This document shows, piece by piece, positions 1-64,000 of a stretch of DNA of 64,000 nucleotides; the first letter of the stretch is position 1; each line of letters begins with the position of its first letter. Source of the stretch: Fibrobacter sp. (GTDB lineage Bacteria; Fibrobacterota; Fibrobacteria; Fibrobacterales; Fibrobacteraceae); NCBI GenBank assembly GCA_024399035.1, contig JAKSID010000001.1:62001-126000 (forward strand), given 5' to 3'. The translations under genes were made by a program, and so were the position numbers. Under the pieces are notes generated by a model that worked only from the letters and a program-made list of their open reading frames with translations, was not told the origin of the DNA and did no database searches.

Positions 1-2
1 AG

Positions 3-3000
3 GATTCTTACTCCATGAAGGTTTATGTAACCGATAACGATGTAGACAATCCGCTCCAGGATTCTGTGCCGGTGACCATTAATGTGATTGACATTAATGA
101 AACTCCGTGGGCAGATGCTATAACTTGTAAGATTAAGGAAACCGCAGCCAAGAATACCGCTCCGAATTTGAACGGTTCTACCACTGAAAAGTGCGTTGTG
201 AAGGGACAAGATCCTGATATCAAGAATATTAATTTCAACCAGTTGACCTACACATGGGCTGATGCAACAGAAAAGGGTGCAGATATCTTTGCTATCAATG
301 CTACTACCGGTGCAGTAACTCTGGTTAAGGAAAACGTGCTTGATTACGATGCTGGAGATCGATCCTATACATTGACCGTAAAGATTGCGGATAATGGTGG
401 CTTGGATTCTACTACCACAGTACTTATTAACATTGAAAATGTTAACGAGCCTCCGTTCCTTGACGACGTGACAATTTCTATCCCGGAAAATACTGAGACG
501 GCTGTTGCAATCTATACATTGGTTGCTACTGATCCTGAACCGGGTGCGTTGGATTTTGAAATTACTTCGATTACTCCTGAAGAAGATTTTGAAGTAGTTC
601 CTTTGGGCAATAAGAAAGGCGTCTTGGTTGTCGTCGATGATTTGGACCATGAGACAAAGCCGACTTATACTTTGAAGGTAAAGGTAACTGATGCTGGCGA
701 TTTGTCTTACGTCGCAACGGTCACTATTATTGTTACCGATGTGAATGAACCGCCGTACTTTAAGAAGAAGGTTAATACCTTCCATGTAAAGGAACATAAT
801 GATGCCGACGCCTATGTTGGTCAGGTGTATGGCTATGATGACGATAAGGACGAACGTTACAATCAGCTGACTTACTCTTTGGTAAGTGATCCCAGTGGCC
901 TTTTTGCCGTAAGCAAAGATGGCGTGATTACTGTGCCCGAAGAGAATGTTCTGAATTTCGAATCCCTTGCTGAAGATTTCATGTATCAGTTGAAGGTTAA
1001 GGTTTCCGATGGATATCTTGATGCAACGACGACTGTTTATGTTATTGTTGATGACGTAAATGAAAAACCCGAACTGAAGGATACAACATTCAGCGTGAAG
1101 GAACATGCTTCTTCTGGCACGGTTGTTGGCACTGTTGTTGCCACGGATAAGGACAAGGGTCAAAGATTGTCTTATCAATTGTTGACCACGTCTGCTGAAT
1201 TCACTGTAAGCAATGAAGGTAAAATCACCACACGTAAGAATTTGAATTTCGAAACAAAACAACAGTACACCATTGATGTTCTGGTTACGGATGATGGTGA
1301 AAATCTCCCGAATGACTCGAACTTGACGGATACCGCCACCATTACTATCAATATCATTGATATTAATGAAAAGCCTGTTGTTGGTGATCAGTCCTTCACT
1401 ATCCTGGAAACCGCTGAGTATCCTGATATTGTGGGCACCTTTAAGAATGCTACGGATAAGGACACCTTGAACGATTACTTCAAAGATCTGTCCTTCTTTA
1501 TCTCTGACACCATTGTCGACGGTGTAGAAACCAATGCTGCCCAGTACTTTACGATCAACGAATCTACGGGTGAAATTTCTGTAAAACAGGGCGCAACCTT
1601 TGATTACGAAACCAAGAGCAAGGTTTACTACCTGAAGTTGAAAGTAAGAGACCATGAAGATCCGGATTATGATGATCCTGCTTTGGAAGCTTACGCATTG
1701 ATCACCATCAATATCGAAAACGTGCCCGAACCGCCGACCTTCGAACCGAAGTTCCGCGACTACGACGTGGATGAAAATTCCCCGAAGGGTACTGTGGTCG
1801 GTGAATTGGCTGCAAGCGACAATGACGAAGACGAAACCTTGGTCTACACCTTGAAGAATCCTGATGGCTCTGAAAGCAAGGAATTCCAGGTGTTCTATGA
1901 CGATGATAAGGCTACTATCAAGGTCAGGGAAAATGCAAACCTTGACTACGAAACCAATGCCGAATACAAGGTTATTGTGATTGTTACCGACAAGACCAAC
2001 TTGGAGGATACCGCTTACGTTACCATCACAATCAATGACGTTAACGAAAAGCCCACCATGGAAGAACAGTACTTTGAACTGTTTGAAAACAGCGGCGCGA
2101 ATTACAAGCTGGATGGAACTATCCAATCTGGTGACTTGGATACCGCCTCTGCATTCACCAAGAACTTCTACGAAGGTGTGGGTGGCGATACCGCTCTGTT
2201 CAAGGTGAACAGCCGTGGTGAAATCTTTGCCAACTACGACATGGATTACGAAGAATACAAGGCTAAGAACAAGACCACCTTTGTTGTGAAGGTCAAGGTC
2301 CAGGATAAGGTCGTTGATACTCTGTTCGTTGTTGAAAATATCTACATCAACCTGAAGAACGTCAATGAAAATCCGGAAGTTCTCACTGACACCCTGTATG
2401 CTTCCGAAGACGCTCTGGCTGGTACCGAGATTGGTTTGCTGGACGCCGATGATCCGGATGGCCCGACCACCTTCACTTACACCTTGATCCGTGCTTCTAA
2501 GCAGTTCAATGTGGATCCGGATGGTATTGTAACCGTCAAGACCGATAACATTCTTGACTACGAAACCAAGGATCATGCGTACACTATTTATGTGAACGTT
2601 CAGGATGCTGATGGCGGTGTCTCTGATACCAAGCCTGTGGTTATCATCGTCTCCGACGTGAACGAACCTCCTGTCTTGAATGATACAATCCTGTATGTTC
2701 GCGAAGACGCTTCCGTGGATACAATCTTCGCTAAGATCTTCGGCCATGATCCGGATATCTACACCGAGGCCTTCAACCAGCTTTCCTACGAAATGCTGTC
2801 TCCTAAGGACACCTTCGACATTCTGCCCGATGGTTCTGTAAAGCTGCTGCGTCGCCTGGACTACGAAGCCGATTCCCTGTATGAACGTGTTGTCCGCGTT
2901 ACCGACGGTACCTTCTTTGATACTGCAAACGTAATCATCAAGGTGGTTGACGTGATTGAATCTACCGTGGTTGAAATCGTTAAGGTGGAAGATCCGGATT

Positions 3001-5030
3001 CTCTCTGGGAATATCCAGATACTGTCTACACCAACATTCCTGAAAAGAATGTGACCTGGTTGCGTGAAGACAAGGTGTTCAGCTTTGATACCACACTGCG
3101 CGAAGGTCCCAATGTCATCAAGAGATGCTACTTGAATCATACCAAGAATTATGCAGGCTGCGATAGTGTGATTATCTACTACAGCAACGCAACTCCTGTG
3201 GTTAAGATCTATAGCGATCCTGCTGATATTTCTGCCGACAACGTTTACACCATCGTCGAAGATGTCGACAAGTCTGATACCAACTACTACGTAAATACCA
3301 CCGACAAGAAGATTACCGTTTCTGTGACGGATACTGCTGCCGGTGTCAAGAAGAAGTTTGATATCAATCTTGAACTGGATACGGTTGGTGTTCCGGAAAA
3401 GACCTTGAAGACTGTTAATGAAATCACCAAGGAAAAGGTAACCCTCCGCGACGGTAGCGACGTGGAAGTGGTTAAGACTCCGGTGAACGGCGAAAAGGTT
3501 GTTGTTTCTTACCAGGATACCGTTGAAATCAATGGCAAGCCGGTTCTCTTGACTGTATCCTACGATACCGACACCAAGGGTAACGAGACCAAGGTTGCCG
3601 TGATTAACGAAAAGGGCAAGGTTGATTCTATCCAGGTTATCACCGTCTCTTACACCACTAAGGTCAACGGCAAGGAAATGGTAATCTCCTACAAGGCCGA
3701 CGCCATTACTGGTGAAGTCCTGAACACCACCGCTGGTGGCCAGCTGACCAAGGCTGACAACAACAACGACGTGGCAACCGCCCAGGATGCTGTCGGTACC
3801 TTCTCTGTATCTTACAACTATGTGGAAAAGGGTAACTCTGTTACTGTGCACTACGTTGTGGACGAAGACGGTGACATGGTGACTAACGAAGATGGTGATA
3901 TCGGTTACTCCGTATCTTACTCCTACACGAACAAGTTCGGCAATACCGCCACCAAGTCTTTGTACATTGTTCTTGACCGAGTTGGTCCTAAGGTTGAAAT
4001 TCTTGATCCTGTGAAGGGCTCGAAGACCGAAGTGGTGACCTCCAACTTCATTAACGTTAAGTGGACTGTTAACGGGGAAGTTCAGGATACCCTGACTACC
4101 CAGGGCCTTGAAAAGGGCTTGAACGCTATTGTCCGCTTCTACCGCGATAAGGCTGGTAACGAAGCTTCTGATACCGTGTTCATCTATATGAAGAATGGCA
4201 AGAACATCGAAATCGCTATCGAACAGCCGGTAACCGAAATTACCCGTGAAAAGGTTGAAGAATACTATGCAAAGAATGAACCTGTGGAAGGTCAGACCTT
4301 TGCTGTTAGCGTTATGAACCCCACCACCGGCGAAGAAGTGGAAACCCAGAAGGGTGGCAAGGATCTCTCTAAGAAGGAATCCAAGGGTAGCGGCGATGCT
4401 CCGTATCCGGGCTTGGAAGGCCACCTTGGTCCCACTCTGGCCTTGGATATCAAGCTGCCTGTGGTACGCCAGACTAATGAAAATGCCCAGATGGATGGCT
4501 TGTCCACCGGTACTATCAGCGGTCTTGCAACCTTCGATGATATCGTTAACGCCGAAGGCCTTGTCTCCCTGGATGGCGTTGATGCCAACAATGGTGAAAA
4601 GCTTACTGTGGACGAATACGTTAAGGAATACTGCGTAGACGGATTCAATCCGGGTTCCGACCTTAGCAAGGTTAACCTGTACGATTCCAAGGCTAGCGTG
4701 AAGATTTGGGTCTATACCACTACTGGTGAATTTGTAAACTACTACAGCTTTAGCCAGAAGCTCAATGATCCGAACTACACCAACGAAGCTGGCATGTTGA
4801 GATTGTTCTTCGAAATGAAGCCTGATGAAAATGGCGACGTTCGTAACGATGCAGGCCGACTGATCGGTACGGGCTCCTACATCTACAAGGTGGAAGTCAA
4901 GCTCCGCTCCGAACTGAAGTGCTCTCTGCCGCCGGTTATGGATGCCTCTAGCCCCAAGAAGGGTGACATCATCCGCAACGATGAAGATCTGCTGAAGTCC
5001 TTCGGTTACAAGCGCCCGGCTCAGAAGTAA
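3..5030 (+). CDS. Giant cadherin-repeat surface protein (5' truncated by window edge)
   Basis: The reading frame is open from base 3, and the residues before the first Met (DSYS) already fit a cadherin strand of the type YxLxVxVTD. The true start therefore lies upstream and the protein is longer than 1671 residues. About nine cadherin-like domains of 95-110 residues follow, each closed by a calcium-linker motif such as DINET, DVNEPP or DVNEKP (roughly residues 27, 148, 246, 352, 453, 575, 679, 784 and 884). Residues from about 990 are Ig-like, beta-rich and full of VSY/TVSY strands. The last 110 residues, with KIWVYTTTGEFV and GTGSYIYKVEV, resemble the FlgD-Ig or C-terminal sorting-type domains of secreted surface proteins. 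The likely role is calcium-dependent adhesion outside the cell. Cadherin identity is firm; the partner or substrate is unknown. Confidence 0.88.
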   Translation, partial: DSYSMKVYVTDNDVDNPLQDSVPVTINVIDINETPWADAITCKIKETAAKNTAPNLNGSTTEKCVVKGQDPDIKNINFNQLTYTWADATEKGADIFAINATTGAVTLVKENVLDYDAGDRSYTLTVKIADNGGLDSTTTVLINIENVNEPPFLDDVTISIPENTETAVAIYTLVATDPEPGALDFEITSITPEEDFEVVPLGNKKGVLVVVDDLDHETKPTYTLKVKVTDAGDLSYVATVTIIVTDVNEPPYFKKKVNTFHVKEHNDADAYVGQVYGYDDDKDERYNQLTYSLVSDPSGLFAVSKDGVITVPEENVLNFESLAEDFMYQLKVKVSDGYLDATTTVYVIVDDVNEKPELKDTTFSVKEHASSGTVVGTVVATDKDKGQRLSYQLLTTSAEFTVSNEGKITTRKNLNFETKQQYTIDVLVTDDGENLPNDSNLTDTATITINIIDINEKPVVGDQSFTILETAEYPDIVGTFKNATDKDTLNDYFKDLSFFISDTIVDGVETNAAQYFTINESTGEISVKQGATFDYETKSKVYYLKLKVRDHEDPDYDDPALEAYALITINIENVPEPPTFEPKFRDYDVDENSPKGTVVGELAASDNDEDETLVYTLKNPDGSESKEFQVFYDDDKATIKVRENANLDYETNAEYKVIVIVTDKTNLEDTAYVTITINDVNEKPTMEEQYFELFENSGANYKLDGTIQSGDLDTASAFTKNFYEGVGGDTALFKVNSRGEIFANYDMDYEEYKAKNKTTFVVKVKVQDKVVDTLFVVENIYINLKNVNENPEVLTDTLYASEDALAGTEIGLLDADDPDGPTTFTYTLIRASKQFNVDPDGIVTVKTDNILDYETKDHAYTIYVNVQDADGGVSDTKPVVIIVSDVNEPPVLNDTILYVREDASVDTIFAKIFGHDPDIYTEAFNQLSYEMLSPKDTFDILPDGSVKLLRRLDYEADSLYERVVRVTDGTFFDTANVIIKVVDVIESTVVEIVKVEDPDSLWEYPDTVYTNIPEKNVTWLREDKVFSFDTTLREGPNVIKRCYLNHTKNYAGCDSVIIYYSNATPVVKIYSDPADISADNVYTIVEDVDKSDTNYYVNTTDKKITVSVTDTAAGVKKKFDINLELDTVGVPEKTLKTVNEITKEKVTLRDGSDVEVVKTPVNGEKVVVSYQDTVEINGKPVLLTVSYDTDTKGNETKVAVINEKGKVDSIQVITVSYTTKVNGKEMVISYKADAITGEVLNTTAGGQLTKADNNNDVATAQDAVGTFSVSYNYVEKGNSVTVHYVVDEDGDMVTNEDGDIGYSVSYSYTNKFGNTATKSLYIVLDRVGPKVEILDPVKGSKTEVVTSNFINVKWTVNGEVQDTLTTQGLEKGLNAIVRFYRDKAGNEASDTVFIYMKNGKNIEIAIEQPVTEITREKVEEYYAKNEPVEGQTFAVSVMNPTTGEEVETQKGGKDLSKKESKGSGDAPYPGLEGHLGPTLALDIKLPVVRQTNENAQMDGLSTGTISGLATFDDIVNAEGLVSLDGVDANNGEKLTVDEYVKEYCVDGFNPGSDLSKVNLYDSKASVKIWVYTTTGEFVNYYSFSQKLNDPNYTNEAGMLRLFFEMKPDENGDVRNDAGRLIGTGSYIYKVEVKLRSELKCSLPPVMDASSPKKGDIIRNDEDLLKSFGYKRPAQK

Positions 5031-5048
5031 TAAAGTAAAGATTGAATT

Positions 5049-5078
5049 AAAGGACCTGCTGAAAGGCGGGTCCTTTTT
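5049..5078 (+). terminator. Rho-independent terminator after the cadherin gene
   Basis: A 10-bp stem AAGGACCTGC / GCGGGTCCTT (one G-T pair) with a short loop is followed by TTTTT, 20 bases after the stop codon. Confidence 0.85.
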
Positions 5079-5107
5079 GTTATTATTGATGAAAAAGAGA
5101 GGTACTT

Positions 5108-5434
5108 ATGGGTATTGAAGAACGCTCCACATTGGTGTATTCTACAGGCGTTGGCCGCATTAAACCGGAAAAGCCTAAGGCAGAGCGCCCCCAGGGCGAT
5201 GGCGTGGTCAGAATCCAGTTGAAACGCCTTGGTGGCGGTAAGATGGCTAGCGTGGTTACCGGAGTGCCTCTGGACGAAGACGAACTGAAGGAACTGGGCC
5301 GCGAACTTAAGCAAAAGTGTGGCGTGGGTGGTTCCGTTAAAGATTTTACTATCGAAATTCAGGGCGATAAGCGCAATATCCTTAAAGCTGAGCTGGAAAA
5401 AAGAGGCTATACGGTCAAATTGGCTGGTGGCTAA
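5108..5434 (+). CDS. yciH: SUI1/eIF1-family translation factor (YciH-like)
   Basis: This 108-residue protein matches bacterial YciH, the homologue of eukaryotic eIF1/SUI1, which acts on start-codon fidelity at the small ribosomal subunit. The core lies at residues 36-108: VRIQLKRLGGGKMASVVTGV, then LKELGRELKQKCGVGGSVKD, then IEIQGDKR and a final GYTVKLAGG, which is the usual SUI1 order. The N-terminal 35 residues are basic and proline-rich. The ATG is preceded by AGAGAGGTACTT, a fair ribosome-binding site. It follows the cadherin terminator and is probably transcribed on its own. Confidence 0.9.
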   Translation: MGIEERSTLVYSTGVGRIKPEKPKAERPQGDGVVRIQLKRLGGGKMASVVTGVPLDEDELKELGRELKQKCGVGGSVKDFTIEIQGDKRNILKAELEKRGYTVKLAGG

Positions 5435-5545
5435 GGTTTCGGCGCATATTTGGGATTGATTTATATCACCAAGGTGAAAATTATCCCCCTTTCCCAACGA
5501 AAAAAGCATATTTTCGTTAATGTGAAAAAAGGAAGTCGAGGTTCT

Positions 5546-7171
5546 ATGTTCGGTAAAATCCCTGTTCTTCGTGTCGCTGCTGTTTTAGCTCTTGTCCCGT
5601 CTTTGGCCTTCTCTGCCGCTGCTGCAGGTAAGGTCCGTTCTGCTTTGGGCTCTGTTGATCGCATGAAAGCCAAGCAGAAAGACTGGTCCGCCCTTCGCGT
5701 GGGTGCAAACATTTTCCAGTCCGATAAGGTCCGTACGGGCATGGAATCCGAAGTTATCTTTGGCTTGCCCGACGGTAGCACCATTACCATTGCAGAAAAT
5801 GCAGAAGTGGAAATGTCAAACCTTTTGGAACCCAACGGCAACGGTGGCTTTGAAACTCGATTTGACATCAAGAAGGGCCACATCAATTTCGCTGTCCATA
5901 AGCTCCAGGACAAGAATTCCAAGTTCCTCTTCAAGACCGGTACTGCAACTGCATCTATCCGCGGTACCGAAGGCTACGTAGGCGGCGAAGGCGTGTTCTT
6001 TGCAGGCCTTAAGACCGGTAAGCTGGAAATTACTCCCGAAGGCAAGTCCGAACCCATTTCCATTGTTGCTGGCGAAACAACCTTCGGCACCGATTCCCTG
6101 GTGGTGGTAAAGCTTGCATCCTCCGGTAACGCACGCTTTGCAAAGCGCCTTGAAAAGATCCTTGCCGAAAAGAAGCCTATCCAGGAACTTGTTGCCGAAG
6201 TGCAGCAGGCCGACTCTGTATTCCAGGAAGTGCTGAAGGCCGAAGCCGAAAAGGCTGCCGCTGCAGTTCCCATGAACAGTTTCTCTATCTCTACCATTAC
6301 TCCGGTTGAAATTTGTGACCAGGGCCTGATGGTTGAAGGCTTCTACAGGACTAACGACGAAACTGCCACCTTGGTTTTGAATATCGCTGGCAAATACCAG
6401 TCCGATAACTTGATTCGTATGGCCGACGGTAACGTTCATTCCTTTGCCCATAAGGTTGTGCTGAACGATGAAAACGGTCTTTGGACTGCAAACAATGCCA
6501 AACTGATTCTTTCTGGCAAGGGCATTAACATGTCTAAGTCTATTGACCTTCGTGTGAACAAGGCTTGCCTCGAAGTGAATACCAAGGTTCCCACGGTTGT
6601 GATTCCCACTTACGACTCCTTGCGCTGTGTTGCAAATCTCTCTGTAGGCGAAATGCAGGGTGACGCAGGCATTCTCTCCATCTATTCCGATGGCGCCCAG
6701 ATTTCTGAAGACGCTGTTGTTCGTAACATCCAGCAGAGAGTCAAACTGAAAAACGGTATTCATGAGTACGTATTCAAGATGGAAGACCAGGCTGGCAACA
6801 AAGCTGAACTTGAAAAGGCAATGGGTTGCTACCCGGCCAAGCGTTTTAACATTGACCTGATTGGCCCGGCAAAGGAATCCCTTGCTATTCCGCCTAATAA
6901 TCCTGACAATCATAACATCAATGATGCTGTCTATAGGACCTTACAATTCAGGATCCGTACTGCTGAAAATGACCCCAGTCACCTGTACAAGGTCCTTGTT
7001 AAGCAGAATGGGAAAATTATATTGCAAGAGACTTTGTCTCAAATCCAGAATATGGATTACCAGGTTCCGCTGGAATTGCACCGTGACAAAGCCTATACGA
7101 TTGACGTTGAAGTAACGCATAAGAGCGGATACAAGGCAAAGATTAAGAAGGTTTATGAGGTTAATCGATGA
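5546..7171 (+). CDS. Exported FecR-domain protein with Ig-like C-terminal part
   Basis: The start is placed at the ATG at 5546 because a signal peptide follows immediately (MFGKIPVLRVAAVLALVPSL, cleavage near AFSA-AA). An in-frame GTG at 5522 is possible. The product is 541 residues. Residues 28-170 form a FecR domain: VGANIFQSDKVRTG, VIFGLPDGSTITIAENAEVE, FDIKKGHINFAV, then TGTATASIRGTEGYV. A helical Ala/Glu-rich spacer at 190-240 follows, then two beta-rich Ig-like segments. FecR domains are best known as sigma-factor regulators, but this one has no transmembrane helix after the signal and no sigma-factor gene nearby, so a structural periplasmic role is more likely. It overlaps the next gene by 4 bases (ATGA), implying coupled translation and a joint function. 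Confidence 0.82.
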   Translation: MFGKIPVLRVAAVLALVPSLAFSAAAAGKVRSALGSVDRMKAKQKDWSALRVGANIFQSDKVRTGMESEVIFGLPDGSTITIAENAEVEMSNLLEPNGNGGFETRFDIKKGHINFAVHKLQDKNSKFLFKTGTATASIRGTEGYVGGEGVFFAGLKTGKLEITPEGKSEPISIVAGETTFGTDSLVVVKLASSGNARFAKRLEKILAEKKPIQELVAEVQQADSVFQEVLKAEAEKAAAAVPMNSFSISTITPVEICDQGLMVEGFYRTNDETATLVLNIAGKYQSDNLIRMADGNVHSFAHKVVLNDENGLWTANNAKLILSGKGINMSKSIDLRVNKACLEVNTKVPTVVIPTYDSLRCVANLSVGEMQGDAGILSIYSDGAQISEDAVVRNIQQRVKLKNGIHEYVFKMEDQAGNKAELEKAMGCYPAKRFNIDLIGPAKESLAIPPNNPDNHNINDAVYRTLQFRIRTAENDPSHLYKVLVKQNGKIILQETLSQIQNMDYQVPLELHRDKAYTIDVEVTHKSGYKAKIKKVYEVNR

Positions 7172-10100
7172 GGTTTAGAGTTTGGGCTCTAACAGCAATT
7201 TTCATGGCACTCCACGTGAGTGCTTTTGCTGTTGATAATGGTTCGGAATTAAGTGGTGCTGTCTCGGGATTTTTGAAGAAGAGTAATTCTCCTTTCCACG
7301 TTTCAGAGACGATTGTGGTGCCCGATGGCAAGGCTCTTGTTGTCGAGGCTGGTGTAGAAGTCCGTTTTGAAGAGGGCGCAGGCCTTGACGTTCGCGGTGG
7401 CTCTATGGTCGTTATGGGCGAAATGGGCAACCCTGTTACGTTCACCGGCGCAACGGGCTCTTGGAACGGTATTTCCATTACTGGTCTCAAGCGTTCCGAA
7501 GTTCAGGGCTTGCAACTTTCAAATGCGGATTACGGCTTTGTTGTAGAAAGTGGTGCGTTGGAAATCCGTGATGCTGTTATTGAAAATGTAGGGAAGGCTG
7601 CAGTTTACGTGCGCAACGGTTCTGCAGAAATTCAGTGGAGCAAAATCCAGAACAGCAAGAATATCGGTGTGTGGGCTACCCAGAGCGCGGCTGTTAACAT
7701 CGACGGTTCAACCCTTGATGGCAACCATATTGCCGTAGTGGCAACCGACGGCTCCGAAGTTTCTTTCCAGTCTTCTAAGTTGACGGGCAACGAGATAGCT
7801 CTTGTTGACTTTGGCGATAACCACATCAAGCAGCGCAATACCCTGATTCAGGGAAACGGCAAGGGCATTGTTTCTAGGGAAGTTCCCAGCGCAGATATGA
7901 AGCGTACTCTAGACAAGAACGATGCTGACTTTGATCAGTCTCTTGTGGCGGTTGCAGAAACCTTGGGCGACGAACCTCGTAATCCTTATGCCGACGGCAT
8001 GAAACTTGTTACTGTGGTAAAGGGTTCTTCTGTTGATTCCACCTGGAAAGTTTCTGGTAACGTAGGCGTTGGCCTGGGCTATCATGGAGTCTTGATGCAC
8101 CGTCATCATTCCGACTCACCCTATATTTCTGACAAGGATACAATCTTTGATGGCCAGGAGTACGTCAATTACTTCCAGGTTCCGGGTTTGTTTGCTAATT
8201 GGAATGCAAATCTTTTAGTGGAATCTCCCGATGGCAGAACCTTTGAGTTCTCTGCAGATATTTCCAACGACACTTGGGACAAGTTTGCGGTTCATAACCT
8301 GCAAGCAATCTATACGGACCGTTATCAGCGTGCTGCCTTGGGTGATGTAGACCTGAATGCCGGAGCACTCTACCTGGCGGGCATCAACCTGTTCGGTGCT
8401 TCCTACGACTTGAATATCTTTATCAATTCCCCCAAGGATCCTATGTTCCAGATCTCCGCTTTTGGTGGTGAATTCCGTGCTCCCAAGAACGTAGGTGACA
8501 GGAACTACGATATTTACATGGATCGCGTTGAAGATGGTGAAGCCGAAGCCCAGGAATTGGTGGCTGGCGGTAAGATCCGTTGGAATATGCACTCTCGTTT
8601 TAATGGAACCTTGGGCTTTGTCGGTAGCAAGGACTTTGTCGAAGATCCTCTGCTTCGTGATGGCCTTAGTTCCGATGCGAATACGGCTAGCCCGATTCTT
8701 GTTTCTCGCAATTTGTTTGCCGACGGTAATTGGCTTTTCTTCCCGGGTAATATTAAGTTGAACGGTCAGGTTGCCGTGGGTGCCGCAGATACTTCAAACG
8801 TCGCGAAGATTCGTGCGATTAATTCTGTCTTTGCCAGCGAAGGATTGAACTCATCTAACTTCGCCTTGCTCAACAAGCTGATGAAGAATGAAAAGGAAGT
8901 GGATCGACTGTCCTCGACTCAGTTGGAATCCATTTTTGGACAGAATGCCTTGATGACAGATTCCCAGAAACGTCAGAAGTTGAAGGAAGTGCTGGCCAAG
9001 GCAAGCGAAGCTGCCTTGAATTACAAGGAAGAGGATAACAAGCCTATTCATAAGGAATTCTGGAACTATGAACATTGGGCTGTGTCTGGCTCTTATGAAT
9101 GGTCTAGTCCCAATACCTTTATCGAAGGCTTTTTCCGCTATGTGGGTCGTGAATACTACAGCGCTGGTTCTCAGGATATGCTGCAGAACACCCGTATGAT
9201 TGGTGGTAACCTGAAACAGAAAATTACGGATTTCTGGAAATTGGGCTTTGGCTACACCATGAATGTTGAAAATGCTGCAGATACCAATGGCGGCTACAAT
9301 ATCTTTGGTATGGGAGAATATACTAAGTGGGGCTTGTTCTCCGGTGCAGATTCTGATTCCCTGAAAGCACATGAGCAGGATGAGGAACGTGCTCTGTACA
9401 TTCATGATGCGTACTTGTCCAACAACTTCAAGATTAACGACAAGATTGATTTGTCTGTGAAGTATGCTGTGAATTACAGAACCAGAAGCACTCCGCAGCG
9501 TTTGTATGCCGACTACACTTTGGAATCCGGCGTGTTCAACGATCCTTGGTTCCAGAAGCGCGAAGGCAAGGAATATATTGCGATCAACGACTCCACTCAA
9601 TTTGACTACGAGCACTTGGCCCAATACATTGCGCTTGGCTCCTCGGAATATCTTGCCTCTCAGTTTGAAGAGCGCTTGCTGAAGCACACTGCAGAACTTG
9701 GTGTTTCTATCAAGTTGCCCAACAATGTTCTTCGTGTAGGTGGCGTGTGGGTCTACCGTTCTGATATGTCTAAGTTTATGGACGACGATTTGATTCAGGA
9801 CCTGGATTTGTCGGATGAAACCTTCGGCATTCTTGGATACTACTTCCACGGTGGTGATTTCTTTGAACATCGCTATCCCATTTCCTTGTTGACCAAGATT
9901 AACGGCATCAGAAACACCCTTTCCTTTACTCCGCGTCACAAGATGTACCATCGAAACGAAATGCGCGAATACGAATGGACTCTCGTAGATAACTTTAATA
10001 TGCCCCTTAAGGATGGATTCCTGGAACTCTCCCTGAATGGCTTGGCTCGCCATAACATTCTCAAGTACAATAGTGATGGCAAGCTGGTAAGGGAAGCTGA

Positions 10101-10257
10101 ATTTGACTTGGATGGCTCTGCTTCTGTCAGGGTTCACCATACTCCTGCAATTCGTACCGACTGGACTTTGGGCTATCTGTTTAACTATCGCCCGGATAAT
10201 CGTCAGGATGATTATCGCGATATCTACGTTAGCGCTGCATTCAATTACGACTTCTAA
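7168..10257 (+). CDS. Beta-helix plus outer-membrane beta-barrel protein
   Basis: This 1029-residue protein has a signal peptide ([20 protein letters not shown]). Residues 40-260 form a right-handed parallel beta-helix: a cap of the type [26 protein letters not shown], then repeated short strands separated by N/G turns. Residues 280-1029 show alternating aromatic strands such as [12 protein letters not shown] and [10 protein letters not shown], and the chain ends in the aromatic signature AAFNYDF typical of Bam-inserted barrels. The probable location is the outer membrane with the helix exposed or periplasmic. Translation is coupled to the FecR-domain gene (ATGA overlap) and to nfo downstream (TAATG). 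I do not recognise a named family for the whole architecture. Confidence 0.78.
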
Positions 10258-11078
10258 TGTTTATCGGTTGTCATCTTTCGTCTTCTGATGGCTTTTTGCC
10301 CATGGGTAAAACCGCCCTTTCCATTGGGGCGAATACATTCCAGTTCTTTACTCGGAATCCCCGTGGCGGCTCAGCAAAGCCTTTTGACAAGGCTGATGCA
10401 GAAAGTTTGGTTGCTTTGCTCCAGGCCAACAATTTTGCGCCTATTCTGGCCCATGCGCCTTATACATTGAACCCATGCGCTGCAGACGAGGGCTTGCGTC
10501 AGTATGCTCTCGATGTAATGAAGGACGACATGTTCCGTATGGATCATTTTCCGGGGGCTATGTACAACTTTCATCCGGGTAGCCATGTGAAGCAGGGCGT
10601 AGATGTGGGCATTGACTACATCACATCCATGCTGAACAAGCTTTTGACTCCAGAGCAAAAGACAACTGTGCTTTTGGAGACCATGGCGGGAAAAGGCTCC
10701 GAGGTTGGTAGAACTTTTGAGGAACTTCGTGCGATCCTCGACCGAGTTGAACTTTCTGATAAGATGGGCGTGTGCATGGACACCTGCCACGTTTTTGACG
10801 GCGGTTACGATATTGTGGACCATCTGGACGATGTGCTGGAACAGTTCGACAAGGTAATCGGCCTGAAAAAGCTGAAGGCGATTCATTTGAACGATAGCAA
10901 GAATCCTATGGGTAGCCACAAGGACCGTCACGAGGTGATTGGGGGCGGTTTCATTGGGTTGGACGCCTTGGTCAGGGTTATTAAGCATCCGGCTTTGAAG
11001 GATTTGCCCTTCTATTTGGAAACGCCTAACGAACTGCCCGGCTACGCTGCAGAAATCAAATTGCTTCGTAGTAAATAA
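10257..11078 (+). CDS. nfo: Endonuclease IV (AP endonuclease)
   Basis: This 273-residue TIM-barrel enzyme cleaves DNA at abasic sites in base-excision repair. All zinc-ligand segments are visible in order: GCHLSSSDG near the N-terminus, YNFHPGSHV (residues 101-109), [10 protein letters not shown] (about 140), [15 protein letters not shown] (about 175), [18 protein letters not shown] (about 213) and YLETPNE near the end. Length and motif order match the family. The ATG shares one base with the preceding stop (TAATG) and has no obvious Shine-Dalgarno sequence, so it is probably translationally coupled to the barrel gene, an unexpected partner. Confidence 0.95.
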
Positions 11079-11208
11079 TGATTGGGGAGGGGTGATCGCC
11101 TCGCAATAGCCTCGCCGGGCTGGCCCCTTGCGTCATTGTATATTTTGGTGTACGATTTTTTGTGTGGGTAGGTTGCGAAGAAGGCTTTCTAAAAGCTATT
11201 CTTAGGAC

Positions 11209-12897
11209 ATGGAATTCCCGATTCGCTATAATCATGTAGGATATGCATCCCAGGCGGCAAAGATTTTCTTTGTGGTGCCCGAGGCGTTGAAAGAACTCAC
11301 TCAAGAAGGTTGCCATAAGCTGCGCTTTCGGATTGTAGATTCGGCTGGATGTGTGCTGCATTCGGGTTCGTTTAGGGAAGGCTCTTTTGAACATCACGGT
11401 CTTTGCGACTATTCTGGCGAAACCCTTTGGACCGGCGATTTTTCCGTTGTTACAAAAGAGGGCCTTTGCTCCATCCAGATTTGCGAATGTAGGGAAGCCT
11501 GCGAAGGTGTTGTCCCCAAGGTTATTTTTGAAACCGAGAAATTTGAAATTGGCTCGACGTGGATTGAACGCCAGCTGAATGCAAATATCAAGTCTTTCTA
11601 TTTCCAGCGCAGCGGCGTGGAACTTGAGGAAAAGTTTGCGGGCAAGTGGGCAAGGCCTGCTGCTCATTTGGATGATTGCATCGGATTCCATCCCATGATG
11701 AATCGCGAAGGCACCTGGAATGCCCACGGCGGCTGGTATGACGCCGGCGACTACGGCAAGTACCTAGTGAACGGCGGAGTTTCTGTAGGTACACTGCTGT
11801 TGACTTGCGAACTTTGCGATGGACGCGTTAAGAACGTTAATCAGGGCGGCACTTTTGAATTGCCCTACAGCCTTAAAGACGAAACGCGTTTTGAACTGGA
11901 TTTCTTCTTGCGCATGCAGGATGTGGATGGCGGCGTATTCTTTAAGGTGACGCCGGAACATTGGGACTCCTTTGTTTCGCCGGCGGATTCCGACAAGTTG
12001 CAAAAGCGCATGATCCTTGGAAAGTCCACTTCTTCCACTTTGAATTTTGCGGGCTCCTTGGCCATGGCTGCAATGGTTTACCGCAAGGACGATTCTGCCT
12101 ATGCGGACCTTTGCCTTGAGGCGGCTAAGCGAGCCTACCGCTGGGCCTTGGATAATCCCGCTGTAGATTGGCCGCATAATACCGAGGGTAGCGGCGGCTA
12201 TGGCGACGAATGCGTTGCCGATGAATTCTTCTGGACCCGTGCTGCGCTTTACTGCAACGATCGCGATGAATCCCTACGCCCCTTGCTTCTTGAAGACATG
12301 AAGGTAAACGGCCCCAAGCTGGGCCTGGACTGGCGCGATACGCAGAACTTCGGCTGGATTCTGCTTGCGCTTCAGGACTTTGATGCTGAACTGCAAAAGC
12401 GTGCTCGAGAAGTCCTTGAAGGAACCGCCTGGGAAATTATGCGCTTGCAGAAAGAAGACGCCTACGGCCTTTCGATTCGCAAGTTTATCTGGGGTAGCAA
12501 CGGCGAAATCAGTAACCACGCCCTGACCCTTGCAATCGTAAACCTGTGGCGCCACGAAATCAACGGCGAATCCCTTGATTTCTGGTGTAGGGAACAGTTG
12601 AACTTTGTGTACGGCCGCAATCCTGTGAGCCGCAGTTTTGTGGTGGGCTCCGCCTGGAGTTCTCCCAAGCATCCTCATCATCGCATTAGCCATGGTGACG
12701 GCATCAAGGATCCTATCCCGGGGCTTTTAGTGGGTGGCATCAATAGCGACCGACAGGACACCCATCGCGCTGCCCATTATCCTAGCGATTTGCCGGGATT
12801 GTCTTACGCAGATGAACGTTGCTCTTTTGCAAGTAACGAAACGGCCATCAACTGGAATGCTCCGCTGACAGCCGTACTTGCAATGCTTTGCCGTTGA
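11209..12897 (+). CDS. GH9-family glycoside hydrolase, apparently cytoplasmic
   Basis: This 562-residue protein has the CelD-type N-terminal Ig-like domain (IRYNHVGYASQAAKIFFV, residues 5-100) followed by a GH9 (alpha/alpha)6 catalytic domain. Catalytic signatures are present: GGWYDAGDYGKYLVNGG (about residue 170, with the base and nucleophile-positioning aspartates), YGRNPVSRSFVVG and HHRISHGDG (about 470-500), and ASNETAINWNAPL near the C-terminus with the acid glutamate. GH9 enzymes hydrolyse beta-1,4-glucans, cellodextrins or glucosaminides. Unlike a secreted cellulase it begins MEFPIRYNH with no signal peptide, carbohydrate-binding module or sorting domain. I infer intracellular processing of imported oligosaccharides. 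It stands alone, convergent with the next gene. Confidence 0.92.
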   Translation: MEFPIRYNHVGYASQAAKIFFVVPEALKELTQEGCHKLRFRIVDSAGCVLHSGSFREGSFEHHGLCDYSGETLWTGDFSVVTKEGLCSIQICECREACEGVVPKVIFETEKFEIGSTWIERQLNANIKSFYFQRSGVELEEKFAGKWARPAAHLDDCIGFHPMMNREGTWNAHGGWYDAGDYGKYLVNGGVSVGTLLLTCELCDGRVKNVNQGGTFELPYSLKDETRFELDFFLRMQDVDGGVFFKVTPEHWDSFVSPADSDKLQKRMILGKSTSSTLNFAGSLAMAAMVYRKDDSAYADLCLEAAKRAYRWALDNPAVDWPHNTEGSGGYGDECVADEFFWTRAALYCNDRDESLRPLLLEDMKVNGPKLGLDWRDTQNFGWILLALQDFDAELQKRAREVLEGTAWEIMRLQKEDAYGLSIRKFIWGSNGEISNHALTLAIVNLWRHEINGESLDFWCREQLNFVYGRNPVSRSFVVGSAWSSPKHPHHRISHGDGIKDPIPGLLVGGINSDRQDTHRAAHYPSDLPGLSYADERCSFASNETAINWNAPLTAVLAMLCR

Positions 12898-12909
12898 TTT
12901 GTTTGAAAT

Positions 12910-13782
12910 CTAGTTTTTGGAAACGTTCTTGGTAGAATCTTTAGGGGCAGCCTTGGTAGAGTCCTTGGCGGGTTCCGTAGATTCCTTGTCGGCAGCTTCT
13001 ACTGTGTCGGGGGCGGCCTCTTCGATTTTCTTTTGAACCTTAGGCAAAAGAGCCTGAAGATTGACCACCGGATTTTTTGCCTTTTCGTATTCCTTTACAT
13101 TAAGAATAGGCTTGTGGTAGGCGGAGTCTGCTGCGGTAAGTTCGCCTGCGGGCCACATATCAACGTATGAGGCGAACAAGGCTGCCCATTCATGAAGCCA
13201 GTTTTTGCGGGATTCGCGGTTGGTGTACCAGGATTCTGCATTGTATCGGAAGTTCTGGATGTCGGTAGTTAAAAAGACGGGGGAATCGCCAGACAACTTG
13301 GTGAAAATTCTCTTGACGCGGTGAGTTGCTGCCGCAGAAGTAATCAACAGAACGGTGTCGGCGTTGTGGGCCTTGAGCCAAGGGATGATGGTGTAGGCTT
13401 CGCCGATGGTGGAGGGGTCGTCGTGGGGCACGATGAATACGGTGTTACTATCGAACTTGCCCTGTTTCATAAAATCGTCAACATAGAACTCAGCGTTACT
13501 ACGGTCACGAAGGCAACGTCGTCCAAGAATCAGCACGGAGTCTGCACGGCCTTCTGACAAAAGGGCTGCAGCGTAATCGCTGCGCTCCAGGTCTGCGGAC
13601 TGACCATCAAGAACGGCGACCCATGTAACGTGATCAAATTCGTCGTCGTCCACAAGCCAATGGCCACTTTGAGTCATGATCAGGTAGAAGAAAATAACAA
13701 GCAAAACGAATACAGTGGAAACGGCGGTGATGATCCGTCTAAGGTGTTTCCTGCGTTCTTTCTTTGTAGGAATTCTTGCCAT
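12910..13782 (-). CDS. DUF218/YdcF-SanA-like membrane-anchored protein
   Basis: The 290-residue product has a basic N-terminus (residues 1-18), one transmembrane segment at 19-37 (IITAVSTVFVLLVIFFYLIM), and a DUF218-type domain at 50-200: VAVLDGQSADLERSDYAAAL, DSVLILGRRC, a DDPSTIGEA loop and VLLITSAAATHRVKRI, which match the fold of YdcF/SanA proteins. The last 60 residues are a Lys/Asp/Thr-rich tail (TEPAKDSTKAAPKDSTK), probably disordered. The family is linked to envelope integrity but the reaction is unproven. Its ATG lies one base after the rimI stop, so it is the last gene of a tsaB-rimI transcript. Confidence 0.75.
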   Translation of the reverse strand: MARIPTKKERRKHLRRIITAVSTVFVLLVIFFYLIMTQSGHWLVDDDEFDHVTWVAVLDGQSADLERSDYAAALLSEGRADSVLILGRRCLRDRSNAEFYVDDFMKQGKFDSNTVFIVPHDDPSTIGEAYTIIPWLKAHNADTVLLITSAAATHRVKRIFTKLSGDSPVFLTTDIQNFRYNAESWYTNRESRKNWLHEWAALFASYVDMWPAGELTAADSAYHKPILNVKEYEKAKNPVVNLQALLPKVQKKIEEAAPDTVEAADKESTEPAKDSTKAAPKDSTKNVSKN

Positions 13783-13783
13783 G

Positions 13784-14248
13784 TTAAAGTCCTTTGAACA
13801 ATCCGTTCAGGGATGAATGTTCCACCTTGTACAAGGCTGCGTTCTCTCCGTCGGAATAATACTTTTTGCGGATTCCAAAAAGTTGAAATCCAAACTTTTC
13901 GTAGAAACGCCTGGCCTTTTGATTGTTCTCGCGGACTTCCAAAAAGCAACAGTCGCCGCTTTCAAAATTCAGTTGGGAGAACCCGCTTAACAGCAATTCT
14001 CCGCCAATGCCGGAACGTTGGGCCTTTTCGCTAACAGCGATGCTCAGCAGTTCTGAGTCTGCGCCAAGCAAATGGAATACGGCGTAGCCAAGGATTTCTG
14101 CAAAACTATTCTCGTACACCACAGCATAAGTGTAGTTGGCAGAAATTTCCTGCTTCATCTGGCGCTCGTTCCAGTCCTGGAATGCCAACGCGTTCTGAAT
14201 ATCAAGGACCGCGGGAATATCCTTCAGTTCCATTTTGCGGATGGGCAT
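13784..14248 (-). CDS. rimI: Ribosomal-protein alanine N-acetyltransferase (GNAT)
   Basis: A 154-residue GNAT protein. The N-terminus IRKMELKDIPAVLDIQNAL is typical of RimI. Acetyl-CoA binding is shown by LLSIAVSEKAQRSGIGGELL (R/QxxGxG near residue 85), followed by FLEVRENNQKARRFYEKFGF, the usual RimI C-terminal signature with the conserved Asn and Tyr. RimI acetylates the N-terminal alanine of ribosomal protein S18. It sits directly after tsaB, a common bacterial pairing, with a 28-base gap and a single-base gap to the following gene. Confidence 0.9.
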   Translation of the reverse strand: MPIRKMELKDIPAVLDIQNALAFQDWNERQMKQEISANYTYAVVYENSFAEILGYAVFHLLGADSELLSIAVSEKAQRSGIGGELLLSGFSQLNFESGDCCFLEVRENNQKARRFYEKFGFQLFGIRKKYYSDGENAALYKVEHSSLNGLFKGL

Positions 14249-14276
14249 TGGCGGCTCCCTCGGAATCCTGCTGCAA

Positions 14277-14978
14277 TTACTTCAACTTCTCGAAGTAAGA
14301 AGGCTGGATGTAGTTGGCTTCTTGAATGAGACTTGCGGGCACAACGTCGAAGAGGGCAGACCAAGCAGAAAGCTTCTGGTCCTTTTCGTTCGTTGTGGGA
14401 ATATTCTTCTGCTGGATAAAACCAGCCAGCGCTTCGTCGGCGAGGACTGCATCGTCCAGGACGAGACGCTTGGGCGTGTTTGCTCCAAGGCGTGCGAGAA
14501 CATCTTCGGTAGAGATGAAACTTTCTTCGGCCTTGCCGTTAATGGTTTGACGCAAGTACCAGTAGCCGGGACGTGCGCGAATCACAACGGCAACGCTTTC
14601 CTTACTTGCAGAGTCTGCGGAACCTGCTTCGGTGCCTGCGCTGGAATTTGCGCTGGATCCGAAACATTCTAGGGCCTGCAGCGTGCTAACTCCGTACAAT
14701 TCACGCTTACCGCTAAAGCACAAACCCTGGCAGAAAGCCACGCCCGTACGAAGGCCGCTAAAGGATCCCGGACCGAGGGTCACAAGCACACGCTTGATGT
14801 CGTCCAGCTTGGCGCCTACGCGTGCTAACAGTTCGTCTAGAATTGCGGATGCTGTTTCGCCACGGGCGGCAGCGTCCACAGTCTCTTCGTAGACAGCAGC
14901 AGAACTGTTCTGCGCAGCCTGAGAAAGAGCCATGGAAATGCCCTTGCGGGAAGTGTCTACAAATAAGTCTAAAGTCAT
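14277..14978 (-). CDS. tsaB: tRNA threonylcarbamoyladenosine biosynthesis protein TsaB
   Basis: A 233-residue ASKHA-fold protein. Residues 1-25 (LDLFVDTSRKGISMALSQ) and the block RVLVTLGPGSFSGLRTGVAF (about 65-85), followed by LYGVSTLQAL, are diagnostic of TsaB, which scaffolds TsaD in t6A synthesis on tRNA position 37. The middle part, about residues 110-130, is a Ser/Ala-rich insertion. Upstream of the ATG there is no proper ribosome-binding site. The leader consists of 7-bp repeats ending two bases before the start codon (see the repeat at 14981-15080). Confidence 0.93.
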   Translation of the reverse strand: MTLDLFVDTSRKGISMALSQAAQNSSAAVYEETVDAAARGETASAILDELLARVGAKLDDIKRVLVTLGPGSFSGLRTGVAFCQGLCFSGKRELYGVSTLQALECFGSSANSSAGTEAGSADSASKESVAVVIRARPGYWYLRQTINGKAEESFISTEDVLARLGANTPKRLVLDDAVLADEALAGFIQQKNIPTTNEKDQKLSAWSALFDVVPASLIQEANYIQPSYFEKLK

Positions 14979-14980
14979 TA

Positions 14981-15080
14981 GTGCTCAGTTATGAAGTATG
15001 AATTATGAATTACGAGATTGGATAATCGCGGCTGCGCCGCCTTATTTGTTCTTGTAACTCATAACTAGTAACTCGTAATT
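14981..15080. repeat. Heptad-repeat element with inverted arrays between tsaB and ddl
   Basis: Left array on the plus strand: GTTATGA (14988), AGTATGA (14995), ATTATGA (15002), ATTACGA (15009). Right array: TTGTAAC (15052), TCATAAC (15059), TAGTAAC (15066), TCGTAAT (15073). The left array is the reverse complement of the same heptad family, so the two face each other around a centre containing a GCGGC-TGC-GCCGC hairpin at 15028-15040. The left array reads in the tsaB direction and reaches its start codon; the right array abuts the ddl terminator palindrome. Confidence 0.8.
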
Positions 15081-15104
15081 AAAAAGATAGCTCGCTATCT
15101 TTTT
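15081..15104 (-). terminator. Terminator hairpin overlapping the ddl stop codon
   Basis: A perfect 10-bp stem (AAAAAGATAG at 15081-15090, CTATCTTTTT at 15095-15104) encloses the loop CTCG. On the minus strand the arm supplies the last ddl codons and the TAG stop, and the hairpin ends in TTTTT. Confidence 0.75.
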
Positions 15105-16129
15105 ATATACAGGCTCTTTTCGATGATCATATCGATGAGCTGGCTGTAGGTAATGCCGTTGCAAGCTGCCTGCTGAGGCAAAAGGCTGGTGGGAGTCATG
15201 CCAGGCAGGGTGTTGGTTTCGATAGCGAACAGCTCGCCGTCCTTAGTGATACGGACGTCGGTACGGCTATAGCCTGCACCGCCCAAAGCGTAGTGAGCCT
15301 TCTTTACCAGTTCCTGAATGCGTTCAGTCAGTTCCGGTGCAAATTCTGCGGGGGTCACTTCCTTACATTCGCCATTGTACTTGGCTTCGTAGTCAAAGTA
15401 TTCGCGGGTGGTCATGCGCATTTCGGTAGGCGGCAGGGGCTTTTCGCCTTCGATGTAGCCGCAGCTAGCTTCGCCACCGGCAATGAACTTTTCGAACAGC
15501 AGACGGTTGGTGTCCTTGTAAAGGTCCTGGACAATCTTGCCGGCTTCGTCCATGTCCTTGGCAATGCCGATACCGATGGAGGAACCGCCCAGCGGGTCCT
15601 TGATGACAAGCGGGAAGCCCAGTTCGTCGGCAACGTTCACCAGAACGTCGCCAGTAAATTCATGCTTGAATACAACGCGGTAGGCCGGGGTAGGAATGCC
15701 GTTTGCGCGGTAGATTTCCTTGGACTTGATCTTGTCCATGGCAAGGGCAGAAGCCAGGAGGCCGCAACCAGTGTAGGGAATGCCCCAGTTTTCAAGCAGA
15801 GCCTGAACGTGGCCGTCTTCGCCCCACTTGCCGTGGAGAGCGAGGAATGCGATATCAGCGTCCGGCAATTCAGAGAGGGCCGGGTTCTTCTTGGTGTTAG
15901 CTGCAGTGCCTTCCAGACCGCGGAAGTAGTTCACGCTGAAGTTGTCCTTCTGGTACGGGCTCAGTTCGCGGGAAGACCAGTGCCAGGTGCCATCCTTGTC
16001 GATGAGAACCGGGTGAATGTTATACTTGTCGGGGTTCATTGCGCGGACAACACCAGTGCCGCTGACAACAGAAACATCATGTTCGGTGGACGGACCACCC
16101 ATCAAAACGAGAACGCGCATACGTGCCAT
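15095..16129 (-). CDS. ddl: D-alanine--D-alanine ligase
   Basis: This 344-residue ATP-grasp enzyme makes D-Ala-D-Ala for peptidoglycan in the cytoplasm. Visible motifs: LMGGPSTEHDVSVVSG at the N-terminus, FLALHGKWGEDGHVQ, the ATP-binding loop DPLGGSSIGIGIA near residue 180, RTDVRITKDG, and ETNTLPGMTPTSLLPQQA near the C-terminus. The chosen ATG (MARMRV) has AGAGG eight bases upstream. The C-terminal residues IKR are encoded by the palindrome that also serves as terminator. The gene runs towards the tsaB group but a heptad-repeat element and terminator separate them. Confidence 0.96.
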   Translation of the reverse strand: MARMRVLVLMGGPSTEHDVSVVSGTGVVRAMNPDKYNIHPVLIDKDGTWHWSSRELSPYQKDNFSVNYFRGLEGTAANTKKNPALSELPDADIAFLALHGKWGEDGHVQALLENWGIPYTGCGLLASALAMDKIKSKEIYRANGIPTPAYRVVFKHEFTGDVLVNVADELGFPLVIKDPLGGSSIGIGIAKDMDEAGKIVQDLYKDTNRLLFEKFIAGGEASCGYIEGEKPLPPTEMRMTTREYFDYEAKYNGECKEVTPAEFAPELTERIQELVKKAHYALGGAGYSRTDVRITKDGELFAIETNTLPGMTPTSLLPQQAACNGITYSQLIDMIIEKSLYIKR

Positions 16130-16171
16130 TGTAAGCCTCTTTGAGAAAAATCTTTACACCAACAATGTAGA

Positions 16172-16203
16172 TAAAAAAAATCCGGGTTGGCACCCGGATT
16201 CTT
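16172..16203 (-). terminator. Rho-independent terminator of the small lipoprotein gene
   Basis: A perfect 9-bp stem AATCCGGGT (16179-16187) / ACCCGGATT (16192-16200) with a 4-base loop is followed on the minus strand by a run of eight T. It lies 30 bases beyond the lipoprotein stop. Confidence 0.88.
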
Positions 16204-16232
16204 TAGAAATTCAAGAAATTTCAGAGAAGAGA

Positions 16233-16667
16233 TTATTCGTCGTCTTCTTCCTCTTCTTCTTCGTCGTCTTCTTCTTCTACTACTTTCTTCTTAGCCTTCT
16301 TCTTGGAAGCAGACTTCTTCTTTGCCTTGGGAGCAGCCTTCTTGATCTTGCCGCCGTCCTTGTACTTTACGCCGAATGCGCGGTAGTCGCAAGTAGTGGT
16401 CTTGCTGATAACGAGCCAGCTGATGCCCATGGTGGTAACGGATTCTTCAGCCTGGATGTCGACAATGTTGTCGAAATCACCAATGTTTGCATCGTACCAT
16501 TCAGAAACGTAGCAAGCACCATCTTCGGAAGCGTTGATCGGGGTGATTTCAGAGTAGTAGTCCGGATTGACTTCGTGGTCAACGAAAGACTTCATCTGAT
16601 GGGTGGTCACAGAGCAACCGGTCAGGTACATTGCGAACAGGGCAAGTGCCAAAAGAGCTTTTTTCAT
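16233..16667 (-). CDS. Small lipoprotein with lysine-rich and poly-acidic tail
   Basis: This 144-residue protein has a lipoprotein signal peptide ending in a lipobox (MYLTGC, Cys18). Residues 19-105 are a compact domain (CYVSEWYDANIGDFDNIVDI, then VTTMGISWLVISKTTTCDY) resembling TRL-like small lipoproteins; that assignment is tentative. The last 40 residues change character sharply: a Lys/Ala stretch (AAPKAKKKSASKKKAKKK) is followed by an almost purely Glu/Asp tail. The tail is probably disordered. AGGAG stands six bases before the ATG. The gene is monocistronic with its own terminator. Confidence 0.72.
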   Translation of the reverse strand: MKKALLALALFAMYLTGCSVTTHQMKSFVDHEVNPDYYSEITPINASEDGACYVSEWYDANIGDFDNIVDIQAEESVTTMGISWLVISKTTTCDYRAFGVKYKDGGKIKKAAPKAKKKSASKKKAKKKVVEEEDDEEEEEEDDE

Positions 16668-16730
16668 TAGGGACTCCTATTTGGATAGTTTTACTTTGTA
16701 TATTAATATATACATAAATTTTGCGGATTT

Positions 16731-16761
16731 TTGCGGAAAATAAGGAAAATGTTAGTATAAT
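16731..16761 (+). promoter_or_regulatory. Candidate promoter of the SDR gene
   Basis: TTGCGG (16731-16736), a 19-base spacer and TATAAT (16756-16761) stand 20 bases before the start codon at 16782. The -10 box is perfect; the spacer is longer than ideal. Confidence 0.45.
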
Positions 16762-16781
16762 TCTCTCTACGAGGTATTAAT

Positions 16782-17702
16782 ATGAGAGTTTTCGTTACTG
16801 GTGGTACCGGTTTTATTGGTCATTACGTGGTTAAGTCGCTGCTTGCAAAGGGCCACGAGGTGGTTATTGCCACAAGACATCCCAACAAGGTTCCCAGTCT
16901 AAAGTCTCAGCCTAATGTTAGTTTCGTTGAATGCGCCCTTACGGATTTCGATAAGATTGCCGATGGTCTGGTGGGCTGCGATGCCTGTATCCATATTGCA
17001 CTTGGCTGGGGAGAAACACCCTCAACCATGCTGATGAATGATACCCGCGCAACGGTCAACATCCTCGAAAGTGCTGCGAAGGCCGGCTGTAAAAAGTTTA
17101 TCTACACCAGTAGTACCGCCGCAATGGGCCGTATCCGCCCCGATATGCGCGAGGTGACCTCTAACCTGCCTATTGACCTCTATGGCGCTACAAAGGCCGC
17201 TGGCGAAGCGTTTGTGCTGGGATTCTCTCATGGCTATGGCACCCGTTTCCCCGAAGTGACCATGACCCGAAACATTATCCGTCCGGGCTATACCTTTGGT
17301 AACCCCGCCTGGGCAGATGGCTGCTCTCAGCCGGATCGCCGTTTCTTTGACATGGCCCGCGCCGTCAAGGAGGGCCGCGACATCAACATCATCAAGTATG
17401 ACGGAACCCAGTTTATTCATGCAAGCCAGCAGGCAGAACTTTATATGAAGGTTCTGGAATCCGACAACAACGAAGAAATCTACCTGGGTCTCGGTGAAGT
17501 CTGGATTGGCTGGAAGGAAATCGCAGAAATGATGATTGCCCAGAATCCGGGAACCAAGACAAAGATTGTGGAAACCGACCTGGGATGGTCCGAAAACCCC
17601 ACCATGTACGATGTCCACAAGATCAAGGAAAGATTTGGATTAGTCTTTGACGCGCACCAGTTTATGCTGGAACACGTCAAGTGGACTTTTGAACAACTTT
17701 AA
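16782..17702 (+). CDS. NAD(P)-dependent epimerase/dehydratase, extended SDR family
   Basis: This 306-residue Rossmann enzyme begins MRVFVTGGTGFIGHYVVKSL (GxxGxxG nucleotide-binding loop, residues 7-13). The active site comprises YTSSTAAMG (Ser, about residue 110) and LYGATKAAGE (YxxxK, about 134-138). C-terminal substrate-binding residues include RNIIRPGYTFGNPAW. These enzymes act on nucleotide sugars or related hydroxy/keto substrates; the substrate cannot be read from the sequence. GAGG precedes the ATG. The neighbouring genes are divergent or convergent, so it is a single-gene unit. Confidence 0.87.
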   Translation: MRVFVTGGTGFIGHYVVKSLLAKGHEVVIATRHPNKVPSLKSQPNVSFVECALTDFDKIADGLVGCDACIHIALGWGETPSTMLMNDTRATVNILESAAKAGCKKFIYTSSTAAMGRIRPDMREVTSNLPIDLYGATKAAGEAFVLGFSHGYGTRFPEVTMTRNIIRPGYTFGNPAWADGCSQPDRRFFDMARAVKEGRDINIIKYDGTQFIHASQQAELYMKVLESDNNEEIYLGLGEVWIGWKEIAEMMIAQNPGTKTKIVETDLGWSENPTMYDVHKIKERFGLVFDAHQFMLEHVKWTFEQL

Positions 17703-17720
17703 TCGTGCTTAAAGATTGAA

Positions 17721-18080
17721 TTATTTCTGCTGGGCCTGGTATTCTGCCAGGCCCGCAATTGTTTTCTGCTGTGCTGCCTTTACGGCTTCGACCAGGGCTG
17801 CGTCTGCAGGGGCTGTCTGCGGGCGGAGCTGTTCGGTAAGCTTGGAGGCAGCCTTGCGGAGTTCTTCGAAACCCAGGTTTGCGGCAACTCCCTTAAGGGA
17901 ATGGGCTTCGCGGAACTGCTCGTTGATGTCGCCCTTTTCGATGGCGGCCATCAGCGTTTCGTAAGACGTATCCTTCGGGTACATCAGTGCAAATTTTTCA
18001 ACGAAGGCTTCTTTCATAAGGCGCCCCAGGACGTCCTCGAAGTTTCCACCAATTTTGCTGTATAGTTCCTTAATATCCAT
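17721..18080 (-). CDS. Histidine phosphotransfer (Hpt) protein
   Basis: A 119-residue four-helix protein with the Hpt signature FREAHSLKGVAANLGFEEL (phospho-accepting His at about residue 60) and the typical downstream helix RKAASKLTEQLRP. It contains no other domain. It ends the gene series hybrid kinase, REC-GGDEF-EAL protein, Hpt, with a 16-base gap to the gene before it. The expected role is to shuttle phosphate from the kinase's receiver domain to the receiver of the EAL protein. Confidence 0.92.
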   Translation of the reverse strand: MDIKELYSKIGGNFEDVLGRLMKEAFVEKFALMYPKDTSYETLMAAIEKGDINEQFREAHSLKGVAANLGFEELRKAASKLTEQLRPQTAPADAALVEAVKAAQQKTIAGLAEYQAQQK

Positions 18081-18096
18081 AATTCCCCCTTAGGAG

Positions 18097-19761
18097 CTAG
18101 TACGTTAAAATCTTGTCTTCGGCCAGGTGCTTGGCCAGGAACGCCTTGAATTCTTCTTCGGGCAAGGGCTTGCTGAAATAATAACCTTGGATGTAGTCGC
18201 AGCCTGCATTTTTCAGGAAGTTCAACTGGCTTTCTGTTTCGACGCCTTCGGCCACAACCTTCATCTTAAGGTGATGACTCATATTGATGATCAATTCGAC
18301 GATATGAGGCACTTCTGCGTTAACCTCGAGCTGACGGACAATGCTCATGTCAATCTTGAGGATGTTGAACTGGTAATGCATTAGCATGCCCAGCGAGGAG
18401 TAGCCTGTTCCAAAGTCGTCCATCAGGAGCTGTGCCCCAAGGCGACGCATTTCCCTAAGGATGATGCTTCTGTTTTCCTTGAGGGCGGCATAGGACGATT
18501 CCGTAATTTCGTAGCGGATGTCCTTAGAAGAGTTTGGGTCGTTTTCCAGTCGGTCCTTGATCAGCTGGATCATGTCTGCGTCGTAGAAATCCATCCAGGA
18601 AAGGTTTACGGAAATAGGAACCACCGGGAGCCCGTCGGCTTTCCATTTCTTGATGACCGAATTCACCTTCATATCTACGAAAAGATCCAGTCTTGAAATG
18701 TATCCGTCCTTTTCTAATGCAGGAATGAACAGGTCGGGGCGAATAAGGCCTCGGTCGGGATGAATCCAACGGACAAGGGCTTCGGCGGATGCCACCTTGC
18801 CAGTGGATGTTTCCATGACGGGTTGGTAATAGACCTGGAATTCTCCATTGTCTAGGCTGGTTTCAAACTCAGAAGTGACCACCGCTGCATTGACGTAGTT
18901 CTGCGCCATCTTTCCGTCAAATTCGGCGTAGGGCTTTAAGTACTCGTCTTCGATGTAGTTTAAGGCAAGCTTTGCGCGGTCCATGAATTCAACCACAGGG
19001 CGCTTGATGTCTAGGTGTGCTACGCCCGCACGGAATCGAACCTGCAGTGTGTGGCCGTTGAATTCAAGAAGACTTCCGTTCTCCTCCATCATGGAGGTGT
19101 AGTTAACGAGGCCTTTTTCTGCAAGGCACACGAAATGGTCTGCCTCAAGGCGAGCGACAAATAACGGGTTTAGATTGCTTTTTTGAATACCGTTGCTGAT
19201 GAACTTTAGAACATAGTCACCGCCGGAATTTCCCATAATGGAATTGATTGCCTTGAAGTTCTTGATGTCGAAGAACATCATGGAATACTTGGTAACGTCT
19301 TCTTCCTTTTGGATAAACTTTTCTGCAATCTGAATAAAACCGTTGCGGTTGTAGCAGCCGGTGAGCATATCCCTATAGCTGTGGGAATACAGGTTGATAA
19401 CGTTCTGGACTCGGTGGCTTACAATGCTTGGGTTGAAGGGCTTGGTAAAGAAATCTACCGCGCCGAGGCCATAGGCCTTGTCGAGGGATTCCTCGGAACT
19501 ATCGCCGGAAATGATGATTACCGGAATCTCGGGATCCAACTTGTGGTTGCCTAGTTCCTGCAAAAACTGGAATCCGTCCATCACGGGCATGACCAGGTCC
19601 AGAAGGATCAGGCGGAAGATATGGTCATCTTTTTCGATGATGGCCATGGCCTCGGCGCCATTCTCTGCTTCGGTGATGTCGTATTCTTCTTCCAACATCA
19701 GTCGCAGCATACTGCGGTTGATTTCGGAATCGTCCACAATTAGAATTTCCTTTTTTACCAT
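18097..19761 (-). CDS. Response regulator with degenerate GGDEF and intact EAL domain
   Basis: This 554-residue protein has a REC domain at residues 1-120 (ILIVDDSEINRSML; phospho-Asp in LILLDLVMPVMDG). A GGDEF-fold domain at about 135-290 has its active motif replaced by EADHF (VARLEADHFVCL), so it should not make c-di-GMP. The EAL domain at about 305-545 keeps SAEALVRW, SVNLSW, MDDFGTGYSSLGML, ILKIDMSIV, VVAEGVET and IQGYYFSKPL, the metal-binding and catalytic residues of c-di-GMP phosphodiesterases. The likely output is phosphorylation-controlled c-di-GMP breakdown. It lies 29 bases after the hybrid kinase gene and 16 before hpt. Confidence 0.93.
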   Translation of the reverse strand: MVKKEILIVDDSEINRSMLRLMLEEEYDITEAENGAEAMAIIEKDDHIFRLILLDLVMPVMDGFQFLQELGNHKLDPEIPVIIISGDSSEESLDKAYGLGAVDFFTKPFNPSIVSHRVQNVINLYSHSYRDMLTGCYNRNGFIQIAEKFIQKEEDVTKYSMMFFDIKNFKAINSIMGNSGGDYVLKFISNGIQKSNLNPLFVARLEADHFVCLAEKGLVNYTSMMEENGSLLEFNGHTLQVRFRAGVAHLDIKRPVVEFMDRAKLALNYIEDEYLKPYAEFDGKMAQNYVNAAVVTSEFETSLDNGEFQVYYQPVMETSTGKVASAEALVRWIHPDRGLIRPDLFIPALEKDGYISRLDLFVDMKVNSVIKKWKADGLPVVPISVNLSWMDFYDADMIQLIKDRLENDPNSSKDIRYEITESSYAALKENRSIILREMRRLGAQLLMDDFGTGYSSLGMLMHYQFNILKIDMSIVRQLEVNAEVPHIVELIINMSHHLKMKVVAEGVETESQLNFLKNAGCDYIQGYYFSKPLPEEEFKAFLAKHLAEDKILTY

Positions 19762-19790
19762 ATTCCTTACCTTCCCAAAAGAAATCTCGT

Positions 19791-22079
19791 TTACTTGAGC
19801 ACGTTAGACAGTGCTGCGGACAACTGTGCGATACTGATTGGTTTGGCCACGTGATCGTTCATACCTGCATCGAAAGCCTTTTTGCGGTCTTCGTTGAATG
19901 CGTTTGCAGTCATGGCGATGATGGGAATCTTTGCCTTGTAGAGATTGTCTAGCTTACGAATTTCTACGGTAGCCTCGTAACCATTCATGCGGGGCATCTG
20001 GATGTCCATAAGAATAAGGTCGTAGTAGTCATCCTCGTGAGCAATGAGCATGTCCACGGTCTTTTTACCGTCTTCTGCAAGTTCCACTTCAAAACCCATT
20101 TCGTTAAGGATTGCAATGGCGATTTCGGCATTCAGGGTGTTGTCTTCTGCAAGGAGGATTCGCTTGCCCTTGAACTTAGACAAGTCCTCGGCGGCGACGT
20201 TGTCCAGGGTGTTCTTCTTGCCGGCATTCTTGGCTTCAATCTGCTTTGCAACTTCGACCTGTTCGGGAGTGGGAATACGCAGAGGAATGTGAATGGTAAC
20301 CTTAGTTCCCTTGCCCACGATGCTTTCAATGGAAATGTCGCCTTCCATCAGGTCCAGGAGTTTTTTGACAATAGGCATGCCTAAACCGGAACCAGCTACG
20401 CGGCTATCCGTAGAAGAGTGCTCTCTCGTAAATTCATCAAAGATGTGGGGGAGAAATTCTTCGCTAATACCAACGCCGGAGTCTTCGGAAATGGCGGTGA
20501 ACATGGTGTAGCCCGGCCTATCACATTCGGATTCTGTCAAGGATAACTTGATGTAGCCACCAGCGGGGGTATACTTGATTGCGTTACTAATAATGTTCAG
20601 CGTCAGTTCTCGAATTTTCGTTTCGTCACCAATGACGTAGTCGTGTATTAGGTGATATTCGTTACTGAAGGTAAGTCCGCTGGCGTGGGCAAGGTCGGTG
20701 AATACGTCATCGGTAATGTCTTCGAATTTCTGGGTGTTGATGATGTTGTCTTCCAGGAAAATCTTGCCACTTTCGATGCGTGCCATTTCAAGAACGTTAT
20801 TGATGAGGCTTAGCAGGAATTGACTGGAATTCTGAATTTTCGTAACGTAGTCAATGCATTTTTCCTTGTCATCCAAATTATTTTGAATAAGGCCTGTAAA
20901 ACCGATGATGGCGTTCATCGGAGTGCGAATGTCGTGGCTCATGTTGAACAGAAAGTTCGATTTTGCCTGGTTAGCATATTCTGCTTGTTTACGGGCGTCT
21001 TCGAGGGACTGGTTTAATTTTTCCTGTTGAAGCATTTCTTCTGTAACGTCGCCGAGAAAGCCAGAAATAGAAATTGTGCCGTCTGCTTCCACCAGTTTGG
21101 TACCACCGGCTCTTAGGTAGATAAGTCCCTTTTCGGGATGGTTCCATTGAAGAGTCTTAGACTTGACCATGCCCCTGCGCATTTCGTTGCTATCGCGGTT
21201 TGCATCTCGAAGGGATTGCTTTGTAAATCGGCTGTTTAAATACTCTAAGGTTTCTGTTGGGCTCAGGTTGCTGGACTGAATGCCGAGGATTTTTTTCCAG
21301 GTACTGTTACCGACGAGACCGCAAATGTTTTCATCCTTGTCAAGGATATACTTCCAGATGCCGTAGCCTGTGGAGGCCAGAACATGGTGGGCCTCGGCAA
21401 GTCTGTTTTGAATTTCATTTTTTTCGTTTTCTTGAACGAAAACATGGAGCAGACAACCGCCAAATAGGAGACCCAGTGTGTAAATGGGGAGAAGAGGGAA
21501 GAATGTTTGGCTGATTACGGCACAGATCATTACGACGCCGAACATGCCGATTGTAATGTGTCTACGCTTTTGGGCACCAGAGGATTTGTGGGCAACTAAA
21601 AGAGTTTGTACCGATGTGAACGCAAATAGGAAAACCTGGGCCACAAGGGCCACATATCGTAGCAGGCCTGTGTGGAAAACACAGTCGTTGTCAATCCAGA
21701 AGAACAGATGGTTGAAATGGTTGACGGTCAGGAAGATAACGCAGAAAACAATAAAGGATGTGCCGACAATGTTCAGCACCTTGCCGAAAGCGGAATCCAA
21801 CTTTAAATAGGAAATAACATACTTACACCAGAAAACGACGGCAAGCGCGCCCATAATGTAGTAGGCGATGGTGTCGATGTATAGGACGTGTGCGTTCTGG
21901 GCGTGAGCAATGAATCCCCACAGAATGTCTGTGATGTAGTAGCCGAGAATGCAAAAAACAAAATTGCGATATACCGACTGGACGTCGTTACGCTTGGCAC
22001 AGCAAAACACATCGTGATTTAAAATCACGTGGACAATTAGGGCGATGATTCCAACAATAGAATAATAAATGAAGTCCAT
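19791..22079 (-). CDS. Membrane hybrid histidine kinase (7TM-PAS-HisKA-HATPase-REC)
   Basis: The start is at 22079 because GAGG lies eight bases before this ATG; an in-frame TTG 33 bases upstream is less likely. The product is 762 residues. About seven transmembrane helices occupy residues 1-220 (7TM sensor-like). A PAS-like segment covers 230-350. HisKA carries the phosphorylated His in FNMSHDIRTPMNAIIGF (about 385). HATPase boxes are NIISNAIKYTPAGG (N), EDSGVGISEEF (G1) and GSGLGMPIVKKL (G2). The C-terminal REC domain has LLAEDN, the phospho-Asp in LILMDIQMPRMNGYEA, and KPIS. As a hybrid kinase it needs an Hpt protein, and one is encoded two genes downstream. Confidence 0.93.
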   Translation of the reverse strand: MDFIYYSIVGIIALIVHVILNHDVFCCAKRNDVQSVYRNFVFCILGYYITDILWGFIAHAQNAHVLYIDTIAYYIMGALAVVFWCKYVISYLKLDSAFGKVLNIVGTSFIVFCVIFLTVNHFNHLFFWIDNDCVFHTGLLRYVALVAQVFLFAFTSVQTLLVAHKSSGAQKRRHITIGMFGVVMICAVISQTFFPLLPIYTLGLLFGGCLLHVFVQENEKNEIQNRLAEAHHVLASTGYGIWKYILDKDENICGLVGNSTWKKILGIQSSNLSPTETLEYLNSRFTKQSLRDANRDSNEMRRGMVKSKTLQWNHPEKGLIYLRAGGTKLVEADGTISISGFLGDVTEEMLQQEKLNQSLEDARKQAEYANQAKSNFLFNMSHDIRTPMNAIIGFTGLIQNNLDDKEKCIDYVTKIQNSSQFLLSLINNVLEMARIESGKIFLEDNIINTQKFEDITDDVFTDLAHASGLTFSNEYHLIHDYVIGDETKIRELTLNIISNAIKYTPAGGYIKLSLTESECDRPGYTMFTAISEDSGVGISEEFLPHIFDEFTREHSSTDSRVAGSGLGMPIVKKLLDLMEGDISIESIVGKGTKVTIHIPLRIPTPEQVEVAKQIEAKNAGKKNTLDNVAAEDLSKFKGKRILLAEDNTLNAEIAIAILNEMGFEVELAEDGKKTVDMLIAHEDDYYDLILMDIQMPRMNGYEATVEIRKLDNLYKAKIPIIAMTANAFNEDRKKAFDAGMNDHVAKPISIAQLSAALSNVLK

Positions 22080-22200
22080 TTTATATTCCTCTGGATTCAG
22101 TAAAAAATCCAAAATTCCATAACTATATTATGAATGATAGATTTTTGTTACAAAAAAAGGATGACTTTGTAAAAAAATACCCAAAAAAGCCCCGAAATTA

Positions 22201-22232
22201 AAAAAACGCCGATTTTCATCGACGTTTTTTTT
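22201..22232 (-). terminator. Bidirectional-type terminator after purF
   Basis: Stem AACGCCGAT (22205-22213) / ATCGACGTT (22218-22226), one mismatch, loop TTTC, flanked by A-runs on one side and T-runs on the other. It follows the purF stop on the minus strand. Confidence 0.75.
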
Positions 22233-22274
22233 TGTAGGCTGAAAAATGTGGCAAATCTGTCGAATTTGGCCTTT

Positions 22275-23660
22275 TTAGCCGCAGCGGTTCTTGCTTGCGT
22301 CTATGCCGATGTAGTCGGGATAGTCGTTGTTGAAGCAGGCAGCGCAGTAGTTTTCTCCTTCGCCGGTGCATTCCTTCATGCCTTCCACGCTGAGATATCC
22401 CAGGCTTTCAACGCCAAGCATCTTGGCAATTTCGTCGGGAGTCATGGAGCTGGCGGCAAGTTCGCCTTGGCTGGGGAAGTCCATGCCGAAGAAGCAGGGA
22501 TGTGCCACCGGAGGAGATGCGATGCGAATGTGGACTTCGAGAGCGCCCGCGTCACGGAGCATCTTGGAAAGGATCTTCAGGGTGGTGCCGCGGACAATGG
22601 AGTCTTCCACCACGCAGACGCGCTTGTTCTTGAGGACGCCTTCGATGGGATTGAACTTCAGCTTGACCTTCTGTTCGCGGACGTTCTGGGTGGGGTCAAT
22701 GAAGGTGCGGCCCACGTAGTGGTTTCGGAGGAGGCCGATTTCAAAGCGGATGCCGCTGGCCTGTGCGTAGCCCAGGGCTGCGGTAGTGGCGCTATCCGGA
22801 ACGGAAATGACGATGTCTGCGTCAACGGGGCATTCCTTGGCCAACTGCTTGCCCATCTTGCGGCGGACCTTGTCGCAGGACTGCTCGAAGATCTTGGAGT
22901 CCGGACGGCTGAAGTAGATGTACTCGAAAATACAGTGGGCCAGACGGTCCTTCTGGGTGAAACGTTCGGAATGGAGGCCGTTATTGGTAATGGTCAGGAA
23001 TTCGCCGGGCTGGATATCGCGAACGTAGTTGGCTCCCAGCAAATCGAAAGCGCAGGTTTCGGAGGCCACGCACCAGGACTTGCCCATACGTGCGATGGAG
23101 AGCGGGCGGAAACCGAAGCCGTCGCGGGCCACGTACATGGTGTCTTTGCTGATGAATATCAGACAAAAACAGCCGGTGAATTTGGTAATAGCTTTCTTGA
23201 TTGCTTGTCCCAAGTCATCGGCTTCTGTGCGTGCGATTTCATGAAGAAGAATTTCTGAGTCTGAGGTGGTCTGGAAGATGTGACCTTCGTTTTCCATTTC
23301 CTGACGCAGTTCGGTGGCGTTGGTGATGTTACCGTTGTGAACTACTGCCAGCTGGCCCCACTTGCAGCTCACCAAAATGGGCTGGGCGTTTGCCAGGGTG
23401 CTTGCGCCAGTGGTGCTGTAACGAACGTGGCCGATGCAGGTGTTACCCGGACATTCGTCTACGTTGTGTTCTTGCAGGAGGGTGGAAACCAGACCCATGG
23501 ACTTACGGACGCGAATCTTGTCGCCGTCGGTCACTGCAAAGCCTGCGGATTCCTGACCGCGGTGCTGCAGAGCGTACAGACCCATGGTAACATTGCGGAC
23601 TACGTTCTCGCCATTGAAAATGCCGATGACGCCGCATTCTTCATGAATTTCTTCGAGCAT
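22275..23660 (-). CDS. purF: Amidophosphoribosyltransferase
   Basis: This 461-residue enzyme catalyses the first committed step of purine synthesis (PRPP plus glutamine to phosphoribosylamine). The ATG at 23660 is chosen because AGAGG precedes it and the N-terminus MLEEIHEECGVIGIF fits the Bacillus-type enzyme, in which a short propeptide is removed to expose the catalytic Cys (here residue 9). The open frame further upstream is not expected to be translated. The glutaminase part has GLYALQHRGQESAG and RYSTTGAS; the PRPP loop is VCVVEDSIVRGTTLK. Four cysteines suited to a 4Fe-4S cluster are present (ASETCAF, AHPCFFG, YCAACF), again the Bacillus type. Confidence 0.96.
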   Translation of the reverse strand: MLEEIHEECGVIGIFNGENVVRNVTMGLYALQHRGQESAGFAVTDGDKIRVRKSMGLVSTLLQEHNVDECPGNTCIGHVRYSTTGASTLANAQPILVSCKWGQLAVVHNGNITNATELRQEMENEGHIFQTTSDSEILLHEIARTEADDLGQAIKKAITKFTGCFCLIFISKDTMYVARDGFGFRPLSIARMGKSWCVASETCAFDLLGANYVRDIQPGEFLTITNNGLHSERFTQKDRLAHCIFEYIYFSRPDSKIFEQSCDKVRRKMGKQLAKECPVDADIVISVPDSATTAALGYAQASGIRFEIGLLRNHYVGRTFIDPTQNVREQKVKLKFNPIEGVLKNKRVCVVEDSIVRGTTLKILSKMLRDAGALEVHIRIASPPVAHPCFFGMDFPSQGELAASSMTPDEIAKMLGVESLGYLSVEGMKECTGEGENYCAACFNNDYPDYIGIDASKNRCG

Positions 23661-23898
23661 AACGCCTCTTTGGAAATGAAATTCCCTCTGCCTCAAGGGC
23701 CGTAGCTCACCAGAACTGGTGCAAGCAAGGGAATCAAGCGGCAAAAAAATAGCCTCACTAAAATGAGACGCAAAGGGAGAAAATTTGAAAAATTTTGATG
23801 AATTTTGCGCAAAAATGGCGTTTTATTTACGTTTTGTGTAAAAACTGCCGTTTTTAGAAAGCTACTTTTACAATTTTTGAAAATTGCAGTTTTTAGGA

Positions 23899-23920
23899 AA
23901 AACGGCTTTGAAACCGTTTT
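23899..23920 (-). terminator. Terminator overlapping the stop codon of the UbiA gene
   Basis: Stem AAAACGG (23899-23905) / CCGTTTT (23914-23920) with an 8-base loop; on the minus strand the hairpin runs into TTTTT. The right arm shares two bases with the stop codon. Confidence 0.6.
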
Positions 23921-24779
23921 AGACAGCCTTGCTAATGACCAGGGCGATAAGGCCTGCGAACATGGCAATCTTTACCATGGATTGAGCCTTGTGGTAATTC
24001 TGCTTCTTGGATTGAATCAGAATATAGGCGAAGGCCGGGGTCAAGGCGGCGGCACCAATAATCAGGAACAGGACGGGGTAGTATCCTTGAACCACGGGCA
24101 AAGGCAACAGGATCCAGGAAAAGGCGATGATGACCCCTGCAAATCGACGTGCTGTGGGAGAACCTGCGGCAATAGGGAAGGTCAGGATGCCTGCCATCAA
24201 GTCGCCGGTTTCATCTTCCAAATCCTTGTAGATTTCGCGGGCGGTAGTCAGCAGGAATGCGAACATCATGGCGGGATAGAGGAATCCCAGTTTCATTGCC
24301 ATTTCCATTCCTTCCAGGTCTGTTTCCCGGGGCATGGCTGGGTAGATCAGTGCGAGAATCAGCGGAGTCGTGCAAAGGAATGCTACGGTCATGTTCTTCA
24401 GCAGGGGAATATGTTTCAGTTTGGTATTGTAGGCTACCAGCAACAGGGCTAAGACTGCAAAGAAAATTCCGGAAATTATGTTGTCTACAATTCCGCAGAC
24501 GACGCTTAAAACCAACATGGAAATCCATGCAACCTTGGCTGCTTTCATCGAAATACGGCCGCTAGGGAGCGGACGGTCGGGGCGGTTTCTCTTGTCGCTT
24601 TCAAAGTCAAGAACATCGTTCTGGATATTGCCAAAGCCTATGGCGAAGGCGAATCCCAGGGATTGCATTACCAACGCGAAACAAGGAAAATCTCCAATCA
24701 GAAAATACCCCACCACCAGGGTAATGATGGCAATGATGATATTTATGGGACGGGTCATTTTCAAAAGGGTTTTCAGCAT
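23919..24779 (-). CDS. UbiA-family prenyltransferase
   Basis: A 286-residue integral membrane protein with about eight transmembrane helices. The two Asp-rich prenyl-diphosphate/Mg sites are GNIQNDVLDFESDKRNRPDRPL (about residues 50-70, NDxxDxxxD) and REIYKDLEDETGD (about 180-190). The family attaches isoprenoid chains to aromatic or polar acceptors (quinones, haem O, archaeal-type lipids). The sequence resembles the geranylgeranylglycerol-phosphate or digeranylgeranyl branch, but the acceptor cannot be decided from sequence alone. No quinone-pathway gene is adjacent. Confidence 0.85.
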   Translation of the reverse strand: MLKTLLKMTRPINIIIAIITLVVGYFLIGDFPCFALVMQSLGFAFAIGFGNIQNDVLDFESDKRNRPDRPLPSGRISMKAAKVAWISMLVLSVVCGIVDNIISGIFFAVLALLLVAYNTKLKHIPLLKNMTVAFLCTTPLILALIYPAMPRETDLEGMEMAMKLGFLYPAMMFAFLLTTAREIYKDLEDETGDLMAGILTFPIAAGSPTARRFAGVIIAFSWILLPLPVVQGYYPVLFLIIGAAALTPAFAYILIQSKKQNYHKAQSMVKIAMFAGLIALVISKAV

Positions 24780-24802
24780 ATCAAAAAAATAGAATAGTTG
24801 CC

Positions 24803-24830
24803 TTGCTTCCGTCTAGAGAAAGTTTATACA
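24803..24830 (+). promoter_or_regulatory. Candidate promoter of the superoxide reductase gene
   Basis: TTGCTT (24803-24808), a 16-base spacer and TATACA (24825-24830). The start codon follows at 24868 after a leader carrying AAAGGAG. Confidence 0.55.
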
Positions 24831-24867
24831 TAACCCATAGTTCTCTAACCCAAAAAAGGAGATTCCT

Positions 24868-25254
24868 ATGGAAAACCTTGTCTTTTACCGTTGCCCCGTA
24901 TGTGGTAATATCGTGGTTCACCTTAAAAACTCCGGCGTTCCCGTGGTTTGTTGCGGCAAGCCTATGGCGGAACTGGAGGCCAACACTGTAGATGCTTCCA
25001 AAGAAAAACATGTTCCTGCGGTAGAGTGCTATTCTTCTACTATATTCGTTGCTGTGGGGGAAGATCGTCATCCTATGGTAGAAACCCACTACATTGAATG
25101 GATTGTGTTGCAGAGCGAAGATGGCTTTCAGATTCACTACTTTAAGCCGGGAGAGCCTCCGTGCTACGAGTTTCTGATTCAGGACAACGTAAGGTTGGTT
25201 GCCGCCTTTGCCTATTGTAATTTGCATGGGCTGTGGAAAACTTCGTTGGAGTAA
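24868..25254 (+). CDS. dfx: Desulfoferrodoxin / superoxide reductase
   Basis: A 128-residue two-iron protein. The N-terminal rubredoxin-like centre has YRCPVCGNIV and VVCCGKPM (residues 8-32, Cys-x2-Cys and Cys-Cys). The catalytic neelaredoxin domain supplies histidines in SKEKHVPAVE, HPMVETHYIEWI and the Cys-x2-His of AYCNLHGLW. It reduces superoxide to hydrogen peroxide in the cytoplasm of anaerobes without producing oxygen, which fits an obligately anaerobic host. AAAGGAG is well placed before the ATG. Confidence 0.95.
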   Translation: MENLVFYRCPVCGNIVVHLKNSGVPVVCCGKPMAELEANTVDASKEKHVPAVECYSSTIFVAVGEDRHPMVETHYIEWIVLQSEDGFQIHYFKPGEPPCYEFLIQDNVRLVAAFAYCNLHGLWKTSLE

Positions 25255-25322
25255 TGCCGATTTGAGCTGCCATAATTCTCTTGTGAAAAAGTTTTTAAAA
25301 ACATCTTTTTTATATTTGGATT

Positions 25323-25652
25323 ATGGCGTTTTTCACGAAGAGCAAGATAGAAGACCTGAGAAGGGAAGCGGATCAGCTTTCCATCTGTATTGAGCATTTT
25401 CTGTATGCTTCCGATATTGTGCCCGAATGGGATTACAAGACTCGTGGCTTCTATGACAACTGTATTGAAAAATGCAATGGCCGCCTTAAAGCCATCCATT
25501 TCATTATGGAATCCATTCGCAGGGGCCGCCCTGTAACGGAAGCGGAACTGGACGAAGCCCGCGAACGTGAAGACTCCGATGCAGGCCTTGCCGCCAAGAA
25601 GCGTGTGGAAGAAAAGAAAAATTTGAAGAACGGGGATGCAGATGCGAAATAA
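25323..25652 (+). CDS. Small hypothetical helical protein
   Basis: A 109-residue soluble protein of unknown function. Residues 1-70 look helical (KIEDLRREADQLSICIEHFL, then YDNCIEKCNGRLKAIHFIME) and the last 40 are charged (AELDEAREREDSDAGL, KKRVEEKKNLKNGD). No signal peptide or membrane segment. Its 3' end overlaps rsgA by 17 bases, so the two are probably co-translated. A TATATT box ends six bases before the ATG and no strong Shine-Dalgarno sequence is present, so the transcript may have a very short leader. Confidence 0.6.
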   Translation: MAFFTKSKIEDLRREADQLSICIEHFLYASDIVPEWDYKTRGFYDNCIEKCNGRLKAIHFIMESIRRGRPVTEAELDEAREREDSDAGLAAKKRVEEKKNLKNGDADAK

Positions 25653-26892
25653 TTTCGAAGCCGATAACGACTTTGAAGAGGAAGAAGCACCGCTCCGTTC
25701 TGTGCGTCCTACCCGTCGTGACCACCGCAGCCGTCGTATTGACGTCATGAAGGAATTGGAAAGCGGGGTTGTAGACGAACGCCCCATTAAGGAACGTTAT
25801 AGCCGCGAGTTCAAGAAGGCTAAAATCAAACGCGTCAAGGACCCCATCGAGAACATCGGTGAAGAAAACTGCGTCGAAGGCCTGGTGATGGAAGTCCATC
25901 GCCGTACCTGCGAAGTACGATTAGAGACGAGAGACGAGAGACGAGAGACGAGAGATGGGAGAAATTCAGGATCTCTTTCGTCTTTCGTCTGTAGCTCGCT
26001 TGCGAGCGTTCTCTCGTCTAATATCGTAACCGCCATGTACCGTGCCACCACATCCAAGACCTTGGGCGAATTCCCCGCCGTAGGCGACCGCGTGCTCCTG
26101 GGGCAGGTGAACGACGCCGAGGATGAAGGCGATGGGGTGGGCTCTCAAAAGTATTGCGTCGTCCGCGTCTTGCCCCGCAAGAGCGAACTGAAGCGCCCTG
26201 GCCCCCGCGATAGCTTTTACAAACAGCAGACTCTGGCGGCAAATATCGACCAGGTGGTCATTGTGGCCAGCGTCACCCAGCCTGAGTTTAACTACGGCTT
26301 TATGGATCGTTTCTTGCTGGCATCCAACCTCAACAATCTGCCCTTTGTCCTTGTCCTTACAAAAATGGACCTTCTGCCCGGCGGCGAGAAAGACCTTTCC
26401 GACGACATCCGGGACTTTATGTCCATCGCCGACAAGGTGATTCCCGTTAGCGTCAAAAGCGGGGAAGGTATCGACGTGCTCCAGAAGGAACTGCTGGGCA
26501 AGTCCTCCGTCTTTAGCGGCCAGAGCGGCGTAGGCAAGTCCACGCTGATTAACGCTCTTGTGCCCGAGGCAGAACTGCGCACGGGCGAGGTTCGTGAACG
26601 CGACGGCAAGGGCCGCCACACTACCACGTCCTCCAGCTTGTTTGATTTTCCTGGTGGCGGTTACGTCATCGATACCCCGGGTATCCGCAGCATTGGTCTG
26701 ATGGACATGGAAGCAGAAACTCTGGCAAAGATTTTTCCGGGATTCTTTGAAGACGACCTGTTTACCTGCAAGTACAGCAACTGCATTCACGTGAAGGAAC
26801 CGGGTTGCGCCGTTCGCGAGGCTGTGGAAAGCGGAAAGCTTACGCCGGCACGCTATGCCAGTTACCTTCGTATTTTGAATTCAAAGAATTAG
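25636..26892 (+). CDS. rsgA: Ribosome small-subunit GTPase RsgA with in-frame repeat insertion
   Basis: This 418-residue circularly permuted GTPase assists late 30S maturation. GTPase motifs occur in permuted order: TKMDLL (G4), SVKSGEG (G5), GQSGVGKSTLINAL (G1), DTPGIRSIG (G3). The C-terminal zinc site is CKYSNCIHVKEPGC. The N-terminal OB-fold is interrupted at about residues 95-131 by low-complexity sequence (LETRDERRETRDGRN onward) encoded by a 7-bp tandem repeat. The normal OB strand resumes at VTAMYRATTSK. Residues 1-70 are a charged extension. The start could also be the ATG at 25642, which has GGGGA upstream. Frame and GTPase motifs are intact, so the protein is probably functional. 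Confidence 0.93.
   Translation: MQMRNNFEADNDFEEEEAPLRSVRPTRRDHRSRRIDVMKELESGVVDERPIKERYSREFKKAKIKRVKDPIENIGEENCVEGLVMEVHRRTCEVRLETRDERRETRDGRNSGSLSSFVCSSLASVLSSNIVTAMYRATTSKTLGEFPAVGDRVLLGQVNDAEDEGDGVGSQKYCVVRVLPRKSELKRPGPRDSFYKQQTLAANIDQVVIVASVTQPEFNYGFMDRFLLASNLNNLPFVLVLTKMDLLPGGEKDLSDDIRDFMSIADKVIPVSVKSGEGIDVLQKELLGKSSVFSGQSGVGKSTLINALVPEAELRTGEVRERDGKGRHTTTSSSLFDFPGGGYVIDTPGIRSIGLMDMEAETLAKIFPGFFEDDLFTCKYSNCIHVKEPGCAVREAVESGKLTPARYASYLRILNSKN
25923..26020. repeat. Heptad-repeat element inserted inside rsgA
   Basis: Four perfect GAGACGA copies (25924-25951) and a degenerate fifth form the left arm. The right arm has TTTCGTC at 25976 and 25983 and TCTCGTC at 26012, in the opposite orientation. 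Between the last two stands the palindrome GCTCGC-TT-GCGAGC (25994-26007). The whole is in frame with rsgA. Confidence 0.85.
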
Positions 26893-26898
26893 AGGCCT

Positions 26899-27309
26899 AT
26901 GGATATCGCAATTAAGATGACATTGATCGCCTCCGTGATTCTTATAGGTTACAACCTTTCCCAGTTGTTGACCTCCTACGAAGGTGTCTGTGAAAAAGTC
27001 AAGAAGTTCAGGTCTCTTGCTGTTGATACCAATTCTACCGAAAAGGAACTTTGGCTTTCCAATACGGTTTTGACGGGTGTCCTTTCATCTACGTTTGTTG
27101 TCTTGACCTACTTGTCCGGTTTCGCCCATTGGGTGGTGGTCGTGGTTGCCGCCAAGATGGCTGTAACCTGCTATATGTCGAATTTGGAACTCAGTCGTAT
27201 TATGAAAAACGATGTGGTGGACCAGCCCTTTTTCAGGTTGACCAAGGTGGACGCTGTTGCCAACATCCTGTTTGGAATCGGTGTCGCATTGATCCTGGTT
27301 GCTAGTTGA
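26899..27309 (+). CDS. Small membrane protein of unknown function
   Basis: A 136-residue protein with about four transmembrane segments: residues 5-25 (MTLIASVILIGYNLSQLL), 55-72 (VLTGVLSSTFVVLTYL), 75-92 (FAHWVVVVVAAKMAVTCY) and 118-135 (VANILFGIGVALILVA). It has one charged loop at 28-50. AGAGG precedes the ATG, seven bases after the rsgA stop, and the next gene begins 11 bases after its stop, so it belongs to an rsgA-barrel-nadD run. I do not recognise a family. Confidence 0.65.
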   Translation: MDIAIKMTLIASVILIGYNLSQLLTSYEGVCEKVKKFRSLAVDTNSTEKELWLSNTVLTGVLSSTFVVLTYLSGFAHWVVVVVAAKMAVTCYMSNLELSRIMKNDVVDQPFFRLTKVDAVANILFGIGVALILVAS

Positions 27310-27320
27310 TGGAGTTTAAA

Positions 27321-27881
27321 ATGAGAACGAAAATCATAAGTGTCCTTCTGCTCCTTTTGGCATGCTCGGGCTTGGGTTTTGCCCAGTCTACTGGCATGTC
27401 TCAGGTTCCGCTCTTTGTAGGTGGCGCCTTGGAATTTGGTTCCGGCACAGGCATCGGTGCCCAGAATGAACGTGGTGTTGGCTTTAGAAATATTGAAGCC
27501 ATGGCCGGTTACTGGTATCCGCAAATTGCTTTTGTTCGCGTAGGTTATGGCTATTCCACCTTTGATGAAACCGACGATAATGACGATGTCTACTCTGTAA
27601 AGCATCACGATTTTGATGTGGAGCTGGCAGTGCACGCCTATGGCGACCTTTACGTGAAGGGCGCTTACTCCAGGGCTCGCGACTTGAGTGACATTGGCGA
27701 TGTTTCTTGGAATGAATGGGGCGTCGGTGGTGGTTCTGTTGTGAACTACGTTTCTAGGACCATGCTCTTTGCCGAAGTAGAATATCGCTGGGTGCTGGAA
27801 CACTTTGATCCGTTCCTGAATAAGAAGGTGAAGGGAACCCGTTTGCAGTTTAATCTTGGATTTGCGGTCTATGTCTACTAA
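27321..27881 (+). CDS. Small outer-membrane beta-barrel protein
   Basis: The ATG at 27321 is chosen for the GGAG seven bases upstream and for the clean signal peptide it gives (MRTKIISVLLLLLACSGLGF, cleavage after AQS or GFA). The mature part of the 186-residue product is all beta: YWYPQIAFVRVGYGYSTFD, FDVELAVHAYGDLYVKGAYS and LQFNLGFAVYVY, with the aromatic C-terminal end expected of an outer-membrane barrel of about eight strands. Function unknown. It overlaps the following adenylyltransferase gene by 11 bases. Confidence 0.72.
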   Translation: MRTKIISVLLLLLACSGLGFAQSTGMSQVPLFVGGALEFGSGTGIGAQNERGVGFRNIEAMAGYWYPQIAFVRVGYGYSTFDETDDNDDVYSVKHHDFDVELAVHAYGDLYVKGAYSRARDLSDIGDVSWNEWGVGGGSVVNYVSRTMLFAEVEYRWVLEHFDPFLNKKVKGTRLQFNLGFAVYVY

Positions 27882-28506
27882 GAAGAACGTTGCTGTTCTT
27901 GGGGGTGCATTCGATCCTGTGCATCAGGACCACATTACGGTGGCCAAGACTTGTCTTGACCGCGGCTTTTGCGATGAAGTCTGGTTTATGCCTAGTCCCG
28001 ACCGTTGGGACAAGACTTTGAATGCCAGCCCGGAAGATCGCTTTGCCATGCTGGAACTTGCATTCTCCGGCGATGAACGCCTGGTGCTTTCTGACCTGGA
28101 AATCCAGCAGGGGGATTTCCGTGGCTCCTACGTGTTCCTGATGGGCATTAAGGAAATGTTCCCGGACATTAATTTCCGCCTGCTGGTGGGCGCTGACAGC
28201 TATGAGAATATTCCTCATTGGCGCGACCCCATGAATTTCTTTGGCACCAACTATAATGGGCACTTGTTGCTCCGCGATATTGAACTGATCGTATTTGCAC
28301 GACAGGGCTATCCTAAGCCGGATATTGACGCTCATAACGCAAAGGGCTACGCTCCTATGTTGTGGCTTGGCAAGGACGAAGGTTTCGAAGGAATTTACTC
28401 CAGCACTGCCATTCGCAAGTCCTTGCTGTGCAGCAGCGAACTGCCGGAAGGCCTGGATCCCAAGGTGTTTGAATACATCAAGGAACATGACCTCTACCGC
28501 GATTAG
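27871..28506 (+). CDS. nadD: Nicotinate-nucleotide adenylyltransferase-like protein
   Basis: A 211-residue nucleotidyltransferase. VLGGAFDPVHQDHITVAK (residues 8-25) contains the GxFxPxHxxH ATP-binding motif, and YSSTAIRKSL (about 178) is the SSTxIR motif of NadD/PnaT enzymes. LVGADSYENIPHW in the middle also fits NadD. The expected reaction joins nicotinate mononucleotide and ATP in NAD synthesis. The ATG at 27871 is preferred over an in-frame TTG at 27856; it lies within the end of the barrel gene. The sequence is somewhat divergent, so a related substrate is possible. Confidence 0.82.
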   Translation: MSTKKNVAVLGGAFDPVHQDHITVAKTCLDRGFCDEVWFMPSPDRWDKTLNASPEDRFAMLELAFSGDERLVLSDLEIQQGDFRGSYVFLMGIKEMFPDINFRLLVGADSYENIPHWRDPMNFFGTNYNGHLLLRDIELIVFARQGYPKPDIDAHNAKGYAPMLWLGKDEGFEGIYSSTAIRKSLLCSSELPEGLDPKVFEYIKEHDLYRD

Positions 28507-28524
28507 GCTAACATCGCGCGCACC

Positions 28525-28573
28525 CCATAACTCATAATTCATAACTCATAACTCGTAATTAGTAGCTCGCAAT
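28525..28573. repeat. Heptad-repeat array running into the RluA-type start codon
   Basis: Seven consecutive heptads: CCATAAC (28525), TCATAAT (28532), TCATAAC (28539), TCATAAC (28546), TCGTAAT (28553), TAGTAGC (28560), TCGCAAT (28567). The last one includes the first two bases of the ATG at 28572. No Shine-Dalgarno sequence remains in the leader. Confidence 0.85.
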
Positions 28574-29621
28574 GCCTGTTCCTTCTGACATGTACTTTGA
28601 AAGCGTGGTGCAGCCTGAACACGAAGGCTGGCTGTTGCTGAAATCCTTGTGCGCTCGTTTTACTTATCATAGCGAAATGGACTGGGTCGACAAACTGGCC
28701 CGAGGTCTTGTGACAATCAATGGCGTTGTGGCAAATGCTGCTACGGTTGCCCACAAGAACGACAAGGTTGTGTATCACGTAGAAAACTATACGGAGCCTG
28801 AGGTTCCTACCAATTACGACATTGTTTTCGAAGATGATGAATTTATGCTGGTGGCGAAACCGGCGGGTGTTCCTGTCCATCATACGGGTCGAATTTTCTA
28901 CAATACTTTTACTTCTATTGTGCGCCGCGGTACAGATTACGAAACAGCAACTCCAATGCATCGCTTGGATCGCGATACGGGTGGCTTGATGCTGTTTGCA
29001 AAGTATGCTGAATCTGCGGCAAGATTCCAGAAGAACTTGGAACGCATCCTTTTGCGCAAGTTCTATATGGCGGTGGTCCGTGGCAATTTCCTGATGGCTG
29101 TGCCTGATTGCGCCGGCGCTAGTTTCGTGTCCCTCGGAAAGGATGACGCTGGCGAATTCCTGGATTGCAAGATGCCCCTGCGAGAAGACCCTGCAGACAA
29201 CATCCGTTTGCGCATGCACTTTTTTGAAGATGGCAAGGAATGCCATACCCGCTTCCGCGTCCTAAAGCAGGGCTTGCTCCCGAACGGCGAAAAATACTCC
29301 GTGGTAGAGGCCGAGCTCCTTACCGGCCGCAAGCACCAGATTCGCGCCCATCTGTCGGAGTTGGGTTTCCCCATTCTGGGAGACCGCCTTTATAGCTTTG
29401 GCGGCAAGTACTACGAGAAAATGACGGACAAGGTGGCCGAAGCCAGAGCCAAGGGCCAGCTGAGTCAGGAAGACGCCTTGACCGAAGAAGACTATGCTGT
29501 TCTAGGTGGCCGCAGCCACATGCTTTACGCCTACAAGGCGGAAATTCAGTTGCCCTACTGGAGGGAATCCCGCACGTTCTCATGCGGAGAATTTCCCGAA
29601 GATATGGGAAAACTGGTATAA
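28572..29621 (+). CDS. RluA-family RNA pseudouridine synthase
   Basis: A 349-residue protein with an S4-like RNA-binding segment at residues 35-75 (WVDKLARGLVTINGVVA) and a pseudouridine synthase domain from about 90. The catalytic motif is MHRLDRDTGGLMLFAK (Asp near residue 138). LLTGRKHQIRAHLSELGFPI and ILGDRLY complete the RluA signature. It isomerises uridine in rRNA or tRNA; which position cannot be decided. The 5' leader is replaced by a heptad-repeat array, so its translation start is unusual. Confidence 0.9.
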   Translation: MPVPSDMYFESVVQPEHEGWLLLKSLCARFTYHSEMDWVDKLARGLVTINGVVANAATVAHKNDKVVYHVENYTEPEVPTNYDIVFEDDEFMLVAKPAGVPVHHTGRIFYNTFTSIVRRGTDYETATPMHRLDRDTGGLMLFAKYAESAARFQKNLERILLRKFYMAVVRGNFLMAVPDCAGASFVSLGKDDAGEFLDCKMPLREDPADNIRLRMHFFEDGKECHTRFRVLKQGLLPNGEKYSVVEAELLTGRKHQIRAHLSELGFPILGDRLYSFGGKYYEKMTDKVAEARAKGQLSQEDALTEEDYAVLGGRSHMLYAYKAEIQLPYWRESRTFSCGEFPEDMGKLV

Positions 29622-29665
29622 TTGGGGAATAACGCAAAAAAAATCACTTTTTTTGTCAATATCCC

Positions 29666-29693
29666 TTGACAATAATCCTAGAATATCTATATT
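29666..29693 (+). promoter_or_regulatory. Promoter of tRNA-Asn
   Basis: A perfect TTGACA (29666-29671), a 16-base spacer and TATATT (29688-29693), ending 36 bases before the tRNA 5' end. Confidence 0.7.
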
Positions 29694-29729
29694 TGGGCAC
29701 GTCAATGAGAGAAATCTCTAAGACAAGAT

Positions 29730-29802
29730 TGCTTCATAGCTCAGTTGGTAGAGCCCGCGACTGTTAATCGCGTTGTCCTTGGTTCGAGTCCAAGTGAAGC
29801 AG
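29730..29802 (+). tRNA. tRNA-Asn (anticodon GTT)
   Basis: All arms fold. Acceptor TGCTTCA (29730-29736) pairs perfectly with TGAAGCA (29795-29801), with discriminator G at 29802. The D arm is GCTC/GAGC. The anticodon stem CGCGA/TCGCG holds the loop CTGTTAA, giving anticodon GTT. The T arm is CTTGG-TTCGAGT-CCAAG. CCA is not encoded. It has its own promoter and terminator, so it is transcribed as a single tRNA. Confidence 0.96.
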
Positions 29803-29810
29803 CTGAAAGG

Positions 29811-29835
29811 CCCCGTTCGAAAGAACGGGGTTTTT
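29811..29835 (+). terminator. Terminator of tRNA-Asn
   Basis: Stem CCCCGTTC (29811-29818) / GAACGGGG (29823-29830), a stable GAAA tetraloop and TTTTT. Confidence 0.92.
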
Positions 29836-29888
29836 CGTTTATGGTGACTTTGCCAAAGTCCGCGCGATCCCCTGCGCGGTTCCATTAA

Positions 29889-29917
29889 AAAAGACCCCGG
29901 AATTCCGGGAGCCTTTT
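29889..29917 (-). terminator. Terminator of the minus-strand beta-helix gene
   Basis: The hairpin is centred on CCCGG-AATT-CCGGG at 29896-29909, with TCTTTTTT following on the minus strand. It lies 27 bases past the gene's stop. Confidence 0.65.
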
Positions 29918-29943
29918 AAGAGAGAAACCCTTTTAGTCAAGAA

Positions 29944-31305
29944 TTACTTCTTGGGAATCTGTGCGCCGTACTTGTCCATGGCACCGAAGAGCTGGTACAT
30001 TTCTTCCACCGGGTAGTGGTTGGCGTACATGGATACAGAACTCTGGATGGAACCGACCTGGTTCATGCCCAGTGCTGCACGGAACAGGTTTGCCGGAGAG
30101 TTGGGATCGTAGTCAGTCTTTTCCTTGTAGCTTGCGATCAGGAAGTTTTCAAGATACTTCTGGTTGATCTTGGCACCAAAGGCCTTGGGGTCCTTCAGGC
30201 TGATGTTGCCCTGCATGGACTTGTAACCCGGTTCTCCTTCGATATCCTCGAATTCGTCAACGCCGATGAACTTGATGCTGGGGCTGATGGTGAAGGAAAG
30301 GTCGCCCTTCTTGTTAAGGAAGAACACGTTGTTGTCAATCTTGATGTTCTTGGTCTTGTCTTCGCCCTTGGTCATGTCCAGGCCGGAGAATACGCTGAGG
30401 CCCACGATGTTATGGTGGAAGTCGCAGTTGAACTTGGCGTTGCAACGTGCACCGTAGCCCATGTCGATCATTTCGTTGGTGCGGGTCCAGGTGAAGAGGA
30501 TGGTGTTGTTGGCGAATTCCAGGTTGGCGATGTTGGCGGTGGGCTTGCCGTACTGATCCGGCTTGGCACCTGCAATATCGACACCAATCATACGGTTGTT
30601 CACAAACACGTTGTTGAGAACGCGGATGTTGCCTTCGGGCCATCCGCCCATAATGCCGTAGTTGTCGCCGTTGGCGAACACGCAGTTCTGGATGGTGATG
30701 TCACCGGTGTCATATACGCCACGGATGTAGATGAGGGCTGCCACGCGGGAAGGCTGTTCTGCTTCCTTGGTTGGGTTATCAAGAGTTGCGCCCTTGGCCG
30801 GACCCTGGGGAACCAGCATTCCCAAGTCGAACCCTTCCGGCTTGCCCTTTTCCTTGTGGTAGGTGTTGGAGTAGGCTTCGTCGATGGTGAGACCGTCGAT
30901 AACCATCTTCACGTTCTGCTTGCCTTCGAAACCGATGTTGATGATGCCGAGGCCTGTGCCCTGGTCCTTGTTGTTTTCGTTCTTGGGCTGGAGCTTGGTT
31001 ACATACTTGATGGGATCGCGATCGCTAAAGTCGTCGGAGTAGCCGCCGATAATGCTTACGGGTTCGGTGATGTCGAACCAGCCACGCTTGGTCTGGCCCG
31101 GATAGATGCCCTGGGCAACATGGATGACATCGCCTTCCTTGGCGACCTTGAGAGCTTTCCAAAGGTTCTTGAGTGGAGCTTCCTTGGTTCCTTCGTTGCC
31201 GTTTGCACCGTTGGCGAGGGAAACGTAAAGGTCTGCAGCCTGAATGTTGCTGAATGCGCCAGCCATGAGGGCCATTGCCGTCAAAAGCCTGGTTCTTTTC
31301 TTCAT
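29944..31305 (-). CDS. Exported right-handed beta-helix protein (DUF1565-like)
   Basis: A 453-residue protein with signal peptide MKKRTRLLTAMALMAGAFSN, cleaved after IQA. It opens with DLYVSLANGANGNEGTKEAP and LWKALKVAKEGDVIHVAQGIY, the standard N-terminal cap of DUF1565/pectate-lyase-like beta-helices, followed by coils of the form ITIQNCVFANG and IRVLNNVFVNN between residues 120 and 330. No catalytic lyase residues can be pointed to, so it may bind rather than cleave polysaccharide. It has its own terminator and a long A/T-rich upstream region shared with the divergent small exported protein. Confidence 0.82.
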   Translation of the reverse strand: MKKRTRLLTAMALMAGAFSNIQAADLYVSLANGANGNEGTKEAPLKNLWKALKVAKEGDVIHVAQGIYPGQTKRGWFDITEPVSIIGGYSDDFSDRDPIKYVTKLQPKNENNKDQGTGLGIINIGFEGKQNVKMVIDGLTIDEAYSNTYHKEKGKPEGFDLGMLVPQGPAKGATLDNPTKEAEQPSRVAALIYIRGVYDTGDITIQNCVFANGDNYGIMGGWPEGNIRVLNNVFVNNRMIGVDIAGAKPDQYGKPTANIANLEFANNTILFTWTRTNEMIDMGYGARCNAKFNCDFHHNIVGLSVFSGLDMTKGEDKTKNIKIDNNVFFLNKKGDLSFTISPSIKFIGVDEFEDIEGEPGYKSMQGNISLKDPKAFGAKINQKYLENFLIASYKEKTDYDPNSPANLFRAALGMNQVGSIQSSVSMYANHYPVEEMYQLFGAMDKYGAQIPKK

Positions 31306-31470
31306 TGTATTTCTCCTTTTTCAAATTCTTTGGAATAAAACCCAAAGTTTGCGTTTTATTGTAAGAAGAAAGTAATAAAATATGGCTGTTTTGCAAGATG
31401 TTCAAAACATTCCGACAAAAGAAATGAGACTCCTTTTTTCTATATTCAAATAATAAAGGTGGATTTTTTT

Positions 31471-31857
31471 ATGCTCAAGAAACTACTTGTCGTTCTTTTT
31501 GCTGCAGCCATGTTTGCTTTCGCAGGTCCTATTTCTGTGGAAGGCCGTCTTACCGAGATTCCCGGCAAGATGCCCAGTAATGATTTGTATAGCTATGTCT
31601 ATGTTTTCAAGTACAAGGTGATTTCTGGTATTGATGCCAAGGAAATCCTGGTGGGTGTATATAATCCGCTGATTGCCCGCGGTAAGGTCAAGGACAAGAT
31701 GGCCGACAAGTCCAAGGGTAATGTGTCTGAATTCAAGGCTAAGGCTAAGCATAAGTTGACCTTGGTTCCGCTGGAAGGCAACTGGGACGGTGCCGTTGAA
31801 GACGAATACTTCGACGATGAAAGTCCCCGCTACCTGGCCATCGAAGTAAACGAGTAA
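31471..31857 (+). CDS. Small exported protein of unknown function
   Basis: A 128-residue protein with a signal peptide (MLKKLLVVLFAAAMFAFAG). The ATG at 31471 is chosen for AAGGTGGA upstream; the earlier in-frame GTG lies within that ribosome-binding site. The mature part (SVEGRLTEIPGKM, YSYVYVFKYKVISG, then ILVGVYNPLIA) is mainly beta. Its stop overlaps the next start (TAATG), so it is coupled to the MBOAT acyltransferase and may act with it in the periplasm. No family recognised. Confidence 0.65.
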   Translation: MLKKLLVVLFAAAMFAFAGPISVEGRLTEIPGKMPSNDLYSYVYVFKYKVISGIDAKEILVGVYNPLIARGKVKDKMADKSKGNVSEFKAKAKHKLTLVPLEGNWDGAVEDEYFDDESPRYLAIEVNE

Positions 31858-33275
31858 TGGTCTTTTCTTCCCAGCTTTTTCTGTTCTACTTTTTGCCGAC
31901 CTTCCTGGTGGGCTATTTTGTGCTGTTCAAGCTGGGTGCAAAGCATTCTTATCTGAATCTTTTTATCACCATTTTCAGCTATATCTTTTACGGTTGGCTG
32001 GAACCCTGGCTTGTGTTCCTGATGTTCGGCTCCACCCTGGTGGTGTACATTGCCGGCAAGATGATTTCTGCGGAAGGAGCAAGCAAGCGTAAACGCAACC
32101 TGGGCTTGGCTCTTGCGGTAGGTGTAAATCTTGGGGCCCTAGGTTTCTTTAAGTACTACATGTTCGGCATGGGGGCCATTAACTCGGTCCTGGTAAAGCT
32201 GGGCTGCGAACCTTTCTCCATTATGACCGTGCTTTTACCGGTGGGTATTTCGTTCTATACCTTCCAGTCCATGAGCTATGCCATCGATGTGTGGCGCGGC
32301 ACGGCGCCTCCGGTAAAGAATTTTGCAACCTTCGCCTGCTACGTGGCCTTGTTCCCCCAGCTGGTGGCGGGCCCCATTGTCCGTTACAATACTGTGGCCG
32401 TGGAACTGGAGCGCCGAAAGCATTCCCTTAAGAATTTTGTCCGCGGTATTACTTTCTTCTGCTTCGGCTTTGCTGAAAAGATTTTCCTTGCCAATCAAGT
32501 TGGGTCCATTGCGGACCGTGTATTTGCTGCGGATGCGCCAGGGGTCATCAATAGCTGGTGGGGCGCCTTGGCCTACATGTTCCAGATCTATTTTGATTTC
32601 TCCGCCTACTCCAACATGGCCATCGGTCTTGGGCTGATGCTTGGCTTCCATTTCCCAAGGAACTTTAACGGCCCTTATCGTTCCCGAAGCATTACGGAGT
32701 TCTGGAAACGTTGGCATATTTCCTTGACCAGCTGGTTCCGCGATTACCTGTATATTGCCTTGGGTGGCAACCGCGTTAGCAAGCCCAGACTTTATTTCAA
32801 CCTGTTTATGGTGATGTTCGTCAGTGGCGTTTGGCATGGTGCCAACTGGACTTTCATTTGCTGGGGCCTGTACCACGCCTTCTTCATGATTGTGGAACGA
32901 GCTAACAACAAGAAGACATTCTATAACGCAGCTCCGAAGGTCGTTCAGCTGGTTGTTACCCAGGTCATCGTGTTGTTTGGTTGGGTGCTGTTCCGTGCTG
33001 ATACAATCGGCGAAGCCTGGCGCATGTGGAAGACCATGCTTGGCTTGATGCCGGTTAGCGCTTTCGATAGCGTTCTTGCTGCAGAAATCTTTACACCAAC
33101 CAGCGTCTTGTTTATGGTTTTGGCTACTGTTTGTTCCTTCTGGGGTTTCCGCTCTTACAACTGGTGCATTGCATTAAAGCCCTACCGTGTAGCAGTTTCC
33201 CTGGGAATCTTTGTGCTGGCCATCCTTGCTCTGTTTACCCAGAGCTATAATCCCTTCTTGTACTTCCAGTTCTAG
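31857..33275 (+). CDS. MBOAT-family membrane O-acyltransferase (AlgI-like)
   Basis: A 472-residue protein with 10-12 membrane helices. N-terminal SQLFLFYFLPTFLVGYFVLF and FFKYYMFG are typical of AlgI-type MBOAT proteins. The conserved region is FWKRWHISLTSWFRDYLYI, followed by the putative catalytic histidine in SGVWHGANWTFICWGLYHA. Such proteins move acyl (often acetyl) groups across the inner membrane onto exported polysaccharides. The usual SGNH/AlgX-like transferase partner is not next to it; only the small exported protein is. Confidence 0.92.
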   Translation: MVFSSQLFLFYFLPTFLVGYFVLFKLGAKHSYLNLFITIFSYIFYGWLEPWLVFLMFGSTLVVYIAGKMISAEGASKRKRNLGLALAVGVNLGALGFFKYYMFGMGAINSVLVKLGCEPFSIMTVLLPVGISFYTFQSMSYAIDVWRGTAPPVKNFATFACYVALFPQLVAGPIVRYNTVAVELERRKHSLKNFVRGITFFCFGFAEKIFLANQVGSIADRVFAADAPGVINSWWGALAYMFQIYFDFSAYSNMAIGLGLMLGFHFPRNFNGPYRSRSITEFWKRWHISLTSWFRDYLYIALGGNRVSKPRLYFNLFMVMFVSGVWHGANWTFICWGLYHAFFMIVERANNKKTFYNAAPKVVQLVVTQVIVLFGWVLFRADTIGEAWRMWKTMLGLMPVSAFDSVLAAEIFTPTSVLFMVLATVCSFWGFRSYNWCIALKPYRVAVSLGIFVLAILALFTQSYNPFLYFQF

Positions 33276-33320
33276 CTTGAATCAGGCTTAGGTGGTTTTG
33301 CCTAGTTAAACGAATATGAA

Positions 33321-33350
33321 AAAAGGACCGCATTAAAGCGGTCCTCTTTT
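33321..33350 (+). terminator. Terminator after the MBOAT gene
   Basis: A 7-8 bp stem GGACCGC (33325-33331) / GCGGTCC (33338-33344), loop ATTAAA, then TCTTTT. Confidence 0.82.
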
Positions 33351-33368
33351 ATGTAAAAAGCAAATTGA

Positions 33369-33395
33369 GATCCCGGCTCAAGGCCGGGATGACAA
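33369..33395. repeat. Short palindromic dispersed-type repeat near metK
   Basis: Inverted repeat ATCCCGGC (33370-33377) / GCCGGGAT (33383-33390) with loop TCAAG, followed by GACA. On the minus strand it begins TGTCATCCCGGC, a form I recognise from intergenic repeats in many unrelated bacterial genomes. No T-run follows, so it is a poor terminator. Confidence 0.55.
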
Positions 33396-33401
33396 GCCTG
33401 A

Positions 33402-33501
33402 TTACTTGATGCCTGCGGCCTTCTTGTGAGCAGCAAGCGACTCGTCTTTTACGAGTCGTGGCTGCGAGAGCGAAGATCAGTCGTAGGTTCTTGTCTTGCG
33501 C
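33402..33501 (-). other. Vestigial second metK 3' end with hairpin element
   Basis: Directly beyond the metK stop, the minus strand at 33434-33402 reads AAHKKAAGIK-stop, a near copy of the MetK C-terminus AALKKAAKI-stop, in a different frame. The two tails are separated by about 67 bases. These contain a perfect 8-bp hairpin CGACTCGT-CTTTT-ACGAGTCG (33438-33458) and outer AAGCG/CGCTT ends. Confidence 0.6.
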
Positions 33502-34692
33502 TTAGATCTTTGCGGCCTTCTTAAGAGCGGCGGCCTTGTCGGTCTTTTCCCAAGTGAAGCGTGCGCCAGTGCGACCGAAGTGACCCAGGGCTGCAGTTGC
33601 CTGGTAGCCGGGCTTCTTCAGGTCAAGCATCTTGACGATGCCTGCCGGGGAAAGGTCGAAGTTCTTGTTCACGATTTCTTCAATCTTGCGGTCGTCGATC
33701 TTACCGGTATTGAAGGTGTTCACCAGAACAGAAACGGGCTTGGAGTAACCGATAGCGTATGCCAGCTGGACTTCGCAACGGTGGGCGAGGCCTGCGGCAA
33801 CGATGTTCTTTGCAACGTAGCGGGCTGCGTATGCTGCAGAACGGTCAACCTTGGAAGGATCCTTGCCGGAGAATGCGCCACCACCATGACGACCCATGCC
33901 GCCGTAGGTGTCCACGATGATCTTACGACCGGTGAGGCCGCAGTCGCCGTGAGGTCCGCCAACCACGAACTTGCCGGTGGGGTTGATCAGGTAACGGGTG
34001 TTCTTGTCGAGAAGCTTGGCAGGAACAACCTTCTTGATGAGCTTTTCGATGATTTCCTTTTCGATAGTCTTGTGCTTCAGTTCCTTGCCGTTCACGAATT
34101 CATCGTGCTGGGTAGAAATGACCACTGTGTCTACGCGGACCGGCTTGTCGTTTTCGTCGTATTCCACGGTGACCTGGGACTTGGCATCCGGACGGAGCCA
34201 CTTGATCTTGCCCTTTTCGCGGAGGTTCTGAATTTCTTCCATGAGCTTGTGAGCCAGGCTAATGGGCAGAGGCATCAGCTCCTTGGTTTCGTTCACGGCA
34301 TAACCGAACATCATGCCCTGGTCGCCTGCGCCCTGCTTGTCGTCTTCCTTACCGTCGGCAGCCTTGGCGTCCACACCCTGAGCGATATCGGGGGACTGCT
34401 TGTCCATGGCGACGAGAACGGAGCAACCCTTGTAGTCAAAGGCCAGTTCCGGATTCACGTAGCCGATGCCCTTGATGGTCTTGCGGGCAATCTGCTGGTA
34501 GTCGATCACTGCCTTGGTGGTGATTTCACCGGAGATAACCACGAGGCCGGTGTTCACGAGAGTTTCGCAAGCGACGCGGCTGTTGGGGTCCTGTGCAAGG
34601 CAGGCATCCAGGATGGCGTCGGAAATCTGGTCGCAGACCTTATCCGGGTGACCCTTGGATACGGATTCAGAAGTAAAGAGATAATGTGCCAT
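33502..34692 (-). CDS. metK: S-adenosylmethionine synthase
   Basis: This 396-residue enzyme makes SAM from methionine and ATP. It shows [20 protein letters not shown] at the N-terminus, the ATP-binding [12 protein letters not shown] (about 118), and the P-loop-like [21 protein letters not shown] (about 265). TAGGAG precedes the ATG by six bases. The C-terminus [16 protein letters not shown] differs slightly from the usual AAGLK end, and a second copy of a more standard end lies just downstream. The enzyme core is complete. Confidence 0.97.
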
Positions 34693-34776
34693 TATTGGCT
34701 CCTATTGTGTTAACAGCACCGAAAAGAAGGTCGCATTTTTGACCAACCCAAGCACTGAAAAAACGGGTTTGAAATG

Positions 34777-34806
34777 TTTATGCATAAATGTACAAAAACG
34801 CATAAA
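34777..34806. promoter_or_regulatory. Palindromic operator-like site upstream of metK
   Basis: The perfect palindrome TTTATGCATAAA (34777-34788) is followed 11 bases on by another half-site GCATAAA (34800-34806). It lies 85-115 bases upstream of the metK start, where a regulator could act. It does not resemble the MetJ box, and no SAM-riboswitch fold was seen. Confidence 0.35.
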
Positions 34807-34951
34807 GATTGACTAGTGAGTATGTCGTAAAAAGAGGAATAAATGTCAAAAAAGAATCAAAGGAAAAGTTTTTGACCCGATTTCTGCGTTCTACCATTTT
34901 TTTTCATTATATTAGCCTTCGTAACGGGATTACAAATAAGGTTTTGGATTT

Positions 34952-35713
34952 ATGGAACTTTCTGAATTTTCTGCTTGGCTCAATGAGCTGCTCACCCCTC
35001 AGTTTTTCAATGATTATTGCAATAATGGCCTTTGTGTAGAGGCTAGCGACCAGGTGACCAAGGTGGTTACTGGCGTAGATTTCCGCGATCGCCTGATCGA
35101 CGCCGCCATCGAAGAAGGTGCCGACTGCATTATCGTCCACCATCCCAATGGCTTTTGGAAGGGCGAGGACCGTATCCTTACGGGCAAGTTCGGTGAGCGC
35201 ATGCGCCGCCTGATGAAGCATGGAATTTCCTTGTACGGGTTCCATCTGCCTCTGGATGGCCACCGCGGTATTGGCAACAATGCCCTCATTGCCAAGGCCA
35301 TGGGGCTGAATGTTGTCCAGGGCTTTATGCAGGAAGGCGAGGGTACAGTGGGCGTTATCGGCGAATGGGATTCCCCGGCGACCCAGGTAGAGTTCCTGGA
35401 AAGCGCCAACATCGCATTCCCTCTGGGTGTTCAGAACAAACTATTCTATGGTAGCGACCGCATCAAGAGGGTGGCTATCTGTAGCGGATCCGGCGCCAGC
35501 GGTATGGACGAGGCCTTGGCCCTAGGTTGCGACGCCTTCGTTACCGGCGAGATTAAGGAGGCCGTTCCTATCCTGGTGGAAGAGGCAAAATTCAACCTGA
35601 TTTCTGCCGGACACTACCGGACCGAGGTGTTCGGAGTAAGGGCCCTTGCCCAGAAAATTGCCGAAAATCTGCAAATTTCGGCAAAATTCGTGGATTTGGA
35701 CAACCCGGTCTAA
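34952..35713 (+). CDS. Nif3-like dinuclear-metal protein (YbgI family)
   Basis: A 253-residue protein. The metal-binding motif IIVHHPNGFWKG (about residues 60-71), GFHLPLDGHRGIGNNALIA and the C-terminal ISAGHYRTEVFGVRAL (His and Glu ligands) are those of the NIF3/YbgI family, which forms toroidal hexamers with two metals per subunit. Some members act as GTP cyclohydrolase I-like or are linked to metal or iron-sulfur handling; the precise role is unsettled. It is divergent from metK. Confidence 0.9.
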   Translation: MELSEFSAWLNELLTPQFFNDYCNNGLCVEASDQVTKVVTGVDFRDRLIDAAIEEGADCIIVHHPNGFWKGEDRILTGKFGERMRRLMKHGISLYGFHLPLDGHRGIGNNALIAKAMGLNVVQGFMQEGEGTVGVIGEWDSPATQVEFLESANIAFPLGVQNKLFYGSDRIKRVAICSGSGASGMDEALALGCDAFVTGEIKEAVPILVEEAKFNLISAGHYRTEVFGVRALAQKIAENLQISAKFVDLDNPV

Positions 35714-35718
35714 TGTAA

Positions 35719-35747
35719 TTGACTTTTCTGGGGTCTTTTTGTATCTT
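35719..35747 (+). promoter_or_regulatory. Promoter immediately before the M23 gene
   Basis: TTGACT (35719-35724), exactly 17 bases, then TATCTT (35742-35747). The ATG is at 35757, so transcription would begin within about three bases of the start codon. Confidence 0.6.
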
Positions 35748-35756
35748 TAGAACCCC

Positions 35757-36677
35757 ATGGAATTTGTAAAGACCACTATACACTTCCAGAACTCGACGAA
35801 GTCCATGACGCTGCATGTGCCGGCGTTCCTTTTCAGGGCTTGGCCTGTTCTTCGTGTGCTCATGCTTGTGGGCGTGGTTCTTTTCGTTATCCAGATGGCT
35901 ACCACCACTATTTATGATGGTATCCTGAACCACCAGATCAACAACCGACTGGAACTGGATAAGGAAATGTCCCAGATTCAGGGCACCATGGATTACCTGA
36001 AGAATACTTCCGCAGACTTTTTGAGGGACGAAAATCGCCTTTATGCGCGCTTTGGACTGCCCACCCAGGACGAGGCTACCCGTTGCCTGGGTACCGGCGG
36101 TAACGTTAGCCCCGACTCCCTGTTGCTGCGTAACTCTTCGCCGGTCTTCGAGCGCATGTCCGTGCTGAGTGAAACTGCTGGCCGCCTGACCAGTATGATC
36201 GCCAACAACGATGCCTCCTTCAAGAACTTGAATAAATATATGGAACAGAAACAGTCCATGTGGCGTTTTGTTCCTTCTATCGCGCCCACCCAGGGTCGAT
36301 ATGCTTCCTCCTTTGGCCCCCGCGTTCACCCCATTACCGGTCAGGTGGGTAAGATGCACCAGGGCATTGATATTTCCAACGAACGCTGGACTCCGATTTT
36401 TGCCCCTGCCGATGGCGTGGTGGAAATCGCTCAGCACAGTAATTCCTTCGGAAACTTTGTGACCTTGAATCACGGCAACGGACTCAAGACCCGCTACGGA
36501 CATATGCAGATGTATATCGTTCACCCGGGTGATTTCGTGAGCCGCTATCAGGTTATTGGCTATATGGGAAACACCGGCCTTTCTGTCGGTCCGCACCTCC
36601 ATTACGAGGTTTGGATGGGTAACAACCCTGTGAACCCGCTTGCTTATATGCTGCCTAACGACCACTCTATCGACTAA
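35757..36677 (+). CDS. Membrane-anchored M23 (LytM) metallopeptidase
   Basis: A 306-residue protein with an N-terminal cytoplasmic stretch, one membrane helix at about 30-50 (VLRVLMLVGVVLFVIQMATT), a helical/coiled segment at 55-160 and a C-terminal LytM domain. Zinc ligands are visible in MHQGIDISNERW (HxxxD) and VGPHLHYEVWMG (HxH); GDFVSRYQVIGYMGNTG also matches. It probably cleaves peptidoglycan cross-links or activates amidases in the periplasm during division or shape control. No Shine-Dalgarno sequence is present; the promoter is so close that the mRNA may be leaderless. Confidence 0.93.
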   Translation: MEFVKTTIHFQNSTKSMTLHVPAFLFRAWPVLRVLMLVGVVLFVIQMATTTIYDGILNHQINNRLELDKEMSQIQGTMDYLKNTSADFLRDENRLYARFGLPTQDEATRCLGTGGNVSPDSLLLRNSSPVFERMSVLSETAGRLTSMIANNDASFKNLNKYMEQKQSMWRFVPSIAPTQGRYASSFGPRVHPITGQVGKMHQGIDISNERWTPIFAPADGVVEIAQHSNSFGNFVTLNHGNGLKTRYGHMQMYIVHPGDFVSRYQVIGYMGNTGLSVGPHLHYEVWMGNNPVNPLAYMLPNDHSID

Positions 36678-36762
36678 CCTGGTCGGGTCGATGGCTGCAC
36701 GCTGCCCGAGAACATAGCGCCGGCTTGGCTGGCTAAGGGCGGATCACCCCTCGGAGGGTGCT

Positions 36763-38355
36763 TTGTTTAAAAAACTTGAGGAGTCCTGCGATTTGCAGGC
36801 TTTCTTTGCTTTTTTGCTGTCGGTGATTTTGCCGATGGTGGTTCTTTTTGTTCTGATGATGCTGTTCAGCTGCTCGCCGGCATACGCCTGCCCCAGGCTG
36901 GTGGAGGTGTTTGCGGACCCGGTGGACGTGAGCGACCAGGAGGGGGAGTTTGTAGAAATCCGCCTGTGGGAGGGGTCGGACGACTTGGTGGATGGTGCCG
37001 CGCAGGGGGACGCTTTCGACAGCCTTATGGTGCAGTTCGAGGAAAAGCCGGCGCTGCGTTTTTCGTATCCAGGGGCGTTGTCTGGTTCGCCGTCGGGGGT
37101 GCTTGGTACGTCGTCGGGGGTGTCCCGCCTTGTGCTGGTTCATGATTCCGTCTACTGCCCCCAAAAGGAGTCGGTTGCCTGTGGCCTGCTGGGGAACATT
37201 ACCCTGCCCAATTCCAGGGAAACCTACTGGCGGACTTGGGCGGTAAAGAAGGGGGAGGCGGCGTGCTTGGACTCCGTGGGGCTGCCAAGCCCCAAGGCCG
37301 GCTCAAGTTTCCAGCGGGTAAAGGACTCGGACCGGTGGGTGGTGGCGGAACCTTCCCTGGGGGAGGCGAACCCGCTTTACGAGTCGGGCATCAAGGACTG
37401 CGGGCTGGAGCCTCTGAATGCTGTGGAATTGTCCCGCGGTACTGACCTGGGGTGGAGCCTGCGGTTTTCTATGGCGGGCTGTGACTCGTCCTGGCTTTAT
37501 TATAGCGTGGAGGACCTGTTCGGCGGGAAGGTGCTTGCGGACACGTCAATGATCCAGGGGCGCCTTGAAATTCCCGAGGCGAAGGGCAGGACTTTGTGGG
37601 TGAGGGCGGCACTGCCGTCGGACGAGGCCTCCGGAAATGACCTGCTGGATACGATGCTGGTGTCTGCTGGCAATTCGCCTGTGGTTGTTTCCGAGGTTCA
37701 TCACTGCCCTCAGGAGCCAGAGCCGGAGTGGGTGGAAGTCTATAACCGGACGGGGTGGTCCCTGCCTTTTAACAAGTTTCAGTTCTGCGGTCGTGGCGGC
37801 CTGTGGAGTAAAAATTTGGACGACTCCCTAGGGCCGTTCCAGTCGGTCATTTTTACGAAGGACTCCTCGGGCCTTCGGGATTTCCTAGGGTACAAGGACG
37901 CTCGGCTTGTTCAACTTTCTATAGGTTATCTGAATAATACCTCGGGAAATATTTCCATTTGCTATGGAGACCAGGTCCTAGACTCTGTTGCCTGGGACAA
38001 ATCTACGGCCACATGCCCCCAGGGTTTTAATCCTTTGACTGGAGTGGCGGAATATACCCCAGGTTTCCAAAGAAACGCAGGTGCCAAAAACGAATCCCCG
38101 TTTACGTACAAATTATCGTCCAGGGTGGTAAGGCGTGATGGCACCCCTTTGCGGGTGCTAGTGGAAAGTGTGTTGCCGGTGGATTTAAAACTTCTGGACT
38201 CTACAGGCCATGTGCTGTGGAAAAATAAAATCCCGGCCCAATCCAATATGTGGTGGAACGTTCCCCTAGAGGGGTTGCCGCGGACTGGTATTGCCTATGT
38301 CTCCCTTTCTTCGGGAGTTTATGAAAATAAGGTCGGCATTGTGTTGCGCCCATAG
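36763..38355 (+). CDS. Exported lamin-tail-like protein of unknown function
   Basis: Translation most likely starts at the TTG at 36763, which has GGAGGG just upstream and gives a complete signal peptide (hydrophobic residues 12-38, cleavage near AYA-CPRL). Two segments resemble lamin-tail domains: LVEVFADPVDVSDQEGEFVEI (about 45-65) and VVSEVHHCPQEPEPEWVEVY (about 310-330) with YNRTGW. The C-terminal 80 residues look like a FlgD/sorting-type beta domain (PLRVLVESVLPVDLKLLDSTG). The gene is visibly richer in GGG, GTG and TCG codons than its neighbours, hinting at transfer. It runs straight into a barrel-protein gene. Confidence 0.62.
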   Translation: MFKKLEESCDLQAFFAFLLSVILPMVVLFVLMMLFSCSPAYACPRLVEVFADPVDVSDQEGEFVEIRLWEGSDDLVDGAAQGDAFDSLMVQFEEKPALRFSYPGALSGSPSGVLGTSSGVSRLVLVHDSVYCPQKESVACGLLGNITLPNSRETYWRTWAVKKGEAACLDSVGLPSPKAGSSFQRVKDSDRWVVAEPSLGEANPLYESGIKDCGLEPLNAVELSRGTDLGWSLRFSMAGCDSSWLYYSVEDLFGGKVLADTSMIQGRLEIPEAKGRTLWVRAALPSDEASGNDLLDTMLVSAGNSPVVVSEVHHCPQEPEPEWVEVYNRTGWSLPFNKFQFCGRGGLWSKNLDDSLGPFQSVIFTKDSSGLRDFLGYKDARLVQLSIGYLNNTSGNISICYGDQVLDSVAWDKSTATCPQGFNPLTGVAEYTPGFQRNAGAKNESPFTYKLSSRVVRRDGTPLRVLVESVLPVDLKLLDSTGHVLWKNKIPAQSNMWWNVPLEGLPRTGIAYVSLSSGVYENKVGIVLRP

Positions 38356-38362
38356 GTTGTGT

Positions 38363-39094
38363 ATGTGTTTCATCAAAAGAATTATAACCTTGTGCGTATT
38401 CCTTTGCTCCCTGGGGTTTCCCCTTGAGAATTCCTTGGCGTTGAGCGGCTTGCCGCAATACGGCTCGTCTCCGGCACGGTCTTTGCAACCTGCTTTTGGT
38501 TTGCGGTTTGAATCTCTCGGGAATTTAAGCCAGCAGCGTTACGAGGCTGCGGGGGAGTTGGGTAAAGGCCTATTCCGTGCGGGCTTTGTCTTCGACCATG
38601 TTGTAATGGATTCACTTTATCGAAATTCCTATTCGGAACTGGACTTGGGTTATTCCTTTGCGTGGTTCCGGGCTGGTGCTGGCTACGGAGCTTCCATGGA
38701 ATGGATTCCCGGGGGAGACTTGTGGGTTCGTCATCGATTCAAGATTGGCACTGCTTTTGAGTGGCGGCAGATGTACATAGGTGGATTGCTGGACGGTTGG
38801 TTTGATGACATTAAGGAAATTGGGTTTCTTGTGGGTGGTGGCGCAAAGGTGGGGGATTCCTTTGACTTGTTCCTACAATGGAACGGCAGCTTGCTTGATG
38901 TGGGGTTGAACGTTATGATTGGTACGGTCCGCGTATCTTCTATTTACCAGTTTCCGGGCTTCGGTGCGGAATTCTCTATCGGTTTTTCCTGGAATAAATG
39001 GGGCTTGGAGGTCTTTTACGGGTTTGCAAACGAAAGTTTCCATAGGTTTGGGGTGAAACTTTCCAAAAGGTTTGGGAAAAAGACTATCTTGTAG
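38363..39094 (+). CDS. Probable outer-membrane beta-barrel protein
   Basis: The ATG at 38363, eight bases after the preceding stop, begins a signal peptide (MCFIKRIITLCVFLCSLGFP). The 243-residue product has alternating strands such as LGYSFAWFRAGAGYGASMEW, FEWRQMYIGGLLDGWF, LFLQWNGSLLDVGLNVMIG and FGVKLSKRFGKK, suggesting a small barrel. The close spacing to the lamin-tail-like gene suggests a joint envelope function, but no family is recognised. Confidence 0.6.
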   Translation: MCFIKRIITLCVFLCSLGFPLENSLALSGLPQYGSSPARSLQPAFGLRFESLGNLSQQRYEAAGELGKGLFRAGFVFDHVVMDSLYRNSYSELDLGYSFAWFRAGAGYGASMEWIPGGDLWVRHRFKIGTAFEWRQMYIGGLLDGWFDDIKEIGFLVGGGAKVGDSFDLFLQWNGSLLDVGLNVMIGTVRVSSIYQFPGFGAEFSIGFSWNKWGLEVFYGFANESFHRFGVKLSKRFGKKTIL

Positions 39095-39112
39095 TATCAT
39101 TTTTGGACGGTT

Positions 39113-40372
39113 ATGTTAATTTCTCCGAGCATTTTGGCCATTCTGGTTTTTCTAGGCTTTGCCCTTGTGGTGGCATTGGCTATTTCCCATATGCTGATGA
39201 GAGGCATGAAGGAAAGGCAAAGTTCCTATAAAAATTTCTCGGGAAATGTGAACGAGTTTCTCCTGTTCGTGTCCAAGGAAGGAGTCTTGCAGGATGCCTT
39301 TCCCAAGTTCATTAACGATCCCTTGTACGAGCAGATTTGCCAGAAAAGATCCTTTAGCGAAGTCTTGTCCGCGGAGGAGTATTCCCGACTGACGGAATAC
39401 ATGAGAGGTGCTGAGGCTTATCCCGACATTCCCTTTGTTTTCTGCTTCAAGGGCGAAACGGGAACTTGCTGGTACGAGTTGAGGGCGTTCCTTAAGAAGA
39501 CTTTTAACGGCACTTTCTGGGAACTTTTGATCAAGAACGTGACCCTGGATGTGGATTCCAGAACCCAGAGAGACCGCCTCCAGGATAACGTGAATATGCT
39601 TTTGCAGAACACTGGCGATTTCCTGTGGAGTTTTGACGTGGATACCCGTCAGATTACGTTGCTTACTCCGATTACGGACGAAGAAGGCCGCGTGATTCCT
39701 AGGTCCGTGGGCGTGCAGGATATTCATTCCCTGCTGCTTGACGAAGAGTACGCTATGTTCGAACGCCGGATCAATGCGCGTATTATGGCGTTCCGAGCTT
39801 CCAATTTCAAGGATGTTGACGAAAATTCCAGCGTAAAGCTGCGCGTTATCGGCCCAGACCGTAAGCTTGTGTGGTATTGCTTCCGTTTCAGGGTTTACCT
39901 GGAGGAAAACGCAAGGATTTTGATTAAGGGCTCTGCCCGAAGAATGGATTTGTTGTTCGATAATCCCATCTATGATGATTGCGTGAACTTGGATGCGGCT
40001 ATTGGAACCATGCTGTCTTTCCCGGATATCCGTATTTTCTGCGTGGACCGTGATTACCGAATCGTTAGCTGCAACCAGGCCTTTGCTTTGGACTTTAGGT
40101 ACTCTAGCCCGGAAAAGACTTTTGGCAAGCGCTTGCTTGAGGTGGTTCGCCCCAAGTATTATTCCTTTATCCAGGGAACTTTGTCGGATGTTTTTGAAAG
40201 CGGCAGGGCAAAATCTTGGAAGGGACCTTTCAATAAGGAACACCGCCTGCTGTGGTTTAATGCTATACCTTTAACTAAAACCGAGGGCTTTGTCTATCGT
40301 GCCATGGGTGTGTATATCCAGATGGATGAGGCTGAATTTAAAGACGATAAGAATATCAAGGAGTTGATATGA
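39113..40372 (+). CDS. Membrane protein with tandem PAS-like domains, no output domain
   Basis: A 419-residue protein with one N-terminal membrane helix (ISPSILAILVFLGFALVVAL). Three PAS-like blocks follow: about 45-145 (NEFLLFVSKEGVLQDAFPKF), 160-285 (TGDFLWSFDVDTRQITLLTP, with VWYCFRFRVYLEENARILIKG) and 305-405 (DIRIFCVDRDYRIVSCNQAF). No kinase, GGDEF or chemotaxis domain is attached. Its stop overlaps the rhodanese lipoprotein start (ATGA), implying coupled expression. Function unknown; perhaps sensory. Confidence 0.6.
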   Translation: MLISPSILAILVFLGFALVVALAISHMLMRGMKERQSSYKNFSGNVNEFLLFVSKEGVLQDAFPKFINDPLYEQICQKRSFSEVLSAEEYSRLTEYMRGAEAYPDIPFVFCFKGETGTCWYELRAFLKKTFNGTFWELLIKNVTLDVDSRTQRDRLQDNVNMLLQNTGDFLWSFDVDTRQITLLTPITDEEGRVIPRSVGVQDIHSLLLDEEYAMFERRINARIMAFRASNFKDVDENSSVKLRVIGPDRKLVWYCFRFRVYLEENARILIKGSARRMDLLFDNPIYDDCVNLDAAIGTMLSFPDIRIFCVDRDYRIVSCNQAFALDFRYSSPEKTFGKRLLEVVRPKYYSFIQGTLSDVFESGRAKSWKGPFNKEHRLLWFNAIPLTKTEGFVYRAMGVYIQMDEAEFKDDKNIKELI

Positions 40373-40833
40373 ATTACAAAATGATTTTGTTGGCCGTTGG
40401 TGCCGCTTTGATGCTTTCTGCTTGTAATGAACAGAAGACTGAGGTTAAGGCCGATGCTCCTGCTGCAGAAGTAAAGGCTGCTCCGGTTGCCGATGCAAAG
40501 GTCGCTCCCGCTCCTAAGCCGGCTAGCGAAGCCGTTGCTGCTACAATTTCCATGATTGAATGGAAGGATGCCATAGAAATGAACAAGAAGGGCGCTGTCT
40601 TTATTGATGTTCGTAATCCCAATGAATTGAGGGATGGCTTTGTCCAGGGTTCCATCAATATTCCTCTGCCTGAATTGAAGGAGCGCTTTGGTGAACTTCC
40701 CAAGGACAAGGACTTGCTTATTTACTGCCGTTCTGGTCGTCGTAGCGAAGTTGCTACTCATTTTTTGATGACTCAGGGTTATGAGAAGGCTCATAACATT
40801 CTGGGTGGTTTCTTGGCTTATCCGATCAAATAA
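40369..40833 (+). CDS. Rhodanese-domain lipoprotein
   Basis: A 154-residue protein with a lipoprotein signal (residues 1-19, lipobox LSAC), an Ala/Pro/Lys/Val-rich linker to about residue 55, and a single rhodanese domain at 60-154. The domain has VFIDVRNPNELRDGFVQGS and the active-site loop IYCRSGRRSEVA with its catalytic Cys. Such proteins carry sulfane sulfur; location should be the periplasmic face of a membrane. AAGGAG lies in the end of the upstream PAS gene, with which it overlaps by four bases. Confidence 0.86.
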   Translation: MNYKMILLAVGAALMLSACNEQKTEVKADAPAAEVKAAPVADAKVAPAPKPASEAVAATISMIEWKDAIEMNKKGAVFIDVRNPNELRDGFVQGSINIPLPELKERFGELPKDKDLLIYCRSGRRSEVATHFLMTQGYEKAHNILGGFLAYPIK

Positions 40834-40850
40834 TTTTTAGGATTCGCTAG

Positions 40851-42146
40851 GTGGCTGAAGTTTCTAACTACATGCAGATGGCCTTGAACGAGGCCGTCTT
40901 TTCTATTGGCGTAAGCCGCCCCAATCCGGCGGTGGGTGCCGTTGTAGTTAAGGATGGAATTGTTGTGGGGAAGGGGCGTACGCAGCGCCCCGGAAGTGCC
41001 CACGCTGAGGTCATGGCGCTGCGTGACGCGGGCGAACTGGCCCGCGGGGCGGCCATCTACGTGACCCTGGAACCCTGCTGCCATTATGGCCGCACGCCCC
41101 CCTGCACCAAGGCAATCATTGACGCAGGTATTGCGAAGGTTTATTACGCCCACGGCGACCCCAATCCCGTTGTCCGCGGGAACAGCCGTAAGATTCTGGA
41201 AGAGGCTGGCATCGAAGTCTACGAAGGCGTGGACGCCTGCATCGCCGCAGAATTCGAAGACGGTTTGGAACAGCTGTCGGGGGATTGTGCCGGCAGTGAA
41301 TGCCGTTGTTTAAATGTTCCTCCCGCATGTCATTGCGAGGAGCGTAGTGACGAAGCAATCGAAGCTGGCTCTACCTACCGTTCTAAGGATGCTCAAGCCG
41401 CTGGCCGCGAAGTCTTCGCCGAAGTAGAACGTTACTTCGAAGCCTACGATTACTTTGTTTGCAATAAGCGTGCCTTTGTAGAAGTTAAGTCCGCCGTCAC
41501 TGACGAAGGCTCCATGGGTTACGTTCTGCCCGACGGTTCCCACAAGCCCATGAAAATTACAGGCGATGGGGCCAACTGCTGGAATCATGAGCTTCGCGCC
41601 ATGAGTGATGCCATCCTCGTGGGGGCGGGAACCGTCCTCGCTGACAATCCTGGCCTTGATGTACGCTTGGCAAAAGGTAACAGCCCCGTCAAAATCGTGT
41701 GGGCCGGCCATCACGAATTTTCTGAAGAAGAAGTCTCCAGCTATCGCGTATTTACCGGCGATTACGCTGTGGATCCTTTGGTTATCCAGGCGCTGGTTTT
41801 CTCCTGCGTGCCCCAGCCAGCCATTCCAAACGCTGTGATTTTGACCAAGTCCACCTTCGCCGAATGCTGGACCGAAATGGTGGATCATCTTTCTGCATTG
41901 GGCATGCACCGCCTTATGGTGGAACCCGGCGCCGGCCTCGCCAAGCAATTGTTTGAAAACGGCGGTTGGAACCGCCTGGATCTCTGGCGCTCCATGGACC
42001 ACACCATCGAAGATGCCCTGGCATCCTTCATTGATGAAGGAGCTGTGGCCAAGACCTTGGATTTTCCGCCCATCCCCGAAAAGCTTGTGGCCAAGGAATC
42101 CTTTATGGTGGGCCCCGATGTGCTTACCGTTTTTTATCCCGGTTAA
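40851..42146 (+). CDS. ribD: Riboflavin biosynthesis deaminase/reductase RibD with repeat insertion
   Basis: A 431-residue bifunctional enzyme. The deaminase domain (residues 1-145) has RPNPAVGAVVV, the zinc motif SAHAEVMAL and TLEPCCHYGRTPPC. The reductase domain starts near residue 205 (VEVKSAVTDEGSM) with SDAILVGAGTVLADNPGLDVR. Between them, about residues 143-190 do not match the family and include CHCEERSDEAI, the translation of a dispersed DNA repeat at 41328-41360. Start is the GTG at 40851, with TAGGA upstream. The C-terminal reductase part is also rather divergent. It opens the ribD-ribE-ribBA-ribH-nusB run. Confidence 0.92.
   Translation: MAEVSNYMQMALNEAVFSIGVSRPNPAVGAVVVKDGIVVGKGRTQRPGSAHAEVMALRDAGELARGAAIYVTLEPCCHYGRTPPCTKAIIDAGIAKVYYAHGDPNPVVRGNSRKILEEAGIEVYEGVDACIAAEFEDGLEQLSGDCAGSECRCLNVPPACHCEERSDEAIEAGSTYRSKDAQAAGREVFAEVERYFEAYDYFVCNKRAFVEVKSAVTDEGSMGYVLPDGSHKPMKITGDGANCWNHELRAMSDAILVGAGTVLADNPGLDVRLAKGNSPVKIVWAGHHEFSEEEVSSYRVFTGDYAVDPLVIQALVFSCVPQPAIPNAVILTKSTFAECWTEMVDHLSALGMHRLMVEPGAGLAKQLFENGGWNRLDLWRSMDHTIEDALASFIDEGAVAKTLDFPPIPEKLVAKESFMVGPDVLTVFYPG
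41328..41360. repeat. Dispersed repeat inside ribD
   Basis: The sequence beginning TGTCATTGCGAGGAGCG and ending GACGAAGCAATC is a repeat recognisable from many unrelated bacterial genomes, usually intergenic. Its ATTGC/GCAAT ends are complementary. Here it is read in frame as CHCEERSDEAI. Confidence 0.75.
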
Positions 42147-42262
42147 ATACAAAACATCGGCGTAAATAAGCTTCAGTATTTAGTAAATTAGTTTAATCTA
42201 ACTTTGACGAGGGTCACCTCTCAAAATCCCCAAAAATAGCCCGTTTTCGCCCCGCTTTCCTC

Positions 42263-42351
42263 TCGTAATTCATAATTCATAATTTTCTAAATGGCACACT
42301 TCGTGTGCATTTAGTACGGCTCAACCATGAAAAATAAGCAAGCTTATTTTT
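42263..42351. repeat. Heptad repeats and two palindromes upstream of ribE
   Basis: TCGTAAT (42263) and two TCATAAT copies (42270, 42277) are followed by a hairpin GCACAC/GTGTGC (42294-42308) extended by flanking AAAT/ATTT. A perfect palindrome follows, with arms AAAAATAAGC (42330-42339) and GCTTATTTTT (42342-42351), ending in five T. The second palindrome could terminate ribD transcripts or attenuate ribE. No FMN riboswitch is visible. Confidence 0.65.
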
Positions 42352-42385
42352 CGCGGCACTCGCCTTTTACTAAATTTGCCCCCGT

Positions 42386-42985
42386 ATGTTTACAGGTATT
42401 ATTCAAAGTACGGGAACCATCCTTTCTCTGGAAACAAGAGGGGATGCTCTCACCATGCGCTTATCAGCACCCGGATTCTTTAAGGGTTGCCATTTGGGCG
42501 ATAGCGTGGCCAATGATGGCGTCTGTCTTTCTATCGAAAGTTGCACCGACGACGAGGCTACCTTCTGCCTGATGCACCAGACGGTGGAAAACACCTCCTT
42601 TAAGCAGGCTGAACCGGGTAAACTTGTGAATCTGGAAAAGGCTTGCCGTGCGGATTCCTTTATGGGCGGACATTTTGTCATGGGACATGTGGATACTTCC
42701 GTGAAGGTCATTGCTGTAGCCAATCGCGAAACTGGCGTCGAAGTGGACTTGGAACTGCCCAAGGACCTGCGTCGCTATGTGATTCGTCGCGGTTCTGTTT
42801 CCTTGAACGGCATTAGCCTTACGGTTGCCGAAAAGTTCGAGGATTCCATTCGCGTTTGCATTATCCCCGAAACCCTGGCCCGCACAAACCTGCGCAACTG
42901 GGTTCCTGGAACCATCGTGAATGTGGAAGTAGACATGCTTGGTAAGTATATCGAGAATTATTTGAAGGAGCGAGACCTTGCTTAA
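42386..42985 (+). CDS. ribE: Riboflavin synthase, alpha subunit
   Basis: This 199-residue enzyme converts two lumazine molecules to riboflavin. It has the canonical [12 protein letters not shown] start and two homologous barrels: the first ends near [14 protein letters not shown] (about residue 95), the second contains [16 protein letters not shown] and [13 protein letters not shown]. No Shine-Dalgarno sequence precedes the ATG, and 239 bases of leader containing repeats separate it from ribD. The next gene, ribBA, starts inside its 3' end. Confidence 0.96.
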
Positions 42986-44183
42986 TACGATCGAAGAAGC
43001 CCTTGAGGATTTCAAGGCCGGCAAATTCCTCATCGTTGTTGATGACGAAGATCGTGAAAACGAAGGCGACTTTGTGATTGCCGCCGAAAAGATTACACCG
43101 GAAAAGGTGAATTTCATGCTCCACGAAGGCCGTGGCGTTCTTTGCTGCCCGCTGCCTATCAAGCGTTGCCACGAATTGAATCTGACTCGTCAGACCGCAG
43201 AAAACACATCCATTCTGGGTACCCCGTTCACTATCATGGTGGATAAGATCGAAGGTTGCTCCACTGGCGTTTCTGCCCATGACCGTGCCGCCACCATTCT
43301 GGCTCTTTCCGATCCTGCTTCCAAACCCAGCGATTTCGGCCGCCCTGGCCACATTTCTCCGCTGTACGCCCAGGAAGAAGGCGTGCTCCGCCGCGCAGGC
43401 CACACGGAAGCTGCCGTGGACCTGGCAAAGCTGGCTGGACTTCGCCCGGCTGCCGCTCTCATTGAAATCATGAACGAAGACGGCACCATGGCCCGTATGC
43501 CTCAGTTGCAGGAAGTGGCCAAGAAGTTCGACATCAAGATTATCTCTATCCACGACTTGATCGCCTACCGCCTGAAGAACGAAAAGCTGGTGCAGCGTGT
43601 GGCTGCTCCCAACGTCCCTACCAAGTACGGCGAATTCAAGGCCTACGCCTACCGCAGCTCCACCGACGGTGTGGAACATGTGGCCTGGGTTGCTGGCAAT
43701 CCGGATTTCAGCAAGCCGGTTTATGTTCGCGTCCATAGCGAATGCCTGACGGGCGATATTTTCGGCAGCATGCGCTGCGACTGCGGTGAGCAGTTGGAAG
43801 CCTCCATGAAGTTCATTGGTGAACATGGGGGAGTGCTCCTTTACCTCCGCGGCCAGGAAGGTCGTGGTATTGGCCTCTGCAACAAGCTCCGCGCTTATGA
43901 ATTGCAGGAAAAGGGCCTGGACACCGTAGAAGCCAACATCAAGCTGGGCTTCAAGTCTGATTTACGCCAGTATGGTACCGGCGCACAGATCTTGGCTGAC
44001 CTGGGTGTGAAGCAGATGCGTTTGCTCACCAATAACCCCAGCAAGATCAATGGTATTTCCGCTTACGGTCTTGAAATCGTGGAACGTGTTCCTATCGAAA
44101 TCAAGCCCAATAACATTAACCGTTTCTATCTGCGAACCAAGAAAGAAAAGATGGGCCACGACCTGAAGTTGGACGAGGCTTAA
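42978..44183 (+). CDS. ribBA: Bifunctional DHBP synthase / GTP cyclohydrolase II
   Basis: A 401-residue protein that supplies both precursors of riboflavin. The RibB domain (1-200) has [29 protein letters not shown] and [17 protein letters not shown]. The RibA domain (205-401) has the zinc site [28 protein letters not shown] and LLTNNPSKI. Start is the TTG at 42978: AAGGAG stands seven bases upstream and the ribE stop lies just after, giving an 8-base overlap. It belongs to the rib operon. Confidence 0.96.
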
Positions 44184-44192
44184 GGAAGAATT

Positions 44193-44660
44193 ATGAACGA
44201 ACTGAAGAATTCTCTCAATGGAAATGGCCTCAAGGTGGCAATCGCCGTGGCCCGCTTTAACGAAATCGTCACAGACAAGCTGCTGGAAGGCGCTGTCCGC
44301 CAGCTCACCACTCTTGGTGTGGCAGACAAGGACATTACTGTGGCTCATGTGCCGGGTGCTTTCGAACTGCCGGGCATCTGCCGCCGCTTTGTGGATTCCG
44401 GCAAGTACGATGCAGTGATCGCTCTTGGCGCAGTAATTCGTGGCGAAACCAGCCACTACGACGTGGTCGTTAACTCCTCCACCGGTGGTATTGCAAACAT
44501 CGCCGCCGAAGGCAAGGTTCCCATGATTCTCGGTATTTTGACCACCGACACTGTGGACCAGGCTATGAACCGCGCAGGCCTCAAGGCTGGCAACCTGGGT
44601 TGCAGCTGGGCTTCTACCGCTGTGGAGATGGTGAACCTCTACAAGCAGATCAAGAAGTAA
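44193..44660 (+). CDS. ribH: 6,7-dimethyl-8-ribityllumazine synthase
   Basis: A 155-residue lumazine synthase that joins the ribityl-pyrimidine and the four-carbon unit. Motifs: VAIAVARFNEIVTDKLLEGA at the N-terminus, VPGAFELPGICR (about 50), GAVIRGETSHYD (about 80), and GILTTDTVDQAMNRAG. Length is typical of capsid-forming RibH. AAGGAAG precedes the ATG, ten bases after ribBA, and nusB follows, the usual order. Confidence 0.96.
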   Translation: MNELKNSLNGNGLKVAIAVARFNEIVTDKLLEGAVRQLTTLGVADKDITVAHVPGAFELPGICRRFVDSGKYDAVIALGAVIRGETSHYDVVVNSSTGGIANIAAEGKVPMILGILTTDTVDQAMNRAGLKAGNLGCSWASTAVEMVNLYKQIKK

Positions 44661-44718
44661 TCGTATAAAATCGAAAAGTTTTAGAACAAAAGAAAACGTA
44701 ATAACTGGAAATCGTTTT

Positions 44719-45156
44719 ATGCCTCAAATCAGTTATAGACCCGCCCGCGTATTTGCAATGCAAATGCTTTACGCTATGGAAATCACTAGCCAGACCGCAG
44801 GTCAGGTTCTTCCCGGGGTTCTTGAATCTCAGCCGCTTCAGGACAACCAGAAAAAGTATGGTATGAAGCTGGTGGACCTGGTTCAGGAACATCGCGCCGA
44901 ATTGGATGAATCTATCAAGGCTAATTCCGTTCATTGGGAACTGGACCGCATGGCCCGTATCGACCGCATCGTTATTTACATTGCCATGGTTGAACTGGGC
45001 TACATTCCTGAAATCCCCATGAAGGTGGCTATTACGGAAGCAGTCCAGATTGCTGCTAAGTTCAGCACCGACGGTTCCGACGCTTTTGTGAATGGTATTT
45101 TGGCTGGTTACTTGCAGAGCCGCGGCATGTCCGCCACCGAATCTAAGGAGAAATAA
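44719..45156 (+). CDS. nusB: Transcription antitermination factor NusB
   Basis: A 145-residue all-helical protein. YRPARVFAMQMLYAMEIT at the N-terminus, then WELDRMARIDRIVIYIAMVE and KVAITEAVQIAAKFSTDGSDAFVNGIL, are the standard NusB blocks. It binds boxA RNA with NusE (S10) during rRNA transcription. Pairing with ribH is common in bacteria. It ends two bases before the DUF2723 gene. Confidence 0.95.
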   Translation: MPQISYRPARVFAMQMLYAMEITSQTAGQVLPGVLESQPLQDNQKKYGMKLVDLVQEHRAELDESIKANSVHWELDRMARIDRIVIYIAMVELGYIPEIPMKVAITEAVQIAAKFSTDGSDAFVNGILAGYLQSRGMSATESKEK

Positions 45157-45158
45157 TC

Positions 45159-48100
45159 GTGATTAAAGAAAAGTGGATGAAGCATATTTTCGCAGGTATC
45201 GCCTGCTTCGTTTCTTTGATTATTTACTGCCTGACCATGGCTCCTACCGTGAGCTTCTGGGACTGCGGTGAATTCGTGGCTTGTGCCAATACCCTTGGCA
45301 TTCCTCATCCTCCTGGAACCCCGTTCTTCGTGTTCCTGGCTCGCGCAGTCATTGTACTGCTTCCCTTTGTGGAAGAAATTGCAAAGCGCGTGAACTACAT
45401 CTCCGTGTTCAGTTCCGCAGCCACAGTCTATGTGACCGCACTCTTTGCCTGGGAAATTTTGGCAGTGGTTCTTGACTCCGCTAAGGAAAAGGGCGAAGGC
45501 CTTGTGGAACGTCTGGCCGACAAGATCTCCGGCAAGACCCGCACCATCGTTCTCGGTACTGCAGCTCTCGTTGCAGGCTTCCTCCTGACTTTCTCTGACA
45601 CCTTCTGGTTCAACGCTGTAGAAGCTGAAGTCTATGGCATTGCCATGTTCATCTTGATGCTGGTTTCTTACCTCGGCCTTGTCTGGTACAAGAAGCGCGA
45701 CGACGAAGACTCCAGCGACCGTATCCTGATCTTTATTTGCTACATCGCATTCCTTGGCGTAGGCGCACACCTTTACACCATGCTCACTGTTCCTGCAGTG
45801 TTCGTGTTGCTCCTGGTGGCTCAGCCCAAGAAGATTGTGGAACGCATTCCTATCTGGATCACCGGTACCTTGCTGTGCTCCGTGATCTACATGGTTTCGG
45901 CCTTTATTGAAATCTCCTTGATTTGCTTGGTCGTGCTTGCAATCCTCGCCTTGGTTAAGCCTTTCAAGGCTGGTATGAACCACAGTGTTCGCCTTTCCTT
46001 GGCTTTCGCATTCTTCGCTCTTATTGGCTACAGCACTCACCTTTACATTCCTATCCGCTCTGAACTGAACCCCACCATCGACGAAAACAACCCGGAAATC
46101 AACATCCGTGATGACCAGGGTAACCTGCAGTTGGGCAACCTGTTCAAGGCTGAAAACTGGGATGCTTTCAACGCCTTTATCGAACGTAAGCAGTACGGTT
46201 CCGAAAGCATGATTAGCCGTGCATTCTACCGCCGTTCTCGCACCGCTCATCAGTTCTTGAGCTTCCCGCACATGGGCTTCGGTGGTTACCAGATGGCTCA
46301 GTACCTGCCTTACAAGGTGGGCGAGGTGAACTACGCAAACGGAGTCTATACCTTTGACGCTGCCGACAACCAGCCGGTGGAACGCTTGGGTCTTAAGTTC
46401 AATACTCAAATGACCATGTTCGGCGACCAGACCTTGCCCCAGTTCCTGATTTTCTTAATCTTTAACGGCCTCTTGGTTATGGTTTGCGTGTTCTGCTGGA
46501 AGCGCAATTCCAAGGTGGGCTTGTTCATGTCTGTGCTCTACGCTCTCTGCTCCCTGGGCTTGCTGTTCTACATCAACTTTGCTGACGGCACCCGCATGGA
46601 AAAGCGCGATCATGATTACTGGACAAGTGTCATGAGCCGAAACGTTCAGGATCTGAATGCTCGTGGCGCTGGCATTAACGCCTTGCCCGATCCCAACGAC
46701 TTGATCGATATGCGTCAGAACATCGAGTATGCAAAGCTCCGCCTGGCTTCTGCAAAGTCCCGCGGTGGAAACGACGCTGCTCTCCTGACCATTCAGAAGG
46801 AAATTGACGAATACGAAAACACCGCTGTATGGCAGAACTGGAAGAAGATTGAAAATGGTTTTGCCCAGGTTGGTCAGCGCGCTCCCTTCCCGGAAGCAGT
46901 GCACTTGGAAGTTCGCGAACGTGACTACTTCTATACTCCGGCATTCATTTTCATGAGTCTGCTTTTCGGTATTGGCGCCGGCATCCTGGTGTTTACCGTT
47001 GCTACCGGCTCCGTGGCTGTGGCCGCAACTCCGCTGGCTGCTGCATTGGTTCTTGTTTCCTTCTTGGTTCCCTGCATTTCTAACTACAAGGAACACGACC
47101 GTTCTGGCCTGTGGGTACCTTGGGATTACGCATACAACCTGCTGAACAGCTGCCGCCCCAACGCAATCCTCTTTACTAACGGCGATAACGACACCTTCCC
47201 GCTGTGGTTTGCTCAGGAAGTTGCCGGCATCCGTAAGGACGTTCGCGTGGTGAACCTGTCCCTGGGTAACACCGACTGGTACATCAAGCAGATGCTTGAA
47301 AACGAACCGATCCTTAAGCTCTCCTACGACAAGGCCGCTATCGACCGCGACATGGTCCTGGATAACAGCTCCGCAAACAACCCCAACCACCAGACCTCTA
47401 CCTGGGTGAAGAACGCTAACCGCCTGATGCCGCAGCTCAAGCAGCGCATTGACGCTATGGAAGGTCAGCAGCTCTCTGCCGCTGATTCTGCAAAGCTTCT
47501 CCAGTTCAAGGTTCACTATCAGGTTTGGGATGCCTTTACTGAATGGGCTAGCCGTACTCGTAGCAGCATGATGCTGACCCAGCACAAGCTGGTTATCGAC
47601 CTTGCTCTCCAGAACATGGATAAGCCAATCGAAATTTCCACTACTGTGGGTATGTCCAACTTTATGGGCCTTGAAAAGTACATGGTCCAGGAAGGTATGG
47701 TGTACAACTTTGTGAAGGGCGACTTGACTCCCCGTCGTAACGAATTCGATGCCGCTTACACTGCTGGCCTTATCGACACTGTCTTTAAGTTCCGCGGCCT
47801 TGGCGATGGCACCGCATACATCAACGACGAAACCGAACGCTTGCTCTCCAGCTACATCTCTCTGTATCTGCAGATTTCCTTCAATACTCGCGACCAGATC
47901 GAAGCTATCCGCAACACCCATCCCTTTACTGCCGAAAGCAAGGCCAAGGTGGATAGCCTTGCCGCTTCTGCAACCAAGTACCTTGAAATGGGTATGAAGC
48001 AGTTCCCTGAGGAATGGCGTAACTACTGGGCTGCTGCCTTCGTTTACCAGGCTGCTGGCATGAAGAAGGAAGCTATGGAAGTTACCTTGAGAGGCCTTCA

Positions 48101-48272
48101 GAACGTGCCTGCTTACGAAGAAGGTGGCGTGGCTCGCTTGAACATGGCTGTCCGTCAGATCGAATTGTTGTCTGATGAACCGCTAAAGATTGAAGAACCT
48201 GCTCCTGCTGCAGATACTGAAAAGGTTGAAGATTCTGCCGCTGCAGAACCCACTCTTGCTGCTGCCAACTAA
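45159..48272 (+). CDS. DUF2723 membrane glycosyltransferase (TMEM260-like)
   Basis: A 1037-residue protein starting at GTG with TAAGGAG upstream. The N-terminal signature TMAPTVSFWDCGEFVACANT (acidic pair Asp/Glu of the GT-C fold) and HPPGTPFFVFLARA define DUF2723. About eight helices occupy residues 1-310; a second helical block with FGIGAGILVFTVATG lies at about 590-650. The rest is soluble, including WVPWDYAYNLLNSC and FTNGDNDTFPLWFAQE. The C-terminus is helical/TPR-like with an acidic Ala/Glu tail. Human TMEM260, of the same family, is a protein O-mannosyltransferase. With polyprenyl-phosphate sugar synthases downstream, protein O-glycosylation is a reasonable inference. Confidence 0.85.
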   Translation: MIKEKWMKHIFAGIACFVSLIIYCLTMAPTVSFWDCGEFVACANTLGIPHPPGTPFFVFLARAVIVLLPFVEEIAKRVNYISVFSSAATVYVTALFAWEILAVVLDSAKEKGEGLVERLADKISGKTRTIVLGTAALVAGFLLTFSDTFWFNAVEAEVYGIAMFILMLVSYLGLVWYKKRDDEDSSDRILIFICYIAFLGVGAHLYTMLTVPAVFVLLLVAQPKKIVERIPIWITGTLLCSVIYMVSAFIEISLICLVVLAILALVKPFKAGMNHSVRLSLAFAFFALIGYSTHLYIPIRSELNPTIDENNPEINIRDDQGNLQLGNLFKAENWDAFNAFIERKQYGSESMISRAFYRRSRTAHQFLSFPHMGFGGYQMAQYLPYKVGEVNYANGVYTFDAADNQPVERLGLKFNTQMTMFGDQTLPQFLIFLIFNGLLVMVCVFCWKRNSKVGLFMSVLYALCSLGLLFYINFADGTRMEKRDHDYWTSVMSRNVQDLNARGAGINALPDPNDLIDMRQNIEYAKLRLASAKSRGGNDAALLTIQKEIDEYENTAVWQNWKKIENGFAQVGQRAPFPEAVHLEVRERDYFYTPAFIFMSLLFGIGAGILVFTVATGSVAVAATPLAAALVLVSFLVPCISNYKEHDRSGLWVPWDYAYNLLNSCRPNAILFTNGDNDTFPLWFAQEVAGIRKDVRVVNLSLGNTDWYIKQMLENEPILKLSYDKAAIDRDMVLDNSSANNPNHQTSTWVKNANRLMPQLKQRIDAMEGQQLSAADSAKLLQFKVHYQVWDAFTEWASRTRSSMMLTQHKLVIDLALQNMDKPIEISTTVGMSNFMGLEKYMVQEGMVYNFVKGDLTPRRNEFDAAYTAGLIDTVFKFRGLGDGTAYINDETERLLSSYISLYLQISFNTRDQIEAIRNTHPFTAESKAKVDSLAASATKYLEMGMKQFPEEWRNYWAAAFVYQAAGMKKEAMEVTLRGLQNVPAYEEGGVARLNMAVRQIELLSDEPLKIEEPAPAADTEKVEDSAAAEPTLAAAN

Positions 48273-48285
48273 TTAGAGGCTCCTA

Positions 48286-49221
48286 ATGGATTTAAGTTTG
48301 GTCATTCCGGTTAAGGAAGAAAGCGAAAACCTTCCGGACCTTTTGAAAGAAATCGTAAACGCCATTACTCCCACGGGTTACACCTACGAAGTGATTATCA
48401 TCGACGATGGTAGCCGCGACAACACCTGGGAAGTGGTGGAGGGCTTGTCCAAGGAATACGACTTCCTTAAGGCCTATCGATTCCAGTTCAACTGCGGTAA
48501 GGCTGCAGGTTTGGCTTTCGGTTTCTCCAAGGCTACCGGCAAGTACGTTGCTACCTTGGATGGCGACCTGCAGGACGACCCCCTGGAAATCCCCAAGATG
48601 ATCAAGATTCTTGAGGAAGGTTATGACCTGGTTTCTGGCTGGAAGATCCGCCGCTTGGATCCTTGGCACAAGACTTGGCCTTCCAAGTTGTTCAACCTCA
48701 CTGTTTCCGCTGTATGCGGCCAGCGCCTCCATGACTTTAACTGCGGCATCAAGGCATACCGCAGTTCCGTTGTCCGCTTTATTCACCTGTATGGCGATTT
48801 CCATCGCTTTATTCCGGTGATGGCAAAGTGGCAGGGCTTCCGCATTACCGAAATGCCGGTGGCTCACCGCGCCCGCGTTCATGGCGTTTCCAAGTACGGC
48901 GTGTCCCGCTTGGTTTCGGGCTTCCTGGATCTGCTATCCTTGCTGTTCCTGCGCAGCTTTGCTGCAAAGCCTTTGCATTTCTTTGGCCTGCTTGGTTTGA
49001 TTTTCGTTCTCGCTGGTCTGGGCGTTACCGGCTACTTCGGCGTTGAATGGATTCAGACTGGCGCACTCCACGTTCGCCCCTTGCTGTTGGCTGGCGCATT
49101 CTCCCTGGTGATGGGTGTGCAGTTCTTCTCCTTGGGCCTACTTGGCGAAATGATGAATGGCAACAAGACACAGACTTACCCGGTGGCAGAATCCATTAGG
49201 GATGGGGCTGTGTTTTTCTAA
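48286..49221 (+). CDS. GT2 polyprenyl-phosphate glycosyltransferase with membrane anchor
   Basis: A 311-residue protein of the DPM1/ArnC/GtrB type. The GT2 domain has LSLVIPVKEESENL, VIIIDDGSRDNTW and VATLDGDLQDDPLEIPKM (DxD-like), with FNCGIKAYR at about residue 150. Two membrane helices follow at about 230-255 and 265-290. It transfers a sugar from a nucleotide donor to a lipid phosphate at the inner face of the membrane. AGAGG precedes the ATG, 14 bases after the DUF2723 gene, for which it probably provides the donor. Confidence 0.88.
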   Translation: MDLSLVIPVKEESENLPDLLKEIVNAITPTGYTYEVIIIDDGSRDNTWEVVEGLSKEYDFLKAYRFQFNCGKAAGLAFGFSKATGKYVATLDGDLQDDPLEIPKMIKILEEGYDLVSGWKIRRLDPWHKTWPSKLFNLTVSAVCGQRLHDFNCGIKAYRSSVVRFIHLYGDFHRFIPVMAKWQGFRITEMPVAHRARVHGVSKYGVSRLVSGFLDLLSLLFLRSFAAKPLHFFGLLGLIFVLAGLGVTGYFGVEWIQTGALHVRPLLLAGAFSLVMGVQFFSLGLLGEMMNGNKTQTYPVAESIRDGAVFF

Positions 49222-49277
49222 ATCGTCTTTTGTAAATTGTGTTTTAGATTTTTGGAAGTTTGGAGCGAGGAATTAAA

Positions 49278-49991
49278 ATGGCATATCCTAAGAGCTTAGT
49301 AATTGTACCGACCTATAATGAGAAGGAAAACATCCAGCTCATTATGTCTGCTATCCTGGAACAGAACGAATGTCTGGAAATCCTGGTGGTGGACGATGGT
49401 TCCCCCGATGGAACCGGTGATTTGGTTGAAGCTGAGTCTCAGAAGAATCCCCGCATCCATCTCCTTCGCCGCCCTGGCAAGATGGGCCTTGGCTCTGCTT
49501 ACGTGACCGGCTTCAAGTGGGCTCTGGAACGTGATTTCGAACGTGTGTTTGAAATGGACGCTGACTTTAGCCATGCTCCCTCTGATTTGAACCGCTTTTT
49601 GGAAGCTGCTGAAGAAGCCGACTTGGTTTTGGGCAGCCGCTATCAGGACCGTAAGATCAGTGTTGTGAACTGGGACCTGAAGCGTTTGATCTTGAGCTAC
49701 GGCGCCAACGTTTATACCCGTATGGTGACCCGCCTCCCTATTAGCGATGCCACTGGCGGTTTCAAGTGCTTCCGCCGTTCTGCATTGCAGGCGCTGGACC
49801 TGGACAAGATGAAGAGCGATGGCTATTGCTTCCAGATTGAAACTACTTTCAAGATTTGGAAGAAGGGCCTGAACGTAAAGGAAATCCCCATTATCTTTAC
49901 GGACCGCACCCGCGGTACCTCCAAGATGAGTGGTGGCATTATTTCCGAAGCATTCTTCCTGGTTCTCAAGCTCCGTCTGGGTTTGGCATAG
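49278..49991 (+). CDS. GT2 polyprenol-phosphate mannose synthase-like protein
   Basis: The 237-residue product starts at the ATG at 49278, which has GAGG eight bases upstream. It has the soluble DPM1 form: SLVIVPTYNEKENIQLI, EILVVDDGSPDGTGDL, RPGKMGLGSAYVTGF, VFEMDADFSHAPSDL, VLGSRY and SDATGGFKCFRR, with the C-terminal EIPIIFTDRTRGTSKMSGGI. No membrane anchor is present. The expected reaction transfers mannose from GDP-mannose to a polyprenyl phosphate. It is the second lipid-sugar synthase of this cluster, which hints at two different sugars or a flippable intermediate. Confidence 0.9.
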   Translation: MAYPKSLVIVPTYNEKENIQLIMSAILEQNECLEILVVDDGSPDGTGDLVEAESQKNPRIHLLRRPGKMGLGSAYVTGFKWALERDFERVFEMDADFSHAPSDLNRFLEAAEEADLVLGSRYQDRKISVVNWDLKRLILSYGANVYTRMVTRLPISDATGGFKCFRRSALQALDLDKMKSDGYCFQIETTFKIWKKGLNVKEIPIIFTDRTRGTSKMSGGIISEAFFLVLKLRLGLA

Positions 49992-50011
49992 TCTGCCTCT
50001 AAGGTTTTCTC

Positions 50012-51730
50012 ATGGCAGTAGATTATTCCTGTTCCGTCATTATTGTCGCATACAATTCCTGCGACTTTATTCCCGCATGTCTTAAGTCCATTCGTGACGC
50101 CAGCGAGGGAATTGACACTCAGGTCATCGTTTTGGACAACGGCTCCGCAGAGCCCATTTCTCCCGAGATCAAGGCTTACTTCCCGGAAGTGGTCTGGATT
50201 GATTCCAAGGAAAACTTGGGCTTTGGCAAGGGCTGTAACCTGGCTGTAAAATCTGCTACCAAGCCTTATCTTTTCTTTGTAAATCCCGATACCTTGGTGT
50301 CCAAGGATTCTCTCCGCAGGGTTCTGGAATTTGTTCAGGAACATCCGGAATCGGGTACGGTGGGTTGCCGCATTCTTAATGATGACGGCTCCTTGCAGCT
50401 GGCTTGTCGCCGCTCTTTCCCCACCACATTCTCTGCCATTGCAAAGACCGTTGGATTGGCCGCCTTGTTCCCCAAGAGCAAGCTGTTCGCCTCTTACAAC
50501 ATGACCTACGCCGACCCGGACCAGGTGACCGAAGTGGATGCCGTCAGTGGTTCCTTCTTCTGCATGCGTAGCGACTTGTATCGCGAACTGAAGGGCTTTG
50601 ACGAAGACTTCTTTATGTACGGTGAAGACCTTGACTTGTGCTTTAGAGCCAAGGCTCAAGGCTTCAAGAACTACTACACACCGTCTACCAACATCCTGCA
50701 TTTCAAGGGTCAGAGTTGTAAGACTCGCCGCTGGAAATCCTACGTGGATTTCTACAAGGCCATGATTATCTTTGTGAAGAAGCACAGGAACCTGTATTTT
50801 GTTCCGGCTTGGCTTGTTTCCCTGGGTATTCTGTTTGCGGCTTTCATCGGCATGTTCTCCCGACTGATTCCAAAGTTCTGGAAAATCTTCCTGGACTTGG
50901 GTGTGGTGGCTGTGTGGGCTCTGGTTGCCGGAAGCTACTGCACCGAGGTTGTTTCAAGTTGTGAAGGTGTTGATTTAGATCCGAAGCTTGGTGTTGCGTT
51001 GCCGGAATGTAGCGATGTTGTGGAAATGATCAAACATCCCATTTACCAGTTTAGCCAGTTTGAAGACTGGTGGATGGTAGGTATTGTCGCCCTCGTCAAT
51101 GTGATTTTCCTTGTATTCCGTGGGGAATATGCCAGCGGCAGTCTGAAGGGTGAAAAGTTTATTCGCTATTTGATTCCTGTGAACCTTTTGGCTGTGGGCT
51201 GTTATGTGGCTTACCGCTTTGTAACTCAGCAGCCTGTTGCCGTTGCTTATGGTGATGGTGTCCTGGCTTACGAAGGTAACTGGGCTGTATTGGTTCTAGT
51301 TTCCTGCCTCTTTATTCCCCTGGCTCTCAAGGCCTGGCGCCGCGTGGCATTTTGGATAAACTATTTCTACCGTATCTTTGCAAAGAAGCGTCACCGTTCC
51401 ATTCTGTTGGGCGGTACCCAGGATTCCCTGAAATACTGGTTTGACCGTTACAATGTGATTCCGGGTATCGAAATCCTCGGCTGCGTCAGCAACGATACTG
51501 CCGAAGTTTCCGAAGAAAACCGCCTTCATTTGTTGGGAAAATACTCCGAAATGGAGTCTATCTGCAACCGCACGGGCTGCCGTGAACTGCTGGTGGTGTC
51601 CAATTCTTCGGGTTTCCGCGAAAAATACGACGTAAAATGGCTTGAAAGCCTTGGTTTACGGGTCTATTTGCTTATTGGCAACGGTGGCGAAGGCGATTAT
51701 GCCCTCGTAAACCTCAAATACTTGCGATAA
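50012..51730 (+). CDS. GT2 glycosyltransferase fused to membrane region and CoA-binding-like domain
   Basis: A 572-residue protein. Residues 1-240 are a rhamnosyltransferase-type GT2: CSVIIVAYNSCDFIPACLKS, VIVLDNGSAEPI, ENLGFGKGCNLAV, FFVNPDTLVSK and GFDEDFFMYGEDLDLCFRAK. Residues 260-460 contain about five membrane helices. The C-terminal 115 residues (SILLGGTQDSLKYWFDR, PGIEILGCVSND, ELLVVSNSSGF) resemble the CoA_binding_3 Rossmann-like domain found before the catalytic part of polyprenyl sugar-phosphate transferases, yet no such catalytic domain follows. The combination is unusual. It ends the glycosylation gene run. Confidence 0.8.
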   Translation: MAVDYSCSVIIVAYNSCDFIPACLKSIRDASEGIDTQVIVLDNGSAEPISPEIKAYFPEVVWIDSKENLGFGKGCNLAVKSATKPYLFFVNPDTLVSKDSLRRVLEFVQEHPESGTVGCRILNDDGSLQLACRRSFPTTFSAIAKTVGLAALFPKSKLFASYNMTYADPDQVTEVDAVSGSFFCMRSDLYRELKGFDEDFFMYGEDLDLCFRAKAQGFKNYYTPSTNILHFKGQSCKTRRWKSYVDFYKAMIIFVKKHRNLYFVPAWLVSLGILFAAFIGMFSRLIPKFWKIFLDLGVVAVWALVAGSYCTEVVSSCEGVDLDPKLGVALPECSDVVEMIKHPIYQFSQFEDWWMVGIVALVNVIFLVFRGEYASGSLKGEKFIRYLIPVNLLAVGCYVAYRFVTQQPVAVAYGDGVLAYEGNWAVLVLVSCLFIPLALKAWRRVAFWINYFYRIFAKKRHRSILLGGTQDSLKYWFDRYNVIPGIEILGCVSNDTAEVSEENRLHLLGKYSEMESICNRTGCRELLVVSNSSGFREKYDVKWLESLGLRVYLLIGNGGEGDYALVNLKYLR

Positions 51731-51790
51731 CGTAACAAATCTTAAAAAAATAGAGTTATCTTTACATAAGTACTTGATATAAAGGGTCTT

Positions 51791-52036
51791 ATGTTGGATT
51801 CTAAACTTTTGGATATTATTTGTTGCCCCGAAACCAGGGGTGCCCTGAAAATTGCATCTGCAGAACGTCTGGCTGCTTTGAATAGCGCTATTTCTGCTGG
51901 TTCTCTCAAAAACATTGCTGGTGAAACTATTTCTGAGCCTTTGACCGAAGCTTTGGAAACCGAAGATGGTTCCAGAGTCTATCCTGTTCGTGAAGGTATT
52001 CCCGTTCTTTTGGCTGACGAAGCAATTCTGCTCTAG
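51791..52036 (+). CDS. Trm112-like zinc-ribbon-type small protein
   Basis: An 81-residue protein of the Trm112/YcaR family: LLDIICCPETRGALKIASAE at the N-terminus and GSRVYPVREGIPVLLADEAI at the C-terminus match well, with a family-typical insertion between. Only the N-terminal Cys pair is kept, so zinc binding is doubtful. Eukaryotic Trm112 activates methyltransferases of tRNA and translation factors; the bacterial role is unclear. AAAGGG stands upstream. It precedes the acidic TPR protein by five bases plus the start context. Confidence 0.82.
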   Translation: MLDSKLLDIICCPETRGALKIASAERLAALNSAISAGSLKNIAGETISEPLTEALETEDGSRVYPVREGIPVLLADEAILL

Positions 52037-52047
52037 TAGGAGTGTAT

Positions 52048-54891
52048 ATGACCGTCTCGTTGGATTCTTTGAAAAAGACCGTTGGCAAGAAAATCGCCAA
52101 ATCCAAGATCTTTGCTTGGATTGCCGATCTTGAACGTGCTTCCGGTAATTTGGATGCCGCCCTTAATGTTGTGGACGAAGGCTTGTTCACTAACACGAAT
52201 GACGTGGCAGGTATGATTGTTCGTGCCAAGATCCTTTTGCAGAAAGAAAGTTTCGATGACTGCCTTTCGCAGTGCGAAAAGATCCTGATGAGGGATCCGT
52301 TCAATCTTGCTGTATTGAAGATTATGGGCGACGCCTATGACAAGCTGGGCAACGAAGCTGAACGTAATATCTGCTACCGTCAGTTCCACGACATGGATCC
52401 TCTGAACAAGTTCTGGAAGGACGAGTATGACGTGCCTATGGATGCCGCCATTGCTGCTTCTGCAACCGCCCTTGCCGAAGAATCCTTCTCCATGCCTTCC
52501 GATGACGATTCCTTGAATTTCAGTCTCGGTGGTGATGGACTCTTTGATAAGAGTGCCGAAGATGAATACGTTGAAGAAACCGCTGCGGAACCTGCTGCAG
52601 AAGAACCAGAGGTGGCTGAAGAAAAACCTGCTGAATCGGCTCAGTCTCCCTTCTCCTCTCCGTTCTCTTCGCCCTTCTCTTCTGGTTTTGAAAAGTCCAG
52701 CGAAGCATCTACCCAAGAAGTTGCCGCTCCGGCTCAGGAAGTTGCAGCACCTGCTGCTCCCGCCGCTCCTGCTGCTGCACCTGCCAAGAATTCCATTTTC
52801 GGTAACGACTTCCTCGGTGGCATTGCTGACGATGACGAACTGCCCCAGGAAACGACCGCCGCAGCCGCAGCACCTGTTGCTGACGAAGAACCCGCTGCTT
52901 CTGCTGAAGAGCCTGCAGCGCCCGCCTCTTCTCTCTTTGGTGGCTTTGGCTTTAACGAATCTTCAGATGATGACGATCCCTTTGCTGCTTTGGCCGCAAT
53001 GCTTCCCAATAGCGAAGCTTCTGATGACTCTGTCCTCGAAGAACTTGCTGCGTCCTTGGATAACGCTTTGCAGTATGCAGAATATGGCGACAAGGATGAA
53101 CAGTTCCCGGTGGATGACAACATCTCCGGAAACGATGTGAACTCCGCCTTGTCCGACATCTTTGGCCTGGACGACGACCTGGAAGCGGAAGAATCCTCTT
53201 CTCCCAAGTTTGAAGATATCGTTCTTGATGAAGAAGCCGAAGCAAACGCATCTAGCATCTTTGGTGCACCGAAGCCTGCTGCTGAAGACAAGCCTATGAG
53301 CGTGGACAACGCTTTCGACAGCATCTTTGGTGAAGACGAATTGCCGGAAGAGATTGAACCGGCAGTGGCAGAACCTGCTGTAGAATCTATTGCACCTGCA
53401 GCAGAACCTGTTGCAGAAGAGCCTGCTGCAGAGTCCGCATCTTTTGCATCACCCTTTGATTCCAATCAGCCCACCACTGTCAATAACGCTTTCGATAGCA
53501 TCTTTGGTGAAGACGAACTCCCGGAAGAAAAGCCTGTTGAACCGGCTTCTGCCGAAGACGTGTTTGGTAGTGGTTTGTTTGAAAAGTCCGCTGGCGCAGA
53601 AGTGTTCGGTGATACCTTTGCTGAACCTGCCGCAGAACCTGCCGCAGAAATCGCAGAACCTGAACAGCCCGCCGCAGACCTTGAACTGCCTGTAGAAGAA
53701 CTTGCCGCAGAACCTATCGCGGAAATCGCAGAACCTGAACAGCCCGCTGCAGACCTTGAACTGCCTGTAGAAGAACCTGCCGCAGAACCTGCCGCAGACC
53801 TTGAACTGCCTGGCGAAAAGGCTTCTAGCGTTGCAGACGCTTTCGGCAGCATCTTCGGTGACGATGATGATCTCCCGGAAGAAAAGCCTGTGCTTACTTC
53901 TCCCATGGATTTCGTGCTTGCTGATGACGACAAGCCTGTAGAACCTGCTGAAGAAGTCGCAGCCCCTGCTGAAGAAATTGAAGAACCCGCTGCAGAAATC
54001 GCAGAACCTGCAGCAGCAATCGAAGAACCCGCAGCTCCCGCAAGCGAGCCTGCCTTCGCAGTAGATAACGCATTCGATTCTATCTTCGGTGCAGACGATG
54101 ATCTTCCGGAAGAAAAGCCTGCAGAAGCAGTTGCCGACGTTTCCGCCGCAGCACCTGTCGCCGACACCGTCGCAGAAGAACCTGCCGCAGACCTTACTCT
54201 TGCTGAACAAGTCGATTCCGCTGAAGCTGAATTGGAACTGCCCACTGCAGAAGAAAAACCCGCAGACGACCTCGCTCAGGAAATGGGCGGCGCATTCGCC
54301 TCTATGTTCGGTAACGACGACGAGCTGGATTTGCCCGAAGCAAAGCCGTCCTCTGTAACCGATCAGGAATCCACTAGCGCAGCTATTGAAGAAGTTGCAG
54401 CAACTGTGGGTAGCGAAGAAGCAAAGTCTGACTTGGATAAGTCTTTTGACAGCCTGTTCGGCGATGACGACAAGTTTGATCTTGATCTTCCCAGCGCAAC
54501 TGAAACTCCGCTCTCTCCGGATCTGGGCGCTCTCGAAACTGAAGTCTCTGGCGCATTCAAGGGCCTCTTCGATATGGAAGATGATTCCTTGGATGAATCC
54601 AAACCGTCTAACAAGGGCGTTGATTTCTTGATGTCTGGTGACTCCGACGACGAAGTTTCTGCAAGCTTGATCAACAATCCCGATGCTCCGCTGGACCGCG
54701 GCGCACACGAATTGGACGAAAGCCTGAACACCCGTACCTTGGCAGAAATTTATTTCGACCAGGGCCTCTACGGTAAGGCAATCGACATCTATACCGACCT
54801 AGCTCAGAAGGAACCGGGCAACGCAGAAATTAGTGCACGTCTTGAAGAAATCGAAAAGATTTATCGTACTAAGTTTGGAGGAAATGCTTAA
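52048..54891 (+). CDS. Acidic repeat protein with terminal TPRs, upstream of pilT
   Basis: The product is 947 residues, starting at the ATG at 52048 with TAGGAG five bases upstream. Residues 15-130 are TPR-like helices (DLERASGNLDAALNVVDEGL, AKILLQKESFDDCLSQCEKI). Residues 150-870 are Ala/Pro/Glu-rich and probably disordered, built of EEPAAE stretches with a recurring motif close to AFDSIFGxDDxLPEE (clear at 53299, 53476, 53830, 54061, 54286 and 54436). The C-terminal 65 residues are another TPR (LAEIYFDQGLYGKAIDIYTD). The layout recalls FimV-type pilus-hub proteins but has neither LysM nor a membrane segment. Its stop overlaps the pilT start, so a role with the twitching motor is likely. Confidence 0.75.
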   Translation: MTVSLDSLKKTVGKKIAKSKIFAWIADLERASGNLDAALNVVDEGLFTNTNDVAGMIVRAKILLQKESFDDCLSQCEKILMRDPFNLAVLKIMGDAYDKLGNEAERNICYRQFHDMDPLNKFWKDEYDVPMDAAIAASATALAEESFSMPSDDDSLNFSLGGDGLFDKSAEDEYVEETAAEPAAEEPEVAEEKPAESAQSPFSSPFSSPFSSGFEKSSEASTQEVAAPAQEVAAPAAPAAPAAAPAKNSIFGNDFLGGIADDDELPQETTAAAAAPVADEEPAASAEEPAAPASSLFGGFGFNESSDDDDPFAALAAMLPNSEASDDSVLEELAASLDNALQYAEYGDKDEQFPVDDNISGNDVNSALSDIFGLDDDLEAEESSSPKFEDIVLDEEAEANASSIFGAPKPAAEDKPMSVDNAFDSIFGEDELPEEIEPAVAEPAVESIAPAAEPVAEEPAAESASFASPFDSNQPTTVNNAFDSIFGEDELPEEKPVEPASAEDVFGSGLFEKSAGAEVFGDTFAEPAAEPAAEIAEPEQPAADLELPVEELAAEPIAEIAEPEQPAADLELPVEEPAAEPAADLELPGEKASSVADAFGSIFGDDDDLPEEKPVLTSPMDFVLADDDKPVEPAEEVAAPAEEIEEPAAEIAEPAAAIEEPAAPASEPAFAVDNAFDSIFGADDDLPEEKPAEAVADVSAAAPVADTVAEEPAADLTLAEQVDSAEAELELPTAEEKPADDLAQEMGGAFASMFGNDDELDLPEAKPSSVTDQESTSAAIEEVAATVGSEEAKSDLDKSFDSLFGDDDKFDLDLPSATETPLSPDLGALETEVSGAFKGLFDMEDDSLDESKPSNKGVDFLMSGDSDDEVSASLINNPDAPLDRGAHELDESLNTRTLAEIYFDQGLYGKAIDIYTDLAQKEPGNAEISARLEEIEKIYRTKFGGNA

Positions 54892-56003
54892 TGGCTGAAC
54901 AACAGCAAACACTTCGTATTGAAAATCTCCTTCGCGAGATGGTGAACCGCAAGGCTTCTGACTTGCATTTGCGTATTGGTGTTCCGCCTGTGTATCGTAT
55001 TAACGGTACTTTGCAGCGCCCTATCGAAACCCGCATTGATCCGGTGATGATGGACTCCTTCTTGGACGATATCATGAACCGCGACCAGAAGCAGCGCTTT
55101 GAAAGGGATAAGGAATGTGACTTTGCCGTGGGCGCCCGCGATATGGGTCGTTTCCGTGTGAACGTGTTCCGTCAGCGTGGTTCTATCGCTATCGTTATCC
55201 GTCATATTAAGGCAAAGATTCCTGCATTCGAAGAACTGCACCTGCCCGAAGTGATTCGCGACCTGGCTTTGACCAAGCGCGGTCTTGTGCTTGTTACTGG
55301 TACAACAGGTTCTGGTAAGTCTACCACTTTGGCTTCTATGCTGGATTACATTAACCAGAAAGAAGCGGTGAACATCATCACCGTCGAAGACCCTATCGAA
55401 TACCTGTATCGCGATAACAAGGCTATTATCTCCCAGCGTGAAATTGGTGTGGATACCCTGTCCTATGCCAATGCACTTCGTGCCGCTCTCCGTCAGGATC
55501 CTGACGTTTTGCTGGTGGGCGAAATTCGTGACTTGGAAACTATGCAGATCGCTATGACTGCTGCTGATACCGGTCATACGGTGTTCGCAACTATCCATAC
55601 CACTAACGCAACCGAAACAATTCACCGTGTGCTTTCTATGTATCCGCCGCACCAGCACGACGAAATTCGTTTGCTGTTGGCCGAAGTCTTGGCTGGCATT
55701 ATTTCTCTGCGCTTGCTGCCTACTGCAGATGGCAAGGGTCGAGTGCCTGCTGCCGAAATTCTGGTGAACACTGGTACTATCAAGGAATACATCCAGGATA
55801 AGGATAAGATTGACTTGGTGGAACAGGCTGTTGCCGAAGGCCACATGCAGTACCGTAGCCAGACCTTTGACCAGGCCTTGCTTGAACTGTACGCATCTGA
55901 ACAGATTACCTTGGAAACTGCAATGAACGCAGCTACCAACCCGGATGACTTCGACTTGAAGATCCGCGGTATTTCCGGTACTTCTGAACGCGGCTGGATG
56001 TAA
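54891..56003 (+). CDS. pilT: Type IV pilus retraction ATPase PilT
   Basis: This 370-residue hexameric ATPase has an N-terminal PAS-like domain (LLREMVNRKASDLHLRIGVP), Walker A VTGTTGSGKSTTLASML, the Asp box ITVEDPIEYLY, Walker B RQDPDVLLVGEIRD, the His box TGHTVFATIHTTNA, and the PilT-type C-terminal part with LLPTADGKGRVPAAEIL. GGAGG stands in the end of the preceding gene, whose stop overlaps this ATG (TAATG). It drives pilus retraction at the cytoplasmic side of the inner membrane; it could be the PilU paralogue. No other pil gene is in the window. Confidence 0.94.
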   Translation: MAEQQQTLRIENLLREMVNRKASDLHLRIGVPPVYRINGTLQRPIETRIDPVMMDSFLDDIMNRDQKQRFERDKECDFAVGARDMGRFRVNVFRQRGSIAIVIRHIKAKIPAFEELHLPEVIRDLALTKRGLVLVTGTTGSGKSTTLASMLDYINQKEAVNIITVEDPIEYLYRDNKAIISQREIGVDTLSYANALRAALRQDPDVLLVGEIRDLETMQIAMTAADTGHTVFATIHTTNATETIHRVLSMYPPHQHDEIRLLLAEVLAGIISLRLLPTADGKGRVPAAEILVNTGTIKEYIQDKDKIDLVEQAVAEGHMQYRSQTFDQALLELYASEQITLETAMNAATNPDDFDLKIRGISGTSERGWM

Positions 56004-56027
56004 TTTTACAGCTAAGCAGATTTAAGG

Positions 56028-56062
56028 GACCGCAGCAAAAAATGCTGTGGTTTCTTTTTTTT
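56028..56062 (+). terminator. Terminator of the pilT transcript
   Basis: A 9-bp stem ACCGCAGCA (56029-56037) / TGCTGTGGT (56043-56051), loop AAAAA, then TTCTTTTTTTT. Confidence 0.88.
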
Positions 56063-56113
56063 GTGGAGTTCTTTTTTCGCACTTTTTTTTGTCGCAACGC
56101 TTTTGTGACGTAC

Positions 56114-56146
56114 GAAAAAGGCTCCCCGACGAATCGGAGAGCCTTC
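56114..56146 (-). terminator. Terminator of the Cthe_2159-like lipoprotein gene
   Basis: A 12-bp stem at 56118-56129 / 56134-56145 (one mismatch), loop CGAA, followed on the minus strand by TTTTT. Confidence 0.82.
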
Positions 56147-56178
56147 TTTGTTGGTTAGGAGGAGAGCTTTTCTACGAC

Positions 56179-58275
56179 TTAGTTGTTGTAGTAAACTGTG
56201 AGACCATTGGGGAGGGCTGTGCTCTTGGCGTAGCTGCTGACGTTGCTAACGGCAGAGGGCTGACTTGTGGCCTGAATGTAGGAGCCAGAAGTGGTGGGCT
56301 TGAAGGCGATGTTGGAATTGCCATAGTAGCCGCTGGTATTGAAACTTACATTGTAGCTGGTGCCAGCTTCGGACCTGCTCTTGCTGAATCCGAGAACGGT
56401 CTTGCTTGTAATGGATGCGCTTCCGTCGGAATCGAAGGAACCACCCATGCCACCGCTGATTTCACATTCTACAACCATGACGCCACCGCTGATTTTAATA
56501 TCTCCATTGCTGTCGATGCCGTCGGTGTCGCCAGAACCTACATGAACGTAGTGAACGCCGCCTGTGACCTCAACCTTGCAATTGGAGCAACGCTGTTCGC
56601 CGCCGGCACTTGCGTTCCAGCCGTCGTTGCTGGAATTGGATGCTGTTACGCCGCCCTTAGCGATAATTTGCTTGGCTTCCAGTGCTTCGTAGGATTCAGG
56701 CATATAGATGGTGCCGTCGTAAATGGTAATTGCTTCGTCGGCATGAATGGAATTTCTGCCGGAAAGCTTTAGGTTGCCACCTCGGACATCTACATAGCCG
56801 TTGCTGTGCACTGCGTCCTTGTGGGCTGCGATTTCAACGGAGCCTGCTTCGATAATAATGGAGTCTGCTGCGACGATGCCCTTGCTTGAAATGTCGGTTG
56901 TGGTGGTGGAGCCGGTTGTTCCTGTATTTCCGCTATTTCCCGGACGTCCCCAGTTACCGCCGCCGAAACCACCCATGCCTCCGCCAAAGCCGGAACCGCC
57001 AGAAGAATTCTTGTCGGGCTGGCCGTCACCTGCGGTAATCTTCATGCTTACTGCACCATCGTTTTCGTTGATGCGGACTTGATTGACTGCGGAAATACCG
57101 TCGTCCGCTGCGGTAATGGTAATGCTACCGCCGGTGATCTCTACGTATCCCTTGCCTGCGATGATTGCAGTGCATTCGCCACTTGCATTTTCGGTGCATT
57201 CGTCGCTCTTGATGCCGTCGCCTTCGGTGGTAGTGATGGTCAGAGTACCGCTACCGATCTGAACGGAACCCTTGCCCTTAACGCCGTTGTTCTTTGCGTT
57301 AACGGTAACGATAGTTTCGCCACGGAAACGGAGGTCGTTTGCACTATGGATGCCATTGTTGGCGTTGCCGGTCACCTTCAAAGTGCCTGCACCCTTGATG
57401 GTCAGGTCGTCCTTGGAGTAGATGGTTGCTGCGGTCGTGTCAACCTTGGTTTCGCCTTTTGCGTTCTGGTAGGTGAAAGTCTTGGTGCGGGTGGCAGCGT
57501 CGGTCAATGTGTTGACGGTTTCTTTCTTGGCCACCACGAATGCCTTGCTTGCCTGCTGCACGTAGATCGGTGCGTCAACAGTGTTTTCGAGAGTAAGACC
57601 GCGGAGGTTCAGGTAAACGCCGGAATCTGCCTTGGGGGAGTTGACGCGGATCTGGGCATCTGCGCCCTTGTAGGAACCGCTAAAGTCATAATCGCCTGCG
57701 CAGGTAATAACCACTTCGCCGCCTGTGACGGTAACGCAGCCGTTGTTGTTGGTTACGGTTGCGCCTGTGGTTGCGTACGCAATTGCGGGAGCGTTTCCAT
57801 TGCTTTCGGAAACGTATGCGCTGGAAGATGCGGGGGTTGTGCCGCCTACGCTGCTAGAAGAAACTCCGGGAACAACCTGACCCTGAACAGAAGAACTGCT
57901 GATGCCGGGAACTGCGGTGCCCGCGCTAGACAAACCGGTGTTTGCTGCGCTGGACAAACCTGCTTCTGTTGCGATGCTGCTGCTGGATGCGACCTGCGGA
58001 ATATAAGCGGAAGGGGAGCCAGCTTCGTCAACAGGGAAACCGTAGGATCCGTCTGCGTTAATCCAGAATGCCAGATTGCCAGCTGCATCATAGCACATGG
58101 TTTCGCCAGTTTCCGCGATGGAGGTGTAATAATCTCCGAAAGCGGCACAGGCATTTGCTTGAGCCTGAGAATTGTCGATTGCAGAACCTGGATTGGAATC
58201 GTCGGAACAGCCCACCATAAGGCCGAAGGACAAAGATACCAGCGAAGTAAATCCCAAAAATTTCTTCTTATTCAT
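56179..58275 (-). CDS. Cthe_2159-like carbohydrate-binding lipoprotein (DUF4353)
   Basis: The product is 698 residues, starting at the ATG at 58275 (AAGGAT upstream). It has a lipoprotein signal with lipobox MVGC, a Ser-rich linker (residues 90-145), then a beta-helix from about 165 to 640. Repeated units of the type DDLTIKGAGTLKVTGNANNG, GVKGKGSVQIGSGTLTITT, GDGIKSDE and GYVEITGGSITITAADDGIS are characteristic of DUF4353, the family of Clostridium thermocellum Cthe_2159, which binds cellulose and acidic sugars. A Gly/Thr-rich insert (GGGMGGFGGGNWG) interrupts it near 450. The likely role is surface binding of plant polysaccharide. Confidence 0.88.
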   Translation of the reverse strand: MNKKKFLGFTSLVSLSFGLMVGCSDDSNPGSAIDNSQAQANACAAFGDYYTSIAETGETMCYDAAGNLAFWINADGSYGFPVDEAGSPSAYIPQVASSSSIATEAGLSSAANTGLSSAGTAVPGISSSSVQGQVVPGVSSSSVGGTTPASSSAYVSESNGNAPAIAYATTGATVTNNNGCVTVTGGEVVITCAGDYDFSGSYKGADAQIRVNSPKADSGVYLNLRGLTLENTVDAPIYVQQASKAFVVAKKETVNTLTDAATRTKTFTYQNAKGETKVDTTAATIYSKDDLTIKGAGTLKVTGNANNGIHSANDLRFRGETIVTVNAKNNGVKGKGSVQIGSGTLTITTTEGDGIKSDECTENASGECTAIIAGKGYVEITGGSITITAADDGISAVNQVRINENDGAVSMKITAGDGQPDKNSSGGSGFGGGMGGFGGGNWGRPGNSGNTGTTGSTTTTDISSKGIVAADSIIIEAGSVEIAAHKDAVHSNGYVDVRGGNLKLSGRNSIHADEAITIYDGTIYMPESYEALEAKQIIAKGGVTASNSSNDGWNASAGGEQRCSNCKVEVTGGVHYVHVGSGDTDGIDSNGDIKISGGVMVVECEISGGMGGSFDSDGSASITSKTVLGFSKSRSEAGTSYNVSFNTSGYYGNSNIAFKPTTSGSYIQATSQPSAVSNVSSYAKSTALPNGLTVYYNN

Positions 58276-58378
58276 TTGAAGATCCTTTTTTTTACACATC
58301 CCAGGTTAAAATTACCTGGAATTAGGGACAAAAGAAAGATGTTTTCTATTCTCTTTTGATAAATGTTCGATACAAAAT

Positions 58379-58402
58379 GGAACGAAACGTTCCGAGTGGA
58401 AC
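58379..58402. promoter_or_regulatory. Operator-like inverted repeat between divergent genes
   Basis: The inverted repeat GGAACG-AAA-CGTTCC (58379-58393) is followed four bases later by another GGAAC (58398-58402). It lies 103 bases upstream of the lipoprotein start and 109 bases upstream of the Wzi-like start, so one regulator could act on both. Confidence 0.35.
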
Positions 58403-58510
58403 TAAAGTACCCAAAAAGGTTTTGTAAGGTATGGATCCTCTTGGAATCGTTGAAAATAAACGGCAAAAAATCTAAATTTCGCCGAAACGATTCTTGAAAA
58501 ATCAAACATT

Positions 58511-60094
58511 ATGAAAACTCAGATTTTAAAGCCCATTTTGGGCCTGATTTTGGCCGCATTCCTAGGCGTTCCGGTCTTGGCCGCATCTCCTGTTTTGGCT
58601 CCCGAAAATGTCCGTAACTTGCGTCTGCTCGAAACGTCTCCCATGCTTTTTGAAATGCATCGGTTGACTACTGGTGACGGCAAGCAGTATTTCGCCTATC
58701 CTCGTCGCGATACCGCATTCAGAAAAAATTTCCTGCAAACAGAGAACAATTCTCTGCTGGGTTACGACAATGTGTACGGCGGATACGTGAATGGTCGCCT
58801 AGCTGATACATTGACTGCTCAGCCAAAGATTGCGCTGGCTGTTTCCCTGGTGGGGGGGATGGATTACCGCGGTGGTGAAAAGTTCTATCGAGGCGAAGAA
58901 AAGTACTATCGCGGAAATCAGTCTATTGCAGACACTATCTGGCCTAGCATCGACGGTGGCCTTTACATCCGTGGCTTTGCGGATTCCGTGGACTTTGTGC
59001 TGGATGCCCGAATATACAACGAAGGCCATTCCGCTAAAAATCCTAGGTCCTTTGACGGTGAATTCCTGGAAATCCAGAGAGCAGAAAACAATTCCGGCAT
59101 TGAATATACCAGCTTTGCCCGCTACCGTACCCATTTTGCCATTAACTACGACTGGGCCCGACTGGACTTTGGCCGCGACGTCATGCACTGGGGCCCGGGT
59201 TACTACAACAACCTGACCTTGAATCAGTTTTCCTTGCCCTACAACATGTTGTCCTTGGATTTGACTTTTGGTCCGCTGCATGTGCTTTCGTTCTATGGTG
59301 ACTTGCGTATCGATGCAAACAGCATGAGTTACAAGAACAAAATGGAACGTAACTTGTTCGGCCATCGTTATGAACTTGCCCTGGGAAATGCCACTTTTGG
59401 TGTGAGCGAATTACAGGTGCTGTATGATGATCTTAAAACTTGGTTGTTTGTGCCCACTGCGGTCCTGTTCATGGAAAAGGGAAACTTCTACGAGAACAGC
59501 AATAATGGATCTCTTTCCTTTGATTTCAACTATCGTCTTTTCAAGACAATCCGTCTCTATACGGAATTTTTCCTGGATGATATGGAAAGCCCCGTCAGCT
59601 TGATCAGAAACGATAATATTGAAGCCAAGTGGGCTTGGATGGCTGGCTTGCAGGCAGCCCACGATTTTGAAATCAAGGGCCATTTGATTGAGGCGGGTAC
59701 TATTGCTGAATTTGCCCGCGTTGAACCTTACGTGTATTCCCATTTCCATCCGAGTACAGCCCAGCTTGCTCATCTAGGACGTCCGCTGGGTAACCAGAGC
59801 GGTCCTAATAGCCGCACCATTGACTGGACAATTTACGGCCGCCTGGACAAGCATATTTTTGCGTCTCTTCGCAATACCTGGCTTTGGAAGGGTAGGGACT
59901 ACGGTAGCTTTGTAAACGATACAACTCCTACTGGCAACCACATGAAGTTGGGCAAGGAATTCCTGAAGGATGCAAAGCTGGAATACTCCCTGACGCCTTC
60001 TGTTAGCTACGAAGGCCAGTATGTCAGTTACATGGGCGAGGTGACTCTCTTTGACGACAAGAAGGTCTACGTACGCGCCGGTTTCAAGTGGTAA
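58511..60094 (+). CDS. Wzi-like outer-membrane beta-barrel protein
   Basis: A 527-residue protein with signal peptide MKTQILKPILGLILAAFLGV, cleaved after VLA. The mature chain has barrel strands (FVLDARIYNEGHS, INYDWARLDFGRDVMHWGPG, LSFDFNYRLFKTIRLYTEFF) and the segment VYSHFHPSTAQLAHLGRPLG with GPNSRTIDW, which resembles the conserved part of the capsule-assembly protein Wzi. Wzi anchors capsule polysaccharide at the cell surface; here a similar polysaccharide role is inferred. There is no clear Shine-Dalgarno sequence before the ATG, and no capsule genes are adjacent. Confidence 0.75.
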   Translation: MKTQILKPILGLILAAFLGVPVLAASPVLAPENVRNLRLLETSPMLFEMHRLTTGDGKQYFAYPRRDTAFRKNFLQTENNSLLGYDNVYGGYVNGRLADTLTAQPKIALAVSLVGGMDYRGGEKFYRGEEKYYRGNQSIADTIWPSIDGGLYIRGFADSVDFVLDARIYNEGHSAKNPRSFDGEFLEIQRAENNSGIEYTSFARYRTHFAINYDWARLDFGRDVMHWGPGYYNNLTLNQFSLPYNMLSLDLTFGPLHVLSFYGDLRIDANSMSYKNKMERNLFGHRYELALGNATFGVSELQVLYDDLKTWLFVPTAVLFMEKGNFYENSNNGSLSFDFNYRLFKTIRLYTEFFLDDMESPVSLIRNDNIEAKWAWMAGLQAAHDFEIKGHLIEAGTIAEFARVEPYVYSHFHPSTAQLAHLGRPLGNQSGPNSRTIDWTIYGRLDKHIFASLRNTWLWKGRDYGSFVNDTTPTGNHMKLGKEFLKDAKLEYSLTPSVSYEGQYVSYMGEVTLFDDKKVYVRAGFKW

Positions 60095-60102
60095 CTAGGA
60101 AA

Positions 60103-60144
60103 CCTTGTTCCTCGAACCTCAAACCTCGAACCTCGAGCCTAATT
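60103..60144. repeat. Heptad-repeat array ending exactly at the trhP start codon
   Basis: Six heptads in perfect register: CCTTGTT (60103), CCTCGAA (60110), CCTCAAA (60117), CCTCGAA (60124), CCTCGAG (60131), CCTAATT (60138). The ATG follows at 60145 with no spare base. They fill almost the whole 50-base gap after the Wzi-like gene. Confidence 0.85.
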
Positions 60145-61458
60145 ATGTACAAACCTGAACTTCTCGCTCCCGCTGGTGATTTGACTCGAATGAAGTATGC
60201 CTTTGCGTACGGTGCCGATGCCGTATACGCAGGTCAGCCGGCTTTCTCTCTTCGTGCCCGTGAAAACGGTTTCAAGAATCTTGACGACTTGGCCGAGGGT
60301 ATCGCCTATGCCCACAAGTTGGGCAAAAAGTTCTATCTCACCAGTAACGTGATCGCCCGCAATACAAAGGTGGAGGCTTTCCAGAAGGCCTTGCTTGAAG
60401 CTATTGATTTGGGCCCCGATGCGCTGATTGTGGCTGACGCCGGTGTAATCGGCTGGCTCCGTCAGGTGCGCCCCAATGTAGAAGTTCACGTTTCCGTTCA
60501 GGCAAACACTACGAACTTCTTGACTGCAAAGTTCTGGCACGACCTGGGCTGCACCCGCGTCATTCTCAGCCGCGAACTGCGTTTGCCCGAAGTGCTTGAA
60601 ATCAAGGAACGCAACCCGGGCCTGGAATTGGAAGTCTTTGTACACGGTGCCGTTTGCATGTCCATGTCCGGACGCTGCATGCTGTCTAACTGGGTAACCC
60701 ACCGCGACGCCAACCAGGGCGCTTGCGACAATTCCTGCCGTATGCCTTACCGCCTGTATGCCAACGAAGGTCCCCAGGTTGAAGACTACAAGGAACACGA
60801 GGGCAATTTCACCCTGCAGCGAACCGACCGCCCGGAACTGGACCCCATTGCTCTCGACGAAGACACTTGGGGTACTTACTTCATGAGTAGCCGCGACCTC
60901 TGTGCCTTGGAAGTGGTGCCCGAATTGCTTAAGGCCCAGCTGGAATCCTTCAAGATCGAAGGCCGCACCAAGTCTGTGTACTACTTGAGCCAGGTGGTTC
61001 ATACCTACCGTATGGCCTTGGACGCCTGCATGGCCCAGGCTGCCGCAGGTCAGGAAATGGTAATTCCCGAGGAATGCCGCCGTTCCCTTTCCTTCCTGGA
61101 CGGTCGCGGATTCATGTCGGGCTTTATGAAGGGCCCTCTGCCTCAGAATTACGAATCTACCCATACAGCAGCCCCCGGCGGTTGCGTTGCCGCCCAGATT
61201 CTGGACTACGACGAAGCTACCCATTCCTGCCGCGTCAACGTAAAGAATCCCTTTACCATGGACGACGAACTGGAGCTGATGATGCCCGAGGGAATGACCC
61301 CGTGCGACGTGGTTTCCATGAACGATTTCCGCGGTGGAGCGGTGGATCGACTGAACCCGGGTACCGAGGGCCGAGTGTTTTTGGATAAAAATGTTACGCT
61401 GAACACACAAAGTGCTTCTTTTGGTTTTTTTGTACGTAAAAATCCCCAAAATTCCTAG
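60145..61458 (+). CDS. trhP: U32-family tRNA hydroxylation protein (TrhP/YegQ-like)
   Basis: A 437-residue protein. The N-terminus MYKPELLAPAGDLTRMKYAF and YGADAVYAGQPAFSLRAREN, then ELEVFVHGAVCMSMSGRCML (cysteines for iron-sulfur binding) and NQGACDNSCRMPYRL, are those of the U32 peptidase family, YegQ branch. FKIEGRTKSVYYLSQVVHTYR also matches. E. coli YegQ (TrhP) takes part in prephenate-dependent 5-hydroxyuridine formation at tRNA position 34. An open frame continues upstream, but the family start is the ATG at 60145, directly after a heptad-repeat array that leaves no ribosome-binding site. Confidence 0.9.
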   Translation: MYKPELLAPAGDLTRMKYAFAYGADAVYAGQPAFSLRARENGFKNLDDLAEGIAYAHKLGKKFYLTSNVIARNTKVEAFQKALLEAIDLGPDALIVADAGVIGWLRQVRPNVEVHVSVQANTTNFLTAKFWHDLGCTRVILSRELRLPEVLEIKERNPGLELEVFVHGAVCMSMSGRCMLSNWVTHRDANQGACDNSCRMPYRLYANEGPQVEDYKEHEGNFTLQRTDRPELDPIALDEDTWGTYFMSSRDLCALEVVPELLKAQLESFKIEGRTKSVYYLSQVVHTYRMALDACMAQAAAGQEMVIPEECRRSLSFLDGRGFMSGFMKGPLPQNYESTHTAAPGGCVAAQILDYDEATHSCRVNVKNPFTMDDELELMMPEGMTPCDVVSMNDFRGGAVDRLNPGTEGRVFLDKNVTLNTQSASFGFFVRKNPQNS

Positions 61459-61478
61459 TTTTTACGTAAATTTGGTGC

Positions 61479-61922
61479 ATGGCTGTCGACGAAGCGACTA
61501 AAAAACAAAACGAACTGGAACTTTTTCAGATTGATGAGGAATCCATCATTCCGTTCTTTGAGAGTCATCTCGAAGAGCTGAAGGTCTTTGTCACCGAAAA
61601 AAAATCCCAGAACCTTAGTTTGCTTGAGGTTCTCAAGCAGTTTATTCGCTCCTATAAGTTGCCTTTCAATATGCAGCGCTATATGGCGGTTCAGTCCACC
61701 TATATCCGCCAGAGCCTTCAAGAAAAGATGCAGGATCGCCAGATGGCTGTTAGCCGCTGGATCCAGGAAAACGCCAGTCGTCACCGTAACCGCATGATTC
61801 AGCTCCAGTGCCTGTACCTGGACCGCATCAAGGAACGTCTCCTCCCCGAAATAGAGAAAATGCTTGAGCGAAAACAGGGTGAGCTTCTTGAAAAACTCCA
61901 GGAAAAACAGACTAAGCTCTAA
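61479..61922 (+). CDS. Hypothetical helical/coiled-coil protein
   Basis: A 147-residue soluble protein of unknown function. It is almost wholly helical: residues 25-60 (ESHLEELKVFVTEKKSQNLS), 65-115 (MQRYMAVQSTYIRQSLQEKM) and a coiled coil at 115-147 (ERLLPEIEKMLERKQGELLE). No signal peptide or membrane segment. It follows trhP by 20 bases, probably on the same transcript, and a terminator lies downstream. Confidence 0.6.
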   Translation: MAVDEATKKQNELELFQIDEESIIPFFESHLEELKVFVTEKKSQNLSLLEVLKQFIRSYKLPFNMQRYMAVQSTYIRQSLQEKMQDRQMAVSRWIQENASRHRNRMIQLQCLYLDRIKERLLPEIEKMLERKQGELLEKLQEKQTKL

Positions 61923-62284
61923 CTGGTTGATTAACAACGACTTATATCAAAAAATGCCTAAAATCGCCTAAAAATGGCGATTTTTCTTTTTATGTATGTT
62001 TTTTGAAAGTTTTTTGTCTCCCGAAAAATAAAAGAAATCTTGTCAACCCATAGTTCAAAATTTTTCCGTTGATAAGTTGTGAAATTCATAGGGATGCTTG
62101 TTTGATTCTACCGTTATTAAATGCGTGAGTAACTGTATAGTTAGGGACGAAAACCGTTGATGAAAATAATTGTGCCGATTTTGGCTTAAAAACCCCGTTT
62201 TACAAGTTTTTTTCAAAAATTCGGGCCTCTTTTGGGGGGCTTTACTTAACTTTTGCTTGTCTTTTTTCTCATTTTTTTGCTTGG
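61923..62284. other. Intergenic region upstream of dnaA, putative origin
   Basis: These 362 bases hold no gene. After the terminator the region is very A/T-rich (61981-62040). No consensus TTATCCACA box was found on either strand. Instead three close variants of CCGTTRWTRA occur: CCGTTGATAA (62066-62075), CCGTTATTAA (62111-62120), CCGTTGATGA (62154-62163). A related TTAACAACGA lies on the other strand at 61931-61940. Start-to-start spacings of the three are 45 and 43 bases. Position before dnaA makes an origin plausible. Confidence 0.45.
61960..61990 (+). terminator. Terminator after the coiled-coil gene
   Basis: A 9-bp stem AAAATCGCC (61960-61968) / GGCGATTTT (61976-61984), 7-base loop, then TTCTTTTT. 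Confidence 0.8.
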
Positions 62285-63766
62285 GTGTCTGTGTCCAACA
62301 CTGTTTCTATATTGAATGTCGTTGCTTCACCGTGGGAGTCGGTGTTGAATCTGGTTCGTACTGAATGTAACGACTACTTAGGCGTGGCTATGCTTGAAAC
62401 CGTAGGTTTCGAAGGCATTTGCGATGGCTATGTTACTCTTTCTGTTCCTGATGAATTGCGCCAGAATTGGGTGAATGTCCATTACGGCGCTATTTTGCGC
62501 AAGTCTTTTTCTGCTGTTTTTGGCTCTGAATTCAAGGATTATCGAATCCGCCAGGTAGCGCCCTCCGGCTCTGTGCCCGAGGTCAAGTTCTCTACCCCCG
62601 CGGCTCCGGTATTGCCGCCCATTGCTCGTACCAAGCCTAAGGCAAGGGCCGCTGCAAAGCCCCGTCTCAAGCTGTATGCCGGCTACACCTTCGACAAGTT
62701 CATTGAAGGCTCCTGCAATTCTACTGCGTTCAAGGCTTGCAAGGCTGTATCCGAAAATCCCGGCGATCCGGCCTTGAATCCGCTTTTTGTCTATGGCAAG
62801 TCCGGTTTGGGCAAGACTCATTTACTCCAGTCCATTGCCGCAAGCATGCAAAAGTCCAAGCCCCAGGCAAACATTGTGTACTGCCACGCTTTCGACTTCC
62901 TTCGCGACGCTACCGCTGTTGCCAAGGCCCTTAAGCTTAAAACCGGCAATGTTCGTGAATTGGCCCAGGCTTTCCAGGACAAGTACGAGAACTGCGATAT
63001 CCTTTTGCTGGACGATGTTCAACTTATCGAAAAGGGTATCACCACCCAGGAACGCCTGGCTATCTTGATTCGTCATCTGCGCAGCCAGGGCAAGCAGGTT
63101 GTGATTTCTTGCGACCGTCACCCCTCCAAGTTCAATCGTGCGGTTGACGAAGCCGACTTTAAGGCTAAGGCAAGTGCCGGTGTTCCCTGCATTTCTTCTA
63201 AGTTGCTGGCTCCCTTGGATTCCTGTGTTGCCGTTGGTCTGGACGAACCGGATCTCAATACAAGAATGCGCTTGATCCAGCAGAAGTCTATCGACATTCC
63301 TTTTGTGGATCGTGACCGCGAAGAAATTTACCGTTTCCTCTCTATTCCGCCCCGTCAGAACTTCCGTGTACTCGAAGGCCTTTTGGTGACCCTTGGTGCA
63401 ATGAACGATCTTTGCCAGCAGAATCTGGACTTGCAGACCGTTAAGCGCCTATTGAGCACCAACGAATCTTCTACCATTGGCGAGGTTACTCCCAAGAGTA
63501 TTTCCGAAGTTGTGGCTGCGGAATTTGGTGTGGACATGGTTGTTTTGGCAAGCAAGCGTCAGGACCTCAAGGCATCTCTCCCGCGCAAGGTGGCTATGTA
63601 CCTTTGCCGCGAGATGACTACTGAGTCCCTGTCCAATGTGGGTGCTATGTTTAATCGCGACTATGCCACTGTTATCGCCGCCATCCAGTCTCTTAAAAAG
63701 CAAATGGATAAGGATGCAAACCTTATGCAAAAGGTCCAAGATATCCAATATTTGCTGGAAGCCTAG
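62285..63766 (+). CDS. dnaA: Divergent chromosomal replication initiator DnaA
   Basis: A 493-residue protein with all four DnaA domains. Domain I (residues 15-90) has PWESVLNLV and LSVPDELRQNW; domain II is a Pro/Ala/Lys linker; domain III (about 125-355) has Walker A YGKSGLGKTHLLQ, Walker B ILLLDDVQLI, sensor I VVISCDRHPSKF and sensor II FRVLEGLLV. Domain IV (about 385-493) ends the chain. Two core features are altered: the arginine-finger segment (usually LxSRF) reads LLAPLD, and the DNA-binding signature (usually GGRDHTTV) reads NRDYATV. The start is taken at the GTG at 62285; GTG at 62291 is equally possible and no strong ribosome-binding site is seen. Confidence 0.9.
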   Translation: MSVSNTVSILNVVASPWESVLNLVRTECNDYLGVAMLETVGFEGICDGYVTLSVPDELRQNWVNVHYGAILRKSFSAVFGSEFKDYRIRQVAPSGSVPEVKFSTPAAPVLPPIARTKPKARAAAKPRLKLYAGYTFDKFIEGSCNSTAFKACKAVSENPGDPALNPLFVYGKSGLGKTHLLQSIAASMQKSKPQANIVYCHAFDFLRDATAVAKALKLKTGNVRELAQAFQDKYENCDILLLDDVQLIEKGITTQERLAILIRHLRSQGKQVVISCDRHPSKFNRAVDEADFKAKASAGVPCISSKLLAPLDSCVAVGLDEPDLNTRMRLIQQKSIDIPFVDRDREEIYRFLSIPPRQNFRVLEGLLVTLGAMNDLCQQNLDLQTVKRLLSTNESSTIGEVTPKSISEVVAAEFGVDMVVLASKRQDLKASLPRKVAMYLCREMTTESLSNVGAMFNRDYATVIAAIQSLKKQMDKDANLMQKVQDIQYLLEA

Positions 63767-63768
63767 CA

Positions 63769-64000
63769 ATGCTTGCTTTGGTGACTGGTGGTGCCGGCGT
63801 CGTAGGGAAGGCGCTGTGTCGGGAGCTTATGTCACGCGGTGTGTGTGTGCGCGTGCTTACGCTTCCGGGCGATACTCTGGCTAGTTCATTACCTAAAGAG
63901 GTCCAGGTTTTTTACGGGGATGTGACTAAGCCCGAAACGCTGGATGAAGCTTTCCGCGGTGTCGATGTGGTATATCATCTCGCCGCGATTCTGCTTTCCA
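63769..64000 (+). CDS. NAD(P)-dependent SDR/epimerase, 3' truncated by window edge
   Basis: The first 77 residues are visible. MLALVTGGAGVVGKALCREL is a Rossmann GxxGxxG loop, followed by VRVLTLPGDTLAS, VQVFYGDVTKPETLDEAFRG and VDVVYHLAA, the usual order of extended SDR enzymes. The ATG lies two bases after the dnaA stop. The substrate cannot be inferred from this part. Confidence 0.85.
   Translation, partial: MLALVTGGAGVVGKALCRELMSRGVCVRVLTLPGDTLASSLPKEVQVFYGDVTKPETLDEAFRGVDVVYHLAAILLS

Follow-up and report, generated by a model that had tools for sequence, protein, structure and literature searches.

Hda, the DnaA regulatory inactivator, is a AAA+ protein derived from DnaA which is not itself an initiator and is thought to act through an arginine finger. 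In chlamydiae, two dnaA genes are found on one chromosome. Two dnaA genes per chromosome are already known from other bacteria as well (PMC4403523), e.g., from Acidaminococcus fermentans, in which both genes lie together in an rpmH-dnaA-dnaA-dnaN cluster (PMC4403523). ATP-DnaA assembles head to tail on phased boxes of the same strand; the residues R285, R281, R227, L290, and K243 are reported to be needed in the domain III-III interaction, and R399 for a minor-groove contact (PMC5742627). Arginine-finger mutants of several DnaAs keep nucleotide binding and lose DNA opening, and the mutant of T. maritima DnaA also keeps the binding of a single box (PMC10316083; PMC8287927). A literature search, with most subscription papers outside its scope, found no study of replication control in Fibrobacter and no description of a second DnaA in Fibrobacterota.

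The window analyzed here is a stretch of 64,000 nucleotides from a Fibrobacter genome (G000), which is of 2.94 Mb in 95 contigs, is 88% complete, and encodes exactly two proteins over the Bac_DnaA cut-off. We refer to the canonical gene as copy A and to the gene in the window as copy B; the features of both are collected in Table 1. Copy B is a full-length DnaA-family protein (Pfam: Bac_DnaA 3.2e-39, Bac_DnaA_C 5.7e-19, DnaA_N 8.1e-6), which exceeds the Pfam cut-offs for the family in all three domains (135.2 vs 23, 68.4 vs 31.5, and 25.9 vs 24.6 bits, respectively). It falls under the curated cut-off of the DnaA equivalog TIGR00362 (299.8 vs 343.9 bits), does not match the Hda equivalog (60.6 bits vs a cut-off of 194.8), and possesses domain IV. 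The GTG at 62291, kept in the alignment of relatives, is the likely true start, and this conservation suggests that translation of copy B begins there. W6 of domain I is present in all copy B sequences of the alignment, and the domain, being retained, could contact replication partners. In the AF2 model (mean pLDDT 86.5), the AAA+ fold and domain IV are retained; over 331 residues, the model aligns with the DnaA structure 8btg_C at 4.1 A (Z 30.6), and domain IV of the model superposes on the E. coli DnaA-box complex 1j1v at 0.9 A over 93 residues. Just upstream of dnaA-B (window positions 60088-61922), there is a gene for a U32-family protein (TrhP/YegQ-like) and a short gene, a neighborhood that is retained in a nearby genus (g5) and not phylum-wide.

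Table 1. Features of the dnaA pair (window coordinates, except where a contig is given)
Feature	Position	Strand	Basis or remark
dnaA paralog (copy B), 493 aa	62285..63766	+	ORF; family searches
DnaA domain I, weak match, W6 kept	62330..62512	+	Pfam DnaA_N, residues 16-76
Walker A GKSGLGKT, kept	62795..62818	+	alignment
Walker B ILLLDD, kept	62999..63016	+	alignment
Insertion of ~17 aa after sensor I and before box VII, in genus B copies	63131..63181	+	without invariant Arg
Pro310 codon, arginine-finger position (E. coli R285)	63212..63214	+	alignment
Sensor II Arg361 (E. coli R334), kept	63365..63367	+	alignment
Domain IV helix-turn-helix DNA-binding domain	63494..63757	+	Pfam; alignment; AF2 model vs 1j1v
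TTGTCAACC, DnaA-box-like half of conserved promoter block	62040..62048	+	
TTATCAACG, DnaA box in conserved block	62067..62075	-	aligned in 15/15 genus members compared; TTATCAACA in several
Copy A, canonical dnaA, 443 aa	G000:C45:86968-88296		family search and alignment

To call residues, we aligned some 105 relatives and the E. coli protein (NC_000913 b3702) to copy B. An earlier note on this DNA had read from the translation that four base-contacting residues are replaced, that the GGRDHTTV signature is one residue shorter, that the box VII arginine has given way to proline, and that Walker A, Walker B, and sensor II are kept. All of this is borne out by the alignment: domain IV carries Q426 for R399, K435 for Q408, Y460 for H434, and A461 for T435, the signature is shortened by one residue, R285 is P within LLAPLD, and both Walker motifs and R334 of sensor II are retained. 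We regard these residue assignments as near certain. As the neighboring arginine (E. coli R398, window R425) is kept in copy B, the R399 equivalence could move by one residue, depending on where the gap of the domain III-IV linker is placed. Among the other domain IV contacts, copy B retains R407 and T436 (E. coli numbering); T435->S occurs in canonical A copies too, and T. maritima DnaA likewise has FNRSH at the place of GGRDH. Beyond these, we found R281->K, R227->E, L290->V, V211->T, and K243->G in copy B, all of which fall at reported interface or single-strand contacts. The earlier note had considered that an arginine finger might lie elsewhere nearby; we looked for a replacement in the loop and the insertion near box VII of copy B and rejected this candidate, since no arginine is conserved there. 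From the residues, it is well supported that the copy B protein itself would depart from the textbook model both in how it reads boxes and in its ATP switch between subunits, as had been proposed.

Comparison across 50 species of the genus indicates that these changes are not due to chance, because position 285 of copy B is never Arg (P in 35, H in 9, Q in 3, and N, Y, and S in one each) and Q399, K408, and V290 are invariant. Position 434 is Y in 49 of the 50 species, position 243 is always G, A, or S, and R is never seen at position 281 or at position 227 (K once). In the 30 A copies, R285, R281, K243, and L290 are all intact, and position 227 is R or K. A drifting finger position beside fixed DNA-contact residues suggests that selection in copy B holds DNA binding rather than filament formation. 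Outside the genus, the finger is absent in the single lineages L107b, L112, and L122, the region is gapped in L088 and L108, and the finger is retained in most B copies, so that a role without filaments may be confined to certain branches. The dN/dS of copy B, ranging from 0.05 to 0.13, shows that the gene is under purifying selection. Its nonsynonymous rate is about 1.5-8 times faster than that of copy A, as would be expected of a redundant copy in decay, but the low dN/dS and the retention of the gene over the phylum make such decay scarcely credible.

Copy A of the window's genome has RLVSRF and GGKDHSTVVHAI, with R399, Q408, H434, and GGKDHSTVV; its arginine finger and box-reading residues are intact. 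The implication of the earlier note that the initiator of this organism departs from the textbook model does not hold, as a fully canonical second DnaA is encoded elsewhere in the genome; in our preferred reading copy A is the initiator, and copy B is not the sole replication starter of the bacterium. Matches were found in 164 of the 167 genomes of the phylum that were searched, and two or more DnaA genes are present in 86 of the 89 high-quality Fibrobacterota genomes (the exceptions being G143, G022, and G036). Contigs named as Chitinispirillum and Fibrobacteres also hold B copies. In a quick tree of 90 proteins, A is separate from B, and L011, the window copy, falls within clade B. A more careful tree of 53 proteins, with outgroups from other phyla, recovers clades A and B with 100/99 support each, inside which the branching follows families. 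A single A+B clade is not rejected (AU p 0.176), so the duplication could date to the root of the phylum or a little earlier. H434Y occurs in nearly all B copies (L099, L130, L140, and L323 have H and L112 has F) and in 0 of the 75 readable DnaAs of other phyla; both the tree grouping and Y434 assign copy B to the Fibrobacterota B clade. Acquisition of copy B from another phylum was considered and rejected, as the best 80 loci of a scan of the genome collection comprised two B copies from Fibrobacterota, the rest being DnaAs of the H434 type. It is near certain that copy B is an ancient DnaA paralog and that the pair has been inherited throughout Fibrobacterota. One further locus, L147 (G020:C198, a contig of 4.6 kb), carries dnaA-dnaN on a long branch outside the A and B clades and is possibly a contaminant.

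In the other classes of the phylum, copy A is flanked in most families checked by rnpA and yidC on one side and dnaN on the other, the GC skew passes from negative to positive across it, and boxes lie in the dnaA-dnaN spacer. Copy B loci lie away from rnpA, yidC, and dnaN and show no skew turn where checked; that copy B is the origin-linked copy was rejected on these grounds. In Fibrobacteraceae, neither A nor B lies at the inferred oriC. The earlier note had set against its own reading a second canonical dnaA located at the origin: the canonical copy does exist, but it occupies the origin locus in other classes of the phylum, unlike in Fibrobacteraceae. The complete genome G144 has its skew turn at ~1.42 Mb, where a parS cluster (1,416-1,420 kb) is followed by a box cluster (~1.423 Mb), with copy A at 0.79 Mb and copy B at 2.39 Mb. 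The matching element in the window's genome has six boxes in 220 bp round a perfect parS on contig C74 (~3386-3605; L253). Candidate origins of the genus and its relatives (L253; L301 16133-16416, i.e., G144:C1 at about 1.423 Mb; L292, L293, L297-L300, and L303) mostly hold 6-9 DnaA boxes (TTATCMACA-like) spread over a few hundred bases that enclose or lie close to parS TGTTTCACGTGAAACA, and they are situated at the GC-skew turn wherever this could be checked. The dnaN gene of Fibrobacteraceae lies apart from both dnaA genes (G000:C78:26032; G144:C1:1348070), unlike in the other classes.

The view of the earlier note, if moved to the paralog, would make copy B a second, conditional initiator with a different switch. 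The ATP site and each of the three Pfam domains have been retained, which speaks for this; however, the arginine finger and other interface residues are gone, finger mutants cannot open DNA (PMC8287927), and the B locus is away from the GC-skew switch where checked. We consider this highly improbable.

In most families, DnaA boxes are present in the promoter of copy B. In 16 genomes outside class Fibrobacteria, a total of 50 TT[AG]TC[AC]ACA boxes precede B, and every one of them is on the opposite strand from the gene. The boxes form two groups ~200 bp apart and are phased by ~11 bp, the favored spacings being 11, 22, 14, 36, 47, and 33 bp. Counted by family outside Fibrobacteraceae, B promoters have at least one box in 10 of 12 families and two or more in 8 of 12, and none of the 3501 random windows from the same loci held two boxes. 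The promoters of A outside the genus have no exact box. Within the genus, 14 B promoters have 6 exact boxes, with TTATCAACG in the others, and 14 A promoters have 16; in the window, what is left of the B array is one box on the minus strand and a weak one on the plus strand. As phased boxes on the same strand suit the head-to-tail assembly of ATP-DnaA, the expression of B is probably under the control of DnaA (A, B, or both). In the window's genus, the ~200 bp before dnaA-A (L041-L070) contain a conserved inverted box pair, TTATCAACA ... TGTTGATAG, which has no counterpart in other genera, indicating that the wiring of A has changed in this genus. Base 6 of the box (A or C) stands at 38:12 in B promoters vs 6:8 in origin spacers (Fisher p 0.025, the rows being related), which is a hint that this base may sort A-sites from B-sites.

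Exact matches to the promoter 14-mer in the window's genome are limited to B's own promoter and one site on contig C18, GTTGATAAGTTGTG (L252:9227-9240; G000:C18:24227), which precedes a gene for a secreted TPR-like protein and is a possible target. A regulon defined from the 14-mer was rejected, as matches with up to 2 mismatches were at the level of a reversed-pattern control. Conceivably, copy B serves purely as a transcription factor, acting on targets of its own and taking no part in the control of replication; the fixed new residues in domain IV and the exact C18 match before a gene agree with this, but the same control makes the extra site weak, and the boxes in the B promoter of most families tie B to the initiator. 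We think this explanation decidedly unlikely.

The strongest rival, ahead of the plain transcription factor and the second initiator, is a capping subunit that poisons the filaments of A. On this view, copy B would join A in assemblies at oriC or at other box arrays and act there as a dominant-negative subunit that terminates the chain: an ATP site without a finger would engage a neighbor on one side only, cap the filament, and limit initiation. The retention of the ATP site with loss of the finger fits this, the activity of A could turn B on or off through the phased same-strand boxes of the B promoter, and oriC of the genus carries both TTATCCACA-type and TTATCAACA-type boxes. Nevertheless, R227, R281, K243, and L290 are lost too, and the contact with A may be lost wholly; the DNA-reading residues of B also differ from those of A, which argues against the sharing of all sites. 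We hold capping to be possible, though tentatively so.

The reading we prefer, and consider somewhat probable, is that copy B derives from DnaA, binds DNA without forming filaments, and serves as a regulator within a feedback loop on initiation; this role is much less sure than the paralogy and the residue changes. The protein is predicted to fold as DnaA, to bind ATP through the retained Walker A and B motifs and sensors, and to bind DNA through domain IV with altered contacts. By analogy with the finger mutants, it should bind ATP and DNA and not open DNA, as B of the genus has lost the AAA+ interface residues for an ATP-dependent DNA-melting filament. It would most likely act as a DNA-bound regulator rather than as an initiator, its level probably tracking the activity of DnaA (of A, or of A plus B) through the boxes of its own promoter, and it may sit in a feedback loop either on initiation or on DnaA-box promoters. 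Against this reading stand the finger retained by B in most other lineages, the reduced box array of the window, and domain I, whose retention could point to contact with replication partners. A bolder reading, which we rate as somewhat unlikely, is that the phylum has a built-in initiation antagonist, i.e., a DnaA paralog which is devoid of the finger in the window's genus and has a DnaA assembly array for its own promoter; the activity of the initiator would then set the level of a subunit that stops further filament growth or re-initiation.

If the preferred regulator reading is true, copy B represents a natural separation of DnaA activities, in which DNA and ATP binding are kept and filament formation is lost, fixed in a genus within a pair retained over the phylum and accompanied by a control element from which a feedback circuit can be predicted. 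The analysis also supplies a candidate oriC and a box sequence for Fibrobacter, and it emphasizes caution with 'dnaA' annotations in Fibrobacterota, which cover two different proteins. Compared with the known systems, copy B shares with DnaA (TIGR00362/Bac_DnaA) the domain layout and the structural alignment to 8btg_C and 1j1v, and differs in its low equivalog score, in the changed finger, interface, and box-contact residues, in its off-origin locus, and in being a paralog of a canonical copy. Both copy B and Hda are DnaA-derived AAA+ proteins; however, Hda is without domain IV, whereas copy B keeps domain IV and has no arginine finger. As in A. fermentans, two dnaA genes are present on one chromosome, but the Fibrobacterota pair is phylum-wide, its B copy lies away from dnaN, and B of the window's genus is devoid of the interface residues.
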